DNA from: Celeribacter litoreus
GTDB taxonomy: Bacteria > Pseudomonadota > Alphaproteobacteria > Rhodobacterales > Rhodobacteraceae
DNA length: 64,000 nucleotides
Assembly: GCF_020165855.1 (NCBI RefSeq)
Contig: NZ_JAIUFY010000005.1
Location: forward strand, 731,243-795,242
Reading direction: 5' to 3'
Shown here in pieces: positions 1 through 64,000 of the stretch. The notes beneath the pieces were generated by a model, which was given only the letters and a program-made list of their open reading frames with translations, was not told where the DNA came from and made no database searches. Each line of letters begins with the position of its first letter. Within the stretch, counting starts at the first letter, position 1. Both the position numbers and the translations under genes were made by a program.

Positions 1-77
1 GCGGTTGTAGCTCAGTTGGTTAGAGTACCGGCCTGTCACGCCGGGGGTCGCGGGTTCGAGCCCCGTCAACCGCGCCA
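1..77 (+). tRNA. tRNA-Asp (GTC)
   Basis: The segment folds as a complete cloverleaf. The 7-bp acceptor stem pairs 1-7 with 67-73, the discriminator G is at 74 and the CCA end (75-77) is encoded. The anticodon loop reads CTGTCAC, giving anticodon GTC for aspartate, and the T arm contains GGTTCGAG. A terminator-like hairpin follows at 101-130. Confidence 0.96.
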
Positions 78-100
78 CTTTTCAAAAACATCGCCTCTAG

Positions 101-130
101 ATGACAAACCCGCGAGCGGGCTGTCATTTT
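101..130 (+). terminator. Rho-independent terminator after tRNA-Asp
   Basis: ATGACA (101-106) pairs with TGTCAT (122-127), and CCCG (109-112) pairs with CGGG (117-120) around a CGAG tetraloop. A short T run (127-130) ends the structure. It sits 24 bases behind the tRNA. Confidence 0.7.
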
Positions 131-188
131 GCGCGTTTGCCACGAAGTCCTGCTTGCCTGACCTGCTGCTTTCGGCGCAGCGTGGGGC

Positions 189-1022
189 ATGACCCAGACG
201 CGACCGACCCCTTATCTTCTTCTCGCTGTGACGCTCGTGGCTTTTGCAGGTAATTCCGTTCTAACCCGCGCAGCCTTGGTTGATCCGATGAATGCGGGTG
301 CGAGCTTTGCAGCGGTTCGCTTGGTTTCGGGCGCGGGGATGCTCGTGTTACTTGCGGTGTTTAGTCGCTCGCAGGTGGTGCCGCGTCGTTCTGATGTTCC
401 CTCCGTCCTCGCGCTCTTTGCTTATGCGCTTTGCTTCTCGCTCGCCTATCGTGCCATTTCTGCGGCTACGGGCGCGCTGATCCTCTTTGCCTTGGTTCAG
501 ATCACCATGATCGGGGTTGCGCAGATGCGTGGGCATCGCCTCTCGATGATGGGTGGGCTCGGCATGCTCTTGGCTTTTGTGGGGTTGAGTTGGCTGTTGC
601 TGCCAGGTCTGTCTGCTCCACCACTCGGCGCAGCCCTCTTGATGGCTGCCGCCGGTGTATCGTGGGGGCTCTATAGCTTGTGGGGGCAGGGAGGCGGTGA
701 TCCGTCTGGTCGCACGCTGCGCAACTTTGTTGGCACAACGCCATTGGCGCTCGCGCTCCTGCTCTTTCTTCCCATCGAATTGACGTCTGCTGGCTGGGCT
801 TTGGCTATTGCGTCCGGCGCGATCACCTCGGCGCTCGGCTACATGCTCTGGTATCGACTGCTGCCGTCGATCTCCGTGCCCCTCGCGGCCAGTGCGCAAC
901 TCTCTGTGCCGCTCATCACGGCTGTGGGTGGCGTGCTCTTTCTGGGCGAGGGGCTCAGTCTCCGCCTTCTCGGTGCATCGGTGTTGATCCTCGGCGGTAT
1001 CTTCCTCACAGGGCGGAAATAG
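189..1022 (+). CDS. EamA/DMT-superfamily permease
   Basis: This 277 aa protein is almost entirely hydrophobic, with about ten predicted membrane segments in two similar halves, as in the drug/metabolite transporter (EamA) family. The second half has the typical ending with small residues, SVPLITAVGGVLFLGE, and a final helix. Members export amino acids or other small metabolites, but the substrate cannot be read from the sequence. It ends 5 bases before the end of the convergent pccR gene, with no room for a separate terminator. Start is the ATG 8 bases behind a GTGGGG purine stretch. The family call is firm, the role is unknown. Confidence 0.85.
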   Translation: MTQTRPTPYLLLAVTLVAFAGNSVLTRAALVDPMNAGASFAAVRLVSGAGMLVLLAVFSRSQVVPRRSDVPSVLALFAYALCFSLAYRAISAATGALILFALVQITMIGVAQMRGHRLSMMGGLGMLLAFVGLSWLLLPGLSAPPLGAALLMAAAGVSWGLYSLWGQGGGDPSGRTLRNFVGTTPLALALLLFLPIELTSAGWALAIASGAITSALGYMLWYRLLPSISVPLAASAQLSVPLITAVGGVLFLGEGLSLRLLGASVLILGGIFLTGRK

Positions 1023-1026
1023 CGCC

Positions 1027-2424
1027 TCACTCGATCCGGTAGGGCAGCGTGCCTCGGCTGTTGGGATCGATGCTCAGGCGACGCTCTAATGGCGGGATGG
1101 AGCGCTGATGGCAATCACGGCGTTCACAAATGCGGCAAGAAATCCCGATCGGTTCAAAAGCTGCGGGCTTGGTTACGTCCAGATCGTCTGCGTAGACGAG
1201 TTCCGATGCATGTGTCACCTCACACCCTAGGCCGATGGCGTAGCGGCGCACAGGCGCGTGGAACGAGCCGCCGGGCTTGGAAACGTCGCGCGAGATCGAC
1301 AGGTAGCGCACACCGTCCGGTGTCTCCGCCAGTTGGCGCAGGAAGTGGCCCGGGCGCTCAAAGGCCTGGTGCACGTTCCAGAGGGGGCATGCGCCGCCGT
1401 AGCGGGCGAATTGCAGGCGTGTGGCAGAGTGGCGTTTGGTGATGGTGCCCGCCTGATCGACGCGCACGAAATAGAAGGGGATGCCCTTCGCGCCGGGGCG
1501 CTGCATCGTGGAGAGGCGATGCGCGACCTGTTCGATCGAGGCGCCGAATTGTTCCGCGAGGACTTCGAGGTCGTGACGGCATTCCTGCGCAGCATGCAGG
1601 AATGGCGTGTACGGGAGGAGCGCGGCGCCTGCGAAATAGTTTGCCATGCCTATGCGGGCGATCTGGCGGGCTTCTTCACTTTGAAAACGGGCGAGGTCGA
1701 GTGTTGCATCGAGCAATTTGCCCTGCGTCACGAGCGCGAGTTGATGCAAGAGTTGGAACCGCCGCGTCGGGCCGGAGGCGCGGGATGAAATCGTGAGAAC
1801 TCCAGTCGACGGTTCAAAGCGGCGAAGGCCTTCGGTCCCCTCACGGATGCTCAGGCCACGTGCCTCCAGCTCCGCAATAGCGGCCTTTTCGACATCGCGC
1901 ATCTCGCCATGGGGTCTCGCGAAATTTTCGGCTGCACGGTCCACAGCGTCGATATAGTTGTCGCAGTAGTGGAAAAAGTCGCGAACCTCTTCCCATGGAG
2001 AGGGGCGCGCCGGGCTGTTCTCGCGATCGAGAGCCTCGTCCATCGAGGCGAGACGCTCCGTGGTCTGGCGGTAGGCGCGATGGAGTTCGAGGAAGGCGCG
2101 GGCGAGCGCGGGCGCATTAGAAGCTGCGAGGCGCAAATCTGCGAGCGGCGGCGCGCCATCATTAAAGACGGGATCGGCCAGTGCCTCGCGCATGTCCGTG
2201 ACCATCCGCTCTGCGTCACCTGAACTCAGTTCCGTGACGTCAAACCCGAATTCCTGCGCAAGCCCGAGAACAACGCCCGTTGAAACGGGGCGGTTGTTGT
2301 TCTCCATCTGGTTCAGGTAGGGCAAGGAGACGCCGAGCTTTTCGGCAAAGGCCCGTTGCGTCAGGCCAAGCCGCGTCCGCGTCTCACGCAGTTTCGCGCC
2401 TGCATAGAGTTTCTGCTGGGTCAT
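1027..2424 (-). CDS. pccR: PccR-like short-chain fatty acyl-CoA regulator (ScfR family)
   Basis: The 465 aa protein starts with a Cro/CI-type helix-turn-helix (roughly residues 8-60, LRETRTRLGLTQRAFAEKLG), followed by an ImmA/IrrE-like middle region (HQLALVTQG) and a DUF2083-type C-terminus with a cysteine cluster ending in CRICERRDC. This is the architecture of ScfR regulators such as PccR of Rhodobacter sphaeroides, which activates propionyl-CoA carboxylase genes in response to propionyl-CoA. Location beside pccB, pccA and the mutase supports PccR. I chose the ATG at 2424 over an upstream start at 2469 because GAGGGAG precedes it and the first residues then begin the HTH. TTTGCAAA-type sites lie just upstream (2442-2471), suggesting autoregulation. 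Confidence 0.88.
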   Translation of the reverse strand: MTQQKLYAGAKLRETRTRLGLTQRAFAEKLGVSLPYLNQMENNNRPVSTGVVLGLAQEFGFDVTELSSGDAERMVTDMREALADPVFNDGAPPLADLRLAASNAPALARAFLELHRAYRQTTERLASMDEALDRENSPARPSPWEEVRDFFHYCDNYIDAVDRAAENFARPHGEMRDVEKAAIAELEARGLSIREGTEGLRRFEPSTGVLTISSRASGPTRRFQLLHQLALVTQGKLLDATLDLARFQSEEARQIARIGMANYFAGAALLPYTPFLHAAQECRHDLEVLAEQFGASIEQVAHRLSTMQRPGAKGIPFYFVRVDQAGTITKRHSATRLQFARYGGACPLWNVHQAFERPGHFLRQLAETPDGVRYLSISRDVSKPGGSFHAPVRRYAIGLGCEVTHASELVYADDLDVTKPAAFEPIGISCRICERRDCHQRSIPPLERRLSIDPNSRGTLPYRIE

Positions 2425-2441
2425 GAGTGCCGCTCCCTCGG

Positions 2442-2471
2442 TTTTGCAAAGCAAGATTTGCCATTGCAAAG
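2442..2471. promoter_or_regulatory. TTTGCAAA-type repeats upstream of pccR
   Basis: TTTTGCAAA (2442-2450) and ATTGCAAAG (2463-2471) are two near-identical palindromic octamers spaced 20 bp centre to centre, with a partial TTTGC between them. They lie 18-47 bases upstream of the pccR start. PccR of R. sphaeroides is reported to bind TTTGCAAA-type motifs (from memory), so autoregulation is inferred. Confidence 0.6.
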
Positions 2472-2502
2472 TCTCTCTGTCCAGAGGGGAATGCGGTGCG
2501 GG

Positions 2503-3723
2503 TTAGCCTTGCATCGCGAGCGCGCGTTCCCGCTTTACAACCCAAATTGCGGCGAGGATGGACGCGAAGGACGCGCAGAACATGATCACAAGGAGCGGCG
2601 TTGCGCCGCCTTCCTCGGTCAGGACGGAGCCGGAGAAGGCAGACAGGAATGCACCACCGCCAATATACATTGCGCCGCCGAGGCCCGCCGCAGTCCCTGC
2701 GAGGTGTGGACGCACGGAGAGCGAGCCTGCGATCGAGTTCGGCAGTTGTAGGCCGTTTCCGAGGCCTAGGAGCGTGATGAAGAAGAAGAAGGTTTCCGGA
2801 GAGGCGCGGTCGATTAGGAATAGGATCAGCGACGCGAGGACGCCCGCGCAGCAGATCGCAGCGCCAATAAAAATCATTGCGTTCATGCCGAGCCGGGTGG
2901 ACAGGCGGCCTGCGATAAAGTTTCCGAAAAAGTAGCCGACAGCGGGCGCAGCCATGTAGAAGCCAAGCTGGCTCTCGGTCAGGCCGAACACGTTCGAGCC
3001 GAGGAAGGGAGCGCCTCCAAGGAAGGCGAAATATGCGCCGGATGCTGTGGCGGCGGAGATCGCGTAACCGAGAAAGCGCTGGGATCTGAGGAGGTCGGGG
3101 AAGCCCTTGAGTGTGTCCTTCATGGAACCGCCGGTGCGCGGCGCGGTCTCTCCGGCGTCAAAATAGACGATCAATAGGAGCCCGACGCCCACAAAGAAGA
3201 GGAGCCAGAAAGAGCTCTGCCAGCCGAAATGGCTCGTGAGCACGCCACCAACCGTTGGGGCAACCATGGGGACGAGGGACATCCCCATCGTCACATAGGC
3301 GATCATCTGAGCGGCTTCTTCGCCAGGAACAATGTCGCGGACGATTGCGCGCGACAGAACCATGGCGGTCACGACCCCCGCCTGAGCGGCGCGCATCAAA
3401 AGGAACATCTCGGCCGATGGTGCGTAGATCGCTCCAACCGTTGCTGCGAGGAAGATGAGGATACCCACGATCAGCACCGGACGGCGGCCGTATTTGTCGG
3501 AAAGCGGGCCAATCACGAGTTGCAGTCCCGCGTTCACCGCGAGAAAAATCGCGACAGACAGTTGCATCACACGGTATTCCGTCCCGAAATGTTCCGTCAT
3601 TTCAGGCAGGGCGGGGAGGAAGACATTCATCGTCATCGCAGCGACCCCGGCCATGAGGACGAGGGTCAGGAGGTGCGGAGGCGTCGTCCTGTCGAGAAAG
3701 CGGCTATTCGAATTTTGCAACAT
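2503..3723 (-). CDS. Bcr/CflA-type MFS multidrug transporter
   Basis: This is a 406 aa major facilitator with twelve predicted membrane segments. The loop between helices 2 and 3 carries the MFS signature GPLSDKYGRRPVLIVG, and the overall pattern (NVFLPALPEM at the end of helix 1) is that of Bcr/CflA drug:proton antiporters. It is divergent from pccB, sharing a 231-bp intergenic region with TTTGCA repeats, so it may belong to the PccR regulon and could export an organic acid or a toxic intermediate. That role is inference. Its start overlaps a TTGCAAAA sequence in codons 2-4. No strong ribosome site is visible, but a later start would cut into helix 1. Confidence 0.85.
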   Translation of the reverse strand: MLQNSNSRFLDRTTPPHLLTLVLMAGVAAMTMNVFLPALPEMTEHFGTEYRVMQLSVAIFLAVNAGLQLVIGPLSDKYGRRPVLIVGILIFLAATVGAIYAPSAEMFLLMRAAQAGVVTAMVLSRAIVRDIVPGEEAAQMIAYVTMGMSLVPMVAPTVGGVLTSHFGWQSSFWLLFFVGVGLLLIVYFDAGETAPRTGGSMKDTLKGFPDLLRSQRFLGYAISAATASGAYFAFLGGAPFLGSNVFGLTESQLGFYMAAPAVGYFFGNFIAGRLSTRLGMNAMIFIGAAICCAGVLASLILFLIDRASPETFFFFITLLGLGNGLQLPNSIAGSLSVRPHLAGTAAGLGGAMYIGGGAFLSAFSGSVLTEEGGATPLLVIMFCASFASILAAIWVVKRERALAMQG

Positions 3724-3834
3724 GGCGCTACAATAGTGTGCGATTTGCGCCTGTCTATCGCTCTGCGAGCACGTTTGCGCACAGGTCTCCTGACAGTTTT
3801 ATGCAGGAATGCAGTGCGAATTGATCTGCGTTAA

Positions 3835-3882
3835 TTTGCACATTTGCAGTTAGCTGGAGGGGTCATTTGCATGATTTGCAAA
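3835..3882. promoter_or_regulatory. Array of TTTGCA elements between the MFS gene and pccB
   Basis: TTTGCA occurs at 3835, 3843, 3866 and 3875, the last as a full palindrome TTTGCAAA (3875-3882). The array ends 72 bases before the pccB start codon. The same octamer type is found in front of pccR, which makes a PccR operator the simplest reading. Spacings are 8, 23 and 9 bp between element starts. Confidence 0.65.
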
Positions 3883-3954
3883 TCTGCCAGACTCTTCTTT
3901 GAAAGATTATTGCTCTCTCGTATGGTGTCCGCGAAATGACGAGGAGGCAAACCC

Positions 3955-5487
3955 GTGAAAGACATTATTAAAGAACTTCACGATCGCCGCGATGAGGCCC
4001 GCCTGGGTGGTGGACAGCGTCGCATCGACAGCCAGCATGCCAAGGGCAAGCTGACGGCGCGTGAGCGTGTAGAGTTGCTCTTGGACGAAGGCAGCTTTGA
4101 AGAGTTCGACATGTTCAAGACTCACCGCTGCACCGAGTTCGGCATGGAAGACACCAAATTCTACGGAGATGGTGTCATTACAGGTTGGGGCACGATCAAT
4201 GGTCGTATGGTCTATGTCTTCTCTCAGGATTTCACAGTGTTCGGCGGCTCCTTGTCCGAAACGCACGCTCAGAAAATCTGCAAGATCATGGATATGGCTG
4301 TCCAGAACGGTGCGCCGGTCATCGGTCTGAACGACTCGGGCGGTGCACGTATTCAGGAAGGTGTCGACAGTCTCGCGGGCTACGCAGAAGTGTTCCAGCG
4401 CAACATTGAGGCCTCGGGCGTCATTCCGCAGATCTCCGTGATCATGGGGCCGTGTGCTGGCGGTGCAGTGTATTCGCCGGCCATGACCGACTTCATCTTC
4501 ATGGTGAAAGACACGTCCTATATGTTCGTGACCGGCCCTGATGTTGTGAAGACCGTAACGAACGAAGTCGTGACCGCAGAGGAACTCGGTGGTGCGTCGA
4601 CCCACACCAAGAAATCGTCCGTTGCGGACGGTGCGTTCGAGAATGACATCGAGGCGCTCGTTGAGGTGCGTCGTCTTGTCGACTTCCTGCCGCTCAACAA
4701 CCGCGAAAAGCCGCCGGTGCGCCCGTTCTTTGATGAGGTCGACCGCATCGACGAAGCGCTCGATACGATCATCCCGGACAATCCGAACACGCCTTATGAC
4801 ATGAAGGAAGTGATCCATACGATTGGCGATGAGGGCGACTTCTACGAAATTCAGGCAGACCACGCGAAAAACATCATCACTGGCTTCATCCGCCTCGAAG
4901 GTCAAACCGTAGGTGTTGTCGCGAACCAGCCGATGGTTCTCGCGGGCTGTCTCGATATCGATAGCTCCAAGAAAGCGGCCCGTTTCGTGCGTTTCTGCGA
5001 CTGCTTCGAAATTCCTGTGCTGACACTGGTCGATGTTCCGGGCTTCCTTCCGGGCACTTCGCAAGAATACGGTGGCGTGATTAAGCACGGTGCGAAACTT
5101 CTCTTTGCGTATGGCGAAGCGACCGTCCCGAAAGTGACTGTCATCACGCGCAAAGCCTATGGTGGTGCTTATGACGTGATGTCGTCCAAACACCTGCGTG
5201 GTGACTTCAACTACGCGTGGCCGTCTGCGGAGATTGCTGTGATGGGGGCCAAAGGCGCCACCGAAATCATCCATCGTGCCGATTTGGGTGATCCGGACAA
5301 GATTGCAGCGCATACGAAAAACTACGAAGACCGCTTTGCTAACCCCTTCGTGGCCGCAGAACGCGGGTTTATCGACGAAGTGATTCAGCCGCGCTCCACC
5401 CGCCGTCGTGTTTCGCGGGCCTTTGCGGCGCTGCGTAACAAGAAGTTGTCGAACCCGTGGAAAAAACACGACAACATTCCGCTCTAA
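3955..5487 (+). CDS. pccB: Propionyl-CoA carboxylase beta subunit (carboxyltransferase)
   Basis: The 510 aa protein is a full-length acyl-CoA carboxyltransferase. It transfers the carboxyl group from biotin (on PccA) to propionyl-CoA to give methylmalonyl-CoA. Visible hallmarks are the N-terminal oxyanion-hole region [11 protein letters not shown], the [13 protein letters not shown] segment, and the second-domain [18 protein letters not shown] and [10 protein letters not shown] motifs. Start is a GTG behind a perfect GAGGAGG. It is the first gene of a run of closely spaced genes that ends at a terminator at 7285-7328. Regulation by PccR through the upstream TTTGCA array is likely. Acetyl-CoA carboxylase is excluded by the single-chain beta form and the context. 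Confidence 0.96.
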
Positions 5488-5502
5488 ACTGCGGATGAGC
5501 GT

Positions 5503-5865
5503 ATGGCGCGTGATCGCTGGCATATCTTGAAGGAAGACGGCGCGCTGACATTGGCGCGCCAGCTTCCGGCTCGGTTCGACCTCTCGGTGTCGACCGTGAT
5601 TCCCGGCGGTGCGGGGCTCCACAAAGAACGTCTCGCACGACAGGTCCGGCAGGACATGTGGCGCGCGCTTCAGACCCTCAGAGGATTTGCACCGGTGGTG
5701 CGTGTGTCCGAAGTGGGGGCGGATATCGAGATTACGGCCGGCGGCGCGATTGCCGGTCCATACCCGAAAGAGGATGCGACGACGCGACTGCGCGGCGTGC
5801 TCGACAACCCGAACCACCGTGCGCGCTGGACGCGTCACAGCCAGATCAAGAGGAGAGAGCCATGA
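5503..5865 (+). CDS. Conserved small protein of the pcc locus, unknown function
   Basis: This 120 aa soluble, arginine-rich protein has no signal peptide or membrane segment. It starts 15 bases behind pccB, and its stop codon overlaps the next start (ATGA at 5862-5865), so it is translated as part of the pccB operon. I recognise no domain. Its position suggests a role connected with propionyl-CoA metabolism, but nothing in the sequence shows what it does. Codon use resembles its neighbours, so it is a real gene rather than a shadow. Confidence 0.75.
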   Translation: MARDRWHILKEDGALTLARQLPARFDLSVSTVIPGGAGLHKERLARQVRQDMWRALQTLRGFAPVVRVSEVGADIEITAGGAIAGPYPKEDATTRLRGVLDNPNHRARWTRHSQIKRREP

Positions 5866-6275
5866 TTGCCAAAGTGTCCGCCGTCGCGGCTCTCACCGTT
5901 TGTATGGCGCTCGCGGCGTCTGCGGAATTGACCCCGATTGAGGCGCAGGAATTGGTGGTGCCGTCTGGCCAGCCGGTCGAATTCTTCGAGAGCATTATGG
6001 ACCGTCCGGCCATGGGGCTGACCGCGCGGTTCCGGTTTCTTGCACCGGAGCTGCCAGCCTATCTGACGCGGTTGCCCTATGAGGAGGTCGAGGCCGATCT
6101 CGCAGCCCTGTGCAACGATTATGCCCTGCCACGTCTGGCAAATCCGCGCCCGTCGATGGTCATCATTTCACTGTCCTCCGAAGAGGTTCCTTTTGGAGAG
6201 AGTGCACCAGAGGTCACACAGGTATTCGAGGCCTATCGCCCCGAGGACACCGGTTGTGCATGGGAGGCATTTTAA
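5862..6275 (+). CDS. Small exported protein of the pcc operon (DUF6497-like)
   Basis: The 137 aa product has a clear signal peptide (residues 1-21, MIAKVSAVAALTVCMALAAS-A). The mature part has two cysteines, in LAALCNDY and DTGCAWEAF, which could form a disulfide. It resembles a small Rhodobacteraceae family, which I believe is DUF6497, found in pcc clusters and sometimes mislabelled acetolactate synthase; that assignment is from memory. The start overlaps the previous stop by four bases. Likely periplasmic. Function unknown. Confidence 0.75.
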   Translation: MIAKVSAVAALTVCMALAASAELTPIEAQELVVPSGQPVEFFESIMDRPAMGLTARFRFLAPELPAYLTRLPYEEVEADLAALCNDYALPRLANPRPSMVIISLSSEEVPFGESAPEVTQVFEAYRPEDTGCAWEAF

Positions 6276-6276
6276 A

Positions 6277-6684
6277 ATGGCACCAAAGTTTCACATGTTC
6301 TCCAACGGTCCGCGCCCCGTCGCCCCGTTTTCGCACGCGGTCGAGGATGATGGCTGGGTCATTCTGACGGGTCAGATGCCCACTGATCCGGCCGCGCCTG
6401 ACGCGCCTCTGCCGGAAGGGATCGAGGCACAGACCCGCCGCGTGATGGACAATCTCCTGCTCATCATTGGCGAATTGGGCCTCGGAGCCGAGCACATCGT
6501 GCAATGCCGCTGTTTTCTCACGGAATTCGAACGCGACTATGCCCTGTTCAATGAGACATACAAAAGCTACTTCCCCTCTGACAGGCTTCCGGCGCGCACC
6601 ACAGTGGGCGTGACCGCGTTGGCCGTCGGGGCATTGGTCGAGATCGACCTGATCGCCCGCAGACCTAATGAGGAAGAGAGCTGA
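6277..6684 (+). CDS. RidA family enamine/imine deaminase
   Basis: The 135 aa protein has the RidA (YjgF/YER057c/UK114) fold pattern: an N-terminal FSHAVEDDGWVILTGQMPTD, a helix with QTRRVMDNLLLIIGELG, and the end PARTTVGVTALAVGALVEIDLIA. The arginine in PARTTVGV is the usual carboxylate-binding residue. RidA proteins hydrolyse reactive 2-aminoacrylate or 2-aminocrotonate. Start is the ATG behind GGGAGG, not the longer open frame. It lies in the pccB operon. The link may be threonine breakdown: 2-aminocrotonate gives 2-ketobutyrate and then propionyl-CoA. That link is inference. Confidence 0.88.
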   Translation: MAPKFHMFSNGPRPVAPFSHAVEDDGWVILTGQMPTDPAAPDAPLPEGIEAQTRRVMDNLLLIIGELGLGAEHIVQCRCFLTEFERDYALFNETYKSYFPSDRLPARTTVGVTALAVGALVEIDLIARRPNEEES

Positions 6685-7118
6685 TGGCACGCGATTATAT
6701 GACAAAACACAAAGGGTTTCCGGGGCGACTGCCGGGGACTGATTTCCAGTTCACCATTCGCCGTGCGAACCCTAAAGGTGTGACGCCGTTGAAGGGGTTG
6801 GAACGCTACAAGGACCGTAAATCCGTCGACAAGCGGGCAGATGTCGCCTTCATGTCGGCGCTTTGGACCTATTTCGGTGAAGAAGAATTCGAGCGCGGTA
6901 ATCTCGATGCAGGACGCCTCTCCTGGCTGTTCGGCCGCGAAGTTGTGCCCGCCGACCCTGACGAGTTTGATCCGACGTCCTATGAGGCGCTTCTCAAAAT
7001 CGACCTGAAGAAGGCCATGGCCTCGTTCCCAGAGGTGTTCGCGGAGCCCGAGGGCGAAGAGGAAATGCCCGACTGGGATGCGATGTGGAACGGCGACAAC
7101 GAAGGGTATGACGACTGA
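6684..7118 (+). CDS. Conserved hypothetical protein, last gene of the pccB operon
   Basis: This 144 aa soluble protein has a basic N-terminal third (RRANPKGVTPLKGLERYKDRKS) and a very acidic end (EPEGEEEMPDWDAMWNGDNEGYDD). It overlaps the RidA stop by one base and is followed after about 165 bases by a terminator. No domain is recognised, and there is no signal peptide or membrane segment. Context places it with propionyl-CoA carboxylation. Confidence 0.75.
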   Translation: MARDYMTKHKGFPGRLPGTDFQFTIRRANPKGVTPLKGLERYKDRKSVDKRADVAFMSALWTYFGEEEFERGNLDAGRLSWLFGREVVPADPDEFDPTSYEALLKIDLKKAMASFPEVFAEPEGEEEMPDWDAMWNGDNEGYDD

Positions 7119-7443
7119 TGCGCGGCTTTCCGCTTGGCATAAGTGCGCTTGCGCAATCTGCCGCCGAGGAGGGCGGTCAGAATGCCATATGCCTTGAGGG
7201 CATGGCGGAGAGCTTCCATGTTGCAGACAGGCTGGTCGATATTGTTGCTCCGGCCGGTTCTGAAAACCGTTACCCTTCCCCTTCGGCGAGGCCCTCTCGT
7301 ACCCAGTTCGGGTCTCGCCGCTCTTTTTACGCGAAGGATGCGCACGGTTCCGCCGATCGTCGCTGCGATCGTCGTTTTGGCTATGCCGCTTTGAACAAGT
7401 GGGATAATCTTGGCTCAGTTCAACTGAAAGCAAGAGCAGTCCA
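7119..7443. other. Gap of 325 bases with a terminator and no convincing gene
   Basis: An open frame starts at the ATG overlapping the previous stop (7118), but its product is low-complexity and runs through the next real gene out of frame, so I do not call it. The only structure I can support is the terminator at 7285-7328. The remainder should contain the promoter of the small lipoprotein gene. Confidence 0.5.
7285..7328 (+). terminator. Terminator of the pccB operon
   Basis: GGCGAGGCCC (7285-7294) pairs with GGGTCTCGCC (7310-7319) with one G-U pair, giving a 10-bp stem. It is followed by CTCTTTTT at 7321-7328. Confidence 0.8.
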
Positions 7444-7644
7444 ATGCGTAAATCTATCCTTCTTCTCGCCCTCGTCGCCACAAGCGCGCTCACCGCGTGT
7501 CTGCAAACCGATGGTGAACGTGCGCTCGCAGGTGCAGCCGCTGGTGCAATCGTCGCGGATGCCCTCGACGAAAACGGCGTTGCGGGTGCAGCACTCGGGG
7601 CCCTCGCTGGCACCTACTGCGACGACGCAGGCATCTGTAACTGA
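7444..7644 (+). CDS. Small glycine-rich lipoprotein
   Basis: The 66 aa product starts with a lipoprotein signal peptide ending in the lipobox LTAC (Cys19). The mature part is only about 48 residues, with an alanine/glycine-zipper-like stretch (ALAGAAAGAIVADAL, GVAGAALGALAG) and two more cysteines in YCDDAGICN. It resembles small outer-membrane glycine-zipper lipoproteins. It is monocistronic, with a terminator at 7695-7730, and lies between the pccB operon and pccA. Its role is unknown. Confidence 0.8.
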   Translation: MRKSILLLALVATSALTACLQTDGERALAGAAAGAIVADALDENGVAGAALGALAGTYCDDAGICN

Positions 7645-7694
7645 TACTGATCGTCTGAACGGTCGCCTCGCGCGCCGTTCCGAGACTGTTGTTG

Positions 7695-7730
7695 AAAGCT
7701 CTCCGTGCGACCGCGCGCGGGGAGCTTTTT
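7695..7730 (+). terminator. Terminator after the small lipoprotein gene
   Basis: AAAGCTCTCC (7695-7704) pairs with GGGGAGCTTT (7719-7728) with one G-U pair, around a GC-rich loop, and ends in TTTTT. Confidence 0.8.
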
Positions 7731-7804
7731 CGTGTTTGAAACTGACGAACCGAGTGCGGGCAGGCGTCCGCGCGGGACTGACTTAAAAAGGGAGAGGACA
7801 GGAC

Positions 7805-9802
7805 ATGTTCGACAAGATCCTGATTGCGAACCGAGGCGAGATTGCCTGCCGGGTGATGAAGACGGCTCAGAAGATGGGGATTAAAACTGTCGCCATCTAC
7901 TCCGATGCCGACCGGAACGCTCTGCATGTGAAAATGGCCGACGAAGCGGTGCACATCGGCCCGCCGCCGGCGAACCAGTCCTACATCGTCATCGACAAGG
8001 TGATGGACGCCATCCGTCAGACTGGCGCGCAGGCTGTGCACCCGGGTTATGGCTTTCTCTCCGAGAACTCCAAATTCGCCGAGGCGCTGGCCGCCGAGGG
8101 CGTCGCCTTTGTAGGCCCGCCGAAAGGTGCGATTGAGGCCATGGGCGATAAGATTACGTCCAAAAAGCTCGCCAAAGAGGCCGGCGTGAACACTGTTCCC
8201 GGTTACATGGGGCTGATCGAGGATGCCGACGAAGCCGTCAAAATTTCCAACGAGATCGGCTATCCGGTGATGATCAAGGCCTCCGCTGGTGGCGGCGGTA
8301 AGGGCATGCGGATTGCATGGAACGACGAAGAGGCCCGCGAAGGCTTTCAGTCCTCCAAAAACGAGGCTGCAAGCTCCTTTGGCGATGACCGTATCTTCAT
8401 CGAGAAATTTGTCACGCAGCCGCGTCACATCGAAATTCAGGTTCTCTGCGATGCGCATGGCAACGGCATCTGGCTAAACGAGCGTGAGTGCTCCATCCAG
8501 CGCCGCAACCAGAAAGTCATCGAAGAGGCCCCGTCGCCGTTCCTCGATGCCGAGACCCGTAAAGCCATGGGCGAACAGGCTGTCGCATTGGCAAAAGCCG
8601 TGGACTATACCTCGGCAGGCACTGTCGAATTCATCGTAGATGGGGACAAGAACTTCTACTTCCTCGAAATGAACACCCGTCTGCAGGTGGAGCACCCTGT
8701 GACCGAGCTGATCACCGGCATCGACCTCGTGGAGCAAATGATCCGTGTCGCCAACGGTGAGCCGCTTTCCATAACTCAGGACGATGTGGGCATCAACGGT
8801 TGGGCCATCGAGTCGCGCCTCTACGCGGAAGACCCGTATCGGAACTTCCTGCCGTCCATTGGTCGCCTGACGAAATACCGTCCGCCGGAAGAAATCGTTA
8901 CCGAGGATGACATCGTGCGCAACGATACGGGTGTCTACGAGGGTGGCGAGATCTCGATGTATTACGACCCGATGATCGCAAAGCTTTGCACATGGGGCAA
9001 AACCCGCGAGTCCGCGATTGAGAACATGCGCAACGCGCTCGATGCATTCGAAGTCGAGGGCATCGGTCACAACCTGCCGTTCCTGTCCGCCGTGATGGAT
9101 CACCCGCGTTTCGTCTCGGGTAACATCACCACTGCCTTCATCGAAGAGGAATACCCCGAAGGGTTTGCAGGCGTTGAACTGCCAGAAGCTGATTTGGAGC
9201 GTGTCGCCGCTGCCGCTGCCGCGATGTACCGCGTTGCCGAAATCCGCCGCACCCGCGTGTCGGGGCGTATGGACAACCATGAGCGCACCGTGGGCTCCGA
9301 ATGGGTCGTTCAGATCGGCGCGCATAATTTCCCTGTGACCGTTGAAGCGGATAAGGACGGATCCACCGTCCTCATCGGCGACAAATCCATCCGTTGTGAG
9401 AGCGACTGGACGCCGGGCGACAGCCTCGCTGTCATCGGTATGACGGGTGGCTCCCTGACGCTCAAGGTCGGTAAGATCCCGGGTGGTTTCCGGATGCGGA
9501 CCCGTGGCGCGGATATGAAGGTCTACGTCCGTAGCCCGCGAGCCGCCGAGCTTTCCCAATACATGATCGAAAAACTTCCGCCGGATACATCGAAGCTGCT
9601 TCTGTGCCCGATGCCGGGTCTGATCGTGAAGGTCAACGTGGAAGAAGGTGATGAGGTTCAGGAAGGGCAGGCGCTCTGCACCGTTGAAGCGATGAAAATG
9701 GAAAACATCCTGCGCGCAGAGCGCAAGGGTATCGTGTCCAAGATCAATGCGGCGCCGGGTGACAGCCTCGCCGTTGACGAAGTGATCATGGAATTCGAGT
9801 GA
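7805..9802 (+). CDS. pccA: Propionyl-CoA carboxylase alpha subunit (biotin carboxylase + BCCP)
   Basis: The 665 aa protein carboxylates its own biotin with ATP and bicarbonate and passes the carboxyl group to PccB. The biotin carboxylase domain fills about residues 1-450: ILIANRGEIACRV at the start, the ATP-grasp glycine loop KASAGGGGKGMR, and the EMNTRLQVEHPVTE active-site segment. A linking BT domain follows. The C-terminal biotinyl domain carries VEAMKMEN with the biotinylated Lys631. Start is the ATG behind GGGAGAGGA. It is separated from pccB by about 2.3 kb of small genes. Confidence 0.97.
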   Translation: MFDKILIANRGEIACRVMKTAQKMGIKTVAIYSDADRNALHVKMADEAVHIGPPPANQSYIVIDKVMDAIRQTGAQAVHPGYGFLSENSKFAEALAAEGVAFVGPPKGAIEAMGDKITSKKLAKEAGVNTVPGYMGLIEDADEAVKISNEIGYPVMIKASAGGGGKGMRIAWNDEEAREGFQSSKNEAASSFGDDRIFIEKFVTQPRHIEIQVLCDAHGNGIWLNERECSIQRRNQKVIEEAPSPFLDAETRKAMGEQAVALAKAVDYTSAGTVEFIVDGDKNFYFLEMNTRLQVEHPVTELITGIDLVEQMIRVANGEPLSITQDDVGINGWAIESRLYAEDPYRNFLPSIGRLTKYRPPEEIVTEDDIVRNDTGVYEGGEISMYYDPMIAKLCTWGKTRESAIENMRNALDAFEVEGIGHNLPFLSAVMDHPRFVSGNITTAFIEEEYPEGFAGVELPEADLERVAAAAAAMYRVAEIRRTRVSGRMDNHERTVGSEWVVQIGAHNFPVTVEADKDGSTVLIGDKSIRCESDWTPGDSLAVIGMTGGSLTLKVGKIPGGFRMRTRGADMKVYVRSPRAAELSQYMIEKLPPDTSKLLLCPMPGLIVKVNVEEGDEVQEGQALCTVEAMKMENILRAERKGIVSKINAAPGDSLAVDEVIMEFE

Positions 9803-9857
9803 TCGCATGACCTTGGTCGGGCTAGCAGAGAAAGCCTCGATACGAGGCACGAGTGCA

Positions 9858-9881
9858 GGGGCATCCGCTTCAGGATGCTCC
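9858..9881 (+). other. Stem-loop behind pccA
   Basis: GGGGCATCC (9858-9866) pairs with GGATGCTCC (9873-9881) around GCTTCA, and GCACGA (9847-9852) with TCGTGC (9885-9890) extends it. There is no T run. It lies between the converging ends of pccA and the DUF4174 gene and may stabilise either mRNA 3' end. Confidence 0.5.
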
Positions 9882-9934
9882 GGTTCGTGCTCTGAGGCGC
9901 GTTGGCCCGATCTCACGCCTACGAAGATGGCGGA

Positions 9935-10369
9935 TTACAGCCCGCTTTCGATTTCCTGCTGGCGCAGCGGTGTCTTGTCGATGGCGCGGGTGATCTCGCG
10001 CACGTCCCATGGCGACGGTTTGCGGAGCATGACGCGGCTGTCCTTGTCCACGATGACGAGGGCAAAGCCACGCGGCCGCAATTCCAAGCGGATCGGGTTG
10101 CGCGCATCCGGATCGGTGTCGGTGAGGACCACCACGTCGCGTTCGATCAATGCGTCGGGACGGTCTGCGAGGAGCAGCATCTGTTCGCGGAAATTCGGGT
10201 CGAGTGGCGTGTCCGCGAAGACCATCAGGACACGCGCCGTCCATTTGAAATCAGAGAGCGTGGCTTCGCCCGCCTCTTGCGCAAAGACAATCTCGCTATC
10301 CTGCGCGACTGCAGGAGCCAGCGGGGCCATAAAAAGCGCGGTAAGTGCTAGAATTTGAGTGAGTTTCAT
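9935..10369 (-). CDS. Exported DUF4174-domain protein
   Basis: The 144 aa product starts with a signal peptide ([23 protein letters not shown]). The mature part matches the DUF4174 pattern: [15 protein letters not shown] near the start and later the [19 protein letters not shown]-like segment, here [22 protein letters not shown]. The fold is thought to be thioredoxin-like, although no CxxC is present. I chose the ATG at 10369, behind GGGAGGTCC, rather than one four codons upstream. It lies antisense-oriented between pccA and the mutase gene, so it is not part of their transcription unit. Its function is not known. Confidence 0.8.
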
Positions 10370-10476
10370 CGGACCTCCCAACTATCTCTACATATAGGGG
10401 ACAGGGAGGACCAAACCAAGACAAAGCCCGTCCACCAAGTGGGGCAAATGGGCACGCCAAGGAGAGGAGTCCTACC

Positions 10477-12600
10477 ATGACGGACAGGAAAAAGTGGGAA
10501 GAGATCGCCACGAAGGAGCTCAGAGGCAAGCCGCTCGAGGCGCTCGAGTGGGACACGCTTGAGGGGATCAAAGTCAAACCGCTCTACGCGGAGGACGATC
10601 TCGACGGGATGGAGCACCTCGGCAATACCCCCGGTCTCGCCCCGTTCACGCGTGGTGTGAAGGCGACGATGTATGCGGGCCGTCCATGGACCATTCGCCA
10701 ATATGCAGGCTTCTCCACTGCTGAAGAATCCAACGCCTTCTACCGCAAGGCTCTGGCCGCCGGTCAGCAGGGTGTGTCGGTCGCATTCGACCTCGCGACG
10801 CACCGTGGTTATGACTCGGACCACCCGCGTGTGGTTGGTGATGTCGGTAAGGCCGGTGTGGCCATCGACTCCGTTGAGGACATGAAAATCCTGTTCGACG
10901 GCATCCCGCTCGACAAAGTGTCCGTCTCCATGACCATGAACGGCGCCGTGATCCCCGTGCTCGCCAACTTCATCGTGGTGGGCGAAGAGCAGGGGCATGA
11001 CAAATCCGTTCTCGCCGGGACCATTCAGAACGACATTCTGAAAGAGTTCATGGTGCGCAACACCTATATCTATCCGCCGGAACCCTCGATGAAGATCATC
11101 GCGGACATCATTGAGTACACGTCGAACGAGATGCCGAAGTTCAACTCCATCTCGATCTCCGGCTACCACATGCAGGAAGCGGGTGCGAACCTCGTGCAAG
11201 AGCTTGCCTTCACCCTCGCAGACGGGCGCGAATACGTTCGCACCGCGATCAAGGCGGGCATGGACGTCGATAAGTTCGCGGGCCGTCTGTCCTTCTTCTT
11301 CGCGATTGGGATGAACTTCTTCATGGAGGCCGCGAAGCTGCGCGCCGCGCGTTACCTGTGGACCCGCGTGATGGAAGAGTTCGAGCCGAAGCTCGAGAAA
11401 TCCAAAATGCTGCGGACCCACTGCCAGACGTCCGGTGTGTCCCTGCAGGAGCAGGACCCGTACAACAACGTGATCCGCACCGCATACGAAGCCATGTCTG
11501 CGGCACTGGGCGGCACGCAGTCCCTTCACACCAACGCACTTGACGAAGCGATTGCACTGCCGACCGAATTCTCGGCCCGCATCGCCCGTAACACCCAGCT
11601 CATCCTGCAGGAAGAGACGGGGATCACGAACGTGGTCGATCCGCTCGCTGGTTCCTACTACGTCGAGAGCCTCACCAAAGAGCTCGCCGACAAGGCTTGG
11701 GAACTCATGGAAGAGATCGAGGAGATGGGCGGCATGACCAAGGCCGTCAACTCCGGCATGCCGAAGCTCCGCATCGAGGAAACCGCTGCGAAACGTCAGG
11801 CGAATATCGACCGTGGCGACGAAGTGATCGTCGGTGTGAACAAGTACCGCAAGGACAAAGAAGACCCGATCGACATTCTCGATGTGGATAACGTGGCCGT
11901 GCGGGAATCTCAGGTCGCTCGGATCAACAAGATCAAAGCCTCTCGTGATGCCGCCAAAGTCGAAGAGACGCTTGGCGCGCTTGAGGCTGCGGCGCAATCC
12001 GGTGAGGGCAACCTCCTCGCGCTGGCGGTCGAAGCCGCCCGTGCCCGTGCAACCGTGGGAGAAATTTCGATGGCGATGGAGAAAGCATTCGGGCGTCACC
12101 GCGCGGAGGTCAAAACGCTCGCGGGTGTCTATGGCGCAGCCTATGAGGGTGATGAGGGCTTCGCCCAAATCCAGAAAGACGTTGAAACCTTTGCCGAGAA
12201 AGCGGGCCGCCGTCCGCGGATGCTTGTGGTGAAGATGGGTCAAGACGGTCACGACCGCGGGGCGAAGGTTATCGCGACGGCCTTTGCCGACATTGGGTTC
12301 GACGTGGATGTTGGTCCGCTCTTCCAGACGCCGGAAGAGGCCGCGCAGGATGCGATCGACAACGACGTGCATATCGTTGGTATTTCGTCGCAGGCTGCTG
12401 GTCACAAGACCCTCGCACCGAAGCTGATCGAAGCGCTGAAAGAGCAGGGCGCCGAGGACATCATCGTGATCTGTGGCGGCGTGATTCCGCAGCAGGACTA
12501 CGACTTCCTCTATGGCGCCGGCGTGAAGGCGATCTTCGGTCCGGGTACCAATATTCCGGCAGCGGCGCGCCAGATCCTCGATCTGATTTCGACCGAGTAA
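10477..12600 (+). CDS. scpA: Methylmalonyl-CoA mutase (single-chain, adenosylcobalamin-dependent)
   Basis: The 707 aa enzyme converts (R)-methylmalonyl-CoA to succinyl-CoA and completes the pathway begun by PccAB; it is also called mcm or bhbA. The N-terminal TIM-barrel part has the substrate-binding [15 protein letters not shown] and [15 protein letters not shown] segments and the [16 protein letters not shown] motif. The C-terminal cobalamin domain has DGHDRG (Asp590-x-His592-x-x-Gly595), where His592 is the lower cobalt ligand. Start is the ATG behind AGGAGAGGAG. I see no cobalamin riboswitch and no TTTGCAAA site upstream, so it may be regulated differently from pccB. Confidence 0.97.
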
Positions 12601-12633
12601 CGCAGGGTTTTTGAGTATTTTTGCCAAGAAGAA

Positions 12634-12670
12634 GGGCCGGAAGCGATCTGCCTCCGGCCCTTTCGTTTTT
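12634..12670 (+). terminator. Bidirectional terminator between the mutase gene and nhaA
   Basis: GGGCCGGA (12634-12641) pairs with TCCGGCCC (12653-12660). TTTCGTTTTT follows on the plus strand, and an A-rich AAGAAGAA precedes it for the minus strand, so it can serve both converging genes. Confidence 0.8.
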
Positions 12671-12684
12671 CTAGTGTCCTAGAT

Positions 12685-13917
12685 TTAGCTATTCTTTACC
12701 GGTTCCGCGTCAGGAAGGATTTTGGCATCTTCTTCCTTCGCGGTTTTGACCGGCATCTTTTCGGCGGACGGCGCCAGTTTGAGCACCGTGAAGCCGATGA
12801 TCGCAGAGATCACGGAGCCGGAGAGCACGCCGATGCGAACTTCGTTCATGTAGAACGCGTCCTCAAAGGACAGGCCACCGATGAAGAGCGACATCGTGAA
12901 GCCGATACCTGCGAGAGCCGCGACGCCGTAGATGTGAAGCCAGGTGGCCCCGAACGGTTTCTTTGCGACGCCGAATTTGACCAGAAGCCAGGTCATCCCG
13001 AAAACGCCGATCTGTTTGCCGAGGATCAGGCCGAGTGCGATGCCGAGCGGCAGCGGGGAGAACACATCACCGAGGGTGACGCCGGAGAGAACCACGCCCG
13101 CGTTCGCAAACGCGAAGATCGGGACGATCATGAAGAACACATACGGCGAGAGGGCGTGCTCAAGCGCGTGCAGCGGGGATTTGCCCCACTTGTCCTTCAT
13201 CGGGATGAAGAAGGCTGTGATCACGCCTGCGAGGGTCGCGTGGACACCAGATTTCAGGACGAGAACCCAGAGGACGGTGCCAAGAAGGATGATCGGAGCG
13301 ATCCGGTGGATGCCTGCGCGGTTCAGGAAATACATGATCAGGAGCGGGATAGCCGCAAGGAACAGGTAATCCAGATGCAGTTCTGCCGTGTAGAAGAAAG
13401 CGATGATCAGGATGGCCCCGAGGTCGTCGAGGATCGCAAGCGTCAGCAGAAAGACCTTAAGAGAGGACGGAACACGGTCGCCCACGAGCGCAAGAATGCC
13501 GAGCGCGAAGGCAATGTCGGTCGCCGCAGGAATAGCCCAGCCGGAGTGCGTTTCAGGCGAGGAGATGTTCAGGGCGAAATAAACCACGGCAGGCATGACC
13601 ATGCCGCCGACAGCTGCCATGCCTGGCAGGATGACGTCGCGCGGGTTTTTGAGTTTGCCTTCCATCAACTCGTGTTTGAGCTCAAGGCCCACGAGGAGGA
13701 AGAAGACAGCCATCAGGCCGTCGTTGATCCAGAGAATCAATGGCTTGGCGAGGCCTGTGTCATTGATTTTCACGGAGAAATACGAGGACAACGCGCCATC
13801 GTAGTACGGGTAAAGCGAGGAATTGGCCACGAACATGGCAGCGACGGCGGCCACCATGAGGACGATGCCGCCGGAGATCTCACTGTCGAAGAACTGTTCC
13901 AATTTGCGTAGGAGCAT
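12685..13917 (-). CDS. nhaA: Na+/H+ antiporter NhaA
   Basis: The 410 aa protein has about twelve membrane segments and the NhaA hallmarks: the MAVFFLLVGLELK segment in helix II/III, PAATDIAFALGILALVGDRVP, and the paired aspartates in LAILDDLGAI that bind Na+ and H+. NhaA imports protons and expels Na+ at the inner membrane, which fits a marine lifestyle. The C-terminal tail of about 30 residues is charged and cytoplasmic. It stands alone, converging on the mutase gene. No NhaR-type regulator is adjacent. Confidence 0.95.
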   Translation of the reverse strand: MLLRKLEQFFDSEISGGIVLMVAAVAAMFVANSSLYPYYDGALSSYFSVKINDTGLAKPLILWINDGLMAVFFLLVGLELKHELMEGKLKNPRDVILPGMAAVGGMVMPAVVYFALNISSPETHSGWAIPAATDIAFALGILALVGDRVPSSLKVFLLTLAILDDLGAILIIAFFYTAELHLDYLFLAAIPLLIMYFLNRAGIHRIAPIILLGTVLWVLVLKSGVHATLAGVITAFFIPMKDKWGKSPLHALEHALSPYVFFMIVPIFAFANAGVVLSGVTLGDVFSPLPLGIALGLILGKQIGVFGMTWLLVKFGVAKKPFGATWLHIYGVAALAGIGFTMSLFIGGLSFEDAFYMNEVRIGVLSGSVISAIIGFTVLKLAPSAEKMPVKTAKEEDAKILPDAEPVKNS

Positions 13918-14008
13918 TGTCTTTTTCTGTTCTTTCCTAAAAGTTGATATAAAGGTGCGTCATATGGAGATGGGGATTTTCCGGCGCGTTTCAATAAGGA
14001 CAAGATGA

Positions 14009-14641
14009 ATGACCTATCGGATTGACCATTTGGTGGTTTCCGCAGGCGATCTCGAGCAAGGGCGCGACGCGATCGAAGGGCTGTTGGATATAGAATTCGG
14101 CCCAGTTGGCAAGCATGAGGACATGGCGACGGAAAACCGTCTCGTTGGGATGCGTGGCTCGGATGGGGACGCATCCTATCTCGAAGTGATTGCGCCTGAT
14201 CCGGCGGCGCCGCGCCCAGTGTATCCGAGGTGGTTCGATCTGGACAATTTCGGGGGTGTTGCGCGACTGACGAATTGGGTCGTTTCCTGTCCGGATTTGG
14301 AAGAAGCTCTGGAATTTGCTCCGGCAGGAATAGGACGGATCATGTCGTTCCGTCGGGGAGATTATGCGTGGCGGATGATTGTGCCGGAGACCGGTGTGCT
14401 GCCATTCGATAACTGTTTTCCGGCATTGATCGAGTGGCATTCCGATCATCCTGCGCCAGCGCTTTCGGATCAGGGTCTGACCTTCCGACGGTTGAAAATC
14501 TCCCATCCGGACGCGGATGGGCTTCGCGACGCCTTGTCTCCGTTTGTGGCGGCGATGGAGACCGTTCGTATCGTTCAGGCAGACGCGCCGGGTCTGATGG
14601 CCGAGATTGGCACACCATCGGGGGAGATTTGGATCGCATGA
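14009..14641 (+). CDS. VOC-family (glyoxalase-like) protein
   Basis: The 210 aa protein matches the Glyoxalase_3-type VOC fold. It begins YRIDHLVVSAGDLEQG, has a GKHEDMATENRLVGM strand region and the metal-side segment DASYLEVIAPDP, and the second half has LIEWHSDHPAP. VOC proteins use paired beta-alpha-beta modules to bind a metal and small ligand. The substrate here is unknown. Its stop overlaps the next start (ATGA at 14638-14641), so the acetyltransferase is translationally coupled to it. The start follows AAGGACAAG. Confidence 0.82.
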   Translation: MTYRIDHLVVSAGDLEQGRDAIEGLLDIEFGPVGKHEDMATENRLVGMRGSDGDASYLEVIAPDPAAPRPVYPRWFDLDNFGGVARLTNWVVSCPDLEEALEFAPAGIGRIMSFRRGDYAWRMIVPETGVLPFDNCFPALIEWHSDHPAPALSDQGLTFRRLKISHPDADGLRDALSPFVAAMETVRIVQADAPGLMAEIGTPSGEIWIA

Positions 14642-15141
14642 CAGAGAAAACATTTTTGCGAGACGCACGCACGTCCGACGCAGCCGCTCTGAAAGCCATT
14701 ATGGCCCCCGTGATCGCGGGGTCTACCGCCTCGTTTTCGTCAGAAGAGCGAAGTGAGGAGGCATGGGCGGCAATGGTGGAAGACCGCCTGTCGCGCGGTC
14801 GGGGGTTCTATGTGGCTGAGCTGGCGGGGGAGGTCGTTGGCTATGCGACCTATGATCAATTCCGGCCCGGAAACAACGGCTACCGGTTTACAATGGAGCA
14901 TTCCGTTTACCTCTCGGATGCGTCGCAGGGGCACGGCCTCGGGCGTATTCTGATGCTTACAATTGAGGAGCACGCGCGGGAAGCCGGACATCATTCGATG
15001 ATTGGCGCGATCGACGCCGACAATGTGGCCTCCATCGCGTTCCATAAGGCGCTTGGCTACAAAGAGGCGGGGCGCATTCCGCAAGCCGGGTTCAAATTCG
15101 ACCGTTGGCTCGACGTTCTGTTCATGCAGAAGATGCTGTAA
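14638..15141 (+). CDS. GNAT N-acetyltransferase, phosphinothricin acetyltransferase-like
   Basis: The 167 aa protein begins FLRDARTSDAAALKAIMAPVI and continues TASFSSEERS, typical of the Pat/MnaT group that acetylates phosphinothricin or methionine sulfoximine-like amines. The acetyl-CoA loop is QGHGLGRILM, and the end GYKEAGRIPQAGFKFDRWLDVLFMQ is very characteristic of that group. The start overlaps the VOC stop by four bases. The natural substrate may be methionine sulfoximine or a related amine. That is family knowledge, not shown here. Confidence 0.87.
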   Translation: MTEKTFLRDARTSDAAALKAIMAPVIAGSTASFSSEERSEEAWAAMVEDRLSRGRGFYVAELAGEVVGYATYDQFRPGNNGYRFTMEHSVYLSDASQGHGLGRILMLTIEEHAREAGHHSMIGAIDADNVASIAFHKALGYKEAGRIPQAGFKFDRWLDVLFMQKML

Positions 15142-15208
15142 CGCAATTGTCGGAAACTGCGAGGAATTGTCGCCTGACACCGGCGCGCGCAGCGGGTAAA
15201 GTGATCCT

Positions 15209-15892
15209 ATGTCGATTTGGTCCAGAATACTCGAGGCACTCAAAGCGCTCCGTGCAGGCGAAAGCCTTGCGACGGTCTTCGACCAATTTCGGTCCGAACC
15301 CGAGCGTCGGGTTGGTTTTGCCATTGCTGTGATCGCCCTCGGCGCCAAGATGGCGAAAGCAGATGGCCTCGTTACGCGCGATGAGGTGACAGCATTCCGC
15401 GAGGTCTTCAAGATCGCGAAGGAGGATGAGGCGGCGGCAGCGCGCGTTTTTAATCTGGCCCGTCAGGATGTCGCTGGTTTTGAGGACTACGCGACGAGCG
15501 TCAAAAAGATGTATGGCGATGAATGCCGTCCGCTCATGGATCTCATGGACGGGCTCTTTCACATTGCAATGGCCGATGGGGAATATCATCCGGGCGAAGA
15601 TGCATACCTGACGCGCGTCGCCGAAATTTTTGATGTGAACCCGCGCGCATTTCGGGCGATGCGCGCACGCTATGTGCCGGACGCGGTGAAAGACCCATAT
15701 GATGTGTTGGGCGTTGAGCCGACAGCGTCATTCGATGAGATCAAATCTGCATATCGCGCTCTCGTGCGTGAAACGCATCCGGATCGCATGATTGCGCGCG
15801 GTGTGCCCGAAGAGGCCGTGCAGCTCGCCTCTGATCGACTGGTAGAGATCAATGCCGCGTGGGAAGAGATCGAAGCGGAGCGGGTCCCGTGA
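15209..15892 (+). CDS. TerB-J domain co-chaperone (DjlA/DjiA-like)
   Basis: The 227 aa protein has a TerB-like all-helical domain (about residues 35-145, with two acidic metal-site-type segments MAKADGLVTRDE and MADGEYHPGED) followed by a J domain (about 162-227). The essential HPD is present in RETHPDRM, so it can stimulate DnaK. There is no clear N-terminal membrane segment as in E. coli DjlA. Its stop overlaps the next start by four bases. The family is annotated as DjiA in alphaproteobacteria. Its client is unknown. Confidence 0.87.
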   Translation: MSIWSRILEALKALRAGESLATVFDQFRSEPERRVGFAIAVIALGAKMAKADGLVTRDEVTAFREVFKIAKEDEAAAARVFNLARQDVAGFEDYATSVKKMYGDECRPLMDLMDGLFHIAMADGEYHPGEDAYLTRVAEIFDVNPRAFRAMRARYVPDAVKDPYDVLGVEPTASFDEIKSAYRALVRETHPDRMIARGVPEEAVQLASDRLVEINAAWEEIEAERVP

Positions 15893-16938
15893 TCCGCATC
15901 GCGACCTATAATGTCGAGTGGTTCGATAATCTGTTCGACAATGTGGGACGCCCTCAAGCAGACGACCAATGGTCCGCCCGCCACAATGTCACGCGCGAGA
16001 TGCAACTGGAGGCGCTTGGCATCGTGTTTAACGCGCTGGACGCCGACGCCATCATGATCATTGAAGCGCCGGACACCAATCGCCGACGCGACACTGTCCG
16101 TGCTCTTGAGCAATTTGCGGATTGGGCTGGTCTCAGGGCGATGGCTGTGGAGATCGGTTTCATCAACGAGACGCAGCAAGAGATTGCGCTCCTTTATGAT
16201 CCTCTTGTGCTGAGCGCGCATCACGACCCGATCGGCGCGCCTGCTGATCTTGGCGATCAGTTCGAGGCCCCTGCGTTCAATTCCATTTATCGGCTCGATC
16301 TCGACACAGACCGCGATCGCGAAGAGGTGCGGTTTTCGAAGCCGCCTTTGGAGTTGGCGATGGAAGTGCGCGAGACAGGGTTCGCATTCCGGATGATCGG
16401 TGTGCATGTAAAATCCAAGGCCCCACACGGAGCCCGATCCCGCGATGATGTCATCCGCATCTCCATTGAGAACCGCCGTAAACAGCTCGCCCAGTGTATC
16501 TGGTTGCGTGAGCGGGTAGAGGGGCATCTACGGGAGGCAGAGCCGATCATCGTGCTCGGCGATTTCAACGATGGTCCAGGCCTTGATGAATATGAGCATT
16601 TGTTCGGGCGCTCGGGAGTGGAAATCGTTCTCGGACGGGAAGATCCCGATGTGCCTTCCGAGATGCGTCTCTATGATCCCCATGCGGCAGAGGCGCTCTG
16701 TCGTCGCGGAAATCAGGGCCCGACCAGTGCGCGTTTTTATATTGAAGAGGACAAGCGCTATCTCTCCGCATTGCTGGACTATGTGATGGTCTCGCCGGAA
16801 ATTCGGCCTAACGCGAAATGGCGCATCTGGCACCCGTTTGATGATCCGGTTTGCTTCAAGACGCCGGAGTTGCAGCGCGCCTTGCTCGTGGCATCAGATC
16901 ATTTCCCTGTGTCGATTGATCTCGAGCTGCCGGGATGA
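15889..16938 (+). CDS. Endonuclease/exonuclease/phosphatase (EEP) family protein
   Basis: The 349 aa protein has the EEP layout: ATYNVEWFDN near the start, IMIIEAPDTNRRRD with the metal-binding glutamate position, IVLGDFNDGPG in the middle, and the catalytic ASDHFPVSIDLEL at the end. No signal peptide is visible. Members cleave phosphodiesters in DNA, RNA or lipids or act as phosphatases, and the sequence does not show which. I chose the GTG at 15889, which overlaps the TGA of the TerB-J gene, over an in-frame ATG at 15859 inside that gene. The two genes are coupled. Confidence 0.85.
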   Translation: MIRIATYNVEWFDNLFDNVGRPQADDQWSARHNVTREMQLEALGIVFNALDADAIMIIEAPDTNRRRDTVRALEQFADWAGLRAMAVEIGFINETQQEIALLYDPLVLSAHHDPIGAPADLGDQFEAPAFNSIYRLDLDTDRDREEVRFSKPPLELAMEVRETGFAFRMIGVHVKSKAPHGARSRDDVIRISIENRRKQLAQCIWLRERVEGHLREAEPIIVLGDFNDGPGLDEYEHLFGRSGVEIVLGREDPDVPSEMRLYDPHAAEALCRRGNQGPTSARFYIEEDKRYLSALLDYVMVSPEIRPNAKWRIWHPFDDPVCFKTPELQRALLVASDHFPVSIDLELPG

Positions 16939-16969
16939 ATTGTAGTCTGCGGTGTCCTATATTGAGGGC

Positions 16970-17263
16970 ATGAAACATATCGCTCTCATCGCCAGCCTCG
17001 TCGCCACGCCCCTTTGGGCACAGGAGTCGTCCGAGAAACCGGATGGCTGGGACTTGCTACAGGAAGGGGGGCGGTTGCTTCTTGAAGACCTGATGGACGA
17101 CCTGTCGCCGCTGCTCGAAGATTTGCAGGGGTTGATGGTCGATCTCAATTCCTATGAGCCGCCCGTCATTTTGCCGAATGGTGACATCCTCATCCGGCGC
17201 AAACCCGATGCGCCGGAGTATACGCCGCCGCCGGTTGAGGATGAGGACGCAATCGACCTTTAG
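16970..17263 (+). CDS. Small exported protein, unknown
   Basis: The 97 aa product has a signal peptide (MKHIALIASLVATPLWA-Q) and an acidic mature part with a leucine/aspartate-rich helix (LLLEDLMDDLSPLLEDLQGLM) and a proline-rich end (YTPPPVEDEDAIDL). The ATG at 16970 follows GAGGGC; a GTG 18 bases earlier is less likely. It overlaps the end of ppx by four bases, tail to tail. Similar small proteins in Rhodobacteraceae are sometimes wrongly labelled AAA ATPase. No ATPase motif is present here. Confidence 0.75.
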   Translation: MKHIALIASLVATPLWAQESSEKPDGWDLLQEGGRLLLEDLMDDLSPLLEDLQGLMVDLNSYEPPVILPNGDILIRRKPDAPEYTPPPVEDEDAIDL

Positions 17264-18819
17264 GACCGTTTCCGACGCAGTTTGACTTCGGTCTCTGCAC
17301 CAAGGCTTGCGGCCAGCGAATTGAAACGTGCTTCTGTCACTTCGCCGAAAAGATCCTCTGCGTCCGGCTCTAGCATAAGGCGGAGCAGCTTCTTCTTCGG
17401 GAAATAGTCGAGTTTCGCGACATCTTGCGGACGAGCGACAGTAAACATAGCACCGAACCGCATCGCTTTCCCGAGAACTTCTGCTTCCAGAACCTCTTTA
17501 TCCGAGAGCATCGCGATGAGATCGCTGAACGGCGTGTTTTCGCGGGAGTTCTTGTAGCGGTGGAGCAGAGCAACCCCGAGGAAGATGCGTTCGTTGTGGG
17601 TGAGGCCACCGAGGTTCGCGCGTGTGGCGTTGTCAAAACAGACCTCGGCCCGATAGTCAGGGTGCGCGCGCCATGTCACGTCATGAAGCAGACAGGCGGC
17701 GCGGATGAGGCGCATTTTCTCGTAGTGACGCGCCCGAAAGATCGGCGCGATGAAGTCATGCAGGTTGCGGCCGAACCCCGGCATGCGCGCGTCTTTGCGC
17801 TCGGAGAAGCGGCAGGCTTCGATCAAGGGGTCGCGCTGCCTGATCGAGTCCGGCATCTGTTCGTAGAGCATGCCTTCGCGGATGCCGTAGGAGGAGACAC
17901 AGATTTCTTTGGGGTGGAAATTCCGCACGAGTTGGCGCAGCACCTCGGAGGCGATCGGAACGAGGCTCATACGCGCAGAGGACGTGCCTGTCTTTGCACG
18001 CAACTCGGTCATATCGCTCTTGCGAATGAATTTGATCGTATCGGTTACTGCGCGGCTCGACATCCGGTATTCATGGAGAACATGGAGCGGATAGTTCCGT
18101 CGTTCCATGTCGATCCGTGCAATCGCACGCCATGAGCCACCGACCAGATAGATACGCTTATGCGTCCTGCCCATCGTTTGGACAAGTTCTTCCATGATCG
18201 GTGCAATGTGCTCTTTGAGGCCTTTGCGACCACCTTTGATCCCCTGAAGTTTGAGCGGGCCGAGCGGGGAAGTGATGCGTTTGCCGACCTGTCCGTTCGA
18301 CACGACGGCAAGCTCCATAGAGGAGCCGCCAATGTCACAGACGAGGCCGTCTGCCTCGGGCCAGCCGAGCAGAACACCTTGCGCGGACAAACGCGCCTCT
18401 TCCTCTCCGTCAATGACCCAGAGGTTGAGACCCGTCTCGCGTTCAATCTCCTCGCGGAACTCCGGCCCGTCTTCGGCCTCCCGCATGGCAGCAGTTGCAA
18501 CGGCGGTCAGGGGCGGAATGCCCATCCCGTTCGCCAGTTTCTGAAACCGCTTGATCGCGGACATGGCGCGGATCTTGCCTTCAGGGTTGAGGCGACCTGT
18601 TTCACGCAGACCGGCGCCGAGGCCGCACATGATCTTTTCGTTGTAGAAATAGGCGGGGCTGCGCGCTGCGCCGTCGAAAATGACGAGGCGCACAGAGTTC
18701 GACCCGACGTCCACGACGCCAACCCGCGACAGTGCGCGGGCTTCTTCATCGAGAAACAGAGGGCGTCCGAAAACACCCCAATCTTCGTGCGGCAAATCTG
18801 CCGGCGTGACGTCAGACAT
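17260..18819 (-). CDS. ppx: Exopolyphosphatase, Ppx/GppA family
   Basis: The 519 aa protein starts, after a 30-residue lead, with the Ppx/GppA phosphate loop VGVVDVGSNSVRLVIFDG and has VCDIGGSSMELAVV as the second one. A C-terminal HD-like helical domain follows (LLHDVTWRAHPDYRAEV). It degrades polyphosphate or pppGpp. The ATG at 18819 was chosen; an in-frame TTG lies 14 codons upstream. It is the third gene of the perM-hdaA-ppx run on the minus strand. In many Rhodobacteraceae I expect ppk1 in front of ppx, and it is missing here. Confidence 0.9.
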   Translation of the reverse strand: MSDVTPADLPHEDWGVFGRPLFLDEEARALSRVGVVDVGSNSVRLVIFDGAARSPAYFYNEKIMCGLGAGLRETGRLNPEGKIRAMSAIKRFQKLANGMGIPPLTAVATAAMREAEDGPEFREEIERETGLNLWVIDGEEEARLSAQGVLLGWPEADGLVCDIGGSSMELAVVSNGQVGKRITSPLGPLKLQGIKGGRKGLKEHIAPIMEELVQTMGRTHKRIYLVGGSWRAIARIDMERRNYPLHVLHEYRMSSRAVTDTIKFIRKSDMTELRAKTGTSSARMSLVPIASEVLRQLVRNFHPKEICVSSYGIREGMLYEQMPDSIRQRDPLIEACRFSERKDARMPGFGRNLHDFIAPIFRARHYEKMRLIRAACLLHDVTWRAHPDYRAEVCFDNATRANLGGLTHNERIFLGVALLHRYKNSRENTPFSDLIAMLSDKEVLEAEVLGKAMRFGAMFTVARPQDVAKLDYFPKKKLLRLMLEPDAEDLFGEVTEARFNSLAASLGAETEVKLRRKRS

Positions 18820-18917
18820 GTCTGGCAAGTCGCATCCCCTCTTCAACGCTGACACTGCCAAAGCGTGCCAGCGGCGTCAATCGCGCTTTTGCTGTTCGCG
18901 ATCCGTAGGTTTCCGAT

Positions 18918-19601
18918 TTATTCCTCAGCTTCAAGGAGTTGGGCCGCCAGTGTGCGGGACACAGGCTTTGCACTCCGCAGCGCTTCCTTATCAAGTTTGT
19001 CTACAATCGAACGCGCAGCGGAGGCGGAGCGTTCCATGCGTTTGACGAGCCAGGGAATAAGGGTTGCAGGCACAGCGATCTGACGATCCTGAAATTGTTT
19101 CACGAGCATCGCGGCGAGCAGAGAGTCATCCGGCGCGTCGATTTTGGCGACAGTCGTCCCTTGCATCCGTGAGGCGAGATCAGGGAGGGTCAGGCTCCAA
19201 TGGTTTGGCGCACGCCGCGCGGTCACGAGGAGGCGGCCCCCCTCCGCGAGCGTCAGATTGTGAAGGTGGAACAGGGCTTCTTCTGCGGGCCGTTGATTGG
19301 GCGTGCCGTCTAGTTGATCAGCGTCTTCGACGACGACCGCGCGATGGCTGGCGAGTTCGGGAATATCGGCGTTCGGCAGATCAGACGCGTTGACGATCAC
19401 GGCCTTGCGCTCAGCCGCCCAAACATGGGCCATGTGTGTCTTGCCTGCGCCAGACGGACCAACAAGTGCCAATTTGCCAGACGGCCAAGTGTCCGCCATG
19501 TCGAGGGTCGCAAGCGCCACGGCATTGGAGGGAGACACGAAGAAAGCATCGCGGCCCAGTGCTTCGCGCGTGGGCAGGTCAAAGATGAGTTGTTTGGCCA
19601 T
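18918..19601 (-). CDS. hdaA: HdaA, DnaA-related replication regulator
   Basis: The 227 aa protein is a DnaA AAA+ domain without the DNA-binding domain. The N-terminal QLIFDLP (residues 4-10) is the sliding-clamp-binding motif of Hda proteins. Walker A is GPSGAGKT (48-55), the Walker B-like strand is RAVVVEDAD, and TARRAPNHWSLTLPDLASRM carries sensor 1 and the arginine region. HdaA bound to the clamp promotes hydrolysis of ATP on DnaA and prevents over-initiation. It starts 4 bases behind the end of the AI-2E family gene, so they form one operon. Confidence 0.93.
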   Translation of the reverse strand: MAKQLIFDLPTREALGRDAFFVSPSNAVALATLDMADTWPSGKLALVGPSGAGKTHMAHVWAAERKAVIVNASDLPNADIPELASHRAVVVEDADQLDGTPNQRPAEEALFHLHNLTLAEGGRLLVTARRAPNHWSLTLPDLASRMQGTTVAKIDAPDDSLLAAMLVKQFQDRQIAVPATLIPWLVKRMERSASAARSIVDKLDKEALRSAKPVSRTLAAQLLEAEE

Positions 19602-19604
19602 AAG

Positions 19605-20702
19605 TCAGGTCGCGTCGTTGTCTTGGTCTTTTTCGGGCGAGACGAGTTGGCCCGAGAGCCCCCTATAGAGTCGGCTGTCTCTATATTGGTCGAGGGCGAA
19701 GCGCGCAATCACACCGAGTGCCGCAGCGACCGGAACAGCCACAAGCATCCCGACAAATCCGAACATTGTGCCAAACGCAGAGAGGGCGAAGATGAGCCAG
19801 ACAGGATGCAGGCCGATGGACGAGCCGACGAGGTTCGGCGTCAGGATATTGCCTTCAAAGAATTGCCCGACCGCGAAGATCGCAACGACTGCGGCGATCC
19901 ACTGCCATTCGCCCCAGAATTGGAAGAGCGCGAGGCCGATGGACAGCAGGCCGCCGACAATGGCCCCCACGTAGGGGATAAAGGTCAGAGCGCCGGCAAT
20001 CGCACCGGCCACGAGGCCGAACTTCAACCCGACGAGCATTAGGGCGGTCGCGTAGAACGCGCCGAGGATGAGGCAGACCGTGCCCTGTCCGCGGATGAAG
20101 GAGGCGAGGGTGCGGTCGATGTCGCCTGCGAGGCGACGGATCGCGGGCGCATGGTCACGCGGCAAAAGCCCGTCAATTTTCGCTGTCATACGATCCCAGT
20201 CCATCAGCAAGTAGAAGGTGATGACAGGAACGAGCACCAAGAGCATCAGCACGTTGAACACGCTGAGAGCAGAGGCCAGTGCGCCAGAGAGCAATTCGCC
20301 GCCCTTCGATTGGACGGTCTCACCGATCTGCGCGAGCGTTTGGCGCAACTGGCTATTGGAATCCAGAAGGACCGGAAACCGCTCGGTCAGGAAGGCTTGA
20401 AGATTACTGAACAGCTCTGGCGCCACATTGACGAGGTCCGTTGCCTGTTTGATCAACGTCGGAATGACGAGCAGCGCGGTGAGTATGAACAGGATGACCG
20501 CCACGCCGGTGATCACCACGGTCGCGGCGATACGGCTCAGCCCCCAGCTTTCCAACCGGTCCGCAACCGGGTCGAGCATGTAGGCCACCGCCATTGCGAG
20601 AACGAAGGGGAGGATCACATCCCCCATAAGCCACAAAAAGCCGAGAAAGGTCGCCGTGGCGACGCCCCAATATTTCACTTGGTCGCGGGCTGGTAGCGCC
20701 AT
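19605..20702 (-). CDS. AI-2E family transporter (PerM-like)
   Basis: The 365 aa protein has seven to eight membrane segments and the AI-2E/UPF0118 signatures: an N-terminal helix pair ending PFVLAMAVAYMLDPVADRLE, a long central cytoplasmic or periplasmic helical region, VLVPVITFYLLMDWDRM, and the C-terminal FIPYVGAIVGGL and EGNILTPNLVGSSIGLHPVWLIFAL. Substrates are debated: autoinducer-2 export or Na+/H+ exchange. The ATG at 20702 follows GGGGGAGACGG, so the very long upstream open frame, which is a shadow of proS, is excluded. It is the first gene of the hdaA operon. Confidence 0.9.
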   Translation of the reverse strand: MALPARDQVKYWGVATATFLGFLWLMGDVILPFVLAMAVAYMLDPVADRLESWGLSRIAATVVITGVAVILFILTALLVIPTLIKQATDLVNVAPELFSNLQAFLTERFPVLLDSNSQLRQTLAQIGETVQSKGGELLSGALASALSVFNVLMLLVLVPVITFYLLMDWDRMTAKIDGLLPRDHAPAIRRLAGDIDRTLASFIRGQGTVCLILGAFYATALMLVGLKFGLVAGAIAGALTFIPYVGAIVGGLLSIGLALFQFWGEWQWIAAVVAIFAVGQFFEGNILTPNLVGSSIGLHPVWLIFALSAFGTMFGFVGMLVAVPVAAALGVIARFALDQYRDSRLYRGLSGQLVSPEKDQDNDAT

Positions 20703-20945
20703 TCCGTCTCCCCCGGGCTGATCGCTTTGCGTTCTGTTCCATATCGCCCGCGCGCGCGAGGGTTTCAAGGGGAACTGCCCTGTGCAGCCTGATCCTGCGT
20801 CCGAAAGCCTGCTGAAAGGCGCATGTGAAAGCAAAATGATTTGCGGTATGTAGACCATGGCCTGTTTTGCGGGTGCTGCGGCTTGTCTGGGCCTGTGCGA
20901 TGGCATAGACCGTTCGAAACAAAAGATCAGTCGAGGGCTTTGCTC

Positions 20946-22283
20946 ATGCGTTTGTCGCGCTACTTCCTGCCGGTTCTGAAAGAAACACCCGCCGAGGCAC
21001 AGATCGTGTCGCACCGGCTCATGCTGCGCGCGGGGATGATCCGCCAGCAGTCCGCGGGCATCTATTCGTGGCTTCCTCTGGGCTTCAAAGTGCTTAAAAA
21101 GATCGAGCAGATCGTGCACGAGGAACAGCAGCGCGCAGGCCACATCCCGCTCTTGATGCCGACGATCCAGTCCTCGGACCTCTGGAAAGAAAGCGGTCGC
21201 TACGACGCCTATGGTGACGAACTTCTGCGCATCACCGACCGTCACGGCCGTGACATGCTCTACAGCCCGACCGCCGAAGAGCTGTTCACCGACGTTTTCC
21301 GTTCCTACGTGAAGTCCTACAAGGACCTTCCGCTGACGCTCTATCAGATCCAGTGGAAATTCCGCGACGAGATCCGTCCGCGTTTCGGCGTGATGCGTGG
21401 CCGCGAGTTCTTTATGAAAGACGGCTACACTTTCGATCTGACGAAAGAAGACGCGCTCCACGCCTATAATCGTCACCTCGTGAGCTATCTGCGCACCTAC
21501 GAGCGGATGGGCCTTCAGGCTATCCCGATGCGTGCGGACTCCGGTCCAATTGGCGGGGATGACACACACGAGTTCCTCGTGCTGGCCGAAACAGGCGAAT
21601 CCGAGGTGTTCTACGACAGCGAAATCACGGATCTGACCTTTGGTAGCCGCGAGATCGACTACGATTCCGTGGAACAGTGCCAAGCCGTGCTTGAGGAATT
21701 CACCTCCCGCTACGCCCGCACGGACGAAACGCATGACGAAGCTGTGTTCAACGAAGTGCCGGAAGAGCGTCGCCGCGTTGCGCGTGGTATCGAAGTTGGC
21801 CAGATTTTCTACTTCGGCACGAAATACTCCGAGGCGATGGGCGCAACCGTGCAGGGGCCGGATGGCAAACCTGTGCCGGTTCACATGGGGTCGCACGGTA
21901 TCGGTGTGTCGCGGCTGCTCGGTGCGATCATTGAGGCAAGCCACGACGACAAAGGCATCATCTGGCCGGAGGGGGTCACCCCGTTCCACGTTGGTATCGT
22001 AAACCTGAAACAAGGTGACGACGAAGCAGATGCAGCCTGTGAGAGCCTATACAAGAGTTTTGAGGCGCTCGGTCTCGAGCCGCTCTATGACGATCGCAAC
22101 GAACGCGCTGGTGGCAAGTTCGCGACAATGGACCTCATCGGTCTGCCGTGGCGCATCACCGTTGGCCCGCGTGGCCTGAAAAACGGTGTGGTCGAAGTCA
22201 CCTGCCGCAAGACCGGCGAAAGCGAAGAGTTGTCGCCGGAACTCGCAATTGAGAAGATCGCGAAAATCTACACGTCTCTCTGA
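20946..22283 (+). CDS. proS: Prolyl-tRNA synthetase, short form
   Basis: The 445 aa class II synthetase attaches proline to tRNA-Pro. Class II motif 1 lies around [21 protein letters not shown], motif 2 in [26 protein letters not shown], and motif 3 in [15 protein letters not shown]. It has the short alphaproteobacterial form that lacks the editing insertion between motifs 2 and 3. The C-terminal anticodon-binding domain ends at the chain terminus. The start [13 protein letters not shown] is the family's usual beginning, so I chose 20946 over an ATG at 20841. A strong terminator follows. Confidence 0.97.
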
Positions 22284-22304
22284 TCGACACGACACTGAAC
22301 AAAG

Positions 22305-22336
22305 AAAGCCCCCGAAGAACAGTTCGGGGGCTTTTT
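22305..22336 (+). terminator. Terminator of proS
   Basis: AAAGCCCCCGAA (22305-22316) pairs perfectly with TTCGGGGGCTTT (22323-22334) around GAACAG, followed by TT. The A-rich left side would also let it work for the converging fasciclin gene. Confidence 0.9.
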
Positions 22337-22359
22337 GTCACTGGGGGGAGGTGACGGGT

Positions 22360-22875
22360 TTAGTGACAGCTCGGGCGGTCGCCGGGCAGGAGCACTTTGT
22401 CGATCACATGGATCACGCCGTTGTCTGCCTTGATATCCGCAATAATGACATTTGCCATATCGCCTGATCCGTCAGAAATCATGACGCCATCAGCGCCCTT
22501 GGTGATGCAGAGGCGTTCGCTCTCCAACATCGGTTTGAAGTAGTTGGACCCCATCGGGATGTCGGATGCGGGCAGGTTCCGGTCATCGACATGATAAAGC
22601 AGGATGTTTGTCAGCTGATCCTTGTTCTCCGGCATCAAAAGGGTCTCAACTGTGCCCTCGGGGAGCGCGGCGAAGGCATCGTTGACGGGGGCGTAGACGG
22701 TGAACGGACCAGATCCAGCCAGCGCTTCGGCAAGACCGGCTGCCTGCACAGCGGCAACAAGCGTGGAGAAGCGCTCGTCTGCGACGGCGATATCCACAAC
22801 AGTCTCAGCCTGAGAGGCGGTGGCAGTCAGCGCAACTAGAGCGGCGGCGGCGGTGGTTTTGAGCGTGAATTTCAT
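22360..22875 (-). CDS. Secreted fasciclin-domain protein
   Basis: The 171 aa protein has a signal peptide (residues 1-23, ending SQA) and a single fasciclin (FAS1) domain. Its H1 motif is FTVYAPVNDAFAALP, followed by LLYHVDD and the H2-like GVIHVIDKVLLP at the end. FAS1 proteins act in adhesion or matrix contacts, and bacterial single-domain forms are poorly understood. Two cysteines, in RLCITK and RPSCH, may form a disulfide. It stands alone, converging on proS. Confidence 0.9.
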   Translation of the reverse strand: MKFTLKTTAAAALVALTATASQAETVVDIAVADERFSTLVAAVQAAGLAEALAGSGPFTVYAPVNDAFAALPEGTVETLLMPENKDQLTNILLYHVDDRNLPASDIPMGSNYFKPMLESERLCITKGADGVMISDGSGDMANVIIADIKADNGVIHVIDKVLLPGDRPSCH

Positions 22876-23115
22876 CGTGTCCTCCTCTGATGAATTACCC
22901 CAATTACGCGCCTCGCCTGATTTCGGATTTCCACCTCACGACTGTGTGAATGCGCGTGAAGTGCACAAATTTCAAACGCGAGACTGTATGGGTGCCAAAT
23001 CAATGGCGAAAACCCGCACATCTCCGGAAATGCCTCTGCGTTCTGTTTGGGGCATCTCACGAATCCTGTTAGCGTCGAAGCTGTTAAGTCCGCATCAGAC
23101 GGAAAAGAGGCAGCA

Positions 23116-23622
23116 ATGTTGAGAGTTCTCACCCTTGTAGGTGGCCTGTTGGGGGCCGCTGTTGTTTCCCAGTTCCCAGAGTTTACCCAGCAATACACCC
23201 AACGTCTCAGCGGTCAGGTTGAGGCGCTCGAAACGGTTATCGAGGATTTTGATGCCTCGGCGAGGCGCGCAGATATGACCCGCGACGAAGCCCTGGCGTC
23301 CATGGGCGGCTCCGTGTTTCTTGAAAACAGACGGCGTGACATGCGCGAGACAATCGCGCGCTATGATCGGTTGACAGAAGACCTCACGGCCCTGCGAAGC
23401 GCGAGCCCGCTTGAACGCCTGGTCATGCCGCATCGCGTCGCCGATACCGCCTTGGCACAAGCAACCTATGACGATTTCATCCCGGCGCTCCCGCTCTCGG
23501 TCGCAGGCGGCATTTCGGCCTTCGCGGGGTATATTGGCGGATATGGTGTCGTGATCGGGCTCTTCGCCCTCCTGGCCTGGCCATTCAGGCGCCGCAAACA
23601 GAAGGCGGGCCTCACCTTCTGA
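23116..23622 (+). CDS. DUF2937 membrane protein
   Basis: The 168 aa protein has an N-terminal hydrophobic segment (LRVLTLVGGLLGAAVVSQFPEF), a long periplasmic helical part with coiled-coil character (residues about 25-110), and a C-terminal membrane helix (FAGYIGGYGVVIGLFALLAWPF) ending in basic RRRKQK. This is the DUF2937 layout. The QFPEFTQQYTQRLSGQVEAL segment is its hallmark. The ATG at 23116 follows AGAGGC. Its function is not known. It precedes the Lol genes but is separated from them by about 100 bases. Confidence 0.82.
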   Translation: MLRVLTLVGGLLGAAVVSQFPEFTQQYTQRLSGQVEALETVIEDFDASARRADMTRDEALASMGGSVFLENRRRDMRETIARYDRLTEDLTALRSASPLERLVMPHRVADTALAQATYDDFIPALPLSVAGGISAFAGYIGGYGVVIGLFALLAWPFRRRKQKAGLTF

Positions 23623-23723
23623 ACACAGTCGTGATGCGATGTGCATGGCGACGACGTGGCCGCGCGCTTGACGTTTCTCAAAGCAACATAGATGGTCTGG
23701 CAAATCCTTGAGGGAGCAGCCAG

Positions 23724-25019
23724 TTGGACGCGGCAAAAACGACCAAGCCTTTTTCCCGCTTCGAGTGGAAAATCGCCTTTGCCTATCTGCGCGCGCGGCG
23801 CGAGGAGGGTGGGGTCTCTGTGATGACGTGGATTTCGCTCGTCGGGATCACGCTGGCGGTGGCGGCGCTCATCATCACGCTGGCTGTGCGGACGGGCTTC
23901 CGCAACGAATTCGTTTCGACCATCCTCGGCGCCAACGCGCATGTGACGGTCTATTCAACGGTTTATATGTCTGAGGACGGCAAAACCTCACGCGCGATCA
24001 CGGACTACGACGAGTGGGCCGCAAGCCTCTCGGACGTGCCGGGGGTGACGCGCGCGGCGCCCCTCGTGCGGCGACAGGTCATGGCCTCCTACAGTGGGAC
24101 CAACGCTGGCGTTGAGGTCTTTGGTATCGACTTTGAGGACCTGATGACCATCCCGCGCGTCGCGATCTCACCGGATGCGGCCTACGGCGATGTCACCAAC
24201 TTCAACAATGGGATTGCGATTGGTTCCGGCGTCGCGCGCGAACTTGGCGTCTCGGTTGGGGACAAGATCAAACTCATCTCGCCAGACGGGGCCAAAACTG
24301 CCTTCGGGACCACGCCTCGGGTGTCGTCCTATGACGTGGTCTATGTCTTTTCCGCCGGTCGCTATGACATCGACCGAACTCGTGCTTACCTCCCGTTTGC
24401 GGAGGCGCAGCGGTTCTTTAACCTCGAGGGCGCAGCGGACGAGATCGAAGTCATGGTCGCCAATCCCGACCGCGTCGATGAGTTGAGCTATCCGCTTCTG
24501 GAAGCCGTCGGCGACAGGGGCCTCATCTGGACATGGCGGGACGCATCGGGGGCGTTCCTGCGCGCGCTCGACATCGAGGACAACGTCATGTTCGTGATCC
24601 TCTCCGTGATCGTGCTCGTCGCCTCCATGAACATCGTGTCGGGCCTCGTCATGCTCGTCAAAAACAAGGGCCGCGACATCGGCATCCTCCGCACCGTGGG
24701 CCTCACGCAATCCTCCATATTGCGCGTCTTCTTTATCTGTGGCGCGCTCACAGGGGTCATAGGCACCGTGATGGGCGTCATCCTCGGCTCGCTCTTCTCC
24801 ATCTACATCGACCAAATCCTCGCGGCCGTGAACTGGTTCACCGGTGGCGGGGCGTGGGATCCGCAAATCCGTGGCATCTATGAGTTGCCCGCCGAATTGC
24901 GCTTGGCCGACATTATGAAAGCCGTGTCGCTATCGCTCGGCCTCTCGTTCATCGTCACGATCCTGCCCGCCCGTCGTGCGGCGCGGATGAACCCTGTGGA
25001 GGCGCTGCGCTATGAGTAA
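23724..25019 (+). CDS. Lipoprotein-releasing ABC transporter permease LolC/LolE
   Basis: The 431 aa protein is an inner-membrane permease of the Lol system, which extracts lipoproteins destined for the outer membrane. It has the FtsX/MacB layout: first helix after RREEGGVSVMTWISLVGI, a periplasmic domain of about 220 residues, then three helices in the last third, with the coupling segment NKGRDIGILRTVGLTQSSILRVF. Only one LolC/E-type gene is present, so it probably forms a homodimer with LolD. The start is a TTG behind GAGGGAG. lolD overlaps its end by 8 bases. Confidence 0.9.
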   Translation: MDAAKTTKPFSRFEWKIAFAYLRARREEGGVSVMTWISLVGITLAVAALIITLAVRTGFRNEFVSTILGANAHVTVYSTVYMSEDGKTSRAITDYDEWAASLSDVPGVTRAAPLVRRQVMASYSGTNAGVEVFGIDFEDLMTIPRVAISPDAAYGDVTNFNNGIAIGSGVARELGVSVGDKIKLISPDGAKTAFGTTPRVSSYDVVYVFSAGRYDIDRTRAYLPFAEAQRFFNLEGAADEIEVMVANPDRVDELSYPLLEAVGDRGLIWTWRDASGAFLRALDIEDNVMFVILSVIVLVASMNIVSGLVMLVKNKGRDIGILRTVGLTQSSILRVFFICGALTGVIGTVMGVILGSLFSIYIDQILAAVNWFTGGGAWDPQIRGIYELPAELRLADIMKAVSLSLGLSFIVTILPARRAARMNPVEALRYE

Positions 25020-25692
25020 TATGTTGCACCTCGACGGCGTCGAGAAGGTCTACAACCGTGGCAAACCGAACGAGATCAAAGTCCTGCGCGGCGCTGATCT
25101 GACGCTGGCCCGTGGCGAGGTCGTGGGCCTCATTGCGCCGTCCGGTGCGGGGAAATCCACGCTCTTGCACATCGCGGGTCTGCTGGATCAGCCGGACGCG
25201 GGCTCCGTGCAGATCGCAGGTCAGGAAATGGCGACCGAAGGCGACCGCGCGCGCACGGCGATGCGGCGGGCGGGGGTCGGCTTTATCTACCAGTTCCACC
25301 ACCTGCTGCCGGAGTTCACCGCGCTCGACAACATTGTCCTGCCCCAACTCGCCAACGCGACGCCGGAGCGGGAGGCGAAGGAGCGCGCGCTCTACCTCCT
25401 CGACAAAGTCGGCCTCACCGACCGCGCCACGCACCGTCCCGCCGCGCTCTCGGGGGGCGAGCAACAGCGTGTCGCCTTCTGCCGTGCTCTGGCCAACAGG
25501 CCGGGCGTGCTGCTCGCGGACGAACCTACGGGCAACCTCGACCCGACGACCTCGGACCGTGTGTTTGACGTGTTGATGGAGATCGTGCGGGAGGAGGGGC
25601 TGTCCGCGCTCATCGCGACGCACAACATGGAGCTTGCGTCCAAGATGGATCGCGTTGTCCGCCTTGACGAAGGTCGCCTGATCCCGACCTAA
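25012..25692 (+). CDS. lolD: Lipoprotein-releasing ABC transporter ATPase LolD
   Basis: The 226 aa ATPase drives lipoprotein release by LolC/E. Walker A is APSGAGKST, the Q-loop region is FIYQFHHLLPEFTALDN (the Lol-typical FVYQFHHLL), the signature is LSGGEQQR, Walker B is VLLADEPTG and the switch histidine is in IATHN. The start codon lies inside the end of the permease gene, so the two are translationally coupled. A weak terminator follows at 25707-25738. Confidence 0.94.
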   Translation: MSNMLHLDGVEKVYNRGKPNEIKVLRGADLTLARGEVVGLIAPSGAGKSTLLHIAGLLDQPDAGSVQIAGQEMATEGDRARTAMRRAGVGFIYQFHHLLPEFTALDNIVLPQLANATPEREAKERALYLLDKVGLTDRATHRPAALSGGEQQRVAFCRALANRPGVLLADEPTGNLDPTTSDRVFDVLMEIVREEGLSALIATHNMELASKMDRVVRLDEGRLIPT

Positions 25693-25706
25693 GCGGAGTA
25701 GAAAAA

Positions 25707-25738
25707 GGGCGCGCGGGGTAACCGCACGCCCGAATTTT
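25707..25738 (+). terminator. Probable terminator behind lolD
   Basis: GGGCGCGCGG (25707-25716) pairs with CCGCACGCCC (25722-25731) with one mismatch, followed by GAATTTT. Confidence 0.6.
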
Positions 25739-25761
25739 CAGAGCTACCCGATGATCAGAGA

Positions 25762-26199
25762 TCAGTAGCCAGCCATGATGTTGTTGGCGATCCCGACGAC
25801 GGTGATCACAATGGCCGCGTCGCGGGCGATTTTGTAGAGCGTGTCACCCGAGACAGCGTAGCGGTAGTCATCCGGGGCATCGAGACCGTAGCGCACCCAG
25901 TCGTCAATGATGACATAGCCCTCAGGCAGCTCGTCGCCCTTGGCAAAACCTTTGCCTTGTTCACAGTTCTTCTCAATCCCCGGCGGAAGCGAGGTGCGCT
26001 TGCCCGAGTCGATCTGTTTCTGAATCCCCGGCGGAAGCGTGCATCCCGGCGGGACATAGACGTTCGTGGTCTGGTGAACCTTCGGTCCCTTGTCCTTATG
26101 GCCATTCCCGTTGCCATTGCCATTCCCGTTATTCGCCAGTGCAGGCGTGGCCGTCAGGGCCATAAGGGCGACAAGAGCCGGTTTCGTAAAGCGTGACAT
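25762..26199 (-). CDS. Exported RcnB-like protein with Asn-Gly repeats
   Basis: The 145 aa product has a signal peptide (MSRFTKPALVALMALTATPALA), then five Asn-Gly pairs (NNGNGNGNGNGNGH), and two similar LPPGI units (CTLPPGIQKQI, TSLPPGIEKNC). The units are encoded by a repeated AATCCCCGGCGGAAGCG on the plus strand. The C-terminal part, LPEGYVIIDDWVRYGLDAPDDYRYAVSGDTLYKIA, matches the RcnB-type pattern of periplasmic proteins linked to nickel/cobalt tolerance or envelope homeostasis. A terminal hydrophobic stretch follows. The role is uncertain. Confidence 0.7.
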   Translation of the reverse strand: MSRFTKPALVALMALTATPALANNGNGNGNGNGHKDKGPKVHQTTNVYVPPGCTLPPGIQKQIDSGKRTSLPPGIEKNCEQGKGFAKGDELPEGYVIIDDWVRYGLDAPDDYRYAVSGDTLYKIARDAAIVITVVGIANNIMAGY

Positions 26200-26338
26200 G
26201 ATCTGCCTCCGTTTCTGTTTTCAACACAATAACGGATGGGGAGAGGGAAGTGTTCCGCACGTTTTCGGGATGGGCGGAAGGGTGCCGAGGGGGATTTTGA
26301 TTGAGCCTTGGATATTTATGTAAACCGATAGCGCGAAA

Positions 26339-27133
26339 TTAGCTGCCATAGTTGGAGTCAATAGACTTAATGAAGCGTAGAACCGCAGATATTGTATCAA
26401 AAACGAACCTAGCATTACTTGCGTCGAGTAATGCATGGTTGTCATGTGCGAGAGATTTGTCGTTTCTGACGCTATTAAATTTTTGAAATACGCAAATATT
26501 CATTCTCAGGATTTGAAGCGATATTTCCTCAGCACTGTTATTCTTTTCCAGTACTTTCGAGTATTTTCCGACGAGGCTATGCAGTGGCTCCGACTTTTCC
26601 GATTTTTCGCCATGTTCTTGCAGGAGGAATCTAAACTTCTTGACGCAGTAGGTATGCACGCGGTCCATAGCTTCTGGATATTTGTCGTCGCGAATGTCTC
26701 GTTGAATAGCCTCGAGAAGGGTGCCGAGCGTTTCATCGCTTATTGAATGCAATGTGAATGCTTCTAAGTCAGCACTCACCTCTTCTCCCTCTAGCTCGGC
26801 GATGGCGGAAAAGTAGTTGTCGCGCAGAGTTTTTTCCTCATCTGGATCACAGCCTTTGTAAATTGTATCAAGAGTATCGCGATAGTCCCACAATTTCCTT
26901 AGAATTTGTCCAGTGATTGCGAGGGGCGCAGTATCGAGAATCTCTCGAAGTATTTTAGCTTTTGAGGTGCCGCCTCCATTGAAACGAGGATCATAAAATT
27001 CAATCTGGAATTCTTTTTCAAAAAATTCCTCAATTGTGCGATTGCTGAAATCGAGCACATATCCTTTTTCCATGTTAAGAGGCTTTTCAATACGCGCTCT
27101 CTTTGAATTCGAAAGAGACTTATATCTTCTCAT
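26339..27133 (-). CDS. Abortive infection (Abi_C-type) family protein
   Basis: The 264 aa protein has an N-terminal part with VLDFSNRTIEEFFEKEFQIEFYDPRF and TSKAKILREIL, and a C-terminal part with SVRNDKSLAHDNHALLDASNARFVFDTISAVLRFIK. I recognise these as the two halves of abortive infection family proteins with an Abi_C domain (PF14355). Such proteins are candidate phage-defence toxins; the activity is not established. Its base composition is strikingly AT-rich (about 40-43% GC in the lines I counted, against roughly 60% in neighbours), with AAA/ATA-rich codons, which indicates recent transfer. It starts 40 bases behind parE with a perfect hairpin between. No partner gene or mobile element is seen. 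Confidence 0.75.
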   Translation of the reverse strand: MRRYKSLSNSKRARIEKPLNMEKGYVLDFSNRTIEEFFEKEFQIEFYDPRFNGGGTSKAKILREILDTAPLAITGQILRKLWDYRDTLDTIYKGCDPDEEKTLRDNYFSAIAELEGEEVSADLEAFTLHSISDETLGTLLEAIQRDIRDDKYPEAMDRVHTYCVKKFRFLLQEHGEKSEKSEPLHSLVGKYSKVLEKNNSAEEISLQILRMNICVFQKFNSVRNDKSLAHDNHALLDASNARFVFDTISAVLRFIKSIDSNYGS

Positions 27134-27143
27134 GAATCCACTT

Positions 27144-27164
27144 CTCGAAAGTAAGACTTTCGAG
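27144..27164. repeat. Perfect inverted repeat between parE and the Abi gene
   Basis: CTCGAAAGT (27144-27152) and ACTTTCGAG (27156-27164) are perfect complements with a 3-base loop. It has no T run on either strand. It may be a remnant of the parE terminator or mark the edge of the transferred gene. Confidence 0.6.
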
Positions 27165-27172
27165 ACCCCTAA

Positions 27173-29128
27173 TCACACATCCAATTCCTCAACAAACTTC
27201 GCGTTCGCCTGAATATACTGGAACCGCAGTTCCGGCTTTTTGCCCATCAGGCGTTCCACGAGGTCGGCGGTTTCGCCGGGTTCGTCTTCGTCGATGGTCA
27301 CGCGGATCAATTTCCGTGTTTTCGGGTCCATCGTCGTTTCTTTCAAATCCTTCGCGTCCATCTCGCCGAGACCTTTAAAGCGGCTCACGTCGATCTTGCC
27401 CTTGCCACCGAGACCCTTGTCGAGCCAGTAGTCCCGCTCTGCCTCATCGAGGCAGTATACCCGTTTCGCGCCTTGGGTCAGGCGGTAGAGGGGCGGGCAG
27501 GCGAGGTAGAGGTGGCCTTGGTCGATAAGCGGGCGCATCTGGGTGTAGAAGAAGGTCATCAGCAGCGACGCGATGTGCGCCCCGTCCACGTCCGCGTCGG
27601 TCATGATGATGATGCGTTCGTAGCGGAGGTCTTCGACGTTGAACTTCGTGCCCATGCCGACGCCGAGCGCTTCGCACAGGTCGCTGATTTCCTGGTTCGA
27701 GGTCAGTTTGTTCGACGCCGCGCCGAGCACGTTGAGGATTTTCCCCTTGAGCGGCAGGAGGGCCTGCGTCTCGCGTTTGCGCGCGCCTTTGGCGGAGCCA
27801 CCAGCGGAGTCGCCCTCCACGATGAACAGCTCGGTGTCTGTGCGGTCCTTGGACGAACAGTCGGTGAGTTTGCCCGGCAGGCGGAGTTTCTTGGTCGCGG
27901 ATTTACGCTGCGTCTCTTTTTCCTGACGGCGGCGCATCCGTTCCTCGGCACGGAGCACGAGGAAGTCGAGGATCGCGCCGGCGGATTTGGTGTCTGCGGC
28001 GAGCCAGTTGTCAAAGTGGTCGCGCACAGAGTTCTCGACGAGGCGGGCGGCCTCTGTGGTCGCGAGGCGGTCTTTGGTCTGGCCGACGAATTCGGGGTCG
28101 GAGATGAAGCAGGAGACAAGCGCGCAGCCGCCCGTGATCAGGTCGTCACGGGTGATGTCCTTGGCTTTGCGGTTGCCCACAAGCTCGCCATAGGCGCGGA
28201 TGCCTTTGAGGATTGCGGCCCAGAAGCCGGTTTCATGGGTGCCGCCCTCCGGCGTGGGGACGGTGTTACAGTAGGACTGGATGAAACCATCGCGGGACGG
28301 GGTCCAGTTGATGGCCCATTCGACCTTGCCCGGCACGCCAAAGCGCGGCTGGAACTCGACGGTGCCCGCGAAGGGGCGGTCGGCATAGGTGGAGACGGCG
28401 CCGAGCGTTTCCGACAGGTAGTCAGCGAGGCCGCCAGGGAAGTGGAAGGTGGCCTCTGTCGGGGTCTCGCCATCGTCGATCTCGGATTTCCAGCGGATTT
28501 CGACGCCGGAGAAGAGGTAGGCTTTGGAGCGGGCGAGGGTGAAGAGGCGCTTTGGTTTGAACCGGTGTTTGCCAAAGATTTCTTCGTCCGCGTGGAATTT
28601 GACGGAGGTGCCGCGACGGTTGGGCGCCGCGCCGATTTTCTCGACGGGGCCTTCGGGAATGCCACGGGAGAAGCGTTGCTCGAACAGTTCCTTGTTCTTC
28701 GCGACCTGCACGACCATCAGGTCGGAGAGCGCGTTCACGACGGAGGAGCCAACACCGTGGAGGCCGCCGGAGGTTTGGTACGCCTTGCCAGAGAACTTGC
28801 CGCCCGCGTGGAGGGTGCAGAGGATGACTTCGAGCGCGGATTTGTCCGGAAACTTCGGGTGCGGATCGACGGGGATGCCGCGACCGTTGTCGGTGACGGT
28901 GACGGAGTAGTCCGCGTGGAGCGTGAGTTCGATCCGGTTGGCGTGGCCTGCGACGGCCTCGTCCATGGAGTTGTCGAGGATCTCTGCCACGAGGTGGTGG
29001 AGCGCGCGCTCGTCCGTGCCGCCGATATACATGCCCGGACGTTTGCGGACAGGTTCGAGGCCTTCGAGGACTTCGATGGAGGAGGCGTCGTAGGCCGGAT
29101 CTTGGCCGCCGAGAAGATCGTCAGACAT
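27173..29128 (-). CDS. parE: DNA topoisomerase IV subunit B
   Basis: The 651 aa protein is the ATPase subunit of topoisomerase IV, which separates daughter chromosomes. The GHKL domain has ILDNSMDEA, the TDNGRGIPVD loop and the HAGGKFSGKAYQTSGGLHGVG lid. The TOPRIM domain has LFIVEGDSAGGSAK and IIIMTDADVDGAHI. Length and the RFKGLGEM motif fit ParE; the alphaproteobacterial GyrB is about 800 aa. I chose the ATG at 29128 (MSDDLLGGQDPAYD), the usual ParE beginning. The longer open frame to 29338 is not supported. Confidence 0.96.
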   Translation of the reverse strand: MSDDLLGGQDPAYDASSIEVLEGLEPVRKRPGMYIGGTDERALHHLVAEILDNSMDEAVAGHANRIELTLHADYSVTVTDNGRGIPVDPHPKFPDKSALEVILCTLHAGGKFSGKAYQTSGGLHGVGSSVVNALSDLMVVQVAKNKELFEQRFSRGIPEGPVEKIGAAPNRRGTSVKFHADEEIFGKHRFKPKRLFTLARSKAYLFSGVEIRWKSEIDDGETPTEATFHFPGGLADYLSETLGAVSTYADRPFAGTVEFQPRFGVPGKVEWAINWTPSRDGFIQSYCNTVPTPEGGTHETGFWAAILKGIRAYGELVGNRKAKDITRDDLITGGCALVSCFISDPEFVGQTKDRLATTEAARLVENSVRDHFDNWLAADTKSAGAILDFLVLRAEERMRRRQEKETQRKSATKKLRLPGKLTDCSSKDRTDTELFIVEGDSAGGSAKGARKRETQALLPLKGKILNVLGAASNKLTSNQEISDLCEALGVGMGTKFNVEDLRYERIIIMTDADVDGAHIASLLMTFFYTQMRPLIDQGHLYLACPPLYRLTQGAKRVYCLDEAERDYWLDKGLGGKGKIDVSRFKGLGEMDAKDLKETTMDPKTRKLIRVTIDEDEPGETADLVERLMGKKPELRFQYIQANAKFVEELDV

Positions 29129-29322
29129 GAAAACTCGCGCTCGATTCTTGTGGTTGTGGAGTTGGTCAAGGATTAGACCATCCGGAGGGATAAGGCGCAA
29201 GCTGTTGTGCGACGGCGTGCGAAAAGCTTGCGTCAGATCAAGGCCCGAGACGCGGGTTTCGTGTAACAGGGATATGACAGCAGCGAAAACGCTGTTCCTG
29301 CCAAATCTGGAGATATGCCTGT

Positions 29323-30327
29323 ATGACGACGCCTGCAAAGCCCGCCGCCCAATCCGCCTCTGTCCATGAGATCAAGCCCGCCGAGGCCGTGAAGGACGAC
29401 GCCGTGACGACTGTTCAGCCTGCGGATGAAGCGGCGCAGCCCGGACCGCGCCGCTTTCCGACTGTGACGCCGGACAAAATCCGTGCGGCGTTCGAGACGG
29501 GGAAATATCCCTACCGCAAAAAGATGACGCGGACCGAGTATGAGGCCACAAAGGTGGCGCTTCAGGCGGAATTGCTGAAGGCGCAGCTTTGGGCGCAGCA
29601 AACGGGTGAGAAGTTTGTGCTTCTGTTTGAAGGCCGTGATGCAGCGGGTAAGGGCGGCACAATCAAGCGTTTCATGGAGCATCTCAATCCGCGTCACGCC
29701 CGAGTGGTTGCTCTGAATAAACCTTCTGAGCGTGAAAAGGGGCAGTGGTTCTTCCAGCGCTATGTCGAGCATCTCCCCACCAGCGGTGAATTCGTGCTCT
29801 ATGACCGGTCCTGGTACAACCGCGCGGGCGTTGAGCGCGTGATGGGCTTCTGCACACCAAACGAATATCTCGAATTCATGCGCCAGACGCCGGAATTCGA
29901 ACGGATGCTGACCCGTTCCGGCACGCGCCTTTACAAATACTGGTTCTCCGTGACGCAGGCCGAACAACAACGCCGTTTCTCTGCGCGTGAGACCGATCCG
30001 CTCAAACAGTGGAAGCTCTCTCCGATCGACAAAGCGTCCCTCGACAAGTGGGACGACTACACCGAGGCGAAAGAGGCAATGTTCTTCTACACAGACACGG
30101 CCGACGCCCCGTGGACGATCATCAAATCGAACGACAAGAAACGCGCTCGGATCAACTGTATGCGCCATTTCCTGTCGACGATTGATTACCCCGATAAGGA
30201 CGTTGAACTTATCGGAGAGCCGGATCCGCTCATCGTCGGTCACGCCGGACATGTGGTTCACAAGTCCGAGCATATTCTCGCCACGTCCCTGCATCCCGAT
30301 ACACGTCGGGGCAGGAACGGCAACTAA
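29323..30327 (+). CDS. ppk2: Polyphosphate kinase 2 (PPK2 family)
   Basis: The 334 aa protein makes or uses polyphosphate to phosphorylate nucleotides. The Walker A motif is FEGRDAAGKGG, the lid region is LNKPSEREKGQWFFQRYVEHLP, and Walker B is FVLYDRSWYNRAGVERVMGFC. The first 60 residues are a Pro/Ala-rich extension. It looks like a class I PPK2 with a single domain. Since ppk1 is not beside ppx in this window, this enzyme may be important for polyphosphate turnover. The start follows GGAGA. It is divergent from parE. Confidence 0.94.
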   Translation: MTTPAKPAAQSASVHEIKPAEAVKDDAVTTVQPADEAAQPGPRRFPTVTPDKIRAAFETGKYPYRKKMTRTEYEATKVALQAELLKAQLWAQQTGEKFVLLFEGRDAAGKGGTIKRFMEHLNPRHARVVALNKPSEREKGQWFFQRYVEHLPTSGEFVLYDRSWYNRAGVERVMGFCTPNEYLEFMRQTPEFERMLTRSGTRLYKYWFSVTQAEQQRRFSARETDPLKQWKLSPIDKASLDKWDDYTEAKEAMFFYTDTADAPWTIIKSNDKKRARINCMRHFLSTIDYPDKDVELIGEPDPLIVGHAGHVVHKSEHILATSLHPDTRRGRNGN

Positions 30328-30367
30328 GCACGTTTCAAGTCCCTGAAGCGTGCATAGGGATAGACCG

Positions 30368-30395
30368 GACCGGCCGGGGGGCGGCTGGGCCGGTC
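30368..30395 (+). terminator. Probable terminator of ppk2
   Basis: GACCGGCC (30368-30375) pairs with GGCCGGTC (30388-30395) around a G-rich loop, followed by a weak TTATCCATTTT. Confidence 0.55.
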
Positions 30396-30492
30396 TTATC
30401 CATTTTGAGCGTGTTGGACGCGATCCAACGCATAGGCGCTATGCGGACATGTTTCTGTGCCAAGCGGCGAACTTTTCGCTAAGTTCCCTCCC

Positions 30493-30954
30493 ATGACTGA
30501 TATCTCAATCACCATTCGCTCAGCAGGCCCGAAGGATGCCGACGCCGTTTCGGCGTTGGTTCGCGATGCGTTTGCGATCTACACGCCCTTGATAGGCAAG
30601 CCGCCTGCGCCGGTTTTCTATGATTATATGCAGCTGATTGAGACGGGGCGTGTGACCCTCTGCATGGACGATCAGACATTGCTTGGCATCGTCTACATCT
30701 ATTTCGAAGAGGACGGAGCCGCGATGCTCGATGTTCTGGCTGTTTCAGAGGCCGCGCGTGGTCGCGGTGTTGCGACACGTCTCGTGACTGAGGCTGAGCA
30801 TCAAGCGCGTCAGGCTAAGGCCGGTGAGATGAAGGTCTACACGAACGCCGTCATGACGGGGCCGCAAGTGATGTATCCGAAGCTCGGCTATACAGAGACC
30901 CATCGCGGTGAAAGCGACGGGTATTCACGGGTGCATTACTCGAAGGCGCTATGA
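30493..30954 (+). CDS. GNAT-family acetyltransferase
   Basis: The 153 aa protein is a GNAT acetyltransferase. IRSAGPKDADAVSALVRDAF forms the first strand and helix, AAMLDVLAVSEAARGRGVATRLV carries the acetyl-CoA loop (RGRGVA), and MYPKLGYTETH is near the end. The substrate is not evident. I chose the ATG at 30493 over an upstream start because the protein then begins with the domain. It overlaps the end of the convergent DUF983 gene by six bases. Confidence 0.85.
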   Translation: MTDISITIRSAGPKDADAVSALVRDAFAIYTPLIGKPPAPVFYDYMQLIETGRVTLCMDDQTLLGIVYIYFEEDGAAMLDVLAVSEAARGRGVATRLVTEAEHQARQAKAGEMKVYTNAVMTGPQVMYPKLGYTETHRGESDGYSRVHYSKAL

Positions 30955-31392
30955 CGCGTCTGCTTCGCCTGAAAAGCCATGCATCCGTTTGGCCCACTGG
31001 AAGGCGACAATCATGCCCTTCAATCTCGGAAGGAGATAAAGCGACAGGGCGACGCAGCCTGTGGCGAAAATGGCGATGAGCACGAGCGGGTCCGGACGGA
31101 ACTCCATAAACACCCACCCGAGCATCGGTGCCATCAAGTGCCCCACGATCAGGATCGTCAGATAGGCCGGACCGTCATCTGCACGATGGTGATAGAGAGG
31201 CTCGCTGCACACAGGGCAGGCGTCGCGCACTTTGAGATAGCCCTTGAGCATTGGGCCACCTCCGCAAGACGGGCAGCGCCGCTTCCACCCGCGCATCAGC
31301 GCCGGACGCAATTCGCGTTCGGGAAGCTCATCGGGGAGCGATGTCGTGTGGCTTGATGCGTGATCAATCATGGCAGTGCTCATGTCAGTCAT
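30949..31392 (-). CDS. DUF983 zinc-ribbon membrane protein
   Basis: The 147 aa protein has the DUF983 layout: RPALMRGWKRRCPSCGGGPMLKGYLKVRDACPVC, a CxxC...CxxC zinc ribbon (about residues 40-64), followed by DDGPAYLTILIVGHLMAP and two membrane helices. The function is unknown. In alphaproteobacteria the family often lies near respiratory or stress genes. Start is the ATG at 31392 behind GAGAGG; a second ATG lies 9 bases later. Confidence 0.85.
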   Translation of the reverse strand: MTDMSTAMIDHASSHTTSLPDELPERELRPALMRGWKRRCPSCGGGPMLKGYLKVRDACPVCSEPLYHHRADDGPAYLTILIVGHLMAPMLGWVFMEFRPDPLVLIAIFATGCVALSLYLLPRLKGMIVAFQWAKRMHGFSGEADAS

Positions 31393-31712
31393 GTCTGTGT
31401 TGCCTCTCGAATGCGCCCGGTTGCTGAAATGCTCCCATAGCATCCAACATTGCACTGCGTTTGTCTTTGCGGCGCGATGTCGCGAATTGCAAGCTGTTCC
31501 CCTTCGCTCCACCCTCCCGGAGCGTTCCGGCCTCTTATGACGATTTCCGCCGTAGATGCCAAGAGCGTGAACAACATGTGACCGGTTCAGAACATTTTTC
31601 ATGACAGCCAGCGACGGAAATCCGGCTGCCGTCCGTTTGTAGAGTATCAAAGCGCGGGACACGGGGTTTACGGAGCCCGCGCAAGGGTAGCTTTAGAAAA
31701 GGGAAACCTACA
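31393..31712. other. Gap of 320 bases between divergent genes, no gene seen
   Basis: Open frames here are short and unconvincing. The region must hold the promoters of the DUF983 gene and of the EF-hand/sigma cassette, but I cannot point to a GGAAC/GTC-type ECF promoter with confidence. Confidence 0.5.
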
Positions 31713-32465
31713 ATGAAACGTCATATGTTTGTATCTGCGCTTGCGCTCGTTGCCGTTGTTGGGGGCGCTACTGTCGCTATCGCTCAGGCCGCTCCGATGC
31801 AGGGCCGCCAAATGCAGCAAGGTCAGGCCATGGGCGGCATGCCGTTCGGCCCGCAATTCGATTTTGCGTCTATCGATACCAATGAAGACGGTAAGATCAC
31901 CCAGGACGAAATCGACGCTATGAAAGCGGCACGTTTCGCCGAGATTGATGCGGATGGTAACGGCACTGTCGATGCAGATGAGCTGTTTGCGCATCAGGAA
32001 GCACAGCGCATCGCCCGCCAGCAAGCCCGCGCCGCGCAAATGATCGCGAGCCGTGACGCCGATGGCGACGGCGTTCTGAGCCAGGAAGAGCTTCAGAACC
32101 GTCCGCAATTCAGCCTGTTTGATCGTCTGGACGCAGATGGCGATGGCGCGCTCTCCGAGGACGAACTTGCCAATGCGCAGCAACGCCGGATGGGCGCGAT
32201 GATGGGCCAGAACAGTGGCAAAATGGGCCGTGGCATGGAGCGGATGGGCGGTCAGCATGACCACCAACGCTTCGCCCAAATGCACGGTCAGCGGATGATG
32301 CCGCAGGGCGGTCAGGTGTATGGCCAGCACCCGCACGGGCCGATGCAGGGTCAAGGCATGGCTCCCGGTATGGGACAAGGCATGGGACCGATGGACGGAA
32401 CGGGCCCGATGAATGGCCAGCCGCCACTCATCCAGCCGGACCAGCCCGCTGAAGACGCGAACTAA
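31713..32465 (+). CDS. Exported EF-hand calcium-binding protein with Met/Gly/Gln-rich tail
   Basis: The 250 aa protein has a signal peptide (residues 1-26) and four canonical EF-hand loops: DTNEDGKITQDE (55-66), DADGNGTVDADE (79-90), DADGDGVLSQEE (115-126) and DADGDGALSEDE (140-151). All have the acidic residues at positions 1, 3, 5 and 12, so all should bind Ca2+. From about 160 on the chain is low-complexity, rich in Met, Gly, Gln and His, possibly metal-binding. It is followed after a hairpin by an ECF sigma factor gene, which suggests a shared envelope or metal-sensing role. Confidence 0.88.
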   Translation: MKRHMFVSALALVAVVGGATVAIAQAAPMQGRQMQQGQAMGGMPFGPQFDFASIDTNEDGKITQDEIDAMKAARFAEIDADGNGTVDADELFAHQEAQRIARQQARAAQMIASRDADGDGVLSQEELQNRPQFSLFDRLDADGDGALSEDELANAQQRRMGAMMGQNSGKMGRGMERMGGQHDHQRFAQMHGQRMMPQGGQVYGQHPHGPMQGQGMAPGMGQGMGPMDGTGPMNGQPPLIQPDQPAEDAN

Positions 32466-32475
32466 GCAATCGGGA

Positions 32476-32500
32476 GAGGAGAGGCAGATTGCCTCTCCTC
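32476..32500 (+). other. Perfect stem-loop between the EF-hand and sigma genes
   Basis: GAGGAGAGGC (32476-32485) pairs perfectly with GCCTCTCCTC (32491-32500) around AGATT. It has no T run, so it is more likely an mRNA-stabilising or attenuating element than a terminator. Confidence 0.6.
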
Positions 32501-32550
32501 CACCCTAGACGATGGACGCCTGAAAGGGTTTCCGTTACCCAGAGCCGGTA

Positions 32551-33141
32551 ATGCAGATGCCATTTGACGCCCTTAATGATGTCTCTGATGAGGCCCTGCT
32601 CGTTGCTTTTGGCAACGGAGACAGAGAGGCTGCGCGGGTTCTGACCTATCGGTTGACGCCGAGAGTTTTGGGATATGCGGCGCGGATACTCAAGGATCGG
32701 GCAGAGGCCGAGGACGTCGCCCAAGAAGCTATGCTGCGCCTCTGGAAGATTGCGCCGGAATGGCGGCAGGGCGAAGCGAAGGTCACAACATGGCTCTACC
32801 GTGTGGTGACAAACCTGTGCACCGACCGCTTGCGGAAAGCGCGCGGAACGGGACTAGATGAAATTGCGGAGCCGGAGGACGACCGGCCGAGCCAAGAGGC
32901 GGAAATTATGACACGTCAACGTCTGTCCGCTCTTGAAAAGGCGCTGGCAACGTTGCCGGACCGACAACGGCAGGCAGTTGTGATGCGCCATATCGAAGGG
33001 CTTGGAAATCCGGAGATTGCCGAGGCCTTGGACATCAGCGTCGAAGCGGTCGAAAGTTTGACCGCGCGAGGCAAGAGAGCGCTGGCAAAGGCCTTGGCCT
33101 CCGAGCGCGAAAGATTGGGGTTCGAAGATGACGGATCGTGA
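32551..33141 (+). CDS. ECF-type RNA polymerase sigma factor
   Basis: The 196 aa protein has sigma region 2 (LTPRVLGYAARILKDRAEAEDVAQEAMLRLWK, with the core-binding and -10 recognition helices) and region 4 (LPDRQRQAVVMRHIEGLGNPEIAEALDISVEAVESLTARGKRAL, helix-turn-helix for -35). There is no region 1 or 3, so it is an ECF sigma. The next gene starts 14 bases before its end and encodes a membrane protein in the anti-sigma position. The target promoters are unknown. Confidence 0.92.
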   Translation: MQMPFDALNDVSDEALLVAFGNGDREAARVLTYRLTPRVLGYAARILKDRAEAEDVAQEAMLRLWKIAPEWRQGEAKVTTWLYRVVTNLCTDRLRKARGTGLDEIAEPEDDRPSQEAEIMTRQRLSALEKALATLPDRQRQAVVMRHIEGLGNPEIAEALDISVEAVESLTARGKRALAKALASERERLGFEDDGS

Positions 33142-33541
33142 CGAGAAACAGATGAACGAAATGCTAGATGCGCTCTTTGCAGAGGCGCAGCAGACGGTCG
33201 AAACACCGTCCGAGGCATTGATGGCACGTATCCTGAGCGATGCGAACGCGGAAATCGACGCGCGAGACGCGCAAGAGGTTTCGCGACGCGACGCGCAACG
33301 TCCGAAAACCCGTCATCCTTTGATTGCGGCTGCGGTGGCTGCGCTCGGCGGATGGCGTGCCGTTGCGGGCCTCGCAACTGCAGGTGTCACGGGCATCGCC
33401 ATCGGTCTCGGAGCACCAGGAGCGGTCACGAGCCTCGCGACAGGATATGCGGATACGACAAGTGTCTATGATGAGGCCGTAAACGGGTATGGTCTCGATG
33501 ATCTGGTTCCGAGTTTCTATGAACTCGCTGCGGAGGGATGA
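33128..33541 (+). CDS. Putative anti-sigma factor, single membrane segment
   Basis: The 137 aa protein has a soluble N-terminal part of about 75 residues (MNEMLDALFAEAQQTVETPSEALMARILSDA), one membrane segment (VAGLATAGVTGIAIGLGAPGAV) and a short periplasmic tail with GYGLDDLVPSFYELAAEG. The overlap with the sigma gene and the topology suggest an anti-sigma factor. It lacks the HxxxCxxC zinc motif and has no cysteine at all, so it is not a ZAS-type anti-sigma. Relatives are sometimes mislabelled dihydroorotate dehydrogenase. Function is inferred from position. Confidence 0.75.
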   Translation: MTDRDEKQMNEMLDALFAEAQQTVETPSEALMARILSDANAEIDARDAQEVSRRDAQRPKTRHPLIAAAVAALGGWRAVAGLATAGVTGIAIGLGAPGAVTSLATGYADTTSVYDEAVNGYGLDDLVPSFYELAAEG

Positions 33542-33543
33542 TG

Positions 33544-34071
33544 ATGACGGATGAGACGAAGAAAACGGGCATCCGGTGGAGCCGCGTGGTTCTGGTTGGC
33601 TCTTTGGCCCTCAACATCGTGATCCTCGGGATCGTCGGTGGCGCAGCTCTGCGATGGGATGAGGGGCGTGATCGCGCCCGTGAGGTTCAGGTGCGCGATA
33701 TGAGCTTCGGCCCCTTTATGGGCGCCTTCAATCCGGAACAGCGTCGTGATCTTGGCCGCGCGTTCGCAAGGAACGCGGGTGACGCGCGCGCCGCGCGGCA
33801 AGAGGCGCAGGCGCTTTTCGAAGAAATGCTGGATGTCCTGCGGACCGAACCGTTTGACCAGAGCGCATTCGAAGGGCTGCTCTTTGACTTGCAGACCGGT
33901 TTCGCGGACCGGCAGGAGATCGGCACACGTCTGGTGGCCGAGCAAATCTCGGACATGACACCAGAAGCTCGGAGCGCCTATGCCGACCGGCTCGATGAGG
34001 CCCTGAAACGTCCGCCGCGCGCGCCCTCTTTCAAAGGGGACCACAAAGATCACGGGCCGGAAAGAGACTGA
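33544..34071 (+). CDS. Periplasmic heavy-metal sensor (CpxP/Spy-like, metal_resist)
   Basis: The 175 aa protein has an N-terminal membrane anchor or signal (VVLVGSLALNIVILGIVGGAAL) and a helical periplasmic part. Pairs such as FNPEQRRDLGRAFARNAGDARAARQEAQALFEEMLDVLRTEPFDQSAFEGLL have the LTxxQ-like, long-helix pattern of CpxP/CnrX-type metal sensors (heavy-metal resistance family). Three ATGs in a row occur; the third (33544) has the best spacing from GGAGGG, the first is at 33538. It ends the EF-hand/sigma cassette and may be the ligand-sensing partner of the membrane anti-sigma candidate. Confidence 0.82.
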   Translation: MTDETKKTGIRWSRVVLVGSLALNIVILGIVGGAALRWDEGRDRAREVQVRDMSFGPFMGAFNPEQRRDLGRAFARNAGDARAARQEAQALFEEMLDVLRTEPFDQSAFEGLLFDLQTGFADRQEIGTRLVAEQISDMTPEARSAYADRLDEALKRPPRAPSFKGDHKDHGPERD

Positions 34072-34106
34072 GGTAAGTCGAGGCGCTCAGTGGAAAGATT
34101 TTCACC

Positions 34107-35492
34107 TTATGCGGCGTAGGGGCCGAGGGTCACTTGATTGCGGCCCTCGGCTTTCGCCACATAGAGCGCGCGATCCGCGACTTCGATCAGGTGAGCGATT
34201 GGGGCGGGCGACGAGTCCGGGAGTGCGTCCCCCATCACCAGACCAATTGAGGCCGACACGGAAACAGGCGTGCCGTCGGGGGCGTGGGCCACAGGAATGG
34301 CGAAGATTTCATTGCGCAGCCGCTCAGCAACGGCGCGGGCCTCCATTAACGTCGTGCAGGGCAAACACACGAGGAATTCTTCGCCGCCGAAACGTGCGAT
34401 GAGATCCATGCCGCGCAGATTGTCACGGAGCCGATGCGCCACCTCGATCAGTACGGCATCTCCGGTGCTGTGTCCGTATCTGTCATTGACGCTTTTGAAA
34501 CGGTCCAGATCGATCAGCATGAGCGCGAAGGGTTGATTTCGTGTCCGTGCCTCGCGCGCGATCCGCTCCAGATGCGGCATCGCATAGCGACGGTTCGATA
34601 GGCCGGTCAGGCTGTCCTGCGTCGCGAGTTTCAGCCCCTCATCGACCGTCCGTTGGAGCATATCGCTTTCCCGCTTGCGCCGAAGCTGCATCCGGAGGCG
34701 GAGCACCATCTCTTCCGGATCGGCGCCGTGTGGGATCAGATCATTCGCTCCGAGATCAAGCGCCATGAGAGCTTCTCGACGATGCCTTTGGTCATGCACC
34801 ACGATGATACCCGCATTCCGCGCGGCCTCACGGGCCCGCAGATCAGAGATCAGGCGCAACCCCTCGCGCCGGCTCGCGCGTGCAGAGATGACATAGACGT
34901 CGGCTGTTTCGCCTTTCGAAACACGCTCGAGCGCGCGATTTGCTTTCTCGAGGATAATTTCATCGTGGATGAGCCCCTTCAGCCCAGCCCGCCACATCAT
35001 CGCCTCTTCGGTATTATGTCCGATGAGCATGATACGACCCGCCGTCTCAAACGCGCGCGGCGCTTCGGAAAAGCCGAGGGCGCGCGCGGTCTCCATCCGG
35101 CGCCGGAGTTCGTCAGACGTCGCGGAGGCACGCACGAGCGCGCGCACACGGGCGGTCAATGTCAGGTCGTCAATCGGTTTGATCAGGAATTCGTCTGCGC
35201 CCGCTTTCAGGGCCGAAATCTTTGCTTCGCTGTCGATGGCGGGGATGATGATGACGACAGGGATATGGGCGGTGACGGGGTTTGATTTCAGACGCGAGCA
35301 GGCCTCCAGACCGCTCATGTCACCGAGCGTCAGATCGAGAATGATGAGGTTCGGGCGCTCGCTCTCGGCGCGCTCAATCACTTCCGCGCCGCTCGCTGCC
35401 TGGCTCACATCATAGAACGCGGCAGCCAGTTTTACCTTCAGAATAATGCGGTTCGTTGGCACATTATCTGCAATGAGGATCCTGCCAGCCAT
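34107..35492 (-). CDS. pleD: PleD-type response regulator diguanylate cyclase (REC-REC-GGDEF)
   Basis: The 461 aa protein makes c-di-GMP when phosphorylated. REC1 (about 1-120) has acidic D9, phospho-acceptor D53 in IILDLTLGDMSG and K105 in FLIKPIDD. REC2 (about 150-270) is degenerate, as usual in PleD. The GGDEF domain (about 295-461) has DLDRFKSVNDRYGHSTGD and the active site GGEEF, with the inhibitory I-site RGMD five residues before it. The Ser/Thr normally following REC1 strand 4 is not apparent (PVVIIIPAID). Start is the ATG behind GGAGAGGA. It is divergent from the DUF3572 gene, a common alphaproteobacterial neighbour. Confidence 0.92.
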   Translation of the reverse strand: MAGRILIADNVPTNRIILKVKLAAAFYDVSQAASGAEVIERAESERPNLIILDLTLGDMSGLEACSRLKSNPVTAHIPVVIIIPAIDSEAKISALKAGADEFLIKPIDDLTLTARVRALVRASATSDELRRRMETARALGFSEAPRAFETAGRIMLIGHNTEEAMMWRAGLKGLIHDEIILEKANRALERVSKGETADVYVISARASRREGLRLISDLRAREAARNAGIIVVHDQRHRREALMALDLGANDLIPHGADPEEMVLRLRMQLRRKRESDMLQRTVDEGLKLATQDSLTGLSNRRYAMPHLERIAREARTRNQPFALMLIDLDRFKSVNDRYGHSTGDAVLIEVAHRLRDNLRGMDLIARFGGEEFLVCLPCTTLMEARAVAERLRNEIFAIPVAHAPDGTPVSVSASIGLVMGDALPDSSPAPIAHLIEVADRALYVAKAEGRNQVTLGPYAA

Positions 35493-35623
35493 TCTGTCCT
35501 CTCCGAAACGGTCGTTCTCTGTTCCCGCCACTGTCAACTTTCGCGTTACGCTGTTGCGTTTGGTTAAGAAACTGGGCCAGAAAGGTTAATAAACTGTTTC
35601 GAAGCACCGAGTGGCCCCCTGAC

Positions 35624-35908
35624 ATGAAGCAAGAAACCGCCGAAATCATCGGTATCAAAGTCCTGACATGGCTCATCTCGAAGGATGAGCTTTTCCCTGT
35701 TTTTATGGGGTCCACGGGAATTTCCGAGCAGGAGTTGCGGGAGCGTCTTGCGGCGCAGGAGACAGAGCTCTTTTCCGCTGTTCTCGATTTCGTAACGATG
35801 GATGACGCATGGGTTCAAAGCTGTGCCGAAGACACTGGTCTCGCGCCCGAAGACCCGATGCGCGCGCGACAGGCTCTGCCGGGTGGAGCAGAGATTAACT
35901 GGACCTGA
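35624..35908 (+). CDS. DUF3572 family protein
   Basis: The 94 aa helical protein matches DUF3572: AEIIGIKVLTWLISKDELFPVFMGSTG and LFSAVLDFVTMDDAWVQSCAEDTGL followed by DPMRARQALPGG. The family has no known function and regularly lies next to pleD in alphaproteobacteria, so a link with c-di-GMP or cell-cycle control is plausible but unproven. The HAD gene follows after one base. Confidence 0.85.
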   Translation: MKQETAEIIGIKVLTWLISKDELFPVFMGSTGISEQELRERLAAQETELFSAVLDFVTMDDAWVQSCAEDTGLAPEDPMRARQALPGGAEINWT

Positions 35909-35909
35909 T

Positions 35910-36632
35910 ATGTCAAATCCGCGCCCGGGATTGCAGCAGCCGATCCAAGCCATCCTCTTTGATAAAGACGGAACACTCATCGATTTTCAGGCGAGCTGGG
36001 GGCCGTGGGCCGTGCAGGCAATCGAGCGCATGTGTGGAGACGATCGCGACCACCAGACGCGCGTCGCAAAGGTGCTCGGGGTCGATATGGCGAACGCCTC
36101 TTTTCTGGCGGACAGCCGTGTGATCGCAGGGACGCCCGACGACGTGCTTGAGCTTCTTTCCCCCTGTTTCCCTCAGAGGACGGACGCGGAAATTCTCCGG
36201 TGGCTGGAGCCGCAGCCCGAGGATTTCAATCCTGTCGCTGTCCCGCGCCTCACGGAAGTGTGCGAATGGCTCACGGGCCGCGGTCTGTCGCTCGCTGTTG
36301 TGACCAATGACTTTGAAGTTGCAGCGAAAGATCAGCTGGTGAGTATAGGGATCGAAACGCATTTTCGTGAAGTGATCGGCTACGATAGCGGTTACGGTGG
36401 CAAACCGGCGCCGGATCCGTGCCGAGGCGCGGCGGCGCGTCTAGGGATTGCGCCGGAAGCCTGCGTGATGGTGGGCGATAGCCTCCATGATCTCGAAGCG
36501 GGCCGTGCGGCGGGTATGCTGTGCGTCGGTGTTCTGACGGGGGTGGCGACGCGTGGCGATCTCGATGCGCATGCGGATGTCGTGCTTGAGAGCATTGCTG
36601 AGTTGCCGGATTGGTTGTCCACGCTCGACTGA
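35910..36632 (+). CDS. HAD-superfamily phosphatase, phosphoglycolate phosphatase-like
   Basis: The 240 aa protein has all four HAD motifs: FDKDGTLID (nucleophile Asp and DxD-type acid), VVTND, the Lys in GYGGKPAPDP, and VMVGDSLHDLEAGRAAG. The cap is the helical C1 type between motifs I and II. It hydrolyses a small phosphate ester, and phosphoglycolate is only a guess from similarity. The ATG at 35910 directly follows the DUF3572 stop, so the two are co-transcribed. Confidence 0.88.
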   Translation: MSNPRPGLQQPIQAILFDKDGTLIDFQASWGPWAVQAIERMCGDDRDHQTRVAKVLGVDMANASFLADSRVIAGTPDDVLELLSPCFPQRTDAEILRWLEPQPEDFNPVAVPRLTEVCEWLTGRGLSLAVVTNDFEVAAKDQLVSIGIETHFREVIGYDSGYGGKPAPDPCRGAAARLGIAPEACVMVGDSLHDLEAGRAAGMLCVGVLTGVATRGDLDAHADVVLESIAELPDWLSTLD

Positions 36633-36742
36633 CACTCGCTCTGGTTGCGCTTTGGCGGAAATTTCTAGAGCCTTTTGGGAATGTTGGTAATTTTTTAATT
36701 CCATATGCCTACTCCAGTCCTCGGCGAACGGGAGATGGGCAT

Positions 36743-37336
36743 ATGCACGGGATGATAAATCGCGCGATTCAGTGCTTTGTGACGGACACTTACGGCGTCC
36801 AGACCTGGCAACGTGTTACCGACAGCGCAGGGCTCGAGTTTGCCAACTTCGAGCCGATGCTCAATTATCGAGATCAACTGACGCTTGATGTGCTTGGTCA
36901 GGCTGCGCGTGAACTCAAAAAACCGGTCGAGACCTTTTTCGAGGATCTGGGCACCTATCTCGTCTCCCACCCCAACCTTGAAGCCATTCGCAGATTGCTC
37001 CGTTTTGGCGGCGAAAACTTCGTCGAATTTCTCTTCTCCCTAAATGATCTGGAAGGTCGCGCGAAACTCGCTCTGCCGGACCTCGAAGTTCCGTCGCTCA
37101 AGGTTGAGAATCTGAAGGACGGAACCTTTCGCATGACCTGCATGGGCACGATGCCGGGCGTTGGCTACGCCATGGTCGGCGTGATGCGCGCGATGGCAGA
37201 TGACTACGGAGCGTTGGTCTTCCTGGAGCATGCGGGGTGGAAGGATTCCGGCGAGGAGATCATCACCATCAATCTTTTAGAGGCCACCTATTCAGAGGGA
37301 CGCCAATTCGAACTGGCCGGTCGCGCGGTGGGCTGA
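36743..37336 (+). CDS. H-NOX (heme NO-binding) family protein lacking the heme histidine
   Basis: The 197 aa protein starts like an H-NOX domain (MHGMINRAIQCFV, then NFEPMLNYRDQLTLDVL and a helix ending FGGENFVEFLFSLNDL) and has PDLEVPSLKVE. In H-NOX proteins the helix ends L-x-N-L-H, with the proximal heme histidine. Here that residue is Glu104 (codon 37052-37054). The YxSxR heme-propionate motif is also missing; the segment reads FRMTCMGTMPG. It therefore probably does not bind heme normally. The C-terminal extension has AMADDYGALVFLEHAG. Start follows GGGAG. The HNOBA-GGDEF gene starts 3 bases behind it, so the pair is one unit. Confidence 0.85.
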   Translation: MHGMINRAIQCFVTDTYGVQTWQRVTDSAGLEFANFEPMLNYRDQLTLDVLGQAARELKKPVETFFEDLGTYLVSHPNLEAIRRLLRFGGENFVEFLFSLNDLEGRAKLALPDLEVPSLKVENLKDGTFRMTCMGTMPGVGYAMVGVMRAMADDYGALVFLEHAGWKDSGEEIITINLLEATYSEGRQFELAGRAVG

Positions 37337-37339
37337 GCA

Positions 37340-38326
37340 ATGAACAACACGATCCTACAGCCCGAATTTCTCGACACGTTTATGCCGATGCATGTGCTCT
37401 ATGATTCTGAGGGCATAATTCTGCATATCGGGCCGACGTTGGAGAAGATGCGACGCTGCGTGCCGTTCGTGGGGTCTTCTCTCAGCGACATTTTTTCCAT
37501 CCATGATGATGGTCGCGGGACGGGAGAGGGCCCGGTGCCTCACCACGCGAAGCTCTACATCAAATTCAGGACGGGTATCCCGACGCAATTGAAAGGCATG
37601 GCGATGCCTGTCCGGCAGTCCGACCTGAGTGTTTTGAATCTCTCGTTCGGTATCTCCATCGTGGACGCAGTGGCGGATTATCGGTTCACGGCCGGGGATT
37701 TCGCGCACACCGATCTCGCGATCGAGATGCTGTATCTTGTCGAGGCGAAATCTGCAGTCCTTCATGAAACGAAGCAGTTGAACCTGCGTCTTCAAAGCGC
37801 CCGTTTCGCCGCTGAAGAACAGGCGAGCACAGATATGTTGACCGGACTGAGAAACCGGCGCGCGTTTGATCAGGCGTTTGAAGAATTCTTACGCCGTCGC
37901 ACAACGTTCGCGCTCATGCATCTTGATCTTGATTACTTCAAATCCGTGAACGACAGCCTCGGACATGCGGCAGGGGATGCGGTTCTAAGAGAAGTCGCGA
38001 AGATCATGAATGAGGAGACGCGCGAGGAAGATGTCATCGCGAGGATCGGCGGAGATGAATTCGTCTTTCTCTTGAAAAACCTGACGTCGCCAGACCGACT
38101 TCTGAACATGGCCAGGAGATTGATCGCACGCCTTGAAGAGCCGATTCCGTTCCATGATGCGTTCTGCCGGATTTCCGGATCGGTGGGCATCGCCACAACC
38201 GAGCAATACCGCCATCCTACGGCAGAGAAGATGAGTCATGATGCCGATCTGGCGCTTTATAGCTCAAAGCGGGGAGGGCGCGCGCTGGCAACCATGTTTG
38301 ATCCGGAGCTTCATTCCGGCGTTTAG
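37340..38326 (+). CDS. Diguanylate cyclase with HNOBA sensor domain
   Basis: The 328 aa protein has an N-terminal HNOBA (H-NOX-associated, PAS-like) domain (about 1-140: FLDTFMPMHVLYDSEGIILHIGP, then GSSLSDIFSIHDD and LKGMAMPV), a short coiled-coil linker (VEAKSAVLHETKQLNLRLQSARFAAEE), and a GGDEF domain (about 165-328). The active site GGDEF and metal-binding DLDYFKSVNDSLGHAAGD are intact, and the I-site REED lies five residues before GGDEF, so it should make c-di-GMP with product inhibition. HNOBA is the partner domain of H-NOX in soluble guanylate cyclase, so the preceding gene most likely encodes its regulator. Confidence 0.9.
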   Translation: MNNTILQPEFLDTFMPMHVLYDSEGIILHIGPTLEKMRRCVPFVGSSLSDIFSIHDDGRGTGEGPVPHHAKLYIKFRTGIPTQLKGMAMPVRQSDLSVLNLSFGISIVDAVADYRFTAGDFAHTDLAIEMLYLVEAKSAVLHETKQLNLRLQSARFAAEEQASTDMLTGLRNRRAFDQAFEEFLRRRTTFALMHLDLDYFKSVNDSLGHAAGDAVLREVAKIMNEETREEDVIARIGGDEFVFLLKNLTSPDRLLNMARRLIARLEEPIPFHDAFCRISGSVGIATTEQYRHPTAEKMSHDADLALYSSKRGGRALATMFDPELHSGV

Positions 38327-38429
38327 GAGGCCGCCAGTGATGCAGGAAACGGCTGCGCCGAAGCCCGCACATGACAGAAATATTTTTTTTATCGAAAAAC
38401 CGCTTGCGCGTAGGCGCAGCATCTCATAA

Positions 38430-38529
38430 ATACCCGCTCACACCAAGCGCGGTCCGTTCGTCTATCGGTTAGGACGCCAGGTTTTCAACCTGGAAAGAGG
38501 GGTTCGATTCCCCTACGGACTGCCACTTT
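38430..38529 (+). repeat. 100-bp inverted repeat copy 1 (contains tRNA-Glu)
   Basis: This stretch is identical to the reverse complement of 44167-44266. It covers the tRNA-Glu gene, 21 bases in front of it and 4 bases behind. The two copies enclose 5,637 bases with the EEP gene and the ugp operon. Confidence 0.93.
38451..38525 (+). tRNA. tRNA-Glu (TTC), copy 1
   Basis: Acceptor stem GGTCCGT (38451-38457) pairs with ACGGACT (38515-38521) with a first G-U pair, discriminator G, and encoded CCA (38523-38525). The anticodon stem CCAGG/CCTGG encloses TTTTCAA with anticodon TTC. The T arm has GGTTCGATTCC. Confidence 0.96.
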
Positions 38530-38586
38530 CCCCGACATTGAAGTGCTTCCTCTGCTCACAGATGTCCTGTGTGCTTCGTGCCGACC

Positions 38587-39597
38587 TTATGCGGACGGCA
38601 CTGTGACTTCGCAAGAAACGGCATCATGGTCGGACAGGGGCTTTCCATCCGGATCAAGAGCGGACACGAGTTCAGACGTGACCGGTGATAGATCGCGCGT
38701 GGCAAACCAGTCGAGCTTCATCTTCCGCGTTGGATGCGGGGTAATCAGGCTCGGGCGTGTGGTGAAGCCGTCGGGTGTCGAGGACCAGTCGTAGCCGCGG
38801 GCCTTTGCGTTCTCGAAAAGCTCTTCGCTCTGCCAATCGAAGTCGGGCGGCCGTCGGTTGCCGGTGTTCAAGTCCCCGCCGATCAGGACGGGCATGTCCG
38901 GTGCAAAGACATCAATGGCATCGAGGAGGCGTTTGAACTGCTCTGCGCGATGCGCACTGCCCGCGTTGCTCTCGAGATGCGTGCTCACCACGCACATCCG
39001 GCCCGTTTCGGTCGGTATGATCGCCAATAGCGCCATCCGTCCGCCAACGCGAGGCTGCTCTGGGTCGGCGGCGCCGCTTTCCGGTGTGAACCAATGCCCG
39101 TGATCGTCGAGCCGGACCATCGTCACCTTCTCAAAGGGCACTTTGGACAGGATCGCGTTCCCGTGCCAGCCCAGTTCATTGAATTCATCTGTGCAAAACC
39201 CGCGCTCGGTCGGCCCGCCGAGCCCGAGTTCGTGAAACTCGACGCCGAAGGCGTAGGTCATACCTAACTCTGCCCCCATGACCTCGGTCGGATGCCGCTG
39301 AGCGGTGCGCGCCATGCCGTGGTCCACTTCGGAGAGAAGCACGACGTCGGGGCGATAGTCCGCGAGCAGTGCGGCGGAGGCCTCTGGGAAAAGGCATCGT
39401 TCAGCGTTCCATGCAACCGCACGGATCTGAGCCGGAAGAGAGGCGGCACTTGCCGTGCCGCCTGTTTGGACTGCGTTCATTGCGGGCAGAGCCGCCAAGA
39501 GTTCGCGATGCGCCTCAGCCGTCTTGGGCGCGGACATGATCCGCGCCCGTTGCGCCTCCGTGACGGGCGCGAGCTGAGAGTCCGACAGGATTACCAC
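38587..39597 (-). CDS. EEP-family phosphoesterase, last gene of the ugp operon
   Basis: The 336 aa protein has the endonuclease/exonuclease/phosphatase layout: [30 protein letters not shown] with the metal-binding Glu, [37 protein letters not shown] and the end [11 protein letters not shown]. These are the sphingomyelinase/phosphatase-type EEP motifs. There is no signal peptide. The GTG start at 39597 overlaps the ugpC stop by seven bases, so it is coupled to the transporter. In E. coli this position is taken by ugpQ, a glycerophosphodiesterase of another fold. Cleavage of imported phosphodiesters is inferred. Confidence 0.85.
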
Positions 39598-40691
39598 GCG
39601 GTCTCGCTCTGGGCCTCTACGGGGCTCTCTGCAGCGTCAGGGAGCGCTGTTACGAGCCGACGTCCCGTTTCAGGATCAAACAGGCAGAGATTGTCGACGC
39701 GGCAGGACAGGCGCATAGGGCCGGTCTGGACCGGGGTGTCTTCGGAGAGGTGCACGGTGAGGCGTTGATCATCAATGTGACCGTGCAGCAGACGGTGTGC
39801 GCCGAGCTCTTCGACCAGATCAACTTCCATCTGCAGCGGTCCTTCGGGATCGAGGCGGAGGTCTTCCGGACGAATGCCGAGTTGAACGGGGCCACGGGCG
39901 GTCGTCCAGATCGGAACGGAGAGTCCCGCGAACACCAGAACACGGTCAATCATTTCAGCGGCCAGCAGGTTCATCGGCGGTGCGCCCATGAAAGAGGCCA
40001 CGAAGGTCGAGGCCGGATCGTGGTAGATCTCGGACGGTGTGCCGATCTGTTCGATCTTGCCGCCGTTCAGGACGATGATCCGGTCCGCCATGGTCATGGC
40101 TTCAACCTGATCGTGGGTGACGTAGATCGAGGTCACACCAAGACGACGCTGGAGAGCCTTGATTTCAATGCGCATTTGGTTGCGCAGTTTCGCATCGAGG
40201 TTCGACAACGGCTCATCAAAGAGGAACAGAGCCGGGTCGCGCACGATGGCACGGCCCATGGCAACGCGCTGGCGCTGGCCGCCGGAGAGCTGAGCCGGTT
40301 TGCGGTCAAGATACTCGGTGAGGTTCAAAATCGCTGCAGCCTCCTGAACCTTCGCCTCGATCACATCTTTCGGTGTCTTCCGGTTTTTGAGGCCGTAGCC
40401 GATGTTCTTGCGCACGGTCATGTGCGGGTAGAGCGCGTAGTTCTGGAACACCATCGCGATGTCGCGGTCGGCGGGGTCCAGATCGTTGACGATGCGGTCG
40501 CCAATGCTGAGGTCCCCCTCGGAGATTTCCTCAAGCCCCGCGATCATGCGCAGCAGAGTGGATTTCCCGCAACCTGAGGGGCCGACGAGGACGACGAACT
40601 CGCCGTCTTCGATGGTGAAACTTGCGGGTGTGACGGCTTCGACGCCATTCGGGTAGATTTTGCGGACGGCGTCCAAAGTGACTTGAGCCAT
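39591..40691 (-). CDS. ugpC: Glycerol-phosphate ABC importer ATPase UgpC
   Basis: The 366 aa ATPase has Walker [10 protein letters not shown], signature LSGGQRQR, Walker [13 protein letters not shown] and the switch His in [10 protein letters not shown]. The C-terminal regulatory OB-type domain (about 240-366) has [14 protein letters not shown], as in the MalK/UgpC group. The segment [16 protein letters not shown] is typical of UgpC. It energises the UgpAE permease. It lies 11 bases behind ugpE, and the EEP gene overlaps its end. Confidence 0.93.
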
Positions 40692-40702
40692 GTGTGTGTT
40701 CC

Positions 40703-41593
40703 TTACTTGTCGGAGTCTGTCAGGCCCTTGACGAACCAGCTTTGGAAGAAAATGACGACGGCAACCGGCGGGATGACGGCGATGATCGCCAGCATGTTCG
40801 CACGCCCGTATTGGGGGATTTCGTTGCCTTCGAGAACTTGGACGATCTGTTTGATGCCGCGCACGAGCGTGTACATGCTCTCTTCTGTCGTCACCATTGT
40901 CGGCCAGAGATATTGGTTCCAGCCGTAGACGAACATGATGATGAACATGGCCGCGATCATGGTTTGGGAGAGCGGCACCAGAACGTCGATGAAGAATTTG
41001 ACCGGCCCCGCCCCGTCGATGCGCGCGGCCTCGACCAGTTCCTCGGGCACAGAACGGAAGAACTGACGGAAGAAGAACGTTGCGGTCGCGGAGGCGATGA
41101 GCGGCACGATCAGGCCGGTGTAGGTGTTGAGCAACCCGAGCTTCTGCGTGATCTCGTAGGACGGCAGGATGCGCACTTCGAGCGGCAGCAAGAGCGTCGT
41201 GAAGATGAGCCAGAAGGCCATGGTCGCAAACCGGAGACGGAAATAGACGATCGCGTAGGCGGCCATCATGCCAATGACGATCTTGCCGACCGCGAACCCG
41301 ATCCCGAGGATCAGCGAGTTCATGAGCATCGACATGCCGGAATTCTCACCGGAAAAGCCTGAGGCCTCGAACATCGCTTTGCGGAAGTTGTCGTCGAGCT
41401 CCGTGCCGATCATGAGGCTCGGACCATGGCGCATGGTTTCGATGTCGCTCGTCGTCGTGGTCTGGAGCACCATGAGAAGCGGGACGATCATAAAGAGCGC
41501 GCCTGCAATGAGGATCGCATGATCGACAACTTGGGACCACTTGACGCGCGGAAGACTCCGCGAGCGCGTGAATTTAGACGTGATATCAGCCAT
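40703..41593 (-). CDS. ugpE: Glycerol-phosphate ABC importer permease UgpE
   Basis: The 296 aa protein has six membrane segments and the permease EAA motif [27 protein letters not shown], which docks on UgpC. The N-terminal [26 protein letters not shown] and the end VKGLTDSDK fit the UgpE/MalG class. It pairs with UgpA to form the channel. Eleven bases separate it from each neighbour in the operon. Confidence 0.92.
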
Positions 41594-41604
41594 CTGTGTC
41601 AGCC

Positions 41605-42486
41605 TCAGGTGTAGTGGATGCGGCGTTCGACCATGCGGAACTGGAACACCGTAAGCGCGAGAACGAGGATCATCAGGATGACCGATTGCGCGGACGAACC
41701 GCCAAGGTCATTGCCGCGGAAGCCGTCGACATAAACCTTATAGACGAGGGTCATCGGGTTGTTGCCGGGCTCTCCCTTCACGAGGGTGTCGACCACACCG
41801 AAAGTGTCGAAGAGCGCATAGGTGATGTTGATGATCAGCAGGAAGAAACCGGTCGGCGCGAGCAGCGGGAAGGTCACATCCCAAAAGCGGCGCGTGCCGG
41901 AGCGATTGTCGATGAGTGCGGCCTCTCGGACAGCTTTGGGAATGCTTTGCAGGCCGGAGAGGAAGAAGATGAAATTCACCGGCACTTGTTTCCAAACGGA
42001 CACGAGAACCATCGCGAATGCCGTATCAGAGTAATCGACGCCGAGATTGTAATCCCAACCGAGTGCGCCGAAGAGTTCGGTCAAAGGTCCCCAGCGCTGG
42101 TTGAACATCATCAGGCCGATGAAGCCCGCAACGGGCGGTGCGACGGCGTAGACCCACATGAGGAGTGTGCGGTAAGTCTTTGCGCCCCGGATGACATTGT
42201 CCGCTTTGACAGCGAGCAGAAGCGCCAGCGCGAGGGAGAAGAAGGTCACGAGGACCGTGAAGAGCAACGTGAAACGCGCGACTTTGAGATACTCAGAAGA
42301 AGCGGTCAGCGAGGTATAGTTTTCCAGACCGACGAAGGTTTGGCCGAAGCCAAACGGATCCTGCAGATAGAAGGACGATTTGATCGCGTAACCAGCGGGC
42401 CAGTAGAAAAACAACAGAATGATCGACAGCTGCGGCACAAGCAGAAGGATCGGAAGCCAACGCGTGGAAAAACCTGCACGTTTCAT
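41605..42486 (-). CDS. ugpA: Glycerol-phosphate ABC importer permease UgpA
   Basis: The 293 aa protein has six membrane segments, starting WLPILLLVPQLSIILLFFYWPAGYAIKSSF, and the EAA region AVREAALIDNRSGTRRFWDVTFPLLAPTGF. The length is close to E. coli UgpA (295 aa). Order ugpB-A-E-C is the standard one. It lies 70 bases behind ugpB, and that gap holds a strong hairpin. Confidence 0.93.
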   Translation of the reverse strand: MKRAGFSTRWLPILLLVPQLSIILLFFYWPAGYAIKSSFYLQDPFGFGQTFVGLENYTSLTASSEYLKVARFTLLFTVLVTFFSLALALLLAVKADNVIRGAKTYRTLLMWVYAVAPPVAGFIGLMMFNQRWGPLTELFGALGWDYNLGVDYSDTAFAMVLVSVWKQVPVNFIFFLSGLQSIPKAVREAALIDNRSGTRRFWDVTFPLLAPTGFFLLIINITYALFDTFGVVDTLVKGEPGNNPMTLVYKVYVDGFRGNDLGGSSAQSVILMILVLALTVFQFRMVERRIHYT

Positions 42487-42508
42487 AATTCAGCCTTTCG
42501 TAAAAGAT

Positions 42509-42536
42509 CCAACGGCCGCGAAAGGGCGGCCGTTGG
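42509..42536 (-). terminator. Strong hairpin between ugpB and ugpA (attenuator or partial terminator)
   Basis: CCAACGGCCGC (42509-42519) pairs perfectly with GCGGCCGTTGG (42526-42536) around a 6-base loop. On the minus strand it is followed by ATCTTTTAC. It may stop part of the transcripts or protect the ugpB mRNA, giving more binding protein than permease. Confidence 0.75.
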
Positions 42537-42556
42537 CGGTGTTCGATGCAAGGGGT

Positions 42557-43864
42557 TTAGCCTTGGGTTTTTGCGAAACGCTCGAGAAGTGCGTTGCCTT
42601 CGGTTTCGATCGCTTTGAGAGCGTCTTCGACGGAGGTTTCGCCGGATAGGATGCGGCCGAATTCGCGGTTCTCGATGTCACGGATCTGAACGTAGAAACC
42701 CATGCGGTAGCCGCGGGTGTTTTCGCCGGAGGTGAGCATCAGCTGCTTGATGCCGGTTTCAGCAGCCGGGAAGCGGTCATAGTGGCCGTCTTCTTTTGCC
42801 ATCTCGTAAGCAGCTTCGGTGATCGGCACATAGCCGGTTTCACGGTGCCACATGTACTGGACTTCCGAGGAGGTCAGGTAGCGGAAGAACTCGGCAGTCG
42901 CCTTGTTTTCTTCAGCGGATTTTCCGGACATTGCAAACAGAGCCGCGCCGCCGATGAAAGTCTGGTAGCCCTCTTCGGTGATGGAGGACCAGTACGGCAA
43001 GTTCGTTGCGGAGAAGGTGAACGGCAGGTCTTTCGCCATCAGGCCGCCGAAAGAGCCGGAAGAACCGATCCAAAGGCCAACTTTGCCTTCTTCGAACTGT
43101 GCCTGGTTGTCGTTCCAACCGGTGCCGTAGTAGCCGAAGTAGCCTTCGTCGAGCCACTCTTTGACGTGGGTCCAGTGCATCGCGAACTCTTCGGTGTTCA
43201 CGAGGATCTTGGTGCCTTCAGCGCCGGCATAGCCGTTGTCGTTCGTGGCGAACGGCAGGTTGTGGCGGCTGAAGAAGTTTTCGGAGAATTCCCACGGCAG
43301 GTGAGACTGAACGAGCGGCACGTAACCAGCGGCTTTGAGAGCCGGAGCGGTCACGGTTTCGAATTCTTCATAGGTCACTGGCGCTTCAACACCAGCGGCT
43401 TCGAGAGCTTGCTCGTTGAAATACATCACCGGCGAGGAGGAGTTGAACGGCATGCCGATCATTTTGCCGTTGTTGTCGGCGTAGAAGTAGCGAACGCCGG
43501 AGATGTAGTCTTCGATGTCAAAGTCGACGCCGTTGTCCACGAGCAGATCCTGAACCGGAACGGTCGCACCTTTGGCACCAATCACAGTTGCGGAGCCAGC
43601 GTCGAACACTTGCATGATGTTCGGCTGTTCGTTGGCGCGGAACGCAGCGATACCAGCGGTCAGCGTTTCCTCATAGGAGCCTTTGAACACCGGCGTGATC
43701 TTGTAATCGTCTTGCGAGGCGTTGAAGTCGGTTGCGATCTGGTTGACCACGTCACCGAGGTGACCGCCCATGCCGTGCCACCAAGTGATCTCGGTTTCTG
43801 CAAATGCGGTGGTGCCCGTGAGGGCGAACGCGGCGGTGAGGGCCGCGGATTTGAGCATATCCAT
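42557..43864 (-). CDS. ugpB: Glycerol-phosphate ABC importer binding protein UgpB
   Basis: The 435 aa periplasmic protein has a signal peptide (1-22, ending TAFA) and clear UgpB features: TEITWWHGMGGHLGDVVNQIATDFNA, ITPVFKGSYEETLTAGIAAFRA, IMQVFDAGSATVIGAKGA, GMPFNSSSPVMYFNEQAL and SSGSFGG, with WHRETGYVPITEAAYEMAKEDG in the second lobe. The tryptophan and serine-rich ligand loops of UgpB are kept. It delivers sn-glycerol-3-phosphate or glycerophosphodiesters to UgpAE. The start follows GGAG. It is the first gene of the operon, next to the tRNA-Glu inverted repeat. Confidence 0.94.
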   Translation of the reverse strand: MDMLKSAALTAAFALTGTTAFAETEITWWHGMGGHLGDVVNQIATDFNASQDDYKITPVFKGSYEETLTAGIAAFRANEQPNIMQVFDAGSATVIGAKGATVPVQDLLVDNGVDFDIEDYISGVRYFYADNNGKMIGMPFNSSSPVMYFNEQALEAAGVEAPVTYEEFETVTAPALKAAGYVPLVQSHLPWEFSENFFSRHNLPFATNDNGYAGAEGTKILVNTEEFAMHWTHVKEWLDEGYFGYYGTGWNDNQAQFEEGKVGLWIGSSGSFGGLMAKDLPFTFSATNLPYWSSITEEGYQTFIGGAALFAMSGKSAEENKATAEFFRYLTSSEVQYMWHRETGYVPITEAAYEMAKEDGHYDRFPAAETGIKQLMLTSGENTRGYRMGFYVQIRDIENREFGRILSGETSVEDALKAIETEGNALLERFAKTQG

Positions 43865-44166
43865 CAGTATCTCCGGTTTTTCTCATGCCCGTGAACGGGC
43901 GAAGGGTCTGGATTGCATCCGCCCGAGACAAGAAAGCCCAATGGCTTTGAGGCTGTGCCGGGCGACACTGGCGCCCTGATGCCGGAGATATGTGATGGTT
44001 AGGTGACGTTTTTTTATCGGTTAGACAAAACTTGAAAATCTGATCTGACAATCTTTTTCACAGCTGCCCACCTACGCAAGGCGGAGCCGTCCGCCGAAAC
44101 AGCACGAGAAAACGCTCTGCAATTGCTGAGCAATCGAATGGGTATATATCGTATAATTGTAAGGGA
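43865..44166. other. Leader and promoter region of the ugp operon
   Basis: About 300 bases without a protein gene. Two small hairpins lie near ugpB: GCCCG/CGGGC at 43887-43900, and AAAGCC/GGCTTT at 43933-43948, the latter followed on the minus strand by CTTGTC. No clear PhoB box (CTGTCAT-type repeats) is visible. The 5' edge is the tRNA-Glu repeat. Confidence 0.5.
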
Positions 44167-44266
44167 AAAGTGGCAGTCCGTAGGGGAATCGAACCCCTCT
44201 TTCCAGGTTGAAAACCTGGCGTCCTAACCGATAGACGAACGGACCGCGCTTGGTGTGAGCGGGTAT
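44167..44266 (-). repeat. 100-bp inverted repeat copy 2 (contains tRNA-Glu)
   Basis: Reverse complement of 38430-38529 with no mismatch. Beyond it, the copies stay similar for a few bases (CTTTCCC against CTTTTCCC) and then diverge. Confidence 0.93.
44171..44245 (-). tRNA. tRNA-Glu (TTC), copy 2
   Basis: Identical in sequence to the tRNA-Glu at 38451-38525 but on the other strand. Encoded CCA lies at 44171-44173, anticodon TTC. Confidence 0.96.
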
Positions 44267-44324
44267 GTAGAAAAACCCGCGCGCCTCCGCAAGGGGGAAT
44301 CTGCGCGTTTCGAAATATTTTTTG

Positions 44325-46070
44325 TCAGGCCTCTGCCGCGTCCTCGAGACGGAGCTGGGGAGACTGGCGTCCGCCCCATATGTTGACCTCCAAACGGCCC
44401 GCCAAATGGAACCGCTTTCCGCCATGCCGCTCAATCGCTGGACCGATAGGGCCATCGAATGCGCCGAAACAGATTGCATCAATGCGTGGACCTGTGCCGT
44501 CAGAAAAGCTGACTTTCAGATGGCTTTCGCCCACACGCTTCACGAAATGGATCACGCAATCGGGGAAAGCGAATCTCGGGGCGGGGGCGGAGGCGCCAAA
44601 CGGGCCAGCGGCTTCCAAGCGGTTGATCAGGTCGATCTGAGCGGCACCCGGCATCAGCATCCCGTCGAGTTTGAGATCAGATGGCCCTATCTCTCCAGCG
44701 CCCTGTTTTGCGAGGAGTTCAGCGAGACGATCCATCGCGGGGACAAGGTTCTCACGCGTCACAGTGAGGCCTGCGGCCATTTTGTGGCCGCCGCCTTTGA
44801 CGAGAAGTCCCTCAGCTGCGAGCCTTTGAATGGATGCGCCGAGATCAACGCCGGACACGGAACGTCCGGATCCTTTCCCGATCCCGTCTTCATCGAAGCC
44901 GATCACAACAGACGGGCGGTTCGTGGCCTCTTTCAGACGCGAAGCGACGATGCCCACAACGCCGGGATGCCAGCCGTCTCCAGCGGCCCAGATGAGCGGT
45001 GCGTTTTCTCCGAGGGATTCGGCCTGCGCGAGTGCTTCGACCCGCACGTTGTTTTCAATCTCTCGCCGTTCGGTGTTGAGCGCATCGAGTCGTTCCGCGA
45101 GGGCCTGCGCCTCATTCGGGTCTTCGGTCGAGAGGAGGCGTGCGCCGAGGTCAGCGGCCCCGATCCGTCCGCCCGCATTGATGCGTGGGCCAAGAAGGAA
45201 GCCGAGAGAATAGGACGTTGGGGCGGTGTCCATGCGTGCGACATCGGCCAGCGCACGGAGGCCGATCCTGCCGCGACGCGCCATGATCTTGAGACCCTGA
45301 CGCACGAGGGCGCGGTTCACGCCGATCAGGGGTGCGACGTCCGCAACTGTCGCGAGTGCGACGAGATCGAGCATCGCCATCAGGTCCGGCCCACGCACGT
45401 CTTCCGCGCGTAGTTGGCGTCCCGCTTCGACGAGCATGAGGAAGACGACGGAGGCCGCGCAAAGGTGTGCGAGATCGCCGCTTTCGTCCTGACGGTTTGG
45501 ATTCACAACCGCGACACACTCGGGCAGGGTTTCGCCGCCGAGGTGGTGGTCTAGAACGATCACATCGGCGCCGACAGCGGCCGCAATTGCGTCGTGTGAG
45601 AGCGTCCCGCAGTCAACGCAGATAATCAGGTCGTGATCCTTTGCGAGATCCGCCATCGCGGGCTCGTTGGGGCCGTAGCCCTCATCAATCCGGTCAGGAA
45701 TGTAGAGCGTTGCGGGCCGTCCCATCTGACGTAGCCATGTGATCAGGAGTGCCGCTGAGGTGCCGCCATCGACATCGTAATCCGCGAAGACAGCAATCTT
45801 TTCACCGGCTTTAACCCCGCGCAGAAACCTCTCCGCCGCCGTTCCCATGTCCTTGAGCGACAGCGGGTCCGGCAACAGGTCTTTCAGCTTCGGTTCGAGA
45901 AAGCTCTCTGCCTCCGACGGTTCTACTCCCCGCCGCGCGAGCGTTTGGCAGAGTGCGAGAGGCAAACCGGTCTGTTGGACGAGGAACTCGGCCTGACGGA
46001 TCAGGTCAGTGCTTGGGCCAACCCATCGGCGACCTGTGAGAGAGGCGGAAACATCGAGGAAATCACGCAT
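44325..46070 (-). CDS. recJ: Single-stranded-DNA-specific exonuclease RecJ
   Basis: The 581 aa protein degrades single-stranded DNA 5'-3' in recombination and repair. The DHH-family motifs are visible: FADYDVDGGTSAALL (DYDVDG at about 97-102), ICVDCGT, VLDHHLGG, LDLVALATVADVAPL, and in the DHHA1 domain VKGGGHKMAAGLTV. A C-terminal OB domain ends the chain. I chose the ATG at 46070. A GTG six codons upstream (46088) is possible, and neither has a strong ribosome site. It lies behind glpX, separated by a hairpin. Confidence 0.94.
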   Translation of the reverse strand: MRDFLDVSASLTGRRWVGPSTDLIRQAEFLVQQTGLPLALCQTLARRGVEPSEAESFLEPKLKDLLPDPLSLKDMGTAAERFLRGVKAGEKIAVFADYDVDGGTSAALLITWLRQMGRPATLYIPDRIDEGYGPNEPAMADLAKDHDLIICVDCGTLSHDAIAAAVGADVIVLDHHLGGETLPECVAVVNPNRQDESGDLAHLCAASVVFLMLVEAGRQLRAEDVRGPDLMAMLDLVALATVADVAPLIGVNRALVRQGLKIMARRGRIGLRALADVARMDTAPTSYSLGFLLGPRINAGGRIGAADLGARLLSTEDPNEAQALAERLDALNTERREIENNVRVEALAQAESLGENAPLIWAAGDGWHPGVVGIVASRLKEATNRPSVVIGFDEDGIGKGSGRSVSGVDLGASIQRLAAEGLLVKGGGHKMAAGLTVTRENLVPAMDRLAELLAKQGAGEIGPSDLKLDGMLMPGAAQIDLINRLEAAGPFGASAPAPRFAFPDCVIHFVKRVGESHLKVSFSDGTGPRIDAICFGAFDGPIGPAIERHGGKRFHLAGRLEVNIWGGRQSPQLRLEDAAEA

Positions 46071-46129
46071 GGGAGATGTATCTCTCACCTTTGGTGTCGA
46101 TGCAATTCAATTGGGTCCTCAAATGGCAA

Positions 46130-46153
46130 ACGGCTCCCCGAGTGGAGAGCCGT
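46130..46153 (-). terminator. Hairpin between glpX and recJ
   Basis: ACGGCTCCCC (46130-46139) pairs with GGAGAGCCGT (46144-46153) with one wobble pair around GAGT. On the minus strand a short T-containing stretch follows (TTGCCATTTG), so it is a weak terminator or mRNA end. Confidence 0.6.
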
Positions 46154-46186
46154 CTTAATATCTTTAGCGTTTTATTGGAAAGCGGA

Positions 46187-47158
46187 TCAGGCTTTCTTCT
46201 TCGTCGGGTTGCGATAGGTCATGCGACGGATGGAGCCGGTTTTGGAGCGCATAAGGATCGTTTCCGTCGTCAGGTAGCCCGGCTCACGCTTGATGCCGTC
46301 GACGATGGAGCCGTTGGTCACGCCGGTTGCGGCAAAGATCACGTCTGAGGTGACGAGTTCGTCGCGGGAGTAGATTTTGTCGAGGTCGGTGATGCCGGCT
46401 TTCGCAGCGCGGCCACGCTCGTCGTCGTTGCGGAACAACAGGCGGCCCCACATCTGGCCACCCATGCACTTGAGCGCGGATGCGGCGAGCACGCCTTCAG
46501 GCGCACCGCCGGAGCCCATGTACATGTCGATGCCGGTGGATGCTTCGGCGCAGTGGATGACGCCCGCCACGTCACCGTCAGTGATGAGGCGGATCGCGCA
46601 GCCGGTTTTGCGCAGTTCCGCGATCATGTCTTCATGGCGAGGACGGTCGAGGATGCAGAGAGTGATTTCTTTCGGAGCAACGCCTTTCGCCTTTGCGAGG
46701 GCTTCGACGCGCTCGGTCGGGGTCATGTCGAGGGAGACGACATCGGTCGGGTAGCCCGGGCCGATAGCGAGTTTGTCCATATACACGTCCGGTGCGTGGA
46801 GGAGCGTGCCGCGTGGGGCCATTGCGATGACGGTCAGCGCGTTCGGCATGTCGAGCGCGGTGAGGGTCGTGCCTTCGAGCGGGTCAAGTGCGATGTCCAC
46901 AGCCGGACCGTTCCCGTTGCCGACGTTCTCGCCGATGTAGAGCATCGGAGCTTCGTCGCGTTCTCCTTCGCCGATCACCACAACGCCTTGGATGTCGAGA
47001 GAGTTGAGCTGTTCGCGCATTGCGTTCACAGCGGCCTGGTCTGCGGCTTTCTCATCCCCGTGGCCGACGTAGTCGGCGGAGGCGATGGCGGCCTGTTCTG
47101 CAACACGGGCGAGGCCGAGAGAGAGCATACGATCGTAGAAGGTGGGCGTTTGCGACAT
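46187..47158 (-). CDS. glpX: Class II fructose-1,6-bisphosphatase
   Basis: The 323 aa enzyme dephosphorylates fructose-1,6-bisphosphate in gluconeogenesis, and often sedoheptulose bisphosphate too. Typical GlpX segments are GHGDEKAADQAAVNAMR, VVIGEGERDEAPMLYIGE, DIALDPLEGTTLTA (metal and substrate), TDGDVAGVI and YMGSGGAPEGVLAA. The length equals the usual class II form. It lies between hom and recJ on the same strand, and a LacI-type palindrome precedes it at 47267-47282. Confidence 0.95.
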   Translation of the reverse strand: MSQTPTFYDRMLSLGLARVAEQAAIASADYVGHGDEKAADQAAVNAMREQLNSLDIQGVVVIGEGERDEAPMLYIGENVGNGNGPAVDIALDPLEGTTLTALDMPNALTVIAMAPRGTLLHAPDVYMDKLAIGPGYPTDVVSLDMTPTERVEALAKAKGVAPKEITLCILDRPRHEDMIAELRKTGCAIRLITDGDVAGVIHCAEASTGIDMYMGSGGAPEGVLAASALKCMGGQMWGRLLFRNDDERGRAAKAGITDLDKIYSRDELVTSDVIFAATGVTNGSIVDGIKREPGYLTTETILMRSKTGSIRRMTYRNPTKKKA

Positions 47159-47250
47159 GGTAGTTTTGGTCCCTTTTGCGCGGACGGAAGTAATTACCCC
47201 TCTTCCTGACCATATGTTCCGCGCTCGGGCAAGGGTGAGGGTGGTGCCGC

Positions 47251-47282
47251 AGCGCTAACATCAATTTTTTAGCGCTAACATT
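47251..47282. promoter_or_regulatory. Direct repeat with LacI-type palindrome upstream of glpX
   Basis: AGCGCTAACA occurs at 47251-47260 and again at 47271-47280, 20 bp apart. The second copy forms the palindrome TTAGCGCTAA (47269-47278) and continues to TTTTAGCGCTAACATT. This is close to LacI-family operators of the type TGTTAGCGCTAACA. A central-carbon regulator such as CceR is a candidate, by inference. Confidence 0.6.
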
Positions 47283-47349
47283 GCGTGATTTGAGGGATTT
47301 GTAACAAATTGGTTTCGGCGCGGGATCGGACTGTGCTGTTCGGAAAGGA

Positions 47350-47384
47350 AAAGAGCGCTGCTCCTTTTGGGGGCAGCGCTCTTT
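47350..47384 (-). terminator. Terminator of hom
   Basis: AAAGAGCGCTGC (47350-47361) pairs perfectly with GCAGCGCTCTTT (47373-47384), and CTCC/GGGG extends it. It lies 27 bases behind the hom stop, with pyrimidine-rich sequence following on the minus strand. Confidence 0.85.
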
Positions 47385-47410
47385 CTGATCTTGTGATTTC
47401 GAGCGTCTTC

Positions 47411-48721
47411 TCAGACGTGCTCAATGCGGATCGCAACAGGTTCGGACGCAAGCACGTTCGTCGCTTTCATTCCGTCGAGCGCTGCATCCAGAGAGGCGCG
47501 CGATGTGGCGTCTGTGACGATCAGCACCGGTGCGACATCGGGGTCTGCGTCCTGACCGTATTGGCGCATACGGTCGATAGAGACGCCCGCATCACCAAGA
47601 GCCGCTGCGATCTTTGCGAGAGCGCCCGGTTTGTCGAGCAGCGACATGCGCAGGTAGAACGGCGCCGGGGTCGCGGCGACAGCGGGGGTTGCTTTTTCGA
47701 GTGCATCCGCAGGCACGCCGAAGGTCGGCACGCGAATGCCGCGGGCGATGTCCATGACGTCGGACATCACAGCGGAAGCAGTCGGGCCTTCGCCAGCGCC
47801 TGCACCGCGCAGAACGATCTGACCCACTTCGTCGCCTTCCAGCACGGTCATGTTTGTTGCGTTTTCCAACTGACCAAGCGGCGAGAGCGCAGGAACGAGG
47901 CAAGGTGTCATGCGCTGCTCCAGCCCGCGACCGGTCATCTGGGCAACGCCAAGAAGCTTGATGCGGTAGCCCATGTCTGCGGCGTGGCGAATGTCTTCGA
48001 TGGTGATCCGCTCGATCCCTTCGAGCACCATGTTGTCAAAATCGACCTGCGTGCCAAAGCCGATGGACGCCAGAATGGCCAGCTTATGCCCCGCGTCGAT
48101 CCCGCCCACGTCGAGCGTCGGATCGGCTTCAAGGTAACCGAGGGCTTTCGCGGCCTCAAACACTTCTTCGTAGGCGAGGCCTTCGTTTTCCATGCGGGTC
48201 AGGATGTAGTTACAGGTGCCGTTCATGACGCCCATGATGCGCTCGATCCGGTTGCCTGCGAGGCCCTCGGTAAGAGCCTTGATCACAGGGATGCCGCCTG
48301 CCACAGCGGCTTCGAACCGGAGCGCAGCTCCTTTGGCCTCTGCCTTTTCAGCGAGCGCCTGACCGTGATGGGCGAGCATGGCTTTGTTCGCGGTCACGAC
48401 ATCTTTGCCAGCCGCGAGTGCGGCCTCGGTCGCGGCTTTTGCAGGGCCATCAGAACCGCCCATCAACTCGACGAACAGATCAACGTCATCTCGGACGGCG
48501 AGGGCAACAGGATCATCTTCCCAAGCGAAACCCGAAATATCGACGCCGCGATCCTTGTCACGCGACCGTGCGGAAACCGCCGTAATCACCACCGGGCGAC
48601 CGGCGCGTTGTGCCAGGAGGTTCGCTTTGCGCTGAACGATTTTGATCACACCCGTGCCAACGGTGCCCAGACCTGCAATGCCGATGCGCAGGGGGGATTG
48701 GGAAGACGGTGACTTGGACAT
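47411..48721 (-). CDS. hom: Homoserine dehydrogenase
   Basis: The 436 aa enzyme reduces aspartate semialdehyde to homoserine for threonine and methionine synthesis. The N-terminal NAD(P) fold has RIGIAGLGTVGTGV, the catalytic part has AAVAGGIPVIKALTEGLAGNRIERIMGVMNGTCNYIL and GYLEADPTLDVGGIDAGHKLAILA. A C-terminal ACT domain (about 355-436: YLRMSLLDKPGALAKIAAALGDAGVSIDRMRQ) allows feedback by threonine. I chose the ATG at 48721 behind GGAG, ten codons inside a longer open frame. Confidence 0.96.
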   Translation of the reverse strand: MSKSPSSQSPLRIGIAGLGTVGTGVIKIVQRKANLLAQRAGRPVVITAVSARSRDKDRGVDISGFAWEDDPVALAVRDDVDLFVELMGGSDGPAKAATEAALAAGKDVVTANKAMLAHHGQALAEKAEAKGAALRFEAAVAGGIPVIKALTEGLAGNRIERIMGVMNGTCNYILTRMENEGLAYEEVFEAAKALGYLEADPTLDVGGIDAGHKLAILASIGFGTQVDFDNMVLEGIERITIEDIRHAADMGYRIKLLGVAQMTGRGLEQRMTPCLVPALSPLGQLENATNMTVLEGDEVGQIVLRGAGAGEGPTASAVMSDVMDIARGIRVPTFGVPADALEKATPAVAATPAPFYLRMSLLDKPGALAKIAAALGDAGVSIDRMRQYGQDADPDVAPVLIVTDATSRASLDAALDGMKATNVLASEPVAIRIEHV

Positions 48722-48796
48722 GGAGGTGCTCCGCAGGTAACAGATTTGCACGCCCTGATAGCCTTGATGCGCGAGCGGCGCAACTGCGGGAATCGA

Positions 48797-49099
48797 TCAG
48801 GAGAGGCCTTCGAGTTCGGCCAATATGGCTCTGAGCCATGAACGCTCTGAGGCAGTCAGTGCCGGTTTCGACAAAAGCACCTCTGCCTGCGCCAAAAGTT
48901 CCAGACGCCGTTCTGTTGTTTCCGGGGCCTCCGGGGTCTCTGGAAGCAGCGCGCTTTGCGGCAAAAGGACCGGCCACTCGCTCTGGATTGTTGTGTGGGA
49001 GATGTGTTTCGTGAGGTCCGGCTCTTGGGAACACCCGCTCACAGCGGCAGCGCCAGTCATCAGGGCGACGGCAACAAAATGGCGGATCGATTTCGTCAT
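48797..49099 (-). CDS. Small predicted lipoprotein
   Basis: The 100 aa product has a lipoprotein signal with lipobox VSGC (Cys at about residue 23). The mature part is helical and Leu/Glu-rich (ERRLELLAQAEVLLSKPALTASERSWLRAILAELEGLS). No domain is recognised. I chose the ATG at 49099 behind GAGAGAG; another in-frame ATG at 49174-range or 49138 would spoil the signal peptide. It lies upstream of hom on the same strand. Confidence 0.68.
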   Translation of the reverse strand: MTKSIRHFVAVALMTGAAAVSGCSQEPDLTKHISHTTIQSEWPVLLPQSALLPETPEAPETTERRLELLAQAEVLLSKPALTASERSWLRAILAELEGLS

Positions 49100-49234
49100 T
49101 ACTCTCTCGGATCTGGCGCACTCGGAATAGGTGTTCATGTCTACGCCGATGCGGCGCGCGGGACAATGCGGCTTTCGCTCATGAGGTGGGCGCGATAAAG
49201 GGGGAGGGAGCACATTTCTCCGAGGTAGACCCCA

Positions 49235-49717
49235 ATGTCCGAACTCAGCCTGACCCCGTCCGCAATGCGCCGCGTCTCCGCGACCCTGATGTTGGGGGTG
49301 CTCGGGCTTCTGGTGCTCTGGGTGGCGTTACGCCCGGAAGGGCCAACATTCGGATGGCGCATTTTTCTGTTGGTTCTGGGGGGCGGATCGCTTTTTGTCT
49401 CATGGATGGTCTGGAGCGGCTCATCGCGTCGCCTTGTTCTGACGGAAGAAGCGCTCCTAGAAGAAGACGGCGGAAGCCGCCGCGAAATCTGCCGTATCTC
49501 CGACATTGCCAAGGTTGAGCGCGGCACGTTTGCCTTCAAGCCCTCCAACGGATTTGTCATCCATCTCAAAACGTCGGGCCAGCGTGCTTGGGTTCCCGGA
49601 CTTTGGTGGCGCTTTGGCAAGCGGATCGGTGTTGGTGGCGTCACCCCGGCAGGTGAGGGCAAAGCGATGGCTGATGTTTTGGGCGCGCGTGTAGCAGGTG
49701 GCGACCGTATCGCCTGA
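49235..49717 (+). CDS. Small membrane protein upstream of dnaG, unknown
   Basis: The 160 aa protein has two membrane segments (LMLGVLGLLVLWVALRP and FLLVLGGGSLFVSWMVW) followed by a soluble part of about 100 residues with beta-strand character (RLVLTEEALLEEDGGSRREICRISDIAKVERG), reminiscent of PH-like membrane domains. It precedes dnaG by 73 bases on the same strand. Function unknown. Confidence 0.78.
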   Translation: MSELSLTPSAMRRVSATLMLGVLGLLVLWVALRPEGPTFGWRIFLLVLGGGSLFVSWMVWSGSSRRLVLTEEALLEEDGGSRREICRISDIAKVERGTFAFKPSNGFVIHLKTSGQRAWVPGLWWRFGKRIGVGGVTPAGEGKAMADVLGARVAGGDRIA

Positions 49718-49790
49718 TCGCGCCCAATGCGGCAGCACAGAGGCCGACTTGCTATAGACGCGACCACGCGTTTCGGAGAATATTGACCTT

Positions 49791-51743
49791 ATGTCGCTGC
49801 CCCCCGGATTCTTGGATGAACTTAGAACGCGCTTGTCGCTGACCGATGTCGTCGGACGAAAAGTCATGTGGGATCAGCGCAAGTCCAATCAGGGCAAGGG
49901 CGACATGTGGGCCCCGTGCCCTTTCCACCAAGAAAAGTCCGCTTCGTTCCACGTGAATGACAAGGACGGCTATTACTACTGCTTCGGATGCCACGCGAAG
50001 GGAGATGCCATTTCTTTCGTGCGCGAGACAGAGAATGTCGGCTTCATGGAAGCAGTTGAGATTCTCGCGCAGGAAGCGGGCATGCCCGTTCCGAAACGTG
50101 ATCCGCGCGCGCAAGAAAAATCGGACAAGCGGGCAGAGCTCGCCGACGTCAATGAGGCCGCGAACCGCTTTTTCCGTTTGGCGCTGAGCCAACAGGGCGG
50201 CGCACAGGCGCGCGCCTATCTCGACAAGCGGGGGATGAAGCCCGAGACCCGAGAACGGTTCGAGATCGGTTATGCGCCATCCGGGAATGCGTTGCTTCGT
50301 GTCTTGAAGGATCAGGGCGTCAGTGCGGAAGCTGCGATTGAGGCCGGTGTCGCCGCCAAGCCAGATGACGGCCGCGAGCCCTATGACTTTTTCCGCGACC
50401 GGATCGTCTTTCCGATCCGCGATGCGCGGGGGCGGCTGATCTCGTTCGGCGGGCGGGCAATGGACCCGAATGCGCGGGCTAAATATCTCAACGGTCCCGA
50501 ACGTCTCCTGTTTGATAAGGGCAATGCGCTCTACAACCACGGCCCTGCGCGAGCTGCGTGCGGGCGCGGTCAAACGCTCGTCGTGGCCGAGGGCTATATG
50601 GATGTGATCGCCCTCTCGGAGGCGGGCTTCGAGGCGACGGTTGCGCCGCTTGGGACCGCAATCACGGATCGACAGCTGCAATTGATGTGGCGGATGTCGG
50701 ATGAACCTGTGATCGCGCTGGACGGCGACAAGGCGGGCCTGCGCGCCGCGTTCCGTCTGATTGATCTCGCAATGCCGTTGCTTGAGGCGGGCAAGGGGCT
50801 TCGGTTTGCGATTTTGCCTGAAGGGCAGGACCCTGATGAGCTGATCAAGGCCAAAGGACCGGAGGCGATGCAAGAGGTGCTCGACGGGGCGCTCCCGATG
50901 GTTGCACTGCTTTGGCGACGAGAGACCGAGGGAAAAGTTTTCGATAGCCCAGAGCGCCGTGCCGCTCTCGATAAGTCTCTGAAGTCTTCGATCCAGACTG
51001 TCGCCGATCCGTCGATCAAGCGCCACTATGGCGAAATCCTGAATGACATGCGGCGAGAGCTGTTCCGTGGCAAACGCCCCGCAGCCGTTGAGCGGCGTGC
51101 ATGGCGTCCCGCACGGGGCAAGTTCGGCAAGATGCCAGCGATCCCGACGGAAGGCTTGAAGGCCTCGCTCATCGTGTCCGGCGACGAAACTCAGGCAGAT
51201 CTCATGCGAGAGGCCGTCGTCCTTGCTGTTTGCCTGACAAACCCGGGCGTTGCGCTCGAGTTCTTGTCGCAACTCGAAGCGCTTCACATGCAGTCCGAAG
51301 AGCACGGGCAGATCCTTCATGCGCTCCTGACACATGTTGATGAGGAAGAGGCTGACGCCTTGCGCGAAAAGATCTCTGCGATGATTGGCCCGGCCCCTCT
51401 TGATCGTTTGATGGCGCATCCCCATGTGCAAATTACGCCGCCGGTGCGACGCCCCGAGAGTGATTTGGCACAGATGTGCCTCACCGAGGAATTGGCGAAG
51501 CTCAAGGCGCGGCGCGGTTTGAAGGCCGAAGTGGACGAAAGTGTCGCCGACCTTCTTGCCGCCGATGATGAAAAGCTTACATGGCGTCTCAAGCACGCCG
51601 CAGAGGCCCGTAATCGGGCCATCAAGGCCGAGGCCGAAGACCGGACCGAATTCGATACGGCCGAAAATGGATTGGAGTTGTCCCGATCAGAACGGGATGC
51701 GTTCCGCGCACTGCTGAACAAGATTGCGCCGAACAGGGAGTAA
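49791..51743 (+). CDS. dnaG: DNA primase
   Basis: The 650 aa primase makes RNA primers for replication. The CHC2 zinc finger is complete (CPFHQEKSASFHVNDKDG then YYCFGC, about 36-63). The catalytic core has the RFEIGYAP region, YNHGPARAACGRGQTLVVAEGYMDVIAL (TOPRIM Glu) and DGDKAGLRAAFR (DxD). The C-terminal third is the helicase-binding domain. rpoD follows after 262 bases, the remnant of the classical dnaG-rpoD macromolecular synthesis arrangement. Confidence 0.96.
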   Translation: MSLPPGFLDELRTRLSLTDVVGRKVMWDQRKSNQGKGDMWAPCPFHQEKSASFHVNDKDGYYYCFGCHAKGDAISFVRETENVGFMEAVEILAQEAGMPVPKRDPRAQEKSDKRAELADVNEAANRFFRLALSQQGGAQARAYLDKRGMKPETRERFEIGYAPSGNALLRVLKDQGVSAEAAIEAGVAAKPDDGREPYDFFRDRIVFPIRDARGRLISFGGRAMDPNARAKYLNGPERLLFDKGNALYNHGPARAACGRGQTLVVAEGYMDVIALSEAGFEATVAPLGTAITDRQLQLMWRMSDEPVIALDGDKAGLRAAFRLIDLAMPLLEAGKGLRFAILPEGQDPDELIKAKGPEAMQEVLDGALPMVALLWRRETEGKVFDSPERRAALDKSLKSSIQTVADPSIKRHYGEILNDMRRELFRGKRPAAVERRAWRPARGKFGKMPAIPTEGLKASLIVSGDETQADLMREAVVLAVCLTNPGVALEFLSQLEALHMQSEEHGQILHALLTHVDEEEADALREKISAMIGPAPLDRLMAHPHVQITPPVRRPESDLAQMCLTEELAKLKARRGLKAEVDESVADLLAADDEKLTWRLKHAAEARNRAIKAEAEDRTEFDTAENGLELSRSERDAFRALLNKIAPNRE

Positions 51744-52005
51744 GCACATCAGGTAGATGGTGAAACCGTTGCGTATGTGGCGCGAAACCCAGCGTACGTT
51801 GGGCTCTGGTGCAGTTAAGCGGACGGGAATAATGGTATCGGGTGGCGAATCGCCGATTCGCGTGACATGATTCGAAGTGATATTCGATTCTCTGCAATGC
51901 GCAGACGATTCGGATGCCAGTCTCCGTGCAGGCGGAGAGGTAGCAGATGCTCAACGGGCCCGAGGCAAATTTCGCCTCATGGTCCGACTATCAGGGGAGA
52001 GCCGT

Positions 52006-54006
52006 ATGGCCGCAAAGGACAACGACGACGCCAAGACTGACGATCAGGACCAGGACGTAATGCTCGATGTGAGCCAGGCAGCGGTCAAGAAGATGATCGC
52101 CGAGGCGCGCGAGAAGGGTTACATCACCTACGATCAGCTCAATAAGGTGTTGCCGCCCGAGCAGGTGAGCTCCGAGCAGATCGAAGATGTGATGTCTATG
52201 CTTTCCGAGATGGGCATTAACGTCATCGAAGACGAAGAAGTCGAAGATGACGACAACGATCAGAAGTCGGATGACAAAGGCGGTGAGCTCGTCGCGACGA
52301 GCGGCTCGCGTGAACTTGCGACCTCCTCTGGCGAAACCGAGAAACTCGACCGCACCGATGACCCTGTCCGCATGTATCTTCGTGAGATGGGCTCTGTCGA
52401 ACTGCTCTCCCGCGAGGGCGAGATTGCAATTGCGAAACGGATTGAGGCCGGTCGCAACACGATGATCCTCGGGCTCTGTGAAAGCCCGCTGACGTTCCAG
52501 GCGATCACGATCTGGCACGACGAACTTCTGTCCGAAGACATTCTGCTTCGCGACGTGATCGACCTCGAAGCGACCTTTGGCGGCGGTGTCGATGATGACG
52601 AGGAAGAGGAAAATGTTGTCGGCGGTCTGAACGTCGAAAACAACTCCGGCGAAACGAAAGAGAAGCAGCAGGAATACGACGCGGATGGCAATCCGATCTC
52701 GTCTGATGATGATGACGATGAGGATGATCAGGCCAACATGTCGCTCGCTGCGATGGAAGCTGCGCTGAAGCCGCAGGTGCTCGAAACCCTCGAGCGCATT
52801 TCCAATGACTTCTCGAACCTGTCCGAAATGCAGGATTTGCGGATGTCCGCGACCCTCAATGAAGACGGATCGTTCTCTGACGCCGATGAAGCCGAGTATC
52901 AGAAGCTCCGTTCCGAGATTGTGACGCTGGTGAACTCCCTTCACCTCCACAACAACCGGATCGAGGCCCTGATCGACCAGCTCTACGGCATCAATAAACG
53001 CGTCATGTCGATCGACAGCTCCATGGTGAAGCTCGCCGACCAGGCGCGCATCAACCGTCGTGAATTCGTCGAAGCCTACCGTGGATCGGAACTCGATCCG
53101 ACGTGGATGGAGCGGATGACCGAAAAGCCGGGCCGTGGCTGGCAGATGTTCTCCGAGCGCTTCTCCGGCAAGGTCGAAGAACTGCGCGCCGAGATGGCTA
53201 TGGTGGGTCAGTATGTCGGTGTCGACATTTCCGAATTCCGCCGCATCGTGCAACAGGTGCAAAAAGGTGAAAAAGAGGCCCGTCAGGCCAAGAAGGAAAT
53301 GGTCGAGGCCAACCTGCGTCTCGTGATTTCCATCGCGAAGAAATACACCAACCGCGGTCTGCAATTCCTCGACCTCATTCAGGAAGGCAACATCGGCCTG
53401 ATGAAGGCCGTTGATAAATTCGAATACCGTCGCGGCTATAAATTCTCGACCTATGCGACTTGGTGGATTCGTCAGGCGATCACGCGCTCCATCGCGGATC
53501 AGGCCCGCACGATCCGTATTCCGGTCCACATGATCGAGACGATCAACAAACTGGTCCGCACAGGTCGTCAGATGCTTCACGAAATCGGCCGCGAGCCGAC
53601 GCCGGAAGAATTGGCCGAAAAGCTGCAGATGCCGCTGGAGAAGGTCCGCAAGGTGATGAAAATCGCCAAGGAACCTATCTCTCTCGAAACGCCGATTGGC
53701 GACGAGGAAGACAGCCAACTCGGCGATTTCATCGAGGACAAGAACGCGGTTCTGCCCCTCGACGCGGCCATCCAAGAGAACCTCAAAGAGACCACCACCC
53801 GCGTGCTGGCCTCTCTCACGCCCCGCGAAGAACGCGTGCTCCGTATGCGCTTCGGTATCGGGATGAACACCGACCACACCCTCGAAGAGGTGGGTCAACA
53901 GTTCTCCGTGACTCGCGAACGTATCCGTCAGATCGAGGCAAAGGCGCTGCGCAAGCTCAAGCACCCAAGCCGGTCGCGGAAACTGAGAAGCTTCTTGGAT
54001 CAGTAA
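52006..54006 (+). CDS. rpoD: Primary RNA polymerase sigma factor RpoD (sigma 70)
   Basis: The 666 aa protein is the housekeeping sigma factor. Region 1.1 covers about 20-80 ([23 protein letters not shown]). Region 1.2 is [31 protein letters not shown] long acidic non-conserved region follows ([23 protein letters not shown]). Region 2 is [58 protein letters not shown]. Regions 3 and 4 end with [29 protein letters not shown] chose the ATG at 52006 behind AGGGGAGAG. The longer open frame to 51877 has no sigma-like sequence. Confidence 0.97.
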
Positions 54007-54015
54007 AGATAGAGG

Positions 54016-54041
54016 CGCCTCCCGAAAGGGGGGCGTTTTTT
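54016..54041 (+). terminator. Terminator of rpoD
   Basis: CGCCTCCC (54016-54023) pairs with GGGGGGCG (54028-54035) around GAAA with one wobble pair, followed by TTTTTT. Confidence 0.88.
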
Positions 54042-54171
54042 GTTCTACGGCTTGTAGAAAGCGCGGAAAAAGCCCAGAGGTCGCCGCTCATCGCCATACC
54101 TCGGTCAGGCGATCCGCGGCTTGCACTCTCCTTCAGCCCGCTTCACACTACCTCCCAAACAGGAGGCCCCT

Positions 54172-54465
54172 ATGTCCCTTTTCTCCAAACTCTTCGGCGG
54201 TGGCTCTGCCGCGAAGCCCGCTGCGAATTCTGATGTGAAACCCGAACTCTACGGCGCGGATTACTTGATCTATCCCGACCCTATCAAAGAGGCGAGCGGT
54301 TATCGCGTCGCCGCGAAGATCGAGAAGGATTTTGACGGTGTCACTCGAGAGCATCACATGATCCGTGCGGATACGTTTACGTCCGAGGAGGATGCGCGCG
54401 TCGCGAGTCTGCACAAGGCGCAAATCTTTATCGACCAGATGGGTGAAGCGATTTTCAACGACTGA
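54172..54465 (+). CDS. HlyU-like protein
   Basis: The 97 aa protein starts MSLFSKLFGGGSA and continues YGADYLIYPDPIKEASGYRVAAKIEKDFDGVTREHHMIRADTF, the pattern of the HlyU transcriptional-activator-like family (PF10115). Vibrio HlyU proper is an ArsR-type protein, so the family name should not be taken as proof of DNA binding. The ATG at 54172 follows a perfect AGGAGG. It stands between rpoD and the converging quinone oxidoreductase gene. Confidence 0.8.
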   Translation: MSLFSKLFGGGSAAKPAANSDVKPELYGADYLIYPDPIKEASGYRVAAKIEKDFDGVTREHHMIRADTFTSEEDARVASLHKAQIFIDQMGEAIFND

Positions 54466-54471
54466 CGTATG

Positions 54472-54502
54472 AAAAAGCCCCGCCGCCGAGAGGCGACAGG
54501 GC
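54472..54502 (-). terminator. Terminator of the quinone oxidoreductase gene
   Basis: On the minus strand GCCCTGTCGCC (54502-54492) pairs with GGCGGCGGGGC (54487-54477) with two G-U pairs around TCTC, followed by TTTTT (54476-54472). Confidence 0.8.
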
Positions 54503-54525
54503 GAAAATCGCGAGGATCAGAGGCC

Positions 54526-55377
54526 TTAAAGACCGGCTTTGATCGTGTCCGCGATCGGCGTGGTCGGGCGGCCGATCAGGTTCGAGAGCGTTTTGCTATC
54601 ATCGAACAGCGACCCTTCGGCGGCTTTCGCGTCCGAGTCTGCGAGGACCGCTGCGAAACCTTCCGGAAGGCCAGCGCCGACGAGGGCTTCGGTGAAGGCG
54701 GCTTCGGGCATATCGGTGTAGCTCACAGGCTTGCCGGACAGCTCGGACACGAGGGCCGCGTATTCGGTCAGGGTGTAGGCGTCGTCACCTGCAAGCTCGA
54801 GCACTTCCCCATCATGACCACCAGCGAGAACGATGGCGGCTGCCTCTGCAAAGTCCTTGCGGGATGCGGTGGCGAGTTTGCCGTCTTTCGCGGCGCCAAA
54901 GTGCTGGCCGAGTTCGAGGTCCTGACCAAGCGTCATGGTGATGTTCTCGGAATACCAACCGTTGCGCAGGAGGGTGAAGGGGATACCGCTCTCATTGAGT
55001 TTGGCTTCGGTTGCGAGGTGCTCTTCTGCGAGGGCCATGTTGCCGGTGTCGGCATTCAGGATCGAGGTGTAAGCGATGAAGCCCACGCCTGCGGCTTTGG
55101 CGGCGTCGATGACATTGCCGTGCTGGACTGCGCGCTGGCCAACCTCGGACGATGAGATGAGCAGGAGGCGGTCAATACCTGCGAAAGCGGCTTCGAGGGC
55201 GGCTGCGTCTGTATAGTCGCCGCGACGTGTTGCGATGCCTTTGGCTGCATAGGCCTCTGCGGCAGCGTCGGAGCGGACGAGGGCGATGATGTCGTCTTTT
55301 GCGACGAGAGTTGCGAGGTGATCGACGACGAGTTGGCCGAGTTGGCCGGATGCGCCGGTGATGAGATAGGTCGCCAT
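54526..55377 (-). CDS. NAD(P)H-dependent quinone oxidoreductase, QorB/YtfG-like
   Basis: The 283 aa protein is an atypical short-chain dehydrogenase of the NmrA group. The dinucleotide-binding loop is YLITGASGQLGQLVVDHL, followed by IIALVRSDAAA, RRGDYTD and YTSILNADTG, with LLRNGWYSENI. These match quinone oxidoreductase 2 (QorB, YtfG) of E. coli. It reduces quinones and protects against electrophiles. The ATG at 55377 was chosen because the nucleotide fold begins there. It is divergent from an HxlR regulator, the same pairing as qorB/ytfH in E. coli. Confidence 0.88.
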   Translation of the reverse strand: MATYLITGASGQLGQLVVDHLATLVAKDDIIALVRSDAAAEAYAAKGIATRRGDYTDAAALEAAFAGIDRLLLISSSEVGQRAVQHGNVIDAAKAAGVGFIAYTSILNADTGNMALAEEHLATEAKLNESGIPFTLLRNGWYSENITMTLGQDLELGQHFGAAKDGKLATASRKDFAEAAAIVLAGGHDGEVLELAGDDAYTLTEYAALVSELSGKPVSYTDMPEAAFTEALVGAGLPEGFAAVLADSDAKAAEGSLFDDSKTLSNLIGRPTTPIADTIKAGL

Positions 55378-55504
55378 GGGGTATTCCTTTTTGGTTCCGT
55401 TTCGCGTATAGGTCTCATTTAGAGACTTTATGCTTTGCTGAAAAGGAGGCACTTTTTCGTGCAAAGGTAACATAGAGGGAACCACCCCCTCGGAAAGGGT
55501 TGCG
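55378..55504. promoter_or_regulatory. Shared promoter region of the quinone oxidoreductase and HxlR genes
   Basis: The 127-base divergent region has two short inverted repeats, GTCTC/GAGAC near 55411-55425 and GCAC/GTGC near 55449-55462. HxlR regulators usually bind such palindromes between the divergent genes. The operator itself is inferred. Confidence 0.4.
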
Positions 55505-55894
55505 ATGCGTGACATTGCGATGAGCCGTTTGGAACAATGGAAAGCGGAAGGGTTCAATCCGCACAATTGCCCCGTGCGTCAGGTCCTGGACCATGTGGCG
55601 GCAAAGTGGACGTCTCTGATCCTGTTGGAGTTGGAGACAGGCCCGAAGCGGTTCAACGCGCTCGGACGTTCTCTGCCGGATATTTCGAAACGAATGCTCA
55701 CGCAATCCCTGCGCGATCTGGAGCGTGACGGCCTTGTCGCACGCGAGGTTTTCGCGACGAAACCACCATCCGTTTCCTATAGTCTCACTGATCTGGGGTG
55801 CTCGTTCCTCGGGCCTTTGCATGCCATGATCGACTGGGCATCTGACAAAATGCCCGAAATTGAGGCGGCGAGGGGCAATTTCGCAGACGCATAA
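55505..55894 (+). CDS. HxlR-family transcriptional regulator (QorR/YtfH-like)
   Basis: The 129 aa winged-helix protein has the HxlR pattern: NCPVRQVLDHVAAKWTSLILLEL, GPKRFNALGRSLPDISKRMLTQSLRDLERDGLVAREV and VSYSLTDLG. Cys22, in HNCPV, is the conserved cysteine that senses quinones or oxidants in YodB/HypR/QorR. It most likely represses the divergent quinone oxidoreductase gene until quinones modify Cys22. A second ATG lies five codons downstream. Confidence 0.9.
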   Translation: MRDIAMSRLEQWKAEGFNPHNCPVRQVLDHVAAKWTSLILLELETGPKRFNALGRSLPDISKRMLTQSLRDLERDGLVAREVFATKPPSVSYSLTDLGCSFLGPLHAMIDWASDKMPEIEAARGNFADA

Positions 55895-55983
55895 GAGCAA
55901 AAGAGAGAAATCTCCACGCGCATTGAAACTCTCTTCACCTTTGCGGCGTTCTCTCTGTGAACACGCCAAAGGAGACGAGACAT

Positions 55984-56253
55984 ATGACTGCTTCTGTACT
56001 TCGCTTTGCCCAACTCGCATGTGCCGGGGCAACAGTCGGAATTGGCGCGGCGATCGCGTCTCCCTACGTGCCGCTGACGGACGAACACCTGAATCCCGAG
56101 CCAATTGTCATCGAGGTGCCCGCAGAAGACCTCGCGCGCTGTATCGCCACATTGGAGCAGGTGTTTTTCGGGCCTGTAACGGATGCGACAGTGCAATCCG
56201 TGTCGCTCGATCCTGCCGAGCGCGGGCCAGAGGTCACTTGTGTGGTGGAGTGA
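55984..56253 (+). CDS. Small exported protein, unknown
   Basis: The 89 aa product has a hydrophobic N-terminus (VLRFAQLACAGATVGIGAAIAS), probably a signal peptide or anchor. The remainder is acidic with two cysteines, in DLARCIATLE and EVTCVVE, that may form a disulfide. The ATG at 55984 follows AGGAGACGAG; a GTG nine codons upstream is less likely. No domain is recognised. Confidence 0.65.
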   Translation: MTASVLRFAQLACAGATVGIGAAIASPYVPLTDEHLNPEPIVIEVPAEDLARCIATLEQVFFGPVTDATVQSVSLDPAERGPEVTCVVE

Positions 56254-56356
56254 GCGCACGCCGTCGGAAATTTGTTCAAAGGTCCGCACATGACATGACC
56301 GAGTATTGCCGCTTTTCCCCGTTTCAAACATGACCCCGCCGCCGTAAGGTGCGGAC

Positions 56357-56845
56357 ATGTCTCATCGTTTTGTCATCTGCGCCTTGGGCGCTTTTCTTGG
56401 CGCGCCAGTCAGTGCTATGGCTCAATCTGATCCTTTGTTCCACTGTCATTTCCCGAACGGGAAAGAGGTCACCATTAATGTGCAGGCCGAGGGTGTGAGC
56501 TACGCGTTTGGCCCACCACATGCTGCGCCGGAACTTCAACTCGAGCGTCCGTACGCGGATGTCGGCGTGCTCCCCTGGAACGGTGTCGGCCGTTCGATCT
56601 GGGAAGAAATACGTATCCCGAACGGTGATGTGACCTATGCGGTTTGGGGGTCGTTCGACCGGATGACCGAGGCGCATGAGGTCTCCGGCGGGATCGTGGT
56701 TGAACGGGGCGGCGAAGAACTTGCGCGGTTGGACTGTGCGCCGAGCGGTGTGATCTATGCGCCTTTTTCGTTTTCCGATGTCTATGAGGAGGCCGGATAC
56801 TGTTGGAGCTTTGAAACGGAGCGTTGGCAGGAGGCTTGCGAATGA
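56357..56845 (+). CDS. Exported protein upstream of yjbQ, unknown
   Basis: The 162 aa product has a signal peptide (MSHRFVICALGAFLGAPVSAMAQ). The mature part has four cysteines (FHCHFPNG, RLDCAPSG, GYCWSFE, QEACE), so two disulfides are possible. The region EEIRIPNGDVTYAVWGSFDRMTEAHEVSGGIVVERGGEELARLDC is beta-rich. Its stop overlaps the next start by four bases (ATGA). It could be a small periplasmic inhibitor- or lysozyme-inhibitor-like protein, but I cannot support that. Confidence 0.75.
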   Translation: MSHRFVICALGAFLGAPVSAMAQSDPLFHCHFPNGKEVTINVQAEGVSYAFGPPHAAPELQLERPYADVGVLPWNGVGRSIWEEIRIPNGDVTYAVWGSFDRMTEAHEVSGGIVVERGGEELARLDCAPSGVIYAPFSFSDVYEEAGYCWSFETERWQEACE

Positions 56846-57261
56846 GCCACACCACTTTCGAAATTTCTACCCGCGGGCCGGGTCTTTACGAATTCACATC
56901 GGACGTGTCGCGTTGGGTGGCGGCTGAGCGTCCGGCGGAAGCCGTGCTCACGCTGATGGTGCAGCATACCTCCGCATCGCTCGTCATTCAGGAGAACGCC
57001 GATCCCGAGGTGCGCACTGATTTGACGGAATTTTTCCACAGGCTCGTGCCGCCGACCACCGATCCCTCCATGTCCTACCTGACCCATACCTACGAAGGAC
57101 CGGACGATATGCCCGCTCATATCAAGTCTGCGCTTTTGCCTACGAGTATCACAATACCTGTCATCAGTGGGCGCATGGCGCTCGGAACATGGCAGGGAAT
57201 TTACCTTTTCGAACATCGGACACGGCCCCATGCACGTCGTGTTGTCGCGCTTTTGCGATAG
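56842..57261 (+). CDS. YjbQ family protein (UPF0047)
   Basis: The 139 aa protein has the YjbQ pattern: LTLMVQHTSASLVIQENADPEVRTDL, SYLTHTYEGPDDMPAHIKSALL and the end LGTWQGIYLFEHR. The conserved His and Asp residues form a probable metal site. Members show weak thiamine-phosphate synthase activity, and the physiological role is uncertain. The start overlaps the preceding stop by four bases. Confidence 0.9.
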   Translation: MSHTTFEISTRGPGLYEFTSDVSRWVAAERPAEAVLTLMVQHTSASLVIQENADPEVRTDLTEFFHRLVPPTTDPSMSYLTHTYEGPDDMPAHIKSALLPTSITIPVISGRMALGTWQGIYLFEHRTRPHARRVVALLR

Positions 57262-57393
57262 AAATGCGTAATTCCTACATATTGACGCGAATTTTTAAGC
57301 TACCCAAATTCTAGGCGGCGGCCTATAGTGCCTGTGGATAAGTAGGGCAGAGACCCTAGGGGACCGAGGTAGTGAAGGATAGGGAGGCGCGCC

Positions 57394-57861
57394 ATGCGTT
57401 GTCCATTTTGCGGAAATCTTGATACGCAGGTGAAGGACAGCCGTCCCGCCGAAGACCATGTGGCCATTCGTCGGCGCAGGTTCTGTTCGGCCTGTGGCGG
57501 GCGTTTTACCACCTATGAACGCGTGCAATTGCGGGATCTGGTGGTGGTGAAAACCAACGGGCGCCGTGAGGACTTTGATCGGGATAAGCTCGAACGCTCT
57601 ATCCGGATCGCGGTACAGAAACGCCCGATTGAGCCGGAACGCCTTGATCAGATGATTTCCGGTATCGTGCGCCGCCTCGAAAGCATGGGCGAGACGGACA
57701 TCCCGTCGAAAACGATCGGCGAGATCGTGATGGAAAGCCTCGCGCGGATTGATACCGTGGCCTACGTCCGCTTTGCCTCTGTGTATAAGAATTTCCAAGC
57801 CGCTGACGACTTCGACAAGTTCGTAAGCGAGTTGCGACCGGACGCGAAGCCGGAGGAATGA
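57394..57861 (+). CDS. nrdR: Transcriptional repressor NrdR
   Basis: The 155 aa protein represses ribonucleotide reductase genes when dATP/ATP levels are high. The N-terminal zinc ribbon has [16 protein letters not shown] and [21 protein letters not shown] with two CxxC pairs. The ATP-cone follows ([20 protein letters not shown]). The length is standard. ribD starts 3 bases behind its stop, the usual nrdR-ribD arrangement. No NrdR box is seen here; its targets lie elsewhere. Confidence 0.96.
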
Positions 57862-57864
57862 TCC

Positions 57865-58965
57865 TTGGATGATGTTGGCGTGATGCGCCATGCGCTCGGG
57901 CTCGCGGCACGTGGGCTCGGCAACACGTGGCCGAACCCCGCTGTGGGCTGCGTGATCGTGCGCGGCGGCACCGTTGTCGGGCGCGGATGGACGCAGCCAG
58001 GTGGCCGGCCCCACGCCGAAACAGTGGCGCTCGCACAGGCGGGAGACCGCGCACGCGGAGCGACGGCCTATGTCACGCTGGAACCCTGTTCACATCATGG
58101 AAAGACGCCGCCATGCTCCGAGGGGCTGATCGCGGCGGGCGTGTCACGCGTCGTCTGTGCCTTGGGTGATCCCGATCCCCGTGTGAATGGTCGCGGCTTT
58201 GAGATGTTGCGCGCTGCTGGCATCGAAGTCGTGACAGGCGTGTGTGAGGCCGAAGCCCGCGCGCTCCAGATCGGGTTTCTCTCAAATGTCGTTCTTGGCC
58301 GCCCGATGGTCACGCTCAAGCTTGCGATGTCGTGGGATGGGCGCATCGCAACCGCGTCCGGCGAAAGCCAGTGGATCACAGGCCCGCAGGCGCGCCGACG
58401 TGTCCATGCCATGCGAGCAAACCATGATGCGGTTTTGGTAGGTGGCGGCACGGCGCGCGCCGATGACCCGAGCCTCACAGTGCGCGGACTTGGCGTCACG
58501 AAACAGCCCGTACGCGTGGTCATGTCGCGCCGTCTCGATTTGCCGCTCACAGGGCAACTCGCGCGGACAGCGGGTGAGATTCCGGTCTGGATCATTCACG
58601 GACCTGATGCCTCAGAGGAACTCCGCTCGGCATGGGAGGGGCTGGGCGCTATGCTGATGGAAGTGCCTGTCACTGCGGGGCATCTCGATCCCGAAGCAAG
58701 TCTTGCGGCTTTGGGTGAACGCGGCCTCACGCGGGTCTTTTGTGAGGGCGGCGGGGCGCTTGCGGCTTCGCTCCTCGGCGCGGACCTTGTGGATCATGTG
58801 AATGTCTTTACTGCAGGTCTCGGGATTGGGGCTGAGGGCCTGCCTGGGCTAGGGGCTATGGGGCTGGACCGCCTTGGCGCTGCGCCGCGTTATCGATTGG
58901 AAAGGTTGGACCAAGTTGGTCCGGATGTGTTGAGCCACTGGGTTAGAAAGACTACGCTCATTTAA
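57865..58965 (+). CDS. ribD: Bifunctional riboflavin deaminase/reductase
   Basis: The 366 aa enzyme catalyses the second and third steps of riboflavin synthesis. The N-terminal deaminase has NPAVGCVIV, the zinc ligands His50 in PHAE and Cys75/Cys84 in PCSHHGKTPPC. The C-terminal reductase has TLKLAMSWDGRIATASGESQWITG and VLVGGGTARADDPSLTVR. The start appears to be a TTG behind GGAGGAA; an in-frame ATG lies six codons later. It overlaps the end of kpsC by eight bases, tail to tail, with no terminator between. Confidence 0.94.
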   Translation: MDDVGVMRHALGLAARGLGNTWPNPAVGCVIVRGGTVVGRGWTQPGGRPHAETVALAQAGDRARGATAYVTLEPCSHHGKTPPCSEGLIAAGVSRVVCALGDPDPRVNGRGFEMLRAAGIEVVTGVCEAEARALQIGFLSNVVLGRPMVTLKLAMSWDGRIATASGESQWITGPQARRRVHAMRANHDAVLVGGGTARADDPSLTVRGLGVTKQPVRVVMSRRLDLPLTGQLARTAGEIPVWIIHGPDASEELRSAWEGLGAMLMEVPVTAGHLDPEASLAALGERGLTRVFCEGGGALAASLLGADLVDHVNVFTAGLGIGAEGLPGLGAMGLDRLGAAPRYRLERLDQVGPDVLSHWVRKTTLI

Positions 58966-60715
58966 TCCCTAAAAGACGCGCGCGGAGTTTCCGGAGCGCG
59001 ACGAGGACGCTCTGCGCGAGGGGGGACCGCCCCGCCGGTGCGTGTGCTAATTGTTCGAGCGCTTCTTCTGGAGAGATGGCATCCCCCGTCGCAGGATCGA
59101 AATAGCGCGGGAAAGCGATTAGCGTGGCGTGTGCGAGGCCGAGTAGGGTCGGACGCACTGTGCGGCGTGCGGGTACGTCTCCGAGATCGGTCGTCAGTCC
59201 CCATCCCGCATAAAACGGTGCACCGAGGCAGGTCACTGGTTTGCCGCGGAGCATGGCCTCGAACCCCATAAGCGACGTCATTGTCCAAACCTCGTCACAG
59301 GCATCAATGAGCGCGAGGGGATCGGCGTCCTTCGCGATGACATCGGCGAGGGTGTCAGCATCCCTCACCCGCCCGCGCCGTAGTCCGGCCTCAACATCGG
59401 GATGCGGTTTATAGACCAAAACAGCATCGGGATGCGCGTCGCGTGCGGCCTTGAGCAACGCCGCATTGGTGCGGGTATCAGTCGTCCCGTATGTGATTGA
59501 GGCATCGTCTTCCACCTGACCTACGACGAGGACCCGATGGCCGTCGGGCAGGGCGGGTGTGCCGGAGCCGACGTTGTATTTGCTCAGGTTCAGTTCGGCC
59601 AGCCGCGCGAGGAAGTGTTCCGTCCGCTGCCGCTGCGCGCCGGTGAGGTCGACACTTTCCGCGATGAGGGTCTCGAGGCGCGACGGGCGGCTCGGATCGA
59701 AATAGATGCCGAGGTCATCGAGCGTGAGAGAGGTCGGGCGGACGAGCGCCGCGCCTAGCCCGCGTGAGCGCAGGAAACCGTCCTCAAGTCTTAGATCGGC
59801 TCTTTCAGATGGCCCCCAGACGATGTGTTTCATACCTTTGGATTGGGCGGCATCAATTCTGTCTTCGCGGTTTGTTATCTCAAGCGCAGCATTGCCGAAA
59901 TAGGCGCGCAGGAACGGGCGCTTCCACGGGAGGATATTGGACGCGACATACCCCCCAGCGTCCTCTCGGTTCGCGCGATCGCGTGCCTCAAGACGAGCGA
60001 GGAGTTTCTCGACTTCGAGGAGGGCGCTGCCCTCAGTCCAAGAGGTTGCCTGCATAAATGCGGCATAGAAGAGCTGGGCGCGCGTCAGTTTGCGCGTGCT
60101 GTAGGGGTTCGGGTGCTCATCGTCGGTCAGGTCGAGGTTCGAATACCAAGGGGCGCCGAAGACCCGCGGGCGATGACCGGAAAAGATCGCGTCTGCGCCA
60201 TCGCCGCTGCTGTGTGTGTAGACCGATGTCGCGTGCTCGAGCACGTTATAGAGATTGGTCTCGGGCGGCAGGAGGGTGAGACGGGGATCGTCGATGTCCT
60301 CGAAGTAGCCGCCGGGACAGGTTAGGATGGCGACATTCGCGTTGAGAAGCTCTGTCTGCGCGAAGACGAGCATTTCCTGCATATCGAAGATCGACGGCGC
60401 GTTCGGGGCATCGCTGGGTTGATCGAGGACGAGCACAAAGGGCATGTCCGGCAGATGGGCCGGATCATCGCTTTCGGGCGACCTCGAGAGTTTGAGAGTT
60501 CTGAGCCATTCCGCCGTGTTTCTGGCGCGTGTGAGGTCGGCGGTGTGGTCCAGTGGGTCTTGCGCGATCACGTTTGTGATCTCAAAACGTGTTTCGACAC
60601 CGTAAGCGTGCTCTTGAAACACGCGATCAATCAGCAGCGGACGCTCATAAGAAAGCCGCCCCTCCAGATGGGATGGGGCGGCTTTTTTTGCGATGTCGCG
60701 CTTGGGGGCGACCAT
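58958..60715 (-). CDS. kpsC: KpsC-like capsule Kdo transferase, N-terminally shortened
   Basis: KpsC builds the Kdo linker of capsular polysaccharide with two similar glycosyltransferase halves. The second half here is intact: LEDGFLRSRGLGA, LDDLGIYFDPSRPSRLE, YKPHPDVEAGLRRGR and GFEAMLRGKPVTCLGAPFYAGWGLT. The first half is shortened. It aligns only from the DD-G-IYYD level on and has lost the key motifs (DQPSDAPNAPSI in place of DQTxGDxSI, TCPGGYFEDIDD in place of KxHPD). About 80 residues are missing at the front. The ATG at 60715 lies 5 bases behind wza, yet a strong terminator hairpin lies in codons 11-22. A GTG at 60622 is the alternative. Confidence 0.8.
   Translation of the reverse strand: MVAPKRDIAKKAAPSHLEGRLSYERPLLIDRVFQEHAYGVETRFEITNVIAQDPLDHTADLTRARNTAEWLRTLKLSRSPESDDPAHLPDMPFVLVLDQPSDAPNAPSIFDMQEMLVFAQTELLNANVAILTCPGGYFEDIDDPRLTLLPPETNLYNVLEHATSVYTHSSGDGADAIFSGHRPRVFGAPWYSNLDLTDDEHPNPYSTRKLTRAQLFYAAFMQATSWTEGSALLEVEKLLARLEARDRANREDAGGYVASNILPWKRPFLRAYFGNAALEITNREDRIDAAQSKGMKHIVWGPSERADLRLEDGFLRSRGLGAALVRPTSLTLDDLGIYFDPSRPSRLETLIAESVDLTGAQRQRTEHFLARLAELNLSKYNVGSGTPALPDGHRVLVVGQVEDDASITYGTTDTRTNAALLKAARDAHPDAVLVYKPHPDVEAGLRRGRVRDADTLADVIAKDADPLALIDACDEVWTMTSLMGFEAMLRGKPVTCLGAPFYAGWGLTTDLGDVPARRTVRPTLLGLAHATLIAFPRYFDPATGDAISPEEALEQLAHAPAGRSPLAQSVLVALRKLRARLLGIK
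60652..60689. terminator. Terminator-type hairpin in the first codons of kpsC
   Basis: AAAGCCGCCCC (60652-60662) pairs perfectly with GGGGCGGCTTT (60675-60685), an 11-bp stem. On the plus strand seven T's follow (60683-60689). On the minus strand the T run is TTTCTT. It would serve as a terminator for wza and conflicts with a kpsC start at 60715. Confidence 0.85.
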
Positions 60716-60720
60716 GAAAC

Positions 60721-61839
60721 TTACTGGCCGATCTGGGCTAGGGAGTCCGCAGAAGTGGCCGCGCCGGTGATCGCGCTGATGGTTTTCTGCCATTGGACGA
60801 ATGGCGCCTCTGTCACGTAGACGGTGTCGCCGTCGCGGATCAGGAAGTCCTGAGCGAGGAACAATCCGTTCGGTTCTGTCAGGTCGAGCACATAAACGAC
60901 GCGCTGATCGCCGACGAGGTCGGTCCTATTGGTGACCTGACGGGCAATGGTCTCGGGCTCTTTGCGGAGGACGAAAACGCCTTTTGGATCGGCTGTGCCC
61001 GTTCTCAGGCCGCCGACTTGCGCGATTGCTTCGAGAGCGGAGAGATCGCGGGTCTCGAAGGAAATGACGCTTTGGCCACCCGTGGCGCCCATGGCGATGT
61101 AGGATCTAGGATCAGCCTCGATGATAATTCGGTCGCCGTCACGAAGCGCGATGTCGAATTCAGGTTTTTCGTAAAGGTCTTCAAACCACACTCTTCCGGT
61201 GAGCCCGCCACGGGTGACTTTTACCTGAGCGACACCCGGGTCGACCGCAACACCGCCGGCGCTTGCAAGCATTGCTGTAAGGCGGCGTGTCGGACGCTCG
61301 ATCTGCACCACCCCATTGCCTGCAATCGTCACCGTGGCTCCGTCTCCCGCAGAGCGCGTCAGCATGACCTGCGGGTCAGGCGTTTGCGTCGCGAGTTTTT
61401 CGGTGATGATCCGGCGGATCGCTTCGGGGCTATTGCCAGCCGCCTTGATCCGTCCGGCGTAGGGCACAAAGATAAAGCCGGTTCCATCCACCTGAACGTT
61501 TGAGAGGCTCGTGGCGCTGCCGCCTGCGCCTGAGAGCAGGCCGTCATCAACGTTTTCCCAGATCGTCAGCGAAAGCGTGTCGCCTGGGGCGATTGTGTCC
61601 GACCCGATGAGGCCCGCGTTGATGAACGAAGGTGGAAAGGCGAGGACTTCTTTGAACGCAGTGATTTCGTTGACCTGGTCGTCAATGGGAACAATGAACG
61701 ATCCGTTTTCAGTCGAAGAGGCGCCAGACAGAAGTTCGCTCTTGTAGGGGCCGGAACGTGGAAGCCCACAGGCGGAAAGGCTCGTCATCAGGAAGACAAG
61801 CGCCATAGCGCGGGTTTTACGCGACGTCAGAAATGTCAC
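60721..61839 (-). CDS. Polysaccharide export outer-membrane lipoprotein (Wza/KpsD type)
   Basis: The 372 aa protein has a lipoprotein signal with lipobox LSACG (Cys24), a Poly_export domain (IAPGDTLSLTIWENVDDGLL, VQVDGTGFIFVPYAGRIKAAGNSPEAIRRIITEKL), and SLBB domains (VQIERPTRRLTAMLASAGGV, LSALEAIAQVGGLRTGTADPKGVFVLR). It forms the outer-membrane channel for capsule export. The start is a GTG behind GGAG. kpsC follows after the stop, and kpsS lies upstream on the same strand. Confidence 0.93.
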   Translation of the reverse strand: MTFLTSRKTRAMALVFLMTSLSACGLPRSGPYKSELLSGASSTENGSFIVPIDDQVNEITAFKEVLAFPPSFINAGLIGSDTIAPGDTLSLTIWENVDDGLLSGAGGSATSLSNVQVDGTGFIFVPYAGRIKAAGNSPEAIRRIITEKLATQTPDPQVMLTRSAGDGATVTIAGNGVVQIERPTRRLTAMLASAGGVAVDPGVAQVKVTRGGLTGRVWFEDLYEKPEFDIALRDGDRIIIEADPRSYIAMGATGGQSVISFETRDLSALEAIAQVGGLRTGTADPKGVFVLRKEPETIARQVTNRTDLVGDQRVVYVLDLTEPNGLFLAQDFLIRDGDTVYVTEAPFVQWQKTISAITGAATSADSLAQIGQ

Positions 61840-62021
61840 TCTCGATCTCCTCTGCCTGCAAACCGGCTTTGGCCAATGTTTCCCATGGGTTTAGTGGGAA
61901 CGCTATTCGATGGCGAGTCAAAAATCCACATGGACGCGGGTGCAGCAATGGGCGTGCTTGAATGTGTTGCGGACCTGCAGCGGAGACAAGCGGGATTGAG
62001 TGGTCTCCGGCCACATTATGT
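61840..62021. other. 182-base spacer between kpsS and wza
   Basis: No gene or strong hairpin is seen. It may hold a wza promoter, since the spacing is too wide for translational coupling with kpsS. Confidence 0.4.
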
Positions 62022-63344
62022 TTACTTTACAAGACGTAACGGAGGGCGAGGAGAAGCTGTGCCAGAGAGAAGTGCCGTGTCAGGGCTTTCCTTTGCGAGC
62101 ATCAAATCCACAACCAGACGCAGGAGCCGCTTTCGTCCCCGATGGGAGTAGAATCCACCGGCGACCTGCGATGTTTCAAGAAGGAAGTGACGGTAGGTGC
62201 TGTAGGCTTGTGCATTGGGGCGCGTCGGCGCGCGGAAGAACTCTTCGAGAGGCTGGGTCGAGACGAATTCCGGTTTGTTGTATACGGCGCTGCCGAGTGT
62301 CCGGATCGGGAGGCCAAGCCAAAGCGCCTGCTGTCCTGCGGTCGAATTGACCGTCACGGCGGATCTGGCGTTGCTCAGAAGTTTCTGCAGTTTGCCGCCG
62401 CGCACAAAGTGAACGCGGTCTTGCAAGCCGTGTTCGCCAGCAAGGCGTTTGATCTCGTGCTTGAGGTTGCGGCGGTCGTTTTCTAGCGGGTGGGCTTTGA
62501 ACACGAGATGATGGTGTTTCGGTGCACCTTTCGCAAAGCCATCGATCACGTCGGCCATGAACTCCGTCATCGTGGCGTAGGGGCTATGAAACAGAAAGCT
62601 CGTGTCATGCTCGATCTGGAGAAGCGCAATGTGGAACGGATGCCCTGCTCCGAGAATCGCGCGTGTCCGAAGTGCGCGGGAGATCCAATGAGTAGGCATC
62701 ATCATGAGGCGTTTGAAATACAACAGGAACTCTCGATGAACAGGGAGTTCCCTGTGGCCGCGGTAATTCTTGAACGACGAATTCCTGAAGATCACGAACC
62801 AGTGGTAGAGAGCGCCGTAGAAGATGTGTTCCTTCATATCCCCCCAGAGTGCGGGGGTCTCGATCGGGTCATGCTCGATCTCGTTGAGCGCGTCTGACAT
62901 CTCATCCACGGTGAGGTCCATCAGAACGGAATGCCCGTTCGATCCGTCCCGCTCGTAAGTGACCCAGTATGGACGAATATACCCCTCTTCAAACACGTGG
63001 ACCGTCAGGCCCCGCGCCTTTGCCCGCTCAATCGCGAGCGCATGGACTGGCCGCGTGTCTCCGTAGAGCACGAGGTCAGTTACACCTTTTTCGGAGATGA
63101 TTTCTTCAAGGCGCTCGGGCCATGCGTCGGGAGAGTCGGTATAGGGGATGAAAGATGACTTCGAAAACCAGAACGCCCGATCGCCGGCATTAAAGCCCAC
63201 GCGCCAGACGTCTGCGCCTGCGGATTTGAGCATTTTCCCGAGCGACCAGAAAAAAGGCCCGTGAGGTCCTTGGAGAAGGAGAAAGACACGGTTCGTATCA
63301 GATGGGTCACTCGATAACACTGGCATGCAGACCTTTTGCGCCAT
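62022..63344 (-). CDS. kpsS: Capsule biosynthesis protein KpsS-like
   Basis: The 440 aa protein matches KpsS/LipB, which adds the first Kdo to the lipid acceptor. FLLLQGPHGPFFWSLGKMLKSAGADVWRVGFNAGDRAFW opens the chain, followed by LVLYGDTRPVHALAIERAKARGLTVHVFEEGYIRPYWVTYER, FHSPYATMTEFMADVIDGFA, HLVFKAHPLENDRR and SAVTVNSTAGQQALWLGLPIRTLG. These are the Capsule_synth-type motifs of KpsS. There is no signal peptide. The ATG at 63344 is used; a second ATG at 63326 has the better AAAGG spacing. Its pairing with KpsC and the export lipoprotein points to an ABC-type (group 2) capsule. Confidence 0.9.
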   Translation of the reverse strand: MAQKVCMPVLSSDPSDTNRVFLLLQGPHGPFFWSLGKMLKSAGADVWRVGFNAGDRAFWFSKSSFIPYTDSPDAWPERLEEIISEKGVTDLVLYGDTRPVHALAIERAKARGLTVHVFEEGYIRPYWVTYERDGSNGHSVLMDLTVDEMSDALNEIEHDPIETPALWGDMKEHIFYGALYHWFVIFRNSSFKNYRGHRELPVHREFLLYFKRLMMMPTHWISRALRTRAILGAGHPFHIALLQIEHDTSFLFHSPYATMTEFMADVIDGFAKGAPKHHHLVFKAHPLENDRRNLKHEIKRLAGEHGLQDRVHFVRGGKLQKLLSNARSAVTVNSTAGQQALWLGLPIRTLGSAVYNKPEFVSTQPLEEFFRAPTRPNAQAYSTYRHFLLETSQVAGGFYSHRGRKRLLRLVVDLMLAKESPDTALLSGTASPRPPLRLVK

Positions 63345-63534
63345 TCTTCGATAAATGTCTGTTAAAAACCTGACTGTCCGGGAAAAATCGGGCTGATTTG
63401 TGGCGCGAGGGCCGCAGGATTTTTTGCCGTCCTCTTGATCGATGCAGGATCGGAAATCGCATTGTGAGATCCTGCCGCTTGCAGAGCGGCGTCGCGATGG
63501 CTAGGACTTTGTCAAAACACCTCAAGGAGACGGC

Positions 63535-64000
63535 ATGTTCACCGGCATTATCACCGACATCGGCAAGGTTCTTGAACTCGAGAAACGCGGGGATTTGCGG
63601 GCGCGCATCGGATGTGCCTACGATATCGCCGGCATCGAGATCGGCGCCTCTATCGCCTGTAACGGTGTGTGCCTGACGGTGATCGCCCTCGGCTCTGAGC
63701 CGCAAAACTGGTTCGATGTCGAAATCTCTGCCGAAAGTGTGTCGAAGACCAACATTGGCGATTGGGTCGAAGGCACCGCGCTCAATCTGGAGCGGGCGCT
63801 GAAACTGGGTGACGAACTGGGCGGTCATATCGTCTCGGGTCACGTGGATGGCGTCGCTGAAATCATTGGGCTGACCGATGAAGGCGACAGCACGCGGATC
63901 ACGTTCAAAGCTCCGGATGAACTCGCAAAATTCATTGCGCCGAAAGGGTCGGTTGCCCTGAATGGCACCTCGTTGACCGTGAATGAGGTCGACGGTGCGA
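63535..64000 (+). CDS. ribE: Riboflavin synthase alpha chain, 5' part
   Basis: The visible 155 residues match riboflavin synthase: MFTGIITDIGKVLELEKRGD at the start, IGASIACNGVCLTVI, ISAESVSKTNIGDWVEGTALNLERALKLGDELGGHIVSGHVDG and, in the second barrel, LNGTSLTVNEVDG. It dismutates lumazine to riboflavin. The gene runs off the window end. Start is the ATG behind AAGGAGACGG. I see no FMN riboswitch in the 190 bases upstream. Confidence 0.95.
   Translation, partial: MFTGIITDIGKVLELEKRGDLRARIGCAYDIAGIEIGASIACNGVCLTVIALGSEPQNWFDVEISAESVSKTNIGDWVEGTALNLERALKLGDELGGHIVSGHVDGVAEIIGLTDEGDSTRITFKAPDELAKFIAPKGSVALNGTSLTVNEVDGA

Follow-up and report, generated by a model that had tools for sequence, protein, structure and literature searches.

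An H-NOX protein of Celeribacter litoreus lacks the canonical heme site, as does most of its clade, and may act as a heme-independent partner of a diguanylate cyclase

We analysed a window of 64,000 nucleotides from the genome of Celeribacter litoreus, in which an H-NOX (HNOB) gene is followed by the gene of a predicted diguanylate cyclase. The features of the locus are the following:

36682–36704, plus strand: putative upstream element, TTGG-N7-TTAA, first base 61 bases upstream of the H-NOX start; similar to the CtrA site but degenerate
36743–37336, plus strand: H-NOX (HNOB) gene, 197 amino acids, ATG start, stop codon TGA at 37334–37336
36746–36748, plus strand: codon 2 of H-NOX, CAC, His2
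37052–37054, plus strand: codon 104 of H-NOX, GAA, Glu104, where canonical H-NOX have the heme histidine
37340–38326, plus strand: diguanylate cyclase gene, 328 amino acids, ATG at 37340
Cyclase residues about 7–160: N-terminal HNOBA/PAS-like domain and linker
Cyclase residues 162–314: GGDEF domain, with the GGDEF signature at 237–241 and the RxxD I-site at 228–231

Both genes lie on the plus strand with three bases between the H-NOX stop codon and the cyclase ATG, as the first-pass annotation had it, although an upstream TTG offers an alternative, longer reading frame for H-NOX. The H-NOX protein has the expected fold and matches the Pfam HNOB profile (PF07700) over its full length (87.5 bits, for a cut-off of 25.5). 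It is the single HNOB match of this genome in a profile search. The neighbourhood includes another GGDEF gene, encoding a PleD-like protein with two receiver domains (34107–35537, minus strand, about 1.2 kb upstream of H-NOX), and a GGDEF frame on the opposite strand occurs within 4.5 kb upstream of H-NOX in 57 of the 114 clade loci with room for it. Further upstream (32551–34071) are consecutive genes for a Sigma-70-family (ECF-like) factor, a small protein matching no Pfam family and a protein with a heavy-metal-resistance domain, adjoined by a gene for an EF-hand protein. Downstream, two tRNA-Glu(TTC) genes (38400–38533 and 44163–44296) lie within a 134-base inverted repeat whose copies, 90% complementary, are 5.6 kb apart with transporter genes between them; this segment could invert through recombination.

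To place the heme site we compared the H-NOX protein with the PDB sequences using phmmer. Glu104 pairs with His105 of Nostoc H-NOX, and C133, G135 and M137 occupy the positions of Y134, S136 and R138. Hence, the protein has neither the proximal histidine nor the YxSxR propionate motif of the heme-binding H-NOX that sense NO or O2, in agreement with the first-pass annotation on both sites. That annotation had left room for another histidine at the proximal position. Neither His76 nor His163 (which it misnumbered as His165, as the alignment column table shows) lands there, and it overlooked His2, a candidate heme ligand. The only cysteines are Cys11 and Cys133. We propose, from these alignments, that the protein is no longer a canonical His-ligated NO sensor.

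The second protein is, by its sequence, a predicted diguanylate cyclase with an intact catalytic signature. The Pfam GGDEF profile matches it with 142.8 bits, and the RxxD I-site lies five residues upstream of the intact GGDEF, so the earlier description of this domain stands. The HNOBA label given to its N-terminal part is weak for the single protein, which scores 14.7 bits with PF07701, below the curated cut-off of 23.4, but it holds for the cyclase family: 22 of its 27 members match at E ≤ 0.1 (best 4.6e-11). The profile of this family also matches residues 206–382 of the beta-1 subunit of soluble guanylate cyclase (sGC), i.e., the HNOBA/PAS and helix region (2.6e-6), sGC alpha-1 (3.1e-4) and the histidine-kinase fragment 2p04 (5.3e-4). 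The match to sGC suggests that H-NOX and HNOBA-GGDEF together make up what in a guanylate cyclase is the sensor half: sGC likewise combines H-NOX and HNOBA modules, which here are split over two chains.

We searched the HNOB profile in 295 genomes of the GTDB family of the window's genome and found a match in 221, of which 211 carry the window's type of H-NOX (185 of 200 plus 26 genomes, summed by hand). The first 244 loci, all with an H-NOX frame, gave with the window an alignment of 247 rows, and 27 further loci completed the coverage of the 221 genomes. Canonical rows, the loci L002, L003, L062 and L176, and a second copy of the window were excluded before counting. The 217 clade rows correspond to 212 distinct cores. 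Eight of these have a gap at residue 2 or 104 and were not counted, which left 204; 24 of the 27 added loci have letters at both residues and raised the total to 228. The first 204 members underlie the tree as well as the values for entropy, volume and position 135.

The classical heme histidine is absent from 93% of the distinct members of this type (212 of 228). Residue 104 is most often Pro (155), followed by His (16), Glu (13), Gln (10), Arg (9), Ala (8), Asn (5), Gly (4), Ser (4), Thr (2), Lys (1) and Asp (1). None of the 228 members has YxSxR, and 207 of them have His at residue 2. Rows classed as canonical by motif have YxSxR in 25 of 25 cases and the histidine in 24. The exception (L029) combines YxSxR with Gln at the proximal position, and loss of the histidine may therefore also occur beyond the window's clade. 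A cyclase is encoded downstream in 215 of the 218 non-canonical rows with room for it, and in all 26 later-added loci with room; the three rows that lack one are not clade members. By a first-ATG rule, 123 of 214 gene pairs share a four-base overlap. The canonical heme site has thus truly been lost, and a large clade has this loss in common. We looked for nirS or nirK and found one or the other in 8 of the 15 His104 genomes examined and in 28 of 65 other genomes (p 0.57). These genes thus do not tell His104 genomes from the others, and there is no sign that NO biology went with the histidine.

Some members of the clade deserve mention on their own. Trp or His occupies position 135, the Ser136 site, in 13 of 15 His104 members and 26 of 189 others, a grouping picked after inspection and without phylogenetic correction, to which a later-added His104 member (L264) does not conform; the pattern hints that proteins with His104 have a rebuilt heme pocket. 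One genome listed in the same genus as the window's (G260; L108/L060) encodes the H-NOX of Pacificibacter maritimus. Despite this listing, the window H-NOX is closer to those of Celeribacter (76–79% identity, against 64%), a mismatch for which a transfer or an issue of genus naming is a possible cause.

To polarise these changes we used as outgroups the best five hits of a class-wide search and G294. This search, with the clade alignment as query, matched 10 of 385 genomes, five of them within the GTDB family, and such a query would overlook most canonical H-NOX of other families. The seven outgroup rows represent six distinct places, five from other alphaproteobacterial families plus G294. 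All seven keep His104 and YxSxR, with Tyr (five rows) or Gln (two rows) at residue 2. Because these states are opposite to those of the clade, His104 and YxSxR would have been lost and His2 gained, if the outgroups are typical. On this view YxSxR was lost first, near the base, and His104 afterwards and repeatedly, since YxSxR is gone from every member and His104 from only 212. The tree of 204 rows implies 25 losses of His104 if it was never regained, and a minimum of 10 changes at this residue. All 12 sequences of one branch, formed by Celeribacter and Pacificibacter (support value 99), have Glu104.

The H-NOX fold and its partner were kept through these losses, under what appears to be strong purifying selection. 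Among six Celeribacter H-NOX genes dN/dS is 0.024–0.053 (15 pairs); dS is high in many of these pairs, and the four with dS < 0.7 give 0.024–0.048. Synonymous sites are saturated in the comparisons with the window gene. Codon 104 is GAA or GAG across the Celeribacter genes compared. Many columns are invariant or nearly so across the 204 clade sequences, and the most conserved (W22, G70, RRLLRFGG at 83–90, F96, R106, P117 and G146–G156, GxxRAMADDYG) are not heme contacts, a pattern that fits selection acting on a partner face and on the hinge, not on heme. Gly70 (204 of 204) and Gly146 (203 of 203) would be, from their positions, the published hinge glycines, and the conserved face of helix F persists around residue 104. 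Helices B and C are variable (mean entropy 2.5 and 2.4, against 0.5–1.4 for A, D, E, F and G). This counts against selection on the partner face, as they are reported to contribute to the binding face in other H-NOX (PMC7108781).

The element upstream of H-NOX has the clade consensus TTnR-N3-TTTnTTAA. Of the 203 upstream regions, 178 have their best match beginning within −70 to −46, and 151 within the narrower interval from −65 to −56. Because the matrix had a hand-made seed and was trained on these 203 regions themselves, the evidence lies in this clustering of positions and not in the scores. With at most two mismatches, TTAA-N7-TTAA, the form of the CtrA site used for comparison, occurs in 189 of the 203 regions; when regions are shuffled in blocks of two bases the share is about 29%. 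Control by CtrA has been reported for the HNOX gene of D. shibae and for R. capsulatus rcc02629. The element is a putative CtrA site, to which CtrA may bind here too.

H-NOX proteins without the histidine, encoded beside GGDEF proteins, have already been described (PMC5588039, PMC8738867), and the window protein is a further member of this set. Kumar & Spiro (2017, PMC5588039) report that the axial His is missing from the H-NOX of P. denitrificans as well as from that of R. sphaeroides. According to the same study, biofilm decreases in the hnoX mutant and increases in the dgcAB mutant, and these opposite phenotypes led its authors to propose H-NOX as an inhibitor of DgcA. A 2025 paper on an hnox deletion in P. 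denitrificans reports c-di-GMP below detection and no direct support for DgcA inhibition, and its authors still propose NO as the input (PMC12582929). Group 5 H-NOX are described as having His in less than 10% of cases, mostly Pro, no conserved Cys, and GGDEF neighbours, and Lee-Lopez & Yukl (2022, PMC8738867) ask how they sense anything. The 7% of His104 members in our clade is consistent with this description. The window H-NOX shares with Group 5, including Pden_3719/Pden_3720 of P. denitrificans (a member of the same family as the window's genome), the missing proximal His, the lack of conserved Cys, the Gly hinges and an adjacent or overlapping GGDEF gene, and differs from the Pro-bearing majority by its Glu. 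This placement follows the described traits, with two clade sequences from Paracoccus (L057, L058) standing in for the published similarity-network cluster.

The D. shibae H-NOX (Dshi_2815) and Dgc1 belong to the same clade as the window pair, with the same gene order, an HNOBA-GGDEF partner, no YxSxR and His2. Unlike the window protein, D. shibae H-NOX retains His104; reviews describe it as a protein that binds heme and NO and, in its NO-bound form, inhibits Dgc1 (PMC7232146, PMC8846402). We take the H-NOX gene of locus L137 to be Dshi_2815, the HNOX gene adjoining dgc1: in the 6000 bases compared, the second contig of that genome is identical to plasmid NC_009955 of D. shibae, and the H-NOX of L137 lies within the clade, with His104 and His2 and without YxSxR. 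If so, heme binding in this clade does not require YxSxR, and members with His104 likely represent the ancestral state.

We favour, with a probability of roughly 55%, a reading in which the window H-NOX is an inhibitory partner of the cyclase devoid of the heme ligand, with an input other than canonical His-ligated NO sensing. The two genes would form a split sensor half resembling soluble guanylate cyclase, in which the H-NOX chain docks onto the HNOBA domain of the cyclase encoded with it and, by analogy with relatives, restrains the activity of that cyclase. In this lineage the heme pocket has lost, as the sequences show, the proximal histidine and the propionate anchor, and the protein would carry no heme. 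H-NOX would then act as an allosteric partner of the cyclase, the input being another ligand of the emptied pocket or the level of H-NOX as set by transcription. Since the site is lost clade-wide and the cyclase is nearly always downstream, the pair is best read as a protein–protein switch that lacks canonical heme. Heme-independent H-NOX activity has a parallel in V. cholerae H-NOX, which, unlike the window protein, keeps its His and senses oxidation through a Cys-zinc site (PMC7108781). The first-pass annotation had offered three possibilities, a signal other than NO or O2, heme bound in another way, or a pure protein–protein switch, which would amount to a heme-independent H-NOX/c-di-GMP pathway. 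The loss of the canonical site and the cyclase partner support this in part. Such pairs are not new, however, and His2 and the reported heme binding of the D. shibae relative leave heme independence a proposal.

His2 could indeed still hold a heme from helix A, on the side opposite to the classical ligand, in which case NO or redox sensing would persist in a reversed geometry. Residue 2 would have become His and YxSxR would have gone first, perhaps giving a His2/His104 heme, before His104 was lost in most lines. The near-invariance of His2 is compatible with such a ligation. It is present in all 28 rows of alignment A1 and occurs independently of residue 104 (among the first 204 members, 127 with Pro, 13 with Glu and 13 with His). 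Its surroundings also fit, as Met1, Val5 and Ile9 of Nostoc H-NOX are reported to line gas tunnels to the heme, and the D. shibae protein is said to bind heme with both histidines and no YxSxR. Yet 21 of the 228 members lack His2, and 13 of the 17 such members among the first 204 also have Pro104 and are left with neither ligand (residue 2 is Tyr in four, Leu in three, Gln in three, and Asn, Phe and Asp in one each). The propionate anchor is missing, and His2 may simply cap helix A or contact the cyclase. We thus regard ligation by His2 as unlikely, if still worth serious weight.

That Glu104 itself ligates the heme is a good deal less probable. It is fixed, with either Glu codon, throughout the Celeribacter/Pacificibacter branch, but relatives with the same surrounding motif have Pro, Ala, Gly, Ser, Gln or Arg at this residue, and we know of no carboxylate ligand to a sensor heme in the H-NOX fold. 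Sensing of redox or zinc through cysteines, by which the heme-free V. cholerae H-NOX works in vitro (PMC7108781), seems just as improbable or slightly more so: Cys133 is present in 112 and Cys11 in 67 of the 218 rows of a rough clade list, no other Cys column is conserved, and the Group 5 review likewise reports none (PMC8738867). A gene decaying without function might explain why residue 104 takes 12 residue types, and at three loci (L064, L212 and L244) the H-NOX frame of relatives is split or interrupted by a stop codon. The low dN/dS, the intact fold and partner, and the many near-invariant columns contradict decay and make it the least credible of these explanations.

Pairs of H-NOX and cyclase are readily taken for NO sensors, yet most of those in this GTDB family lack the heme histidine. 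The pair has been retained despite this loss, under strong selection where it was measured. The clade therefore offers a natural series, from the His104 members, such as D. shibae, to those with Pro and with Glu, as in the window. Exchanging residues 2 and 104 would make the published question of the input of these H-NOX directly testable.
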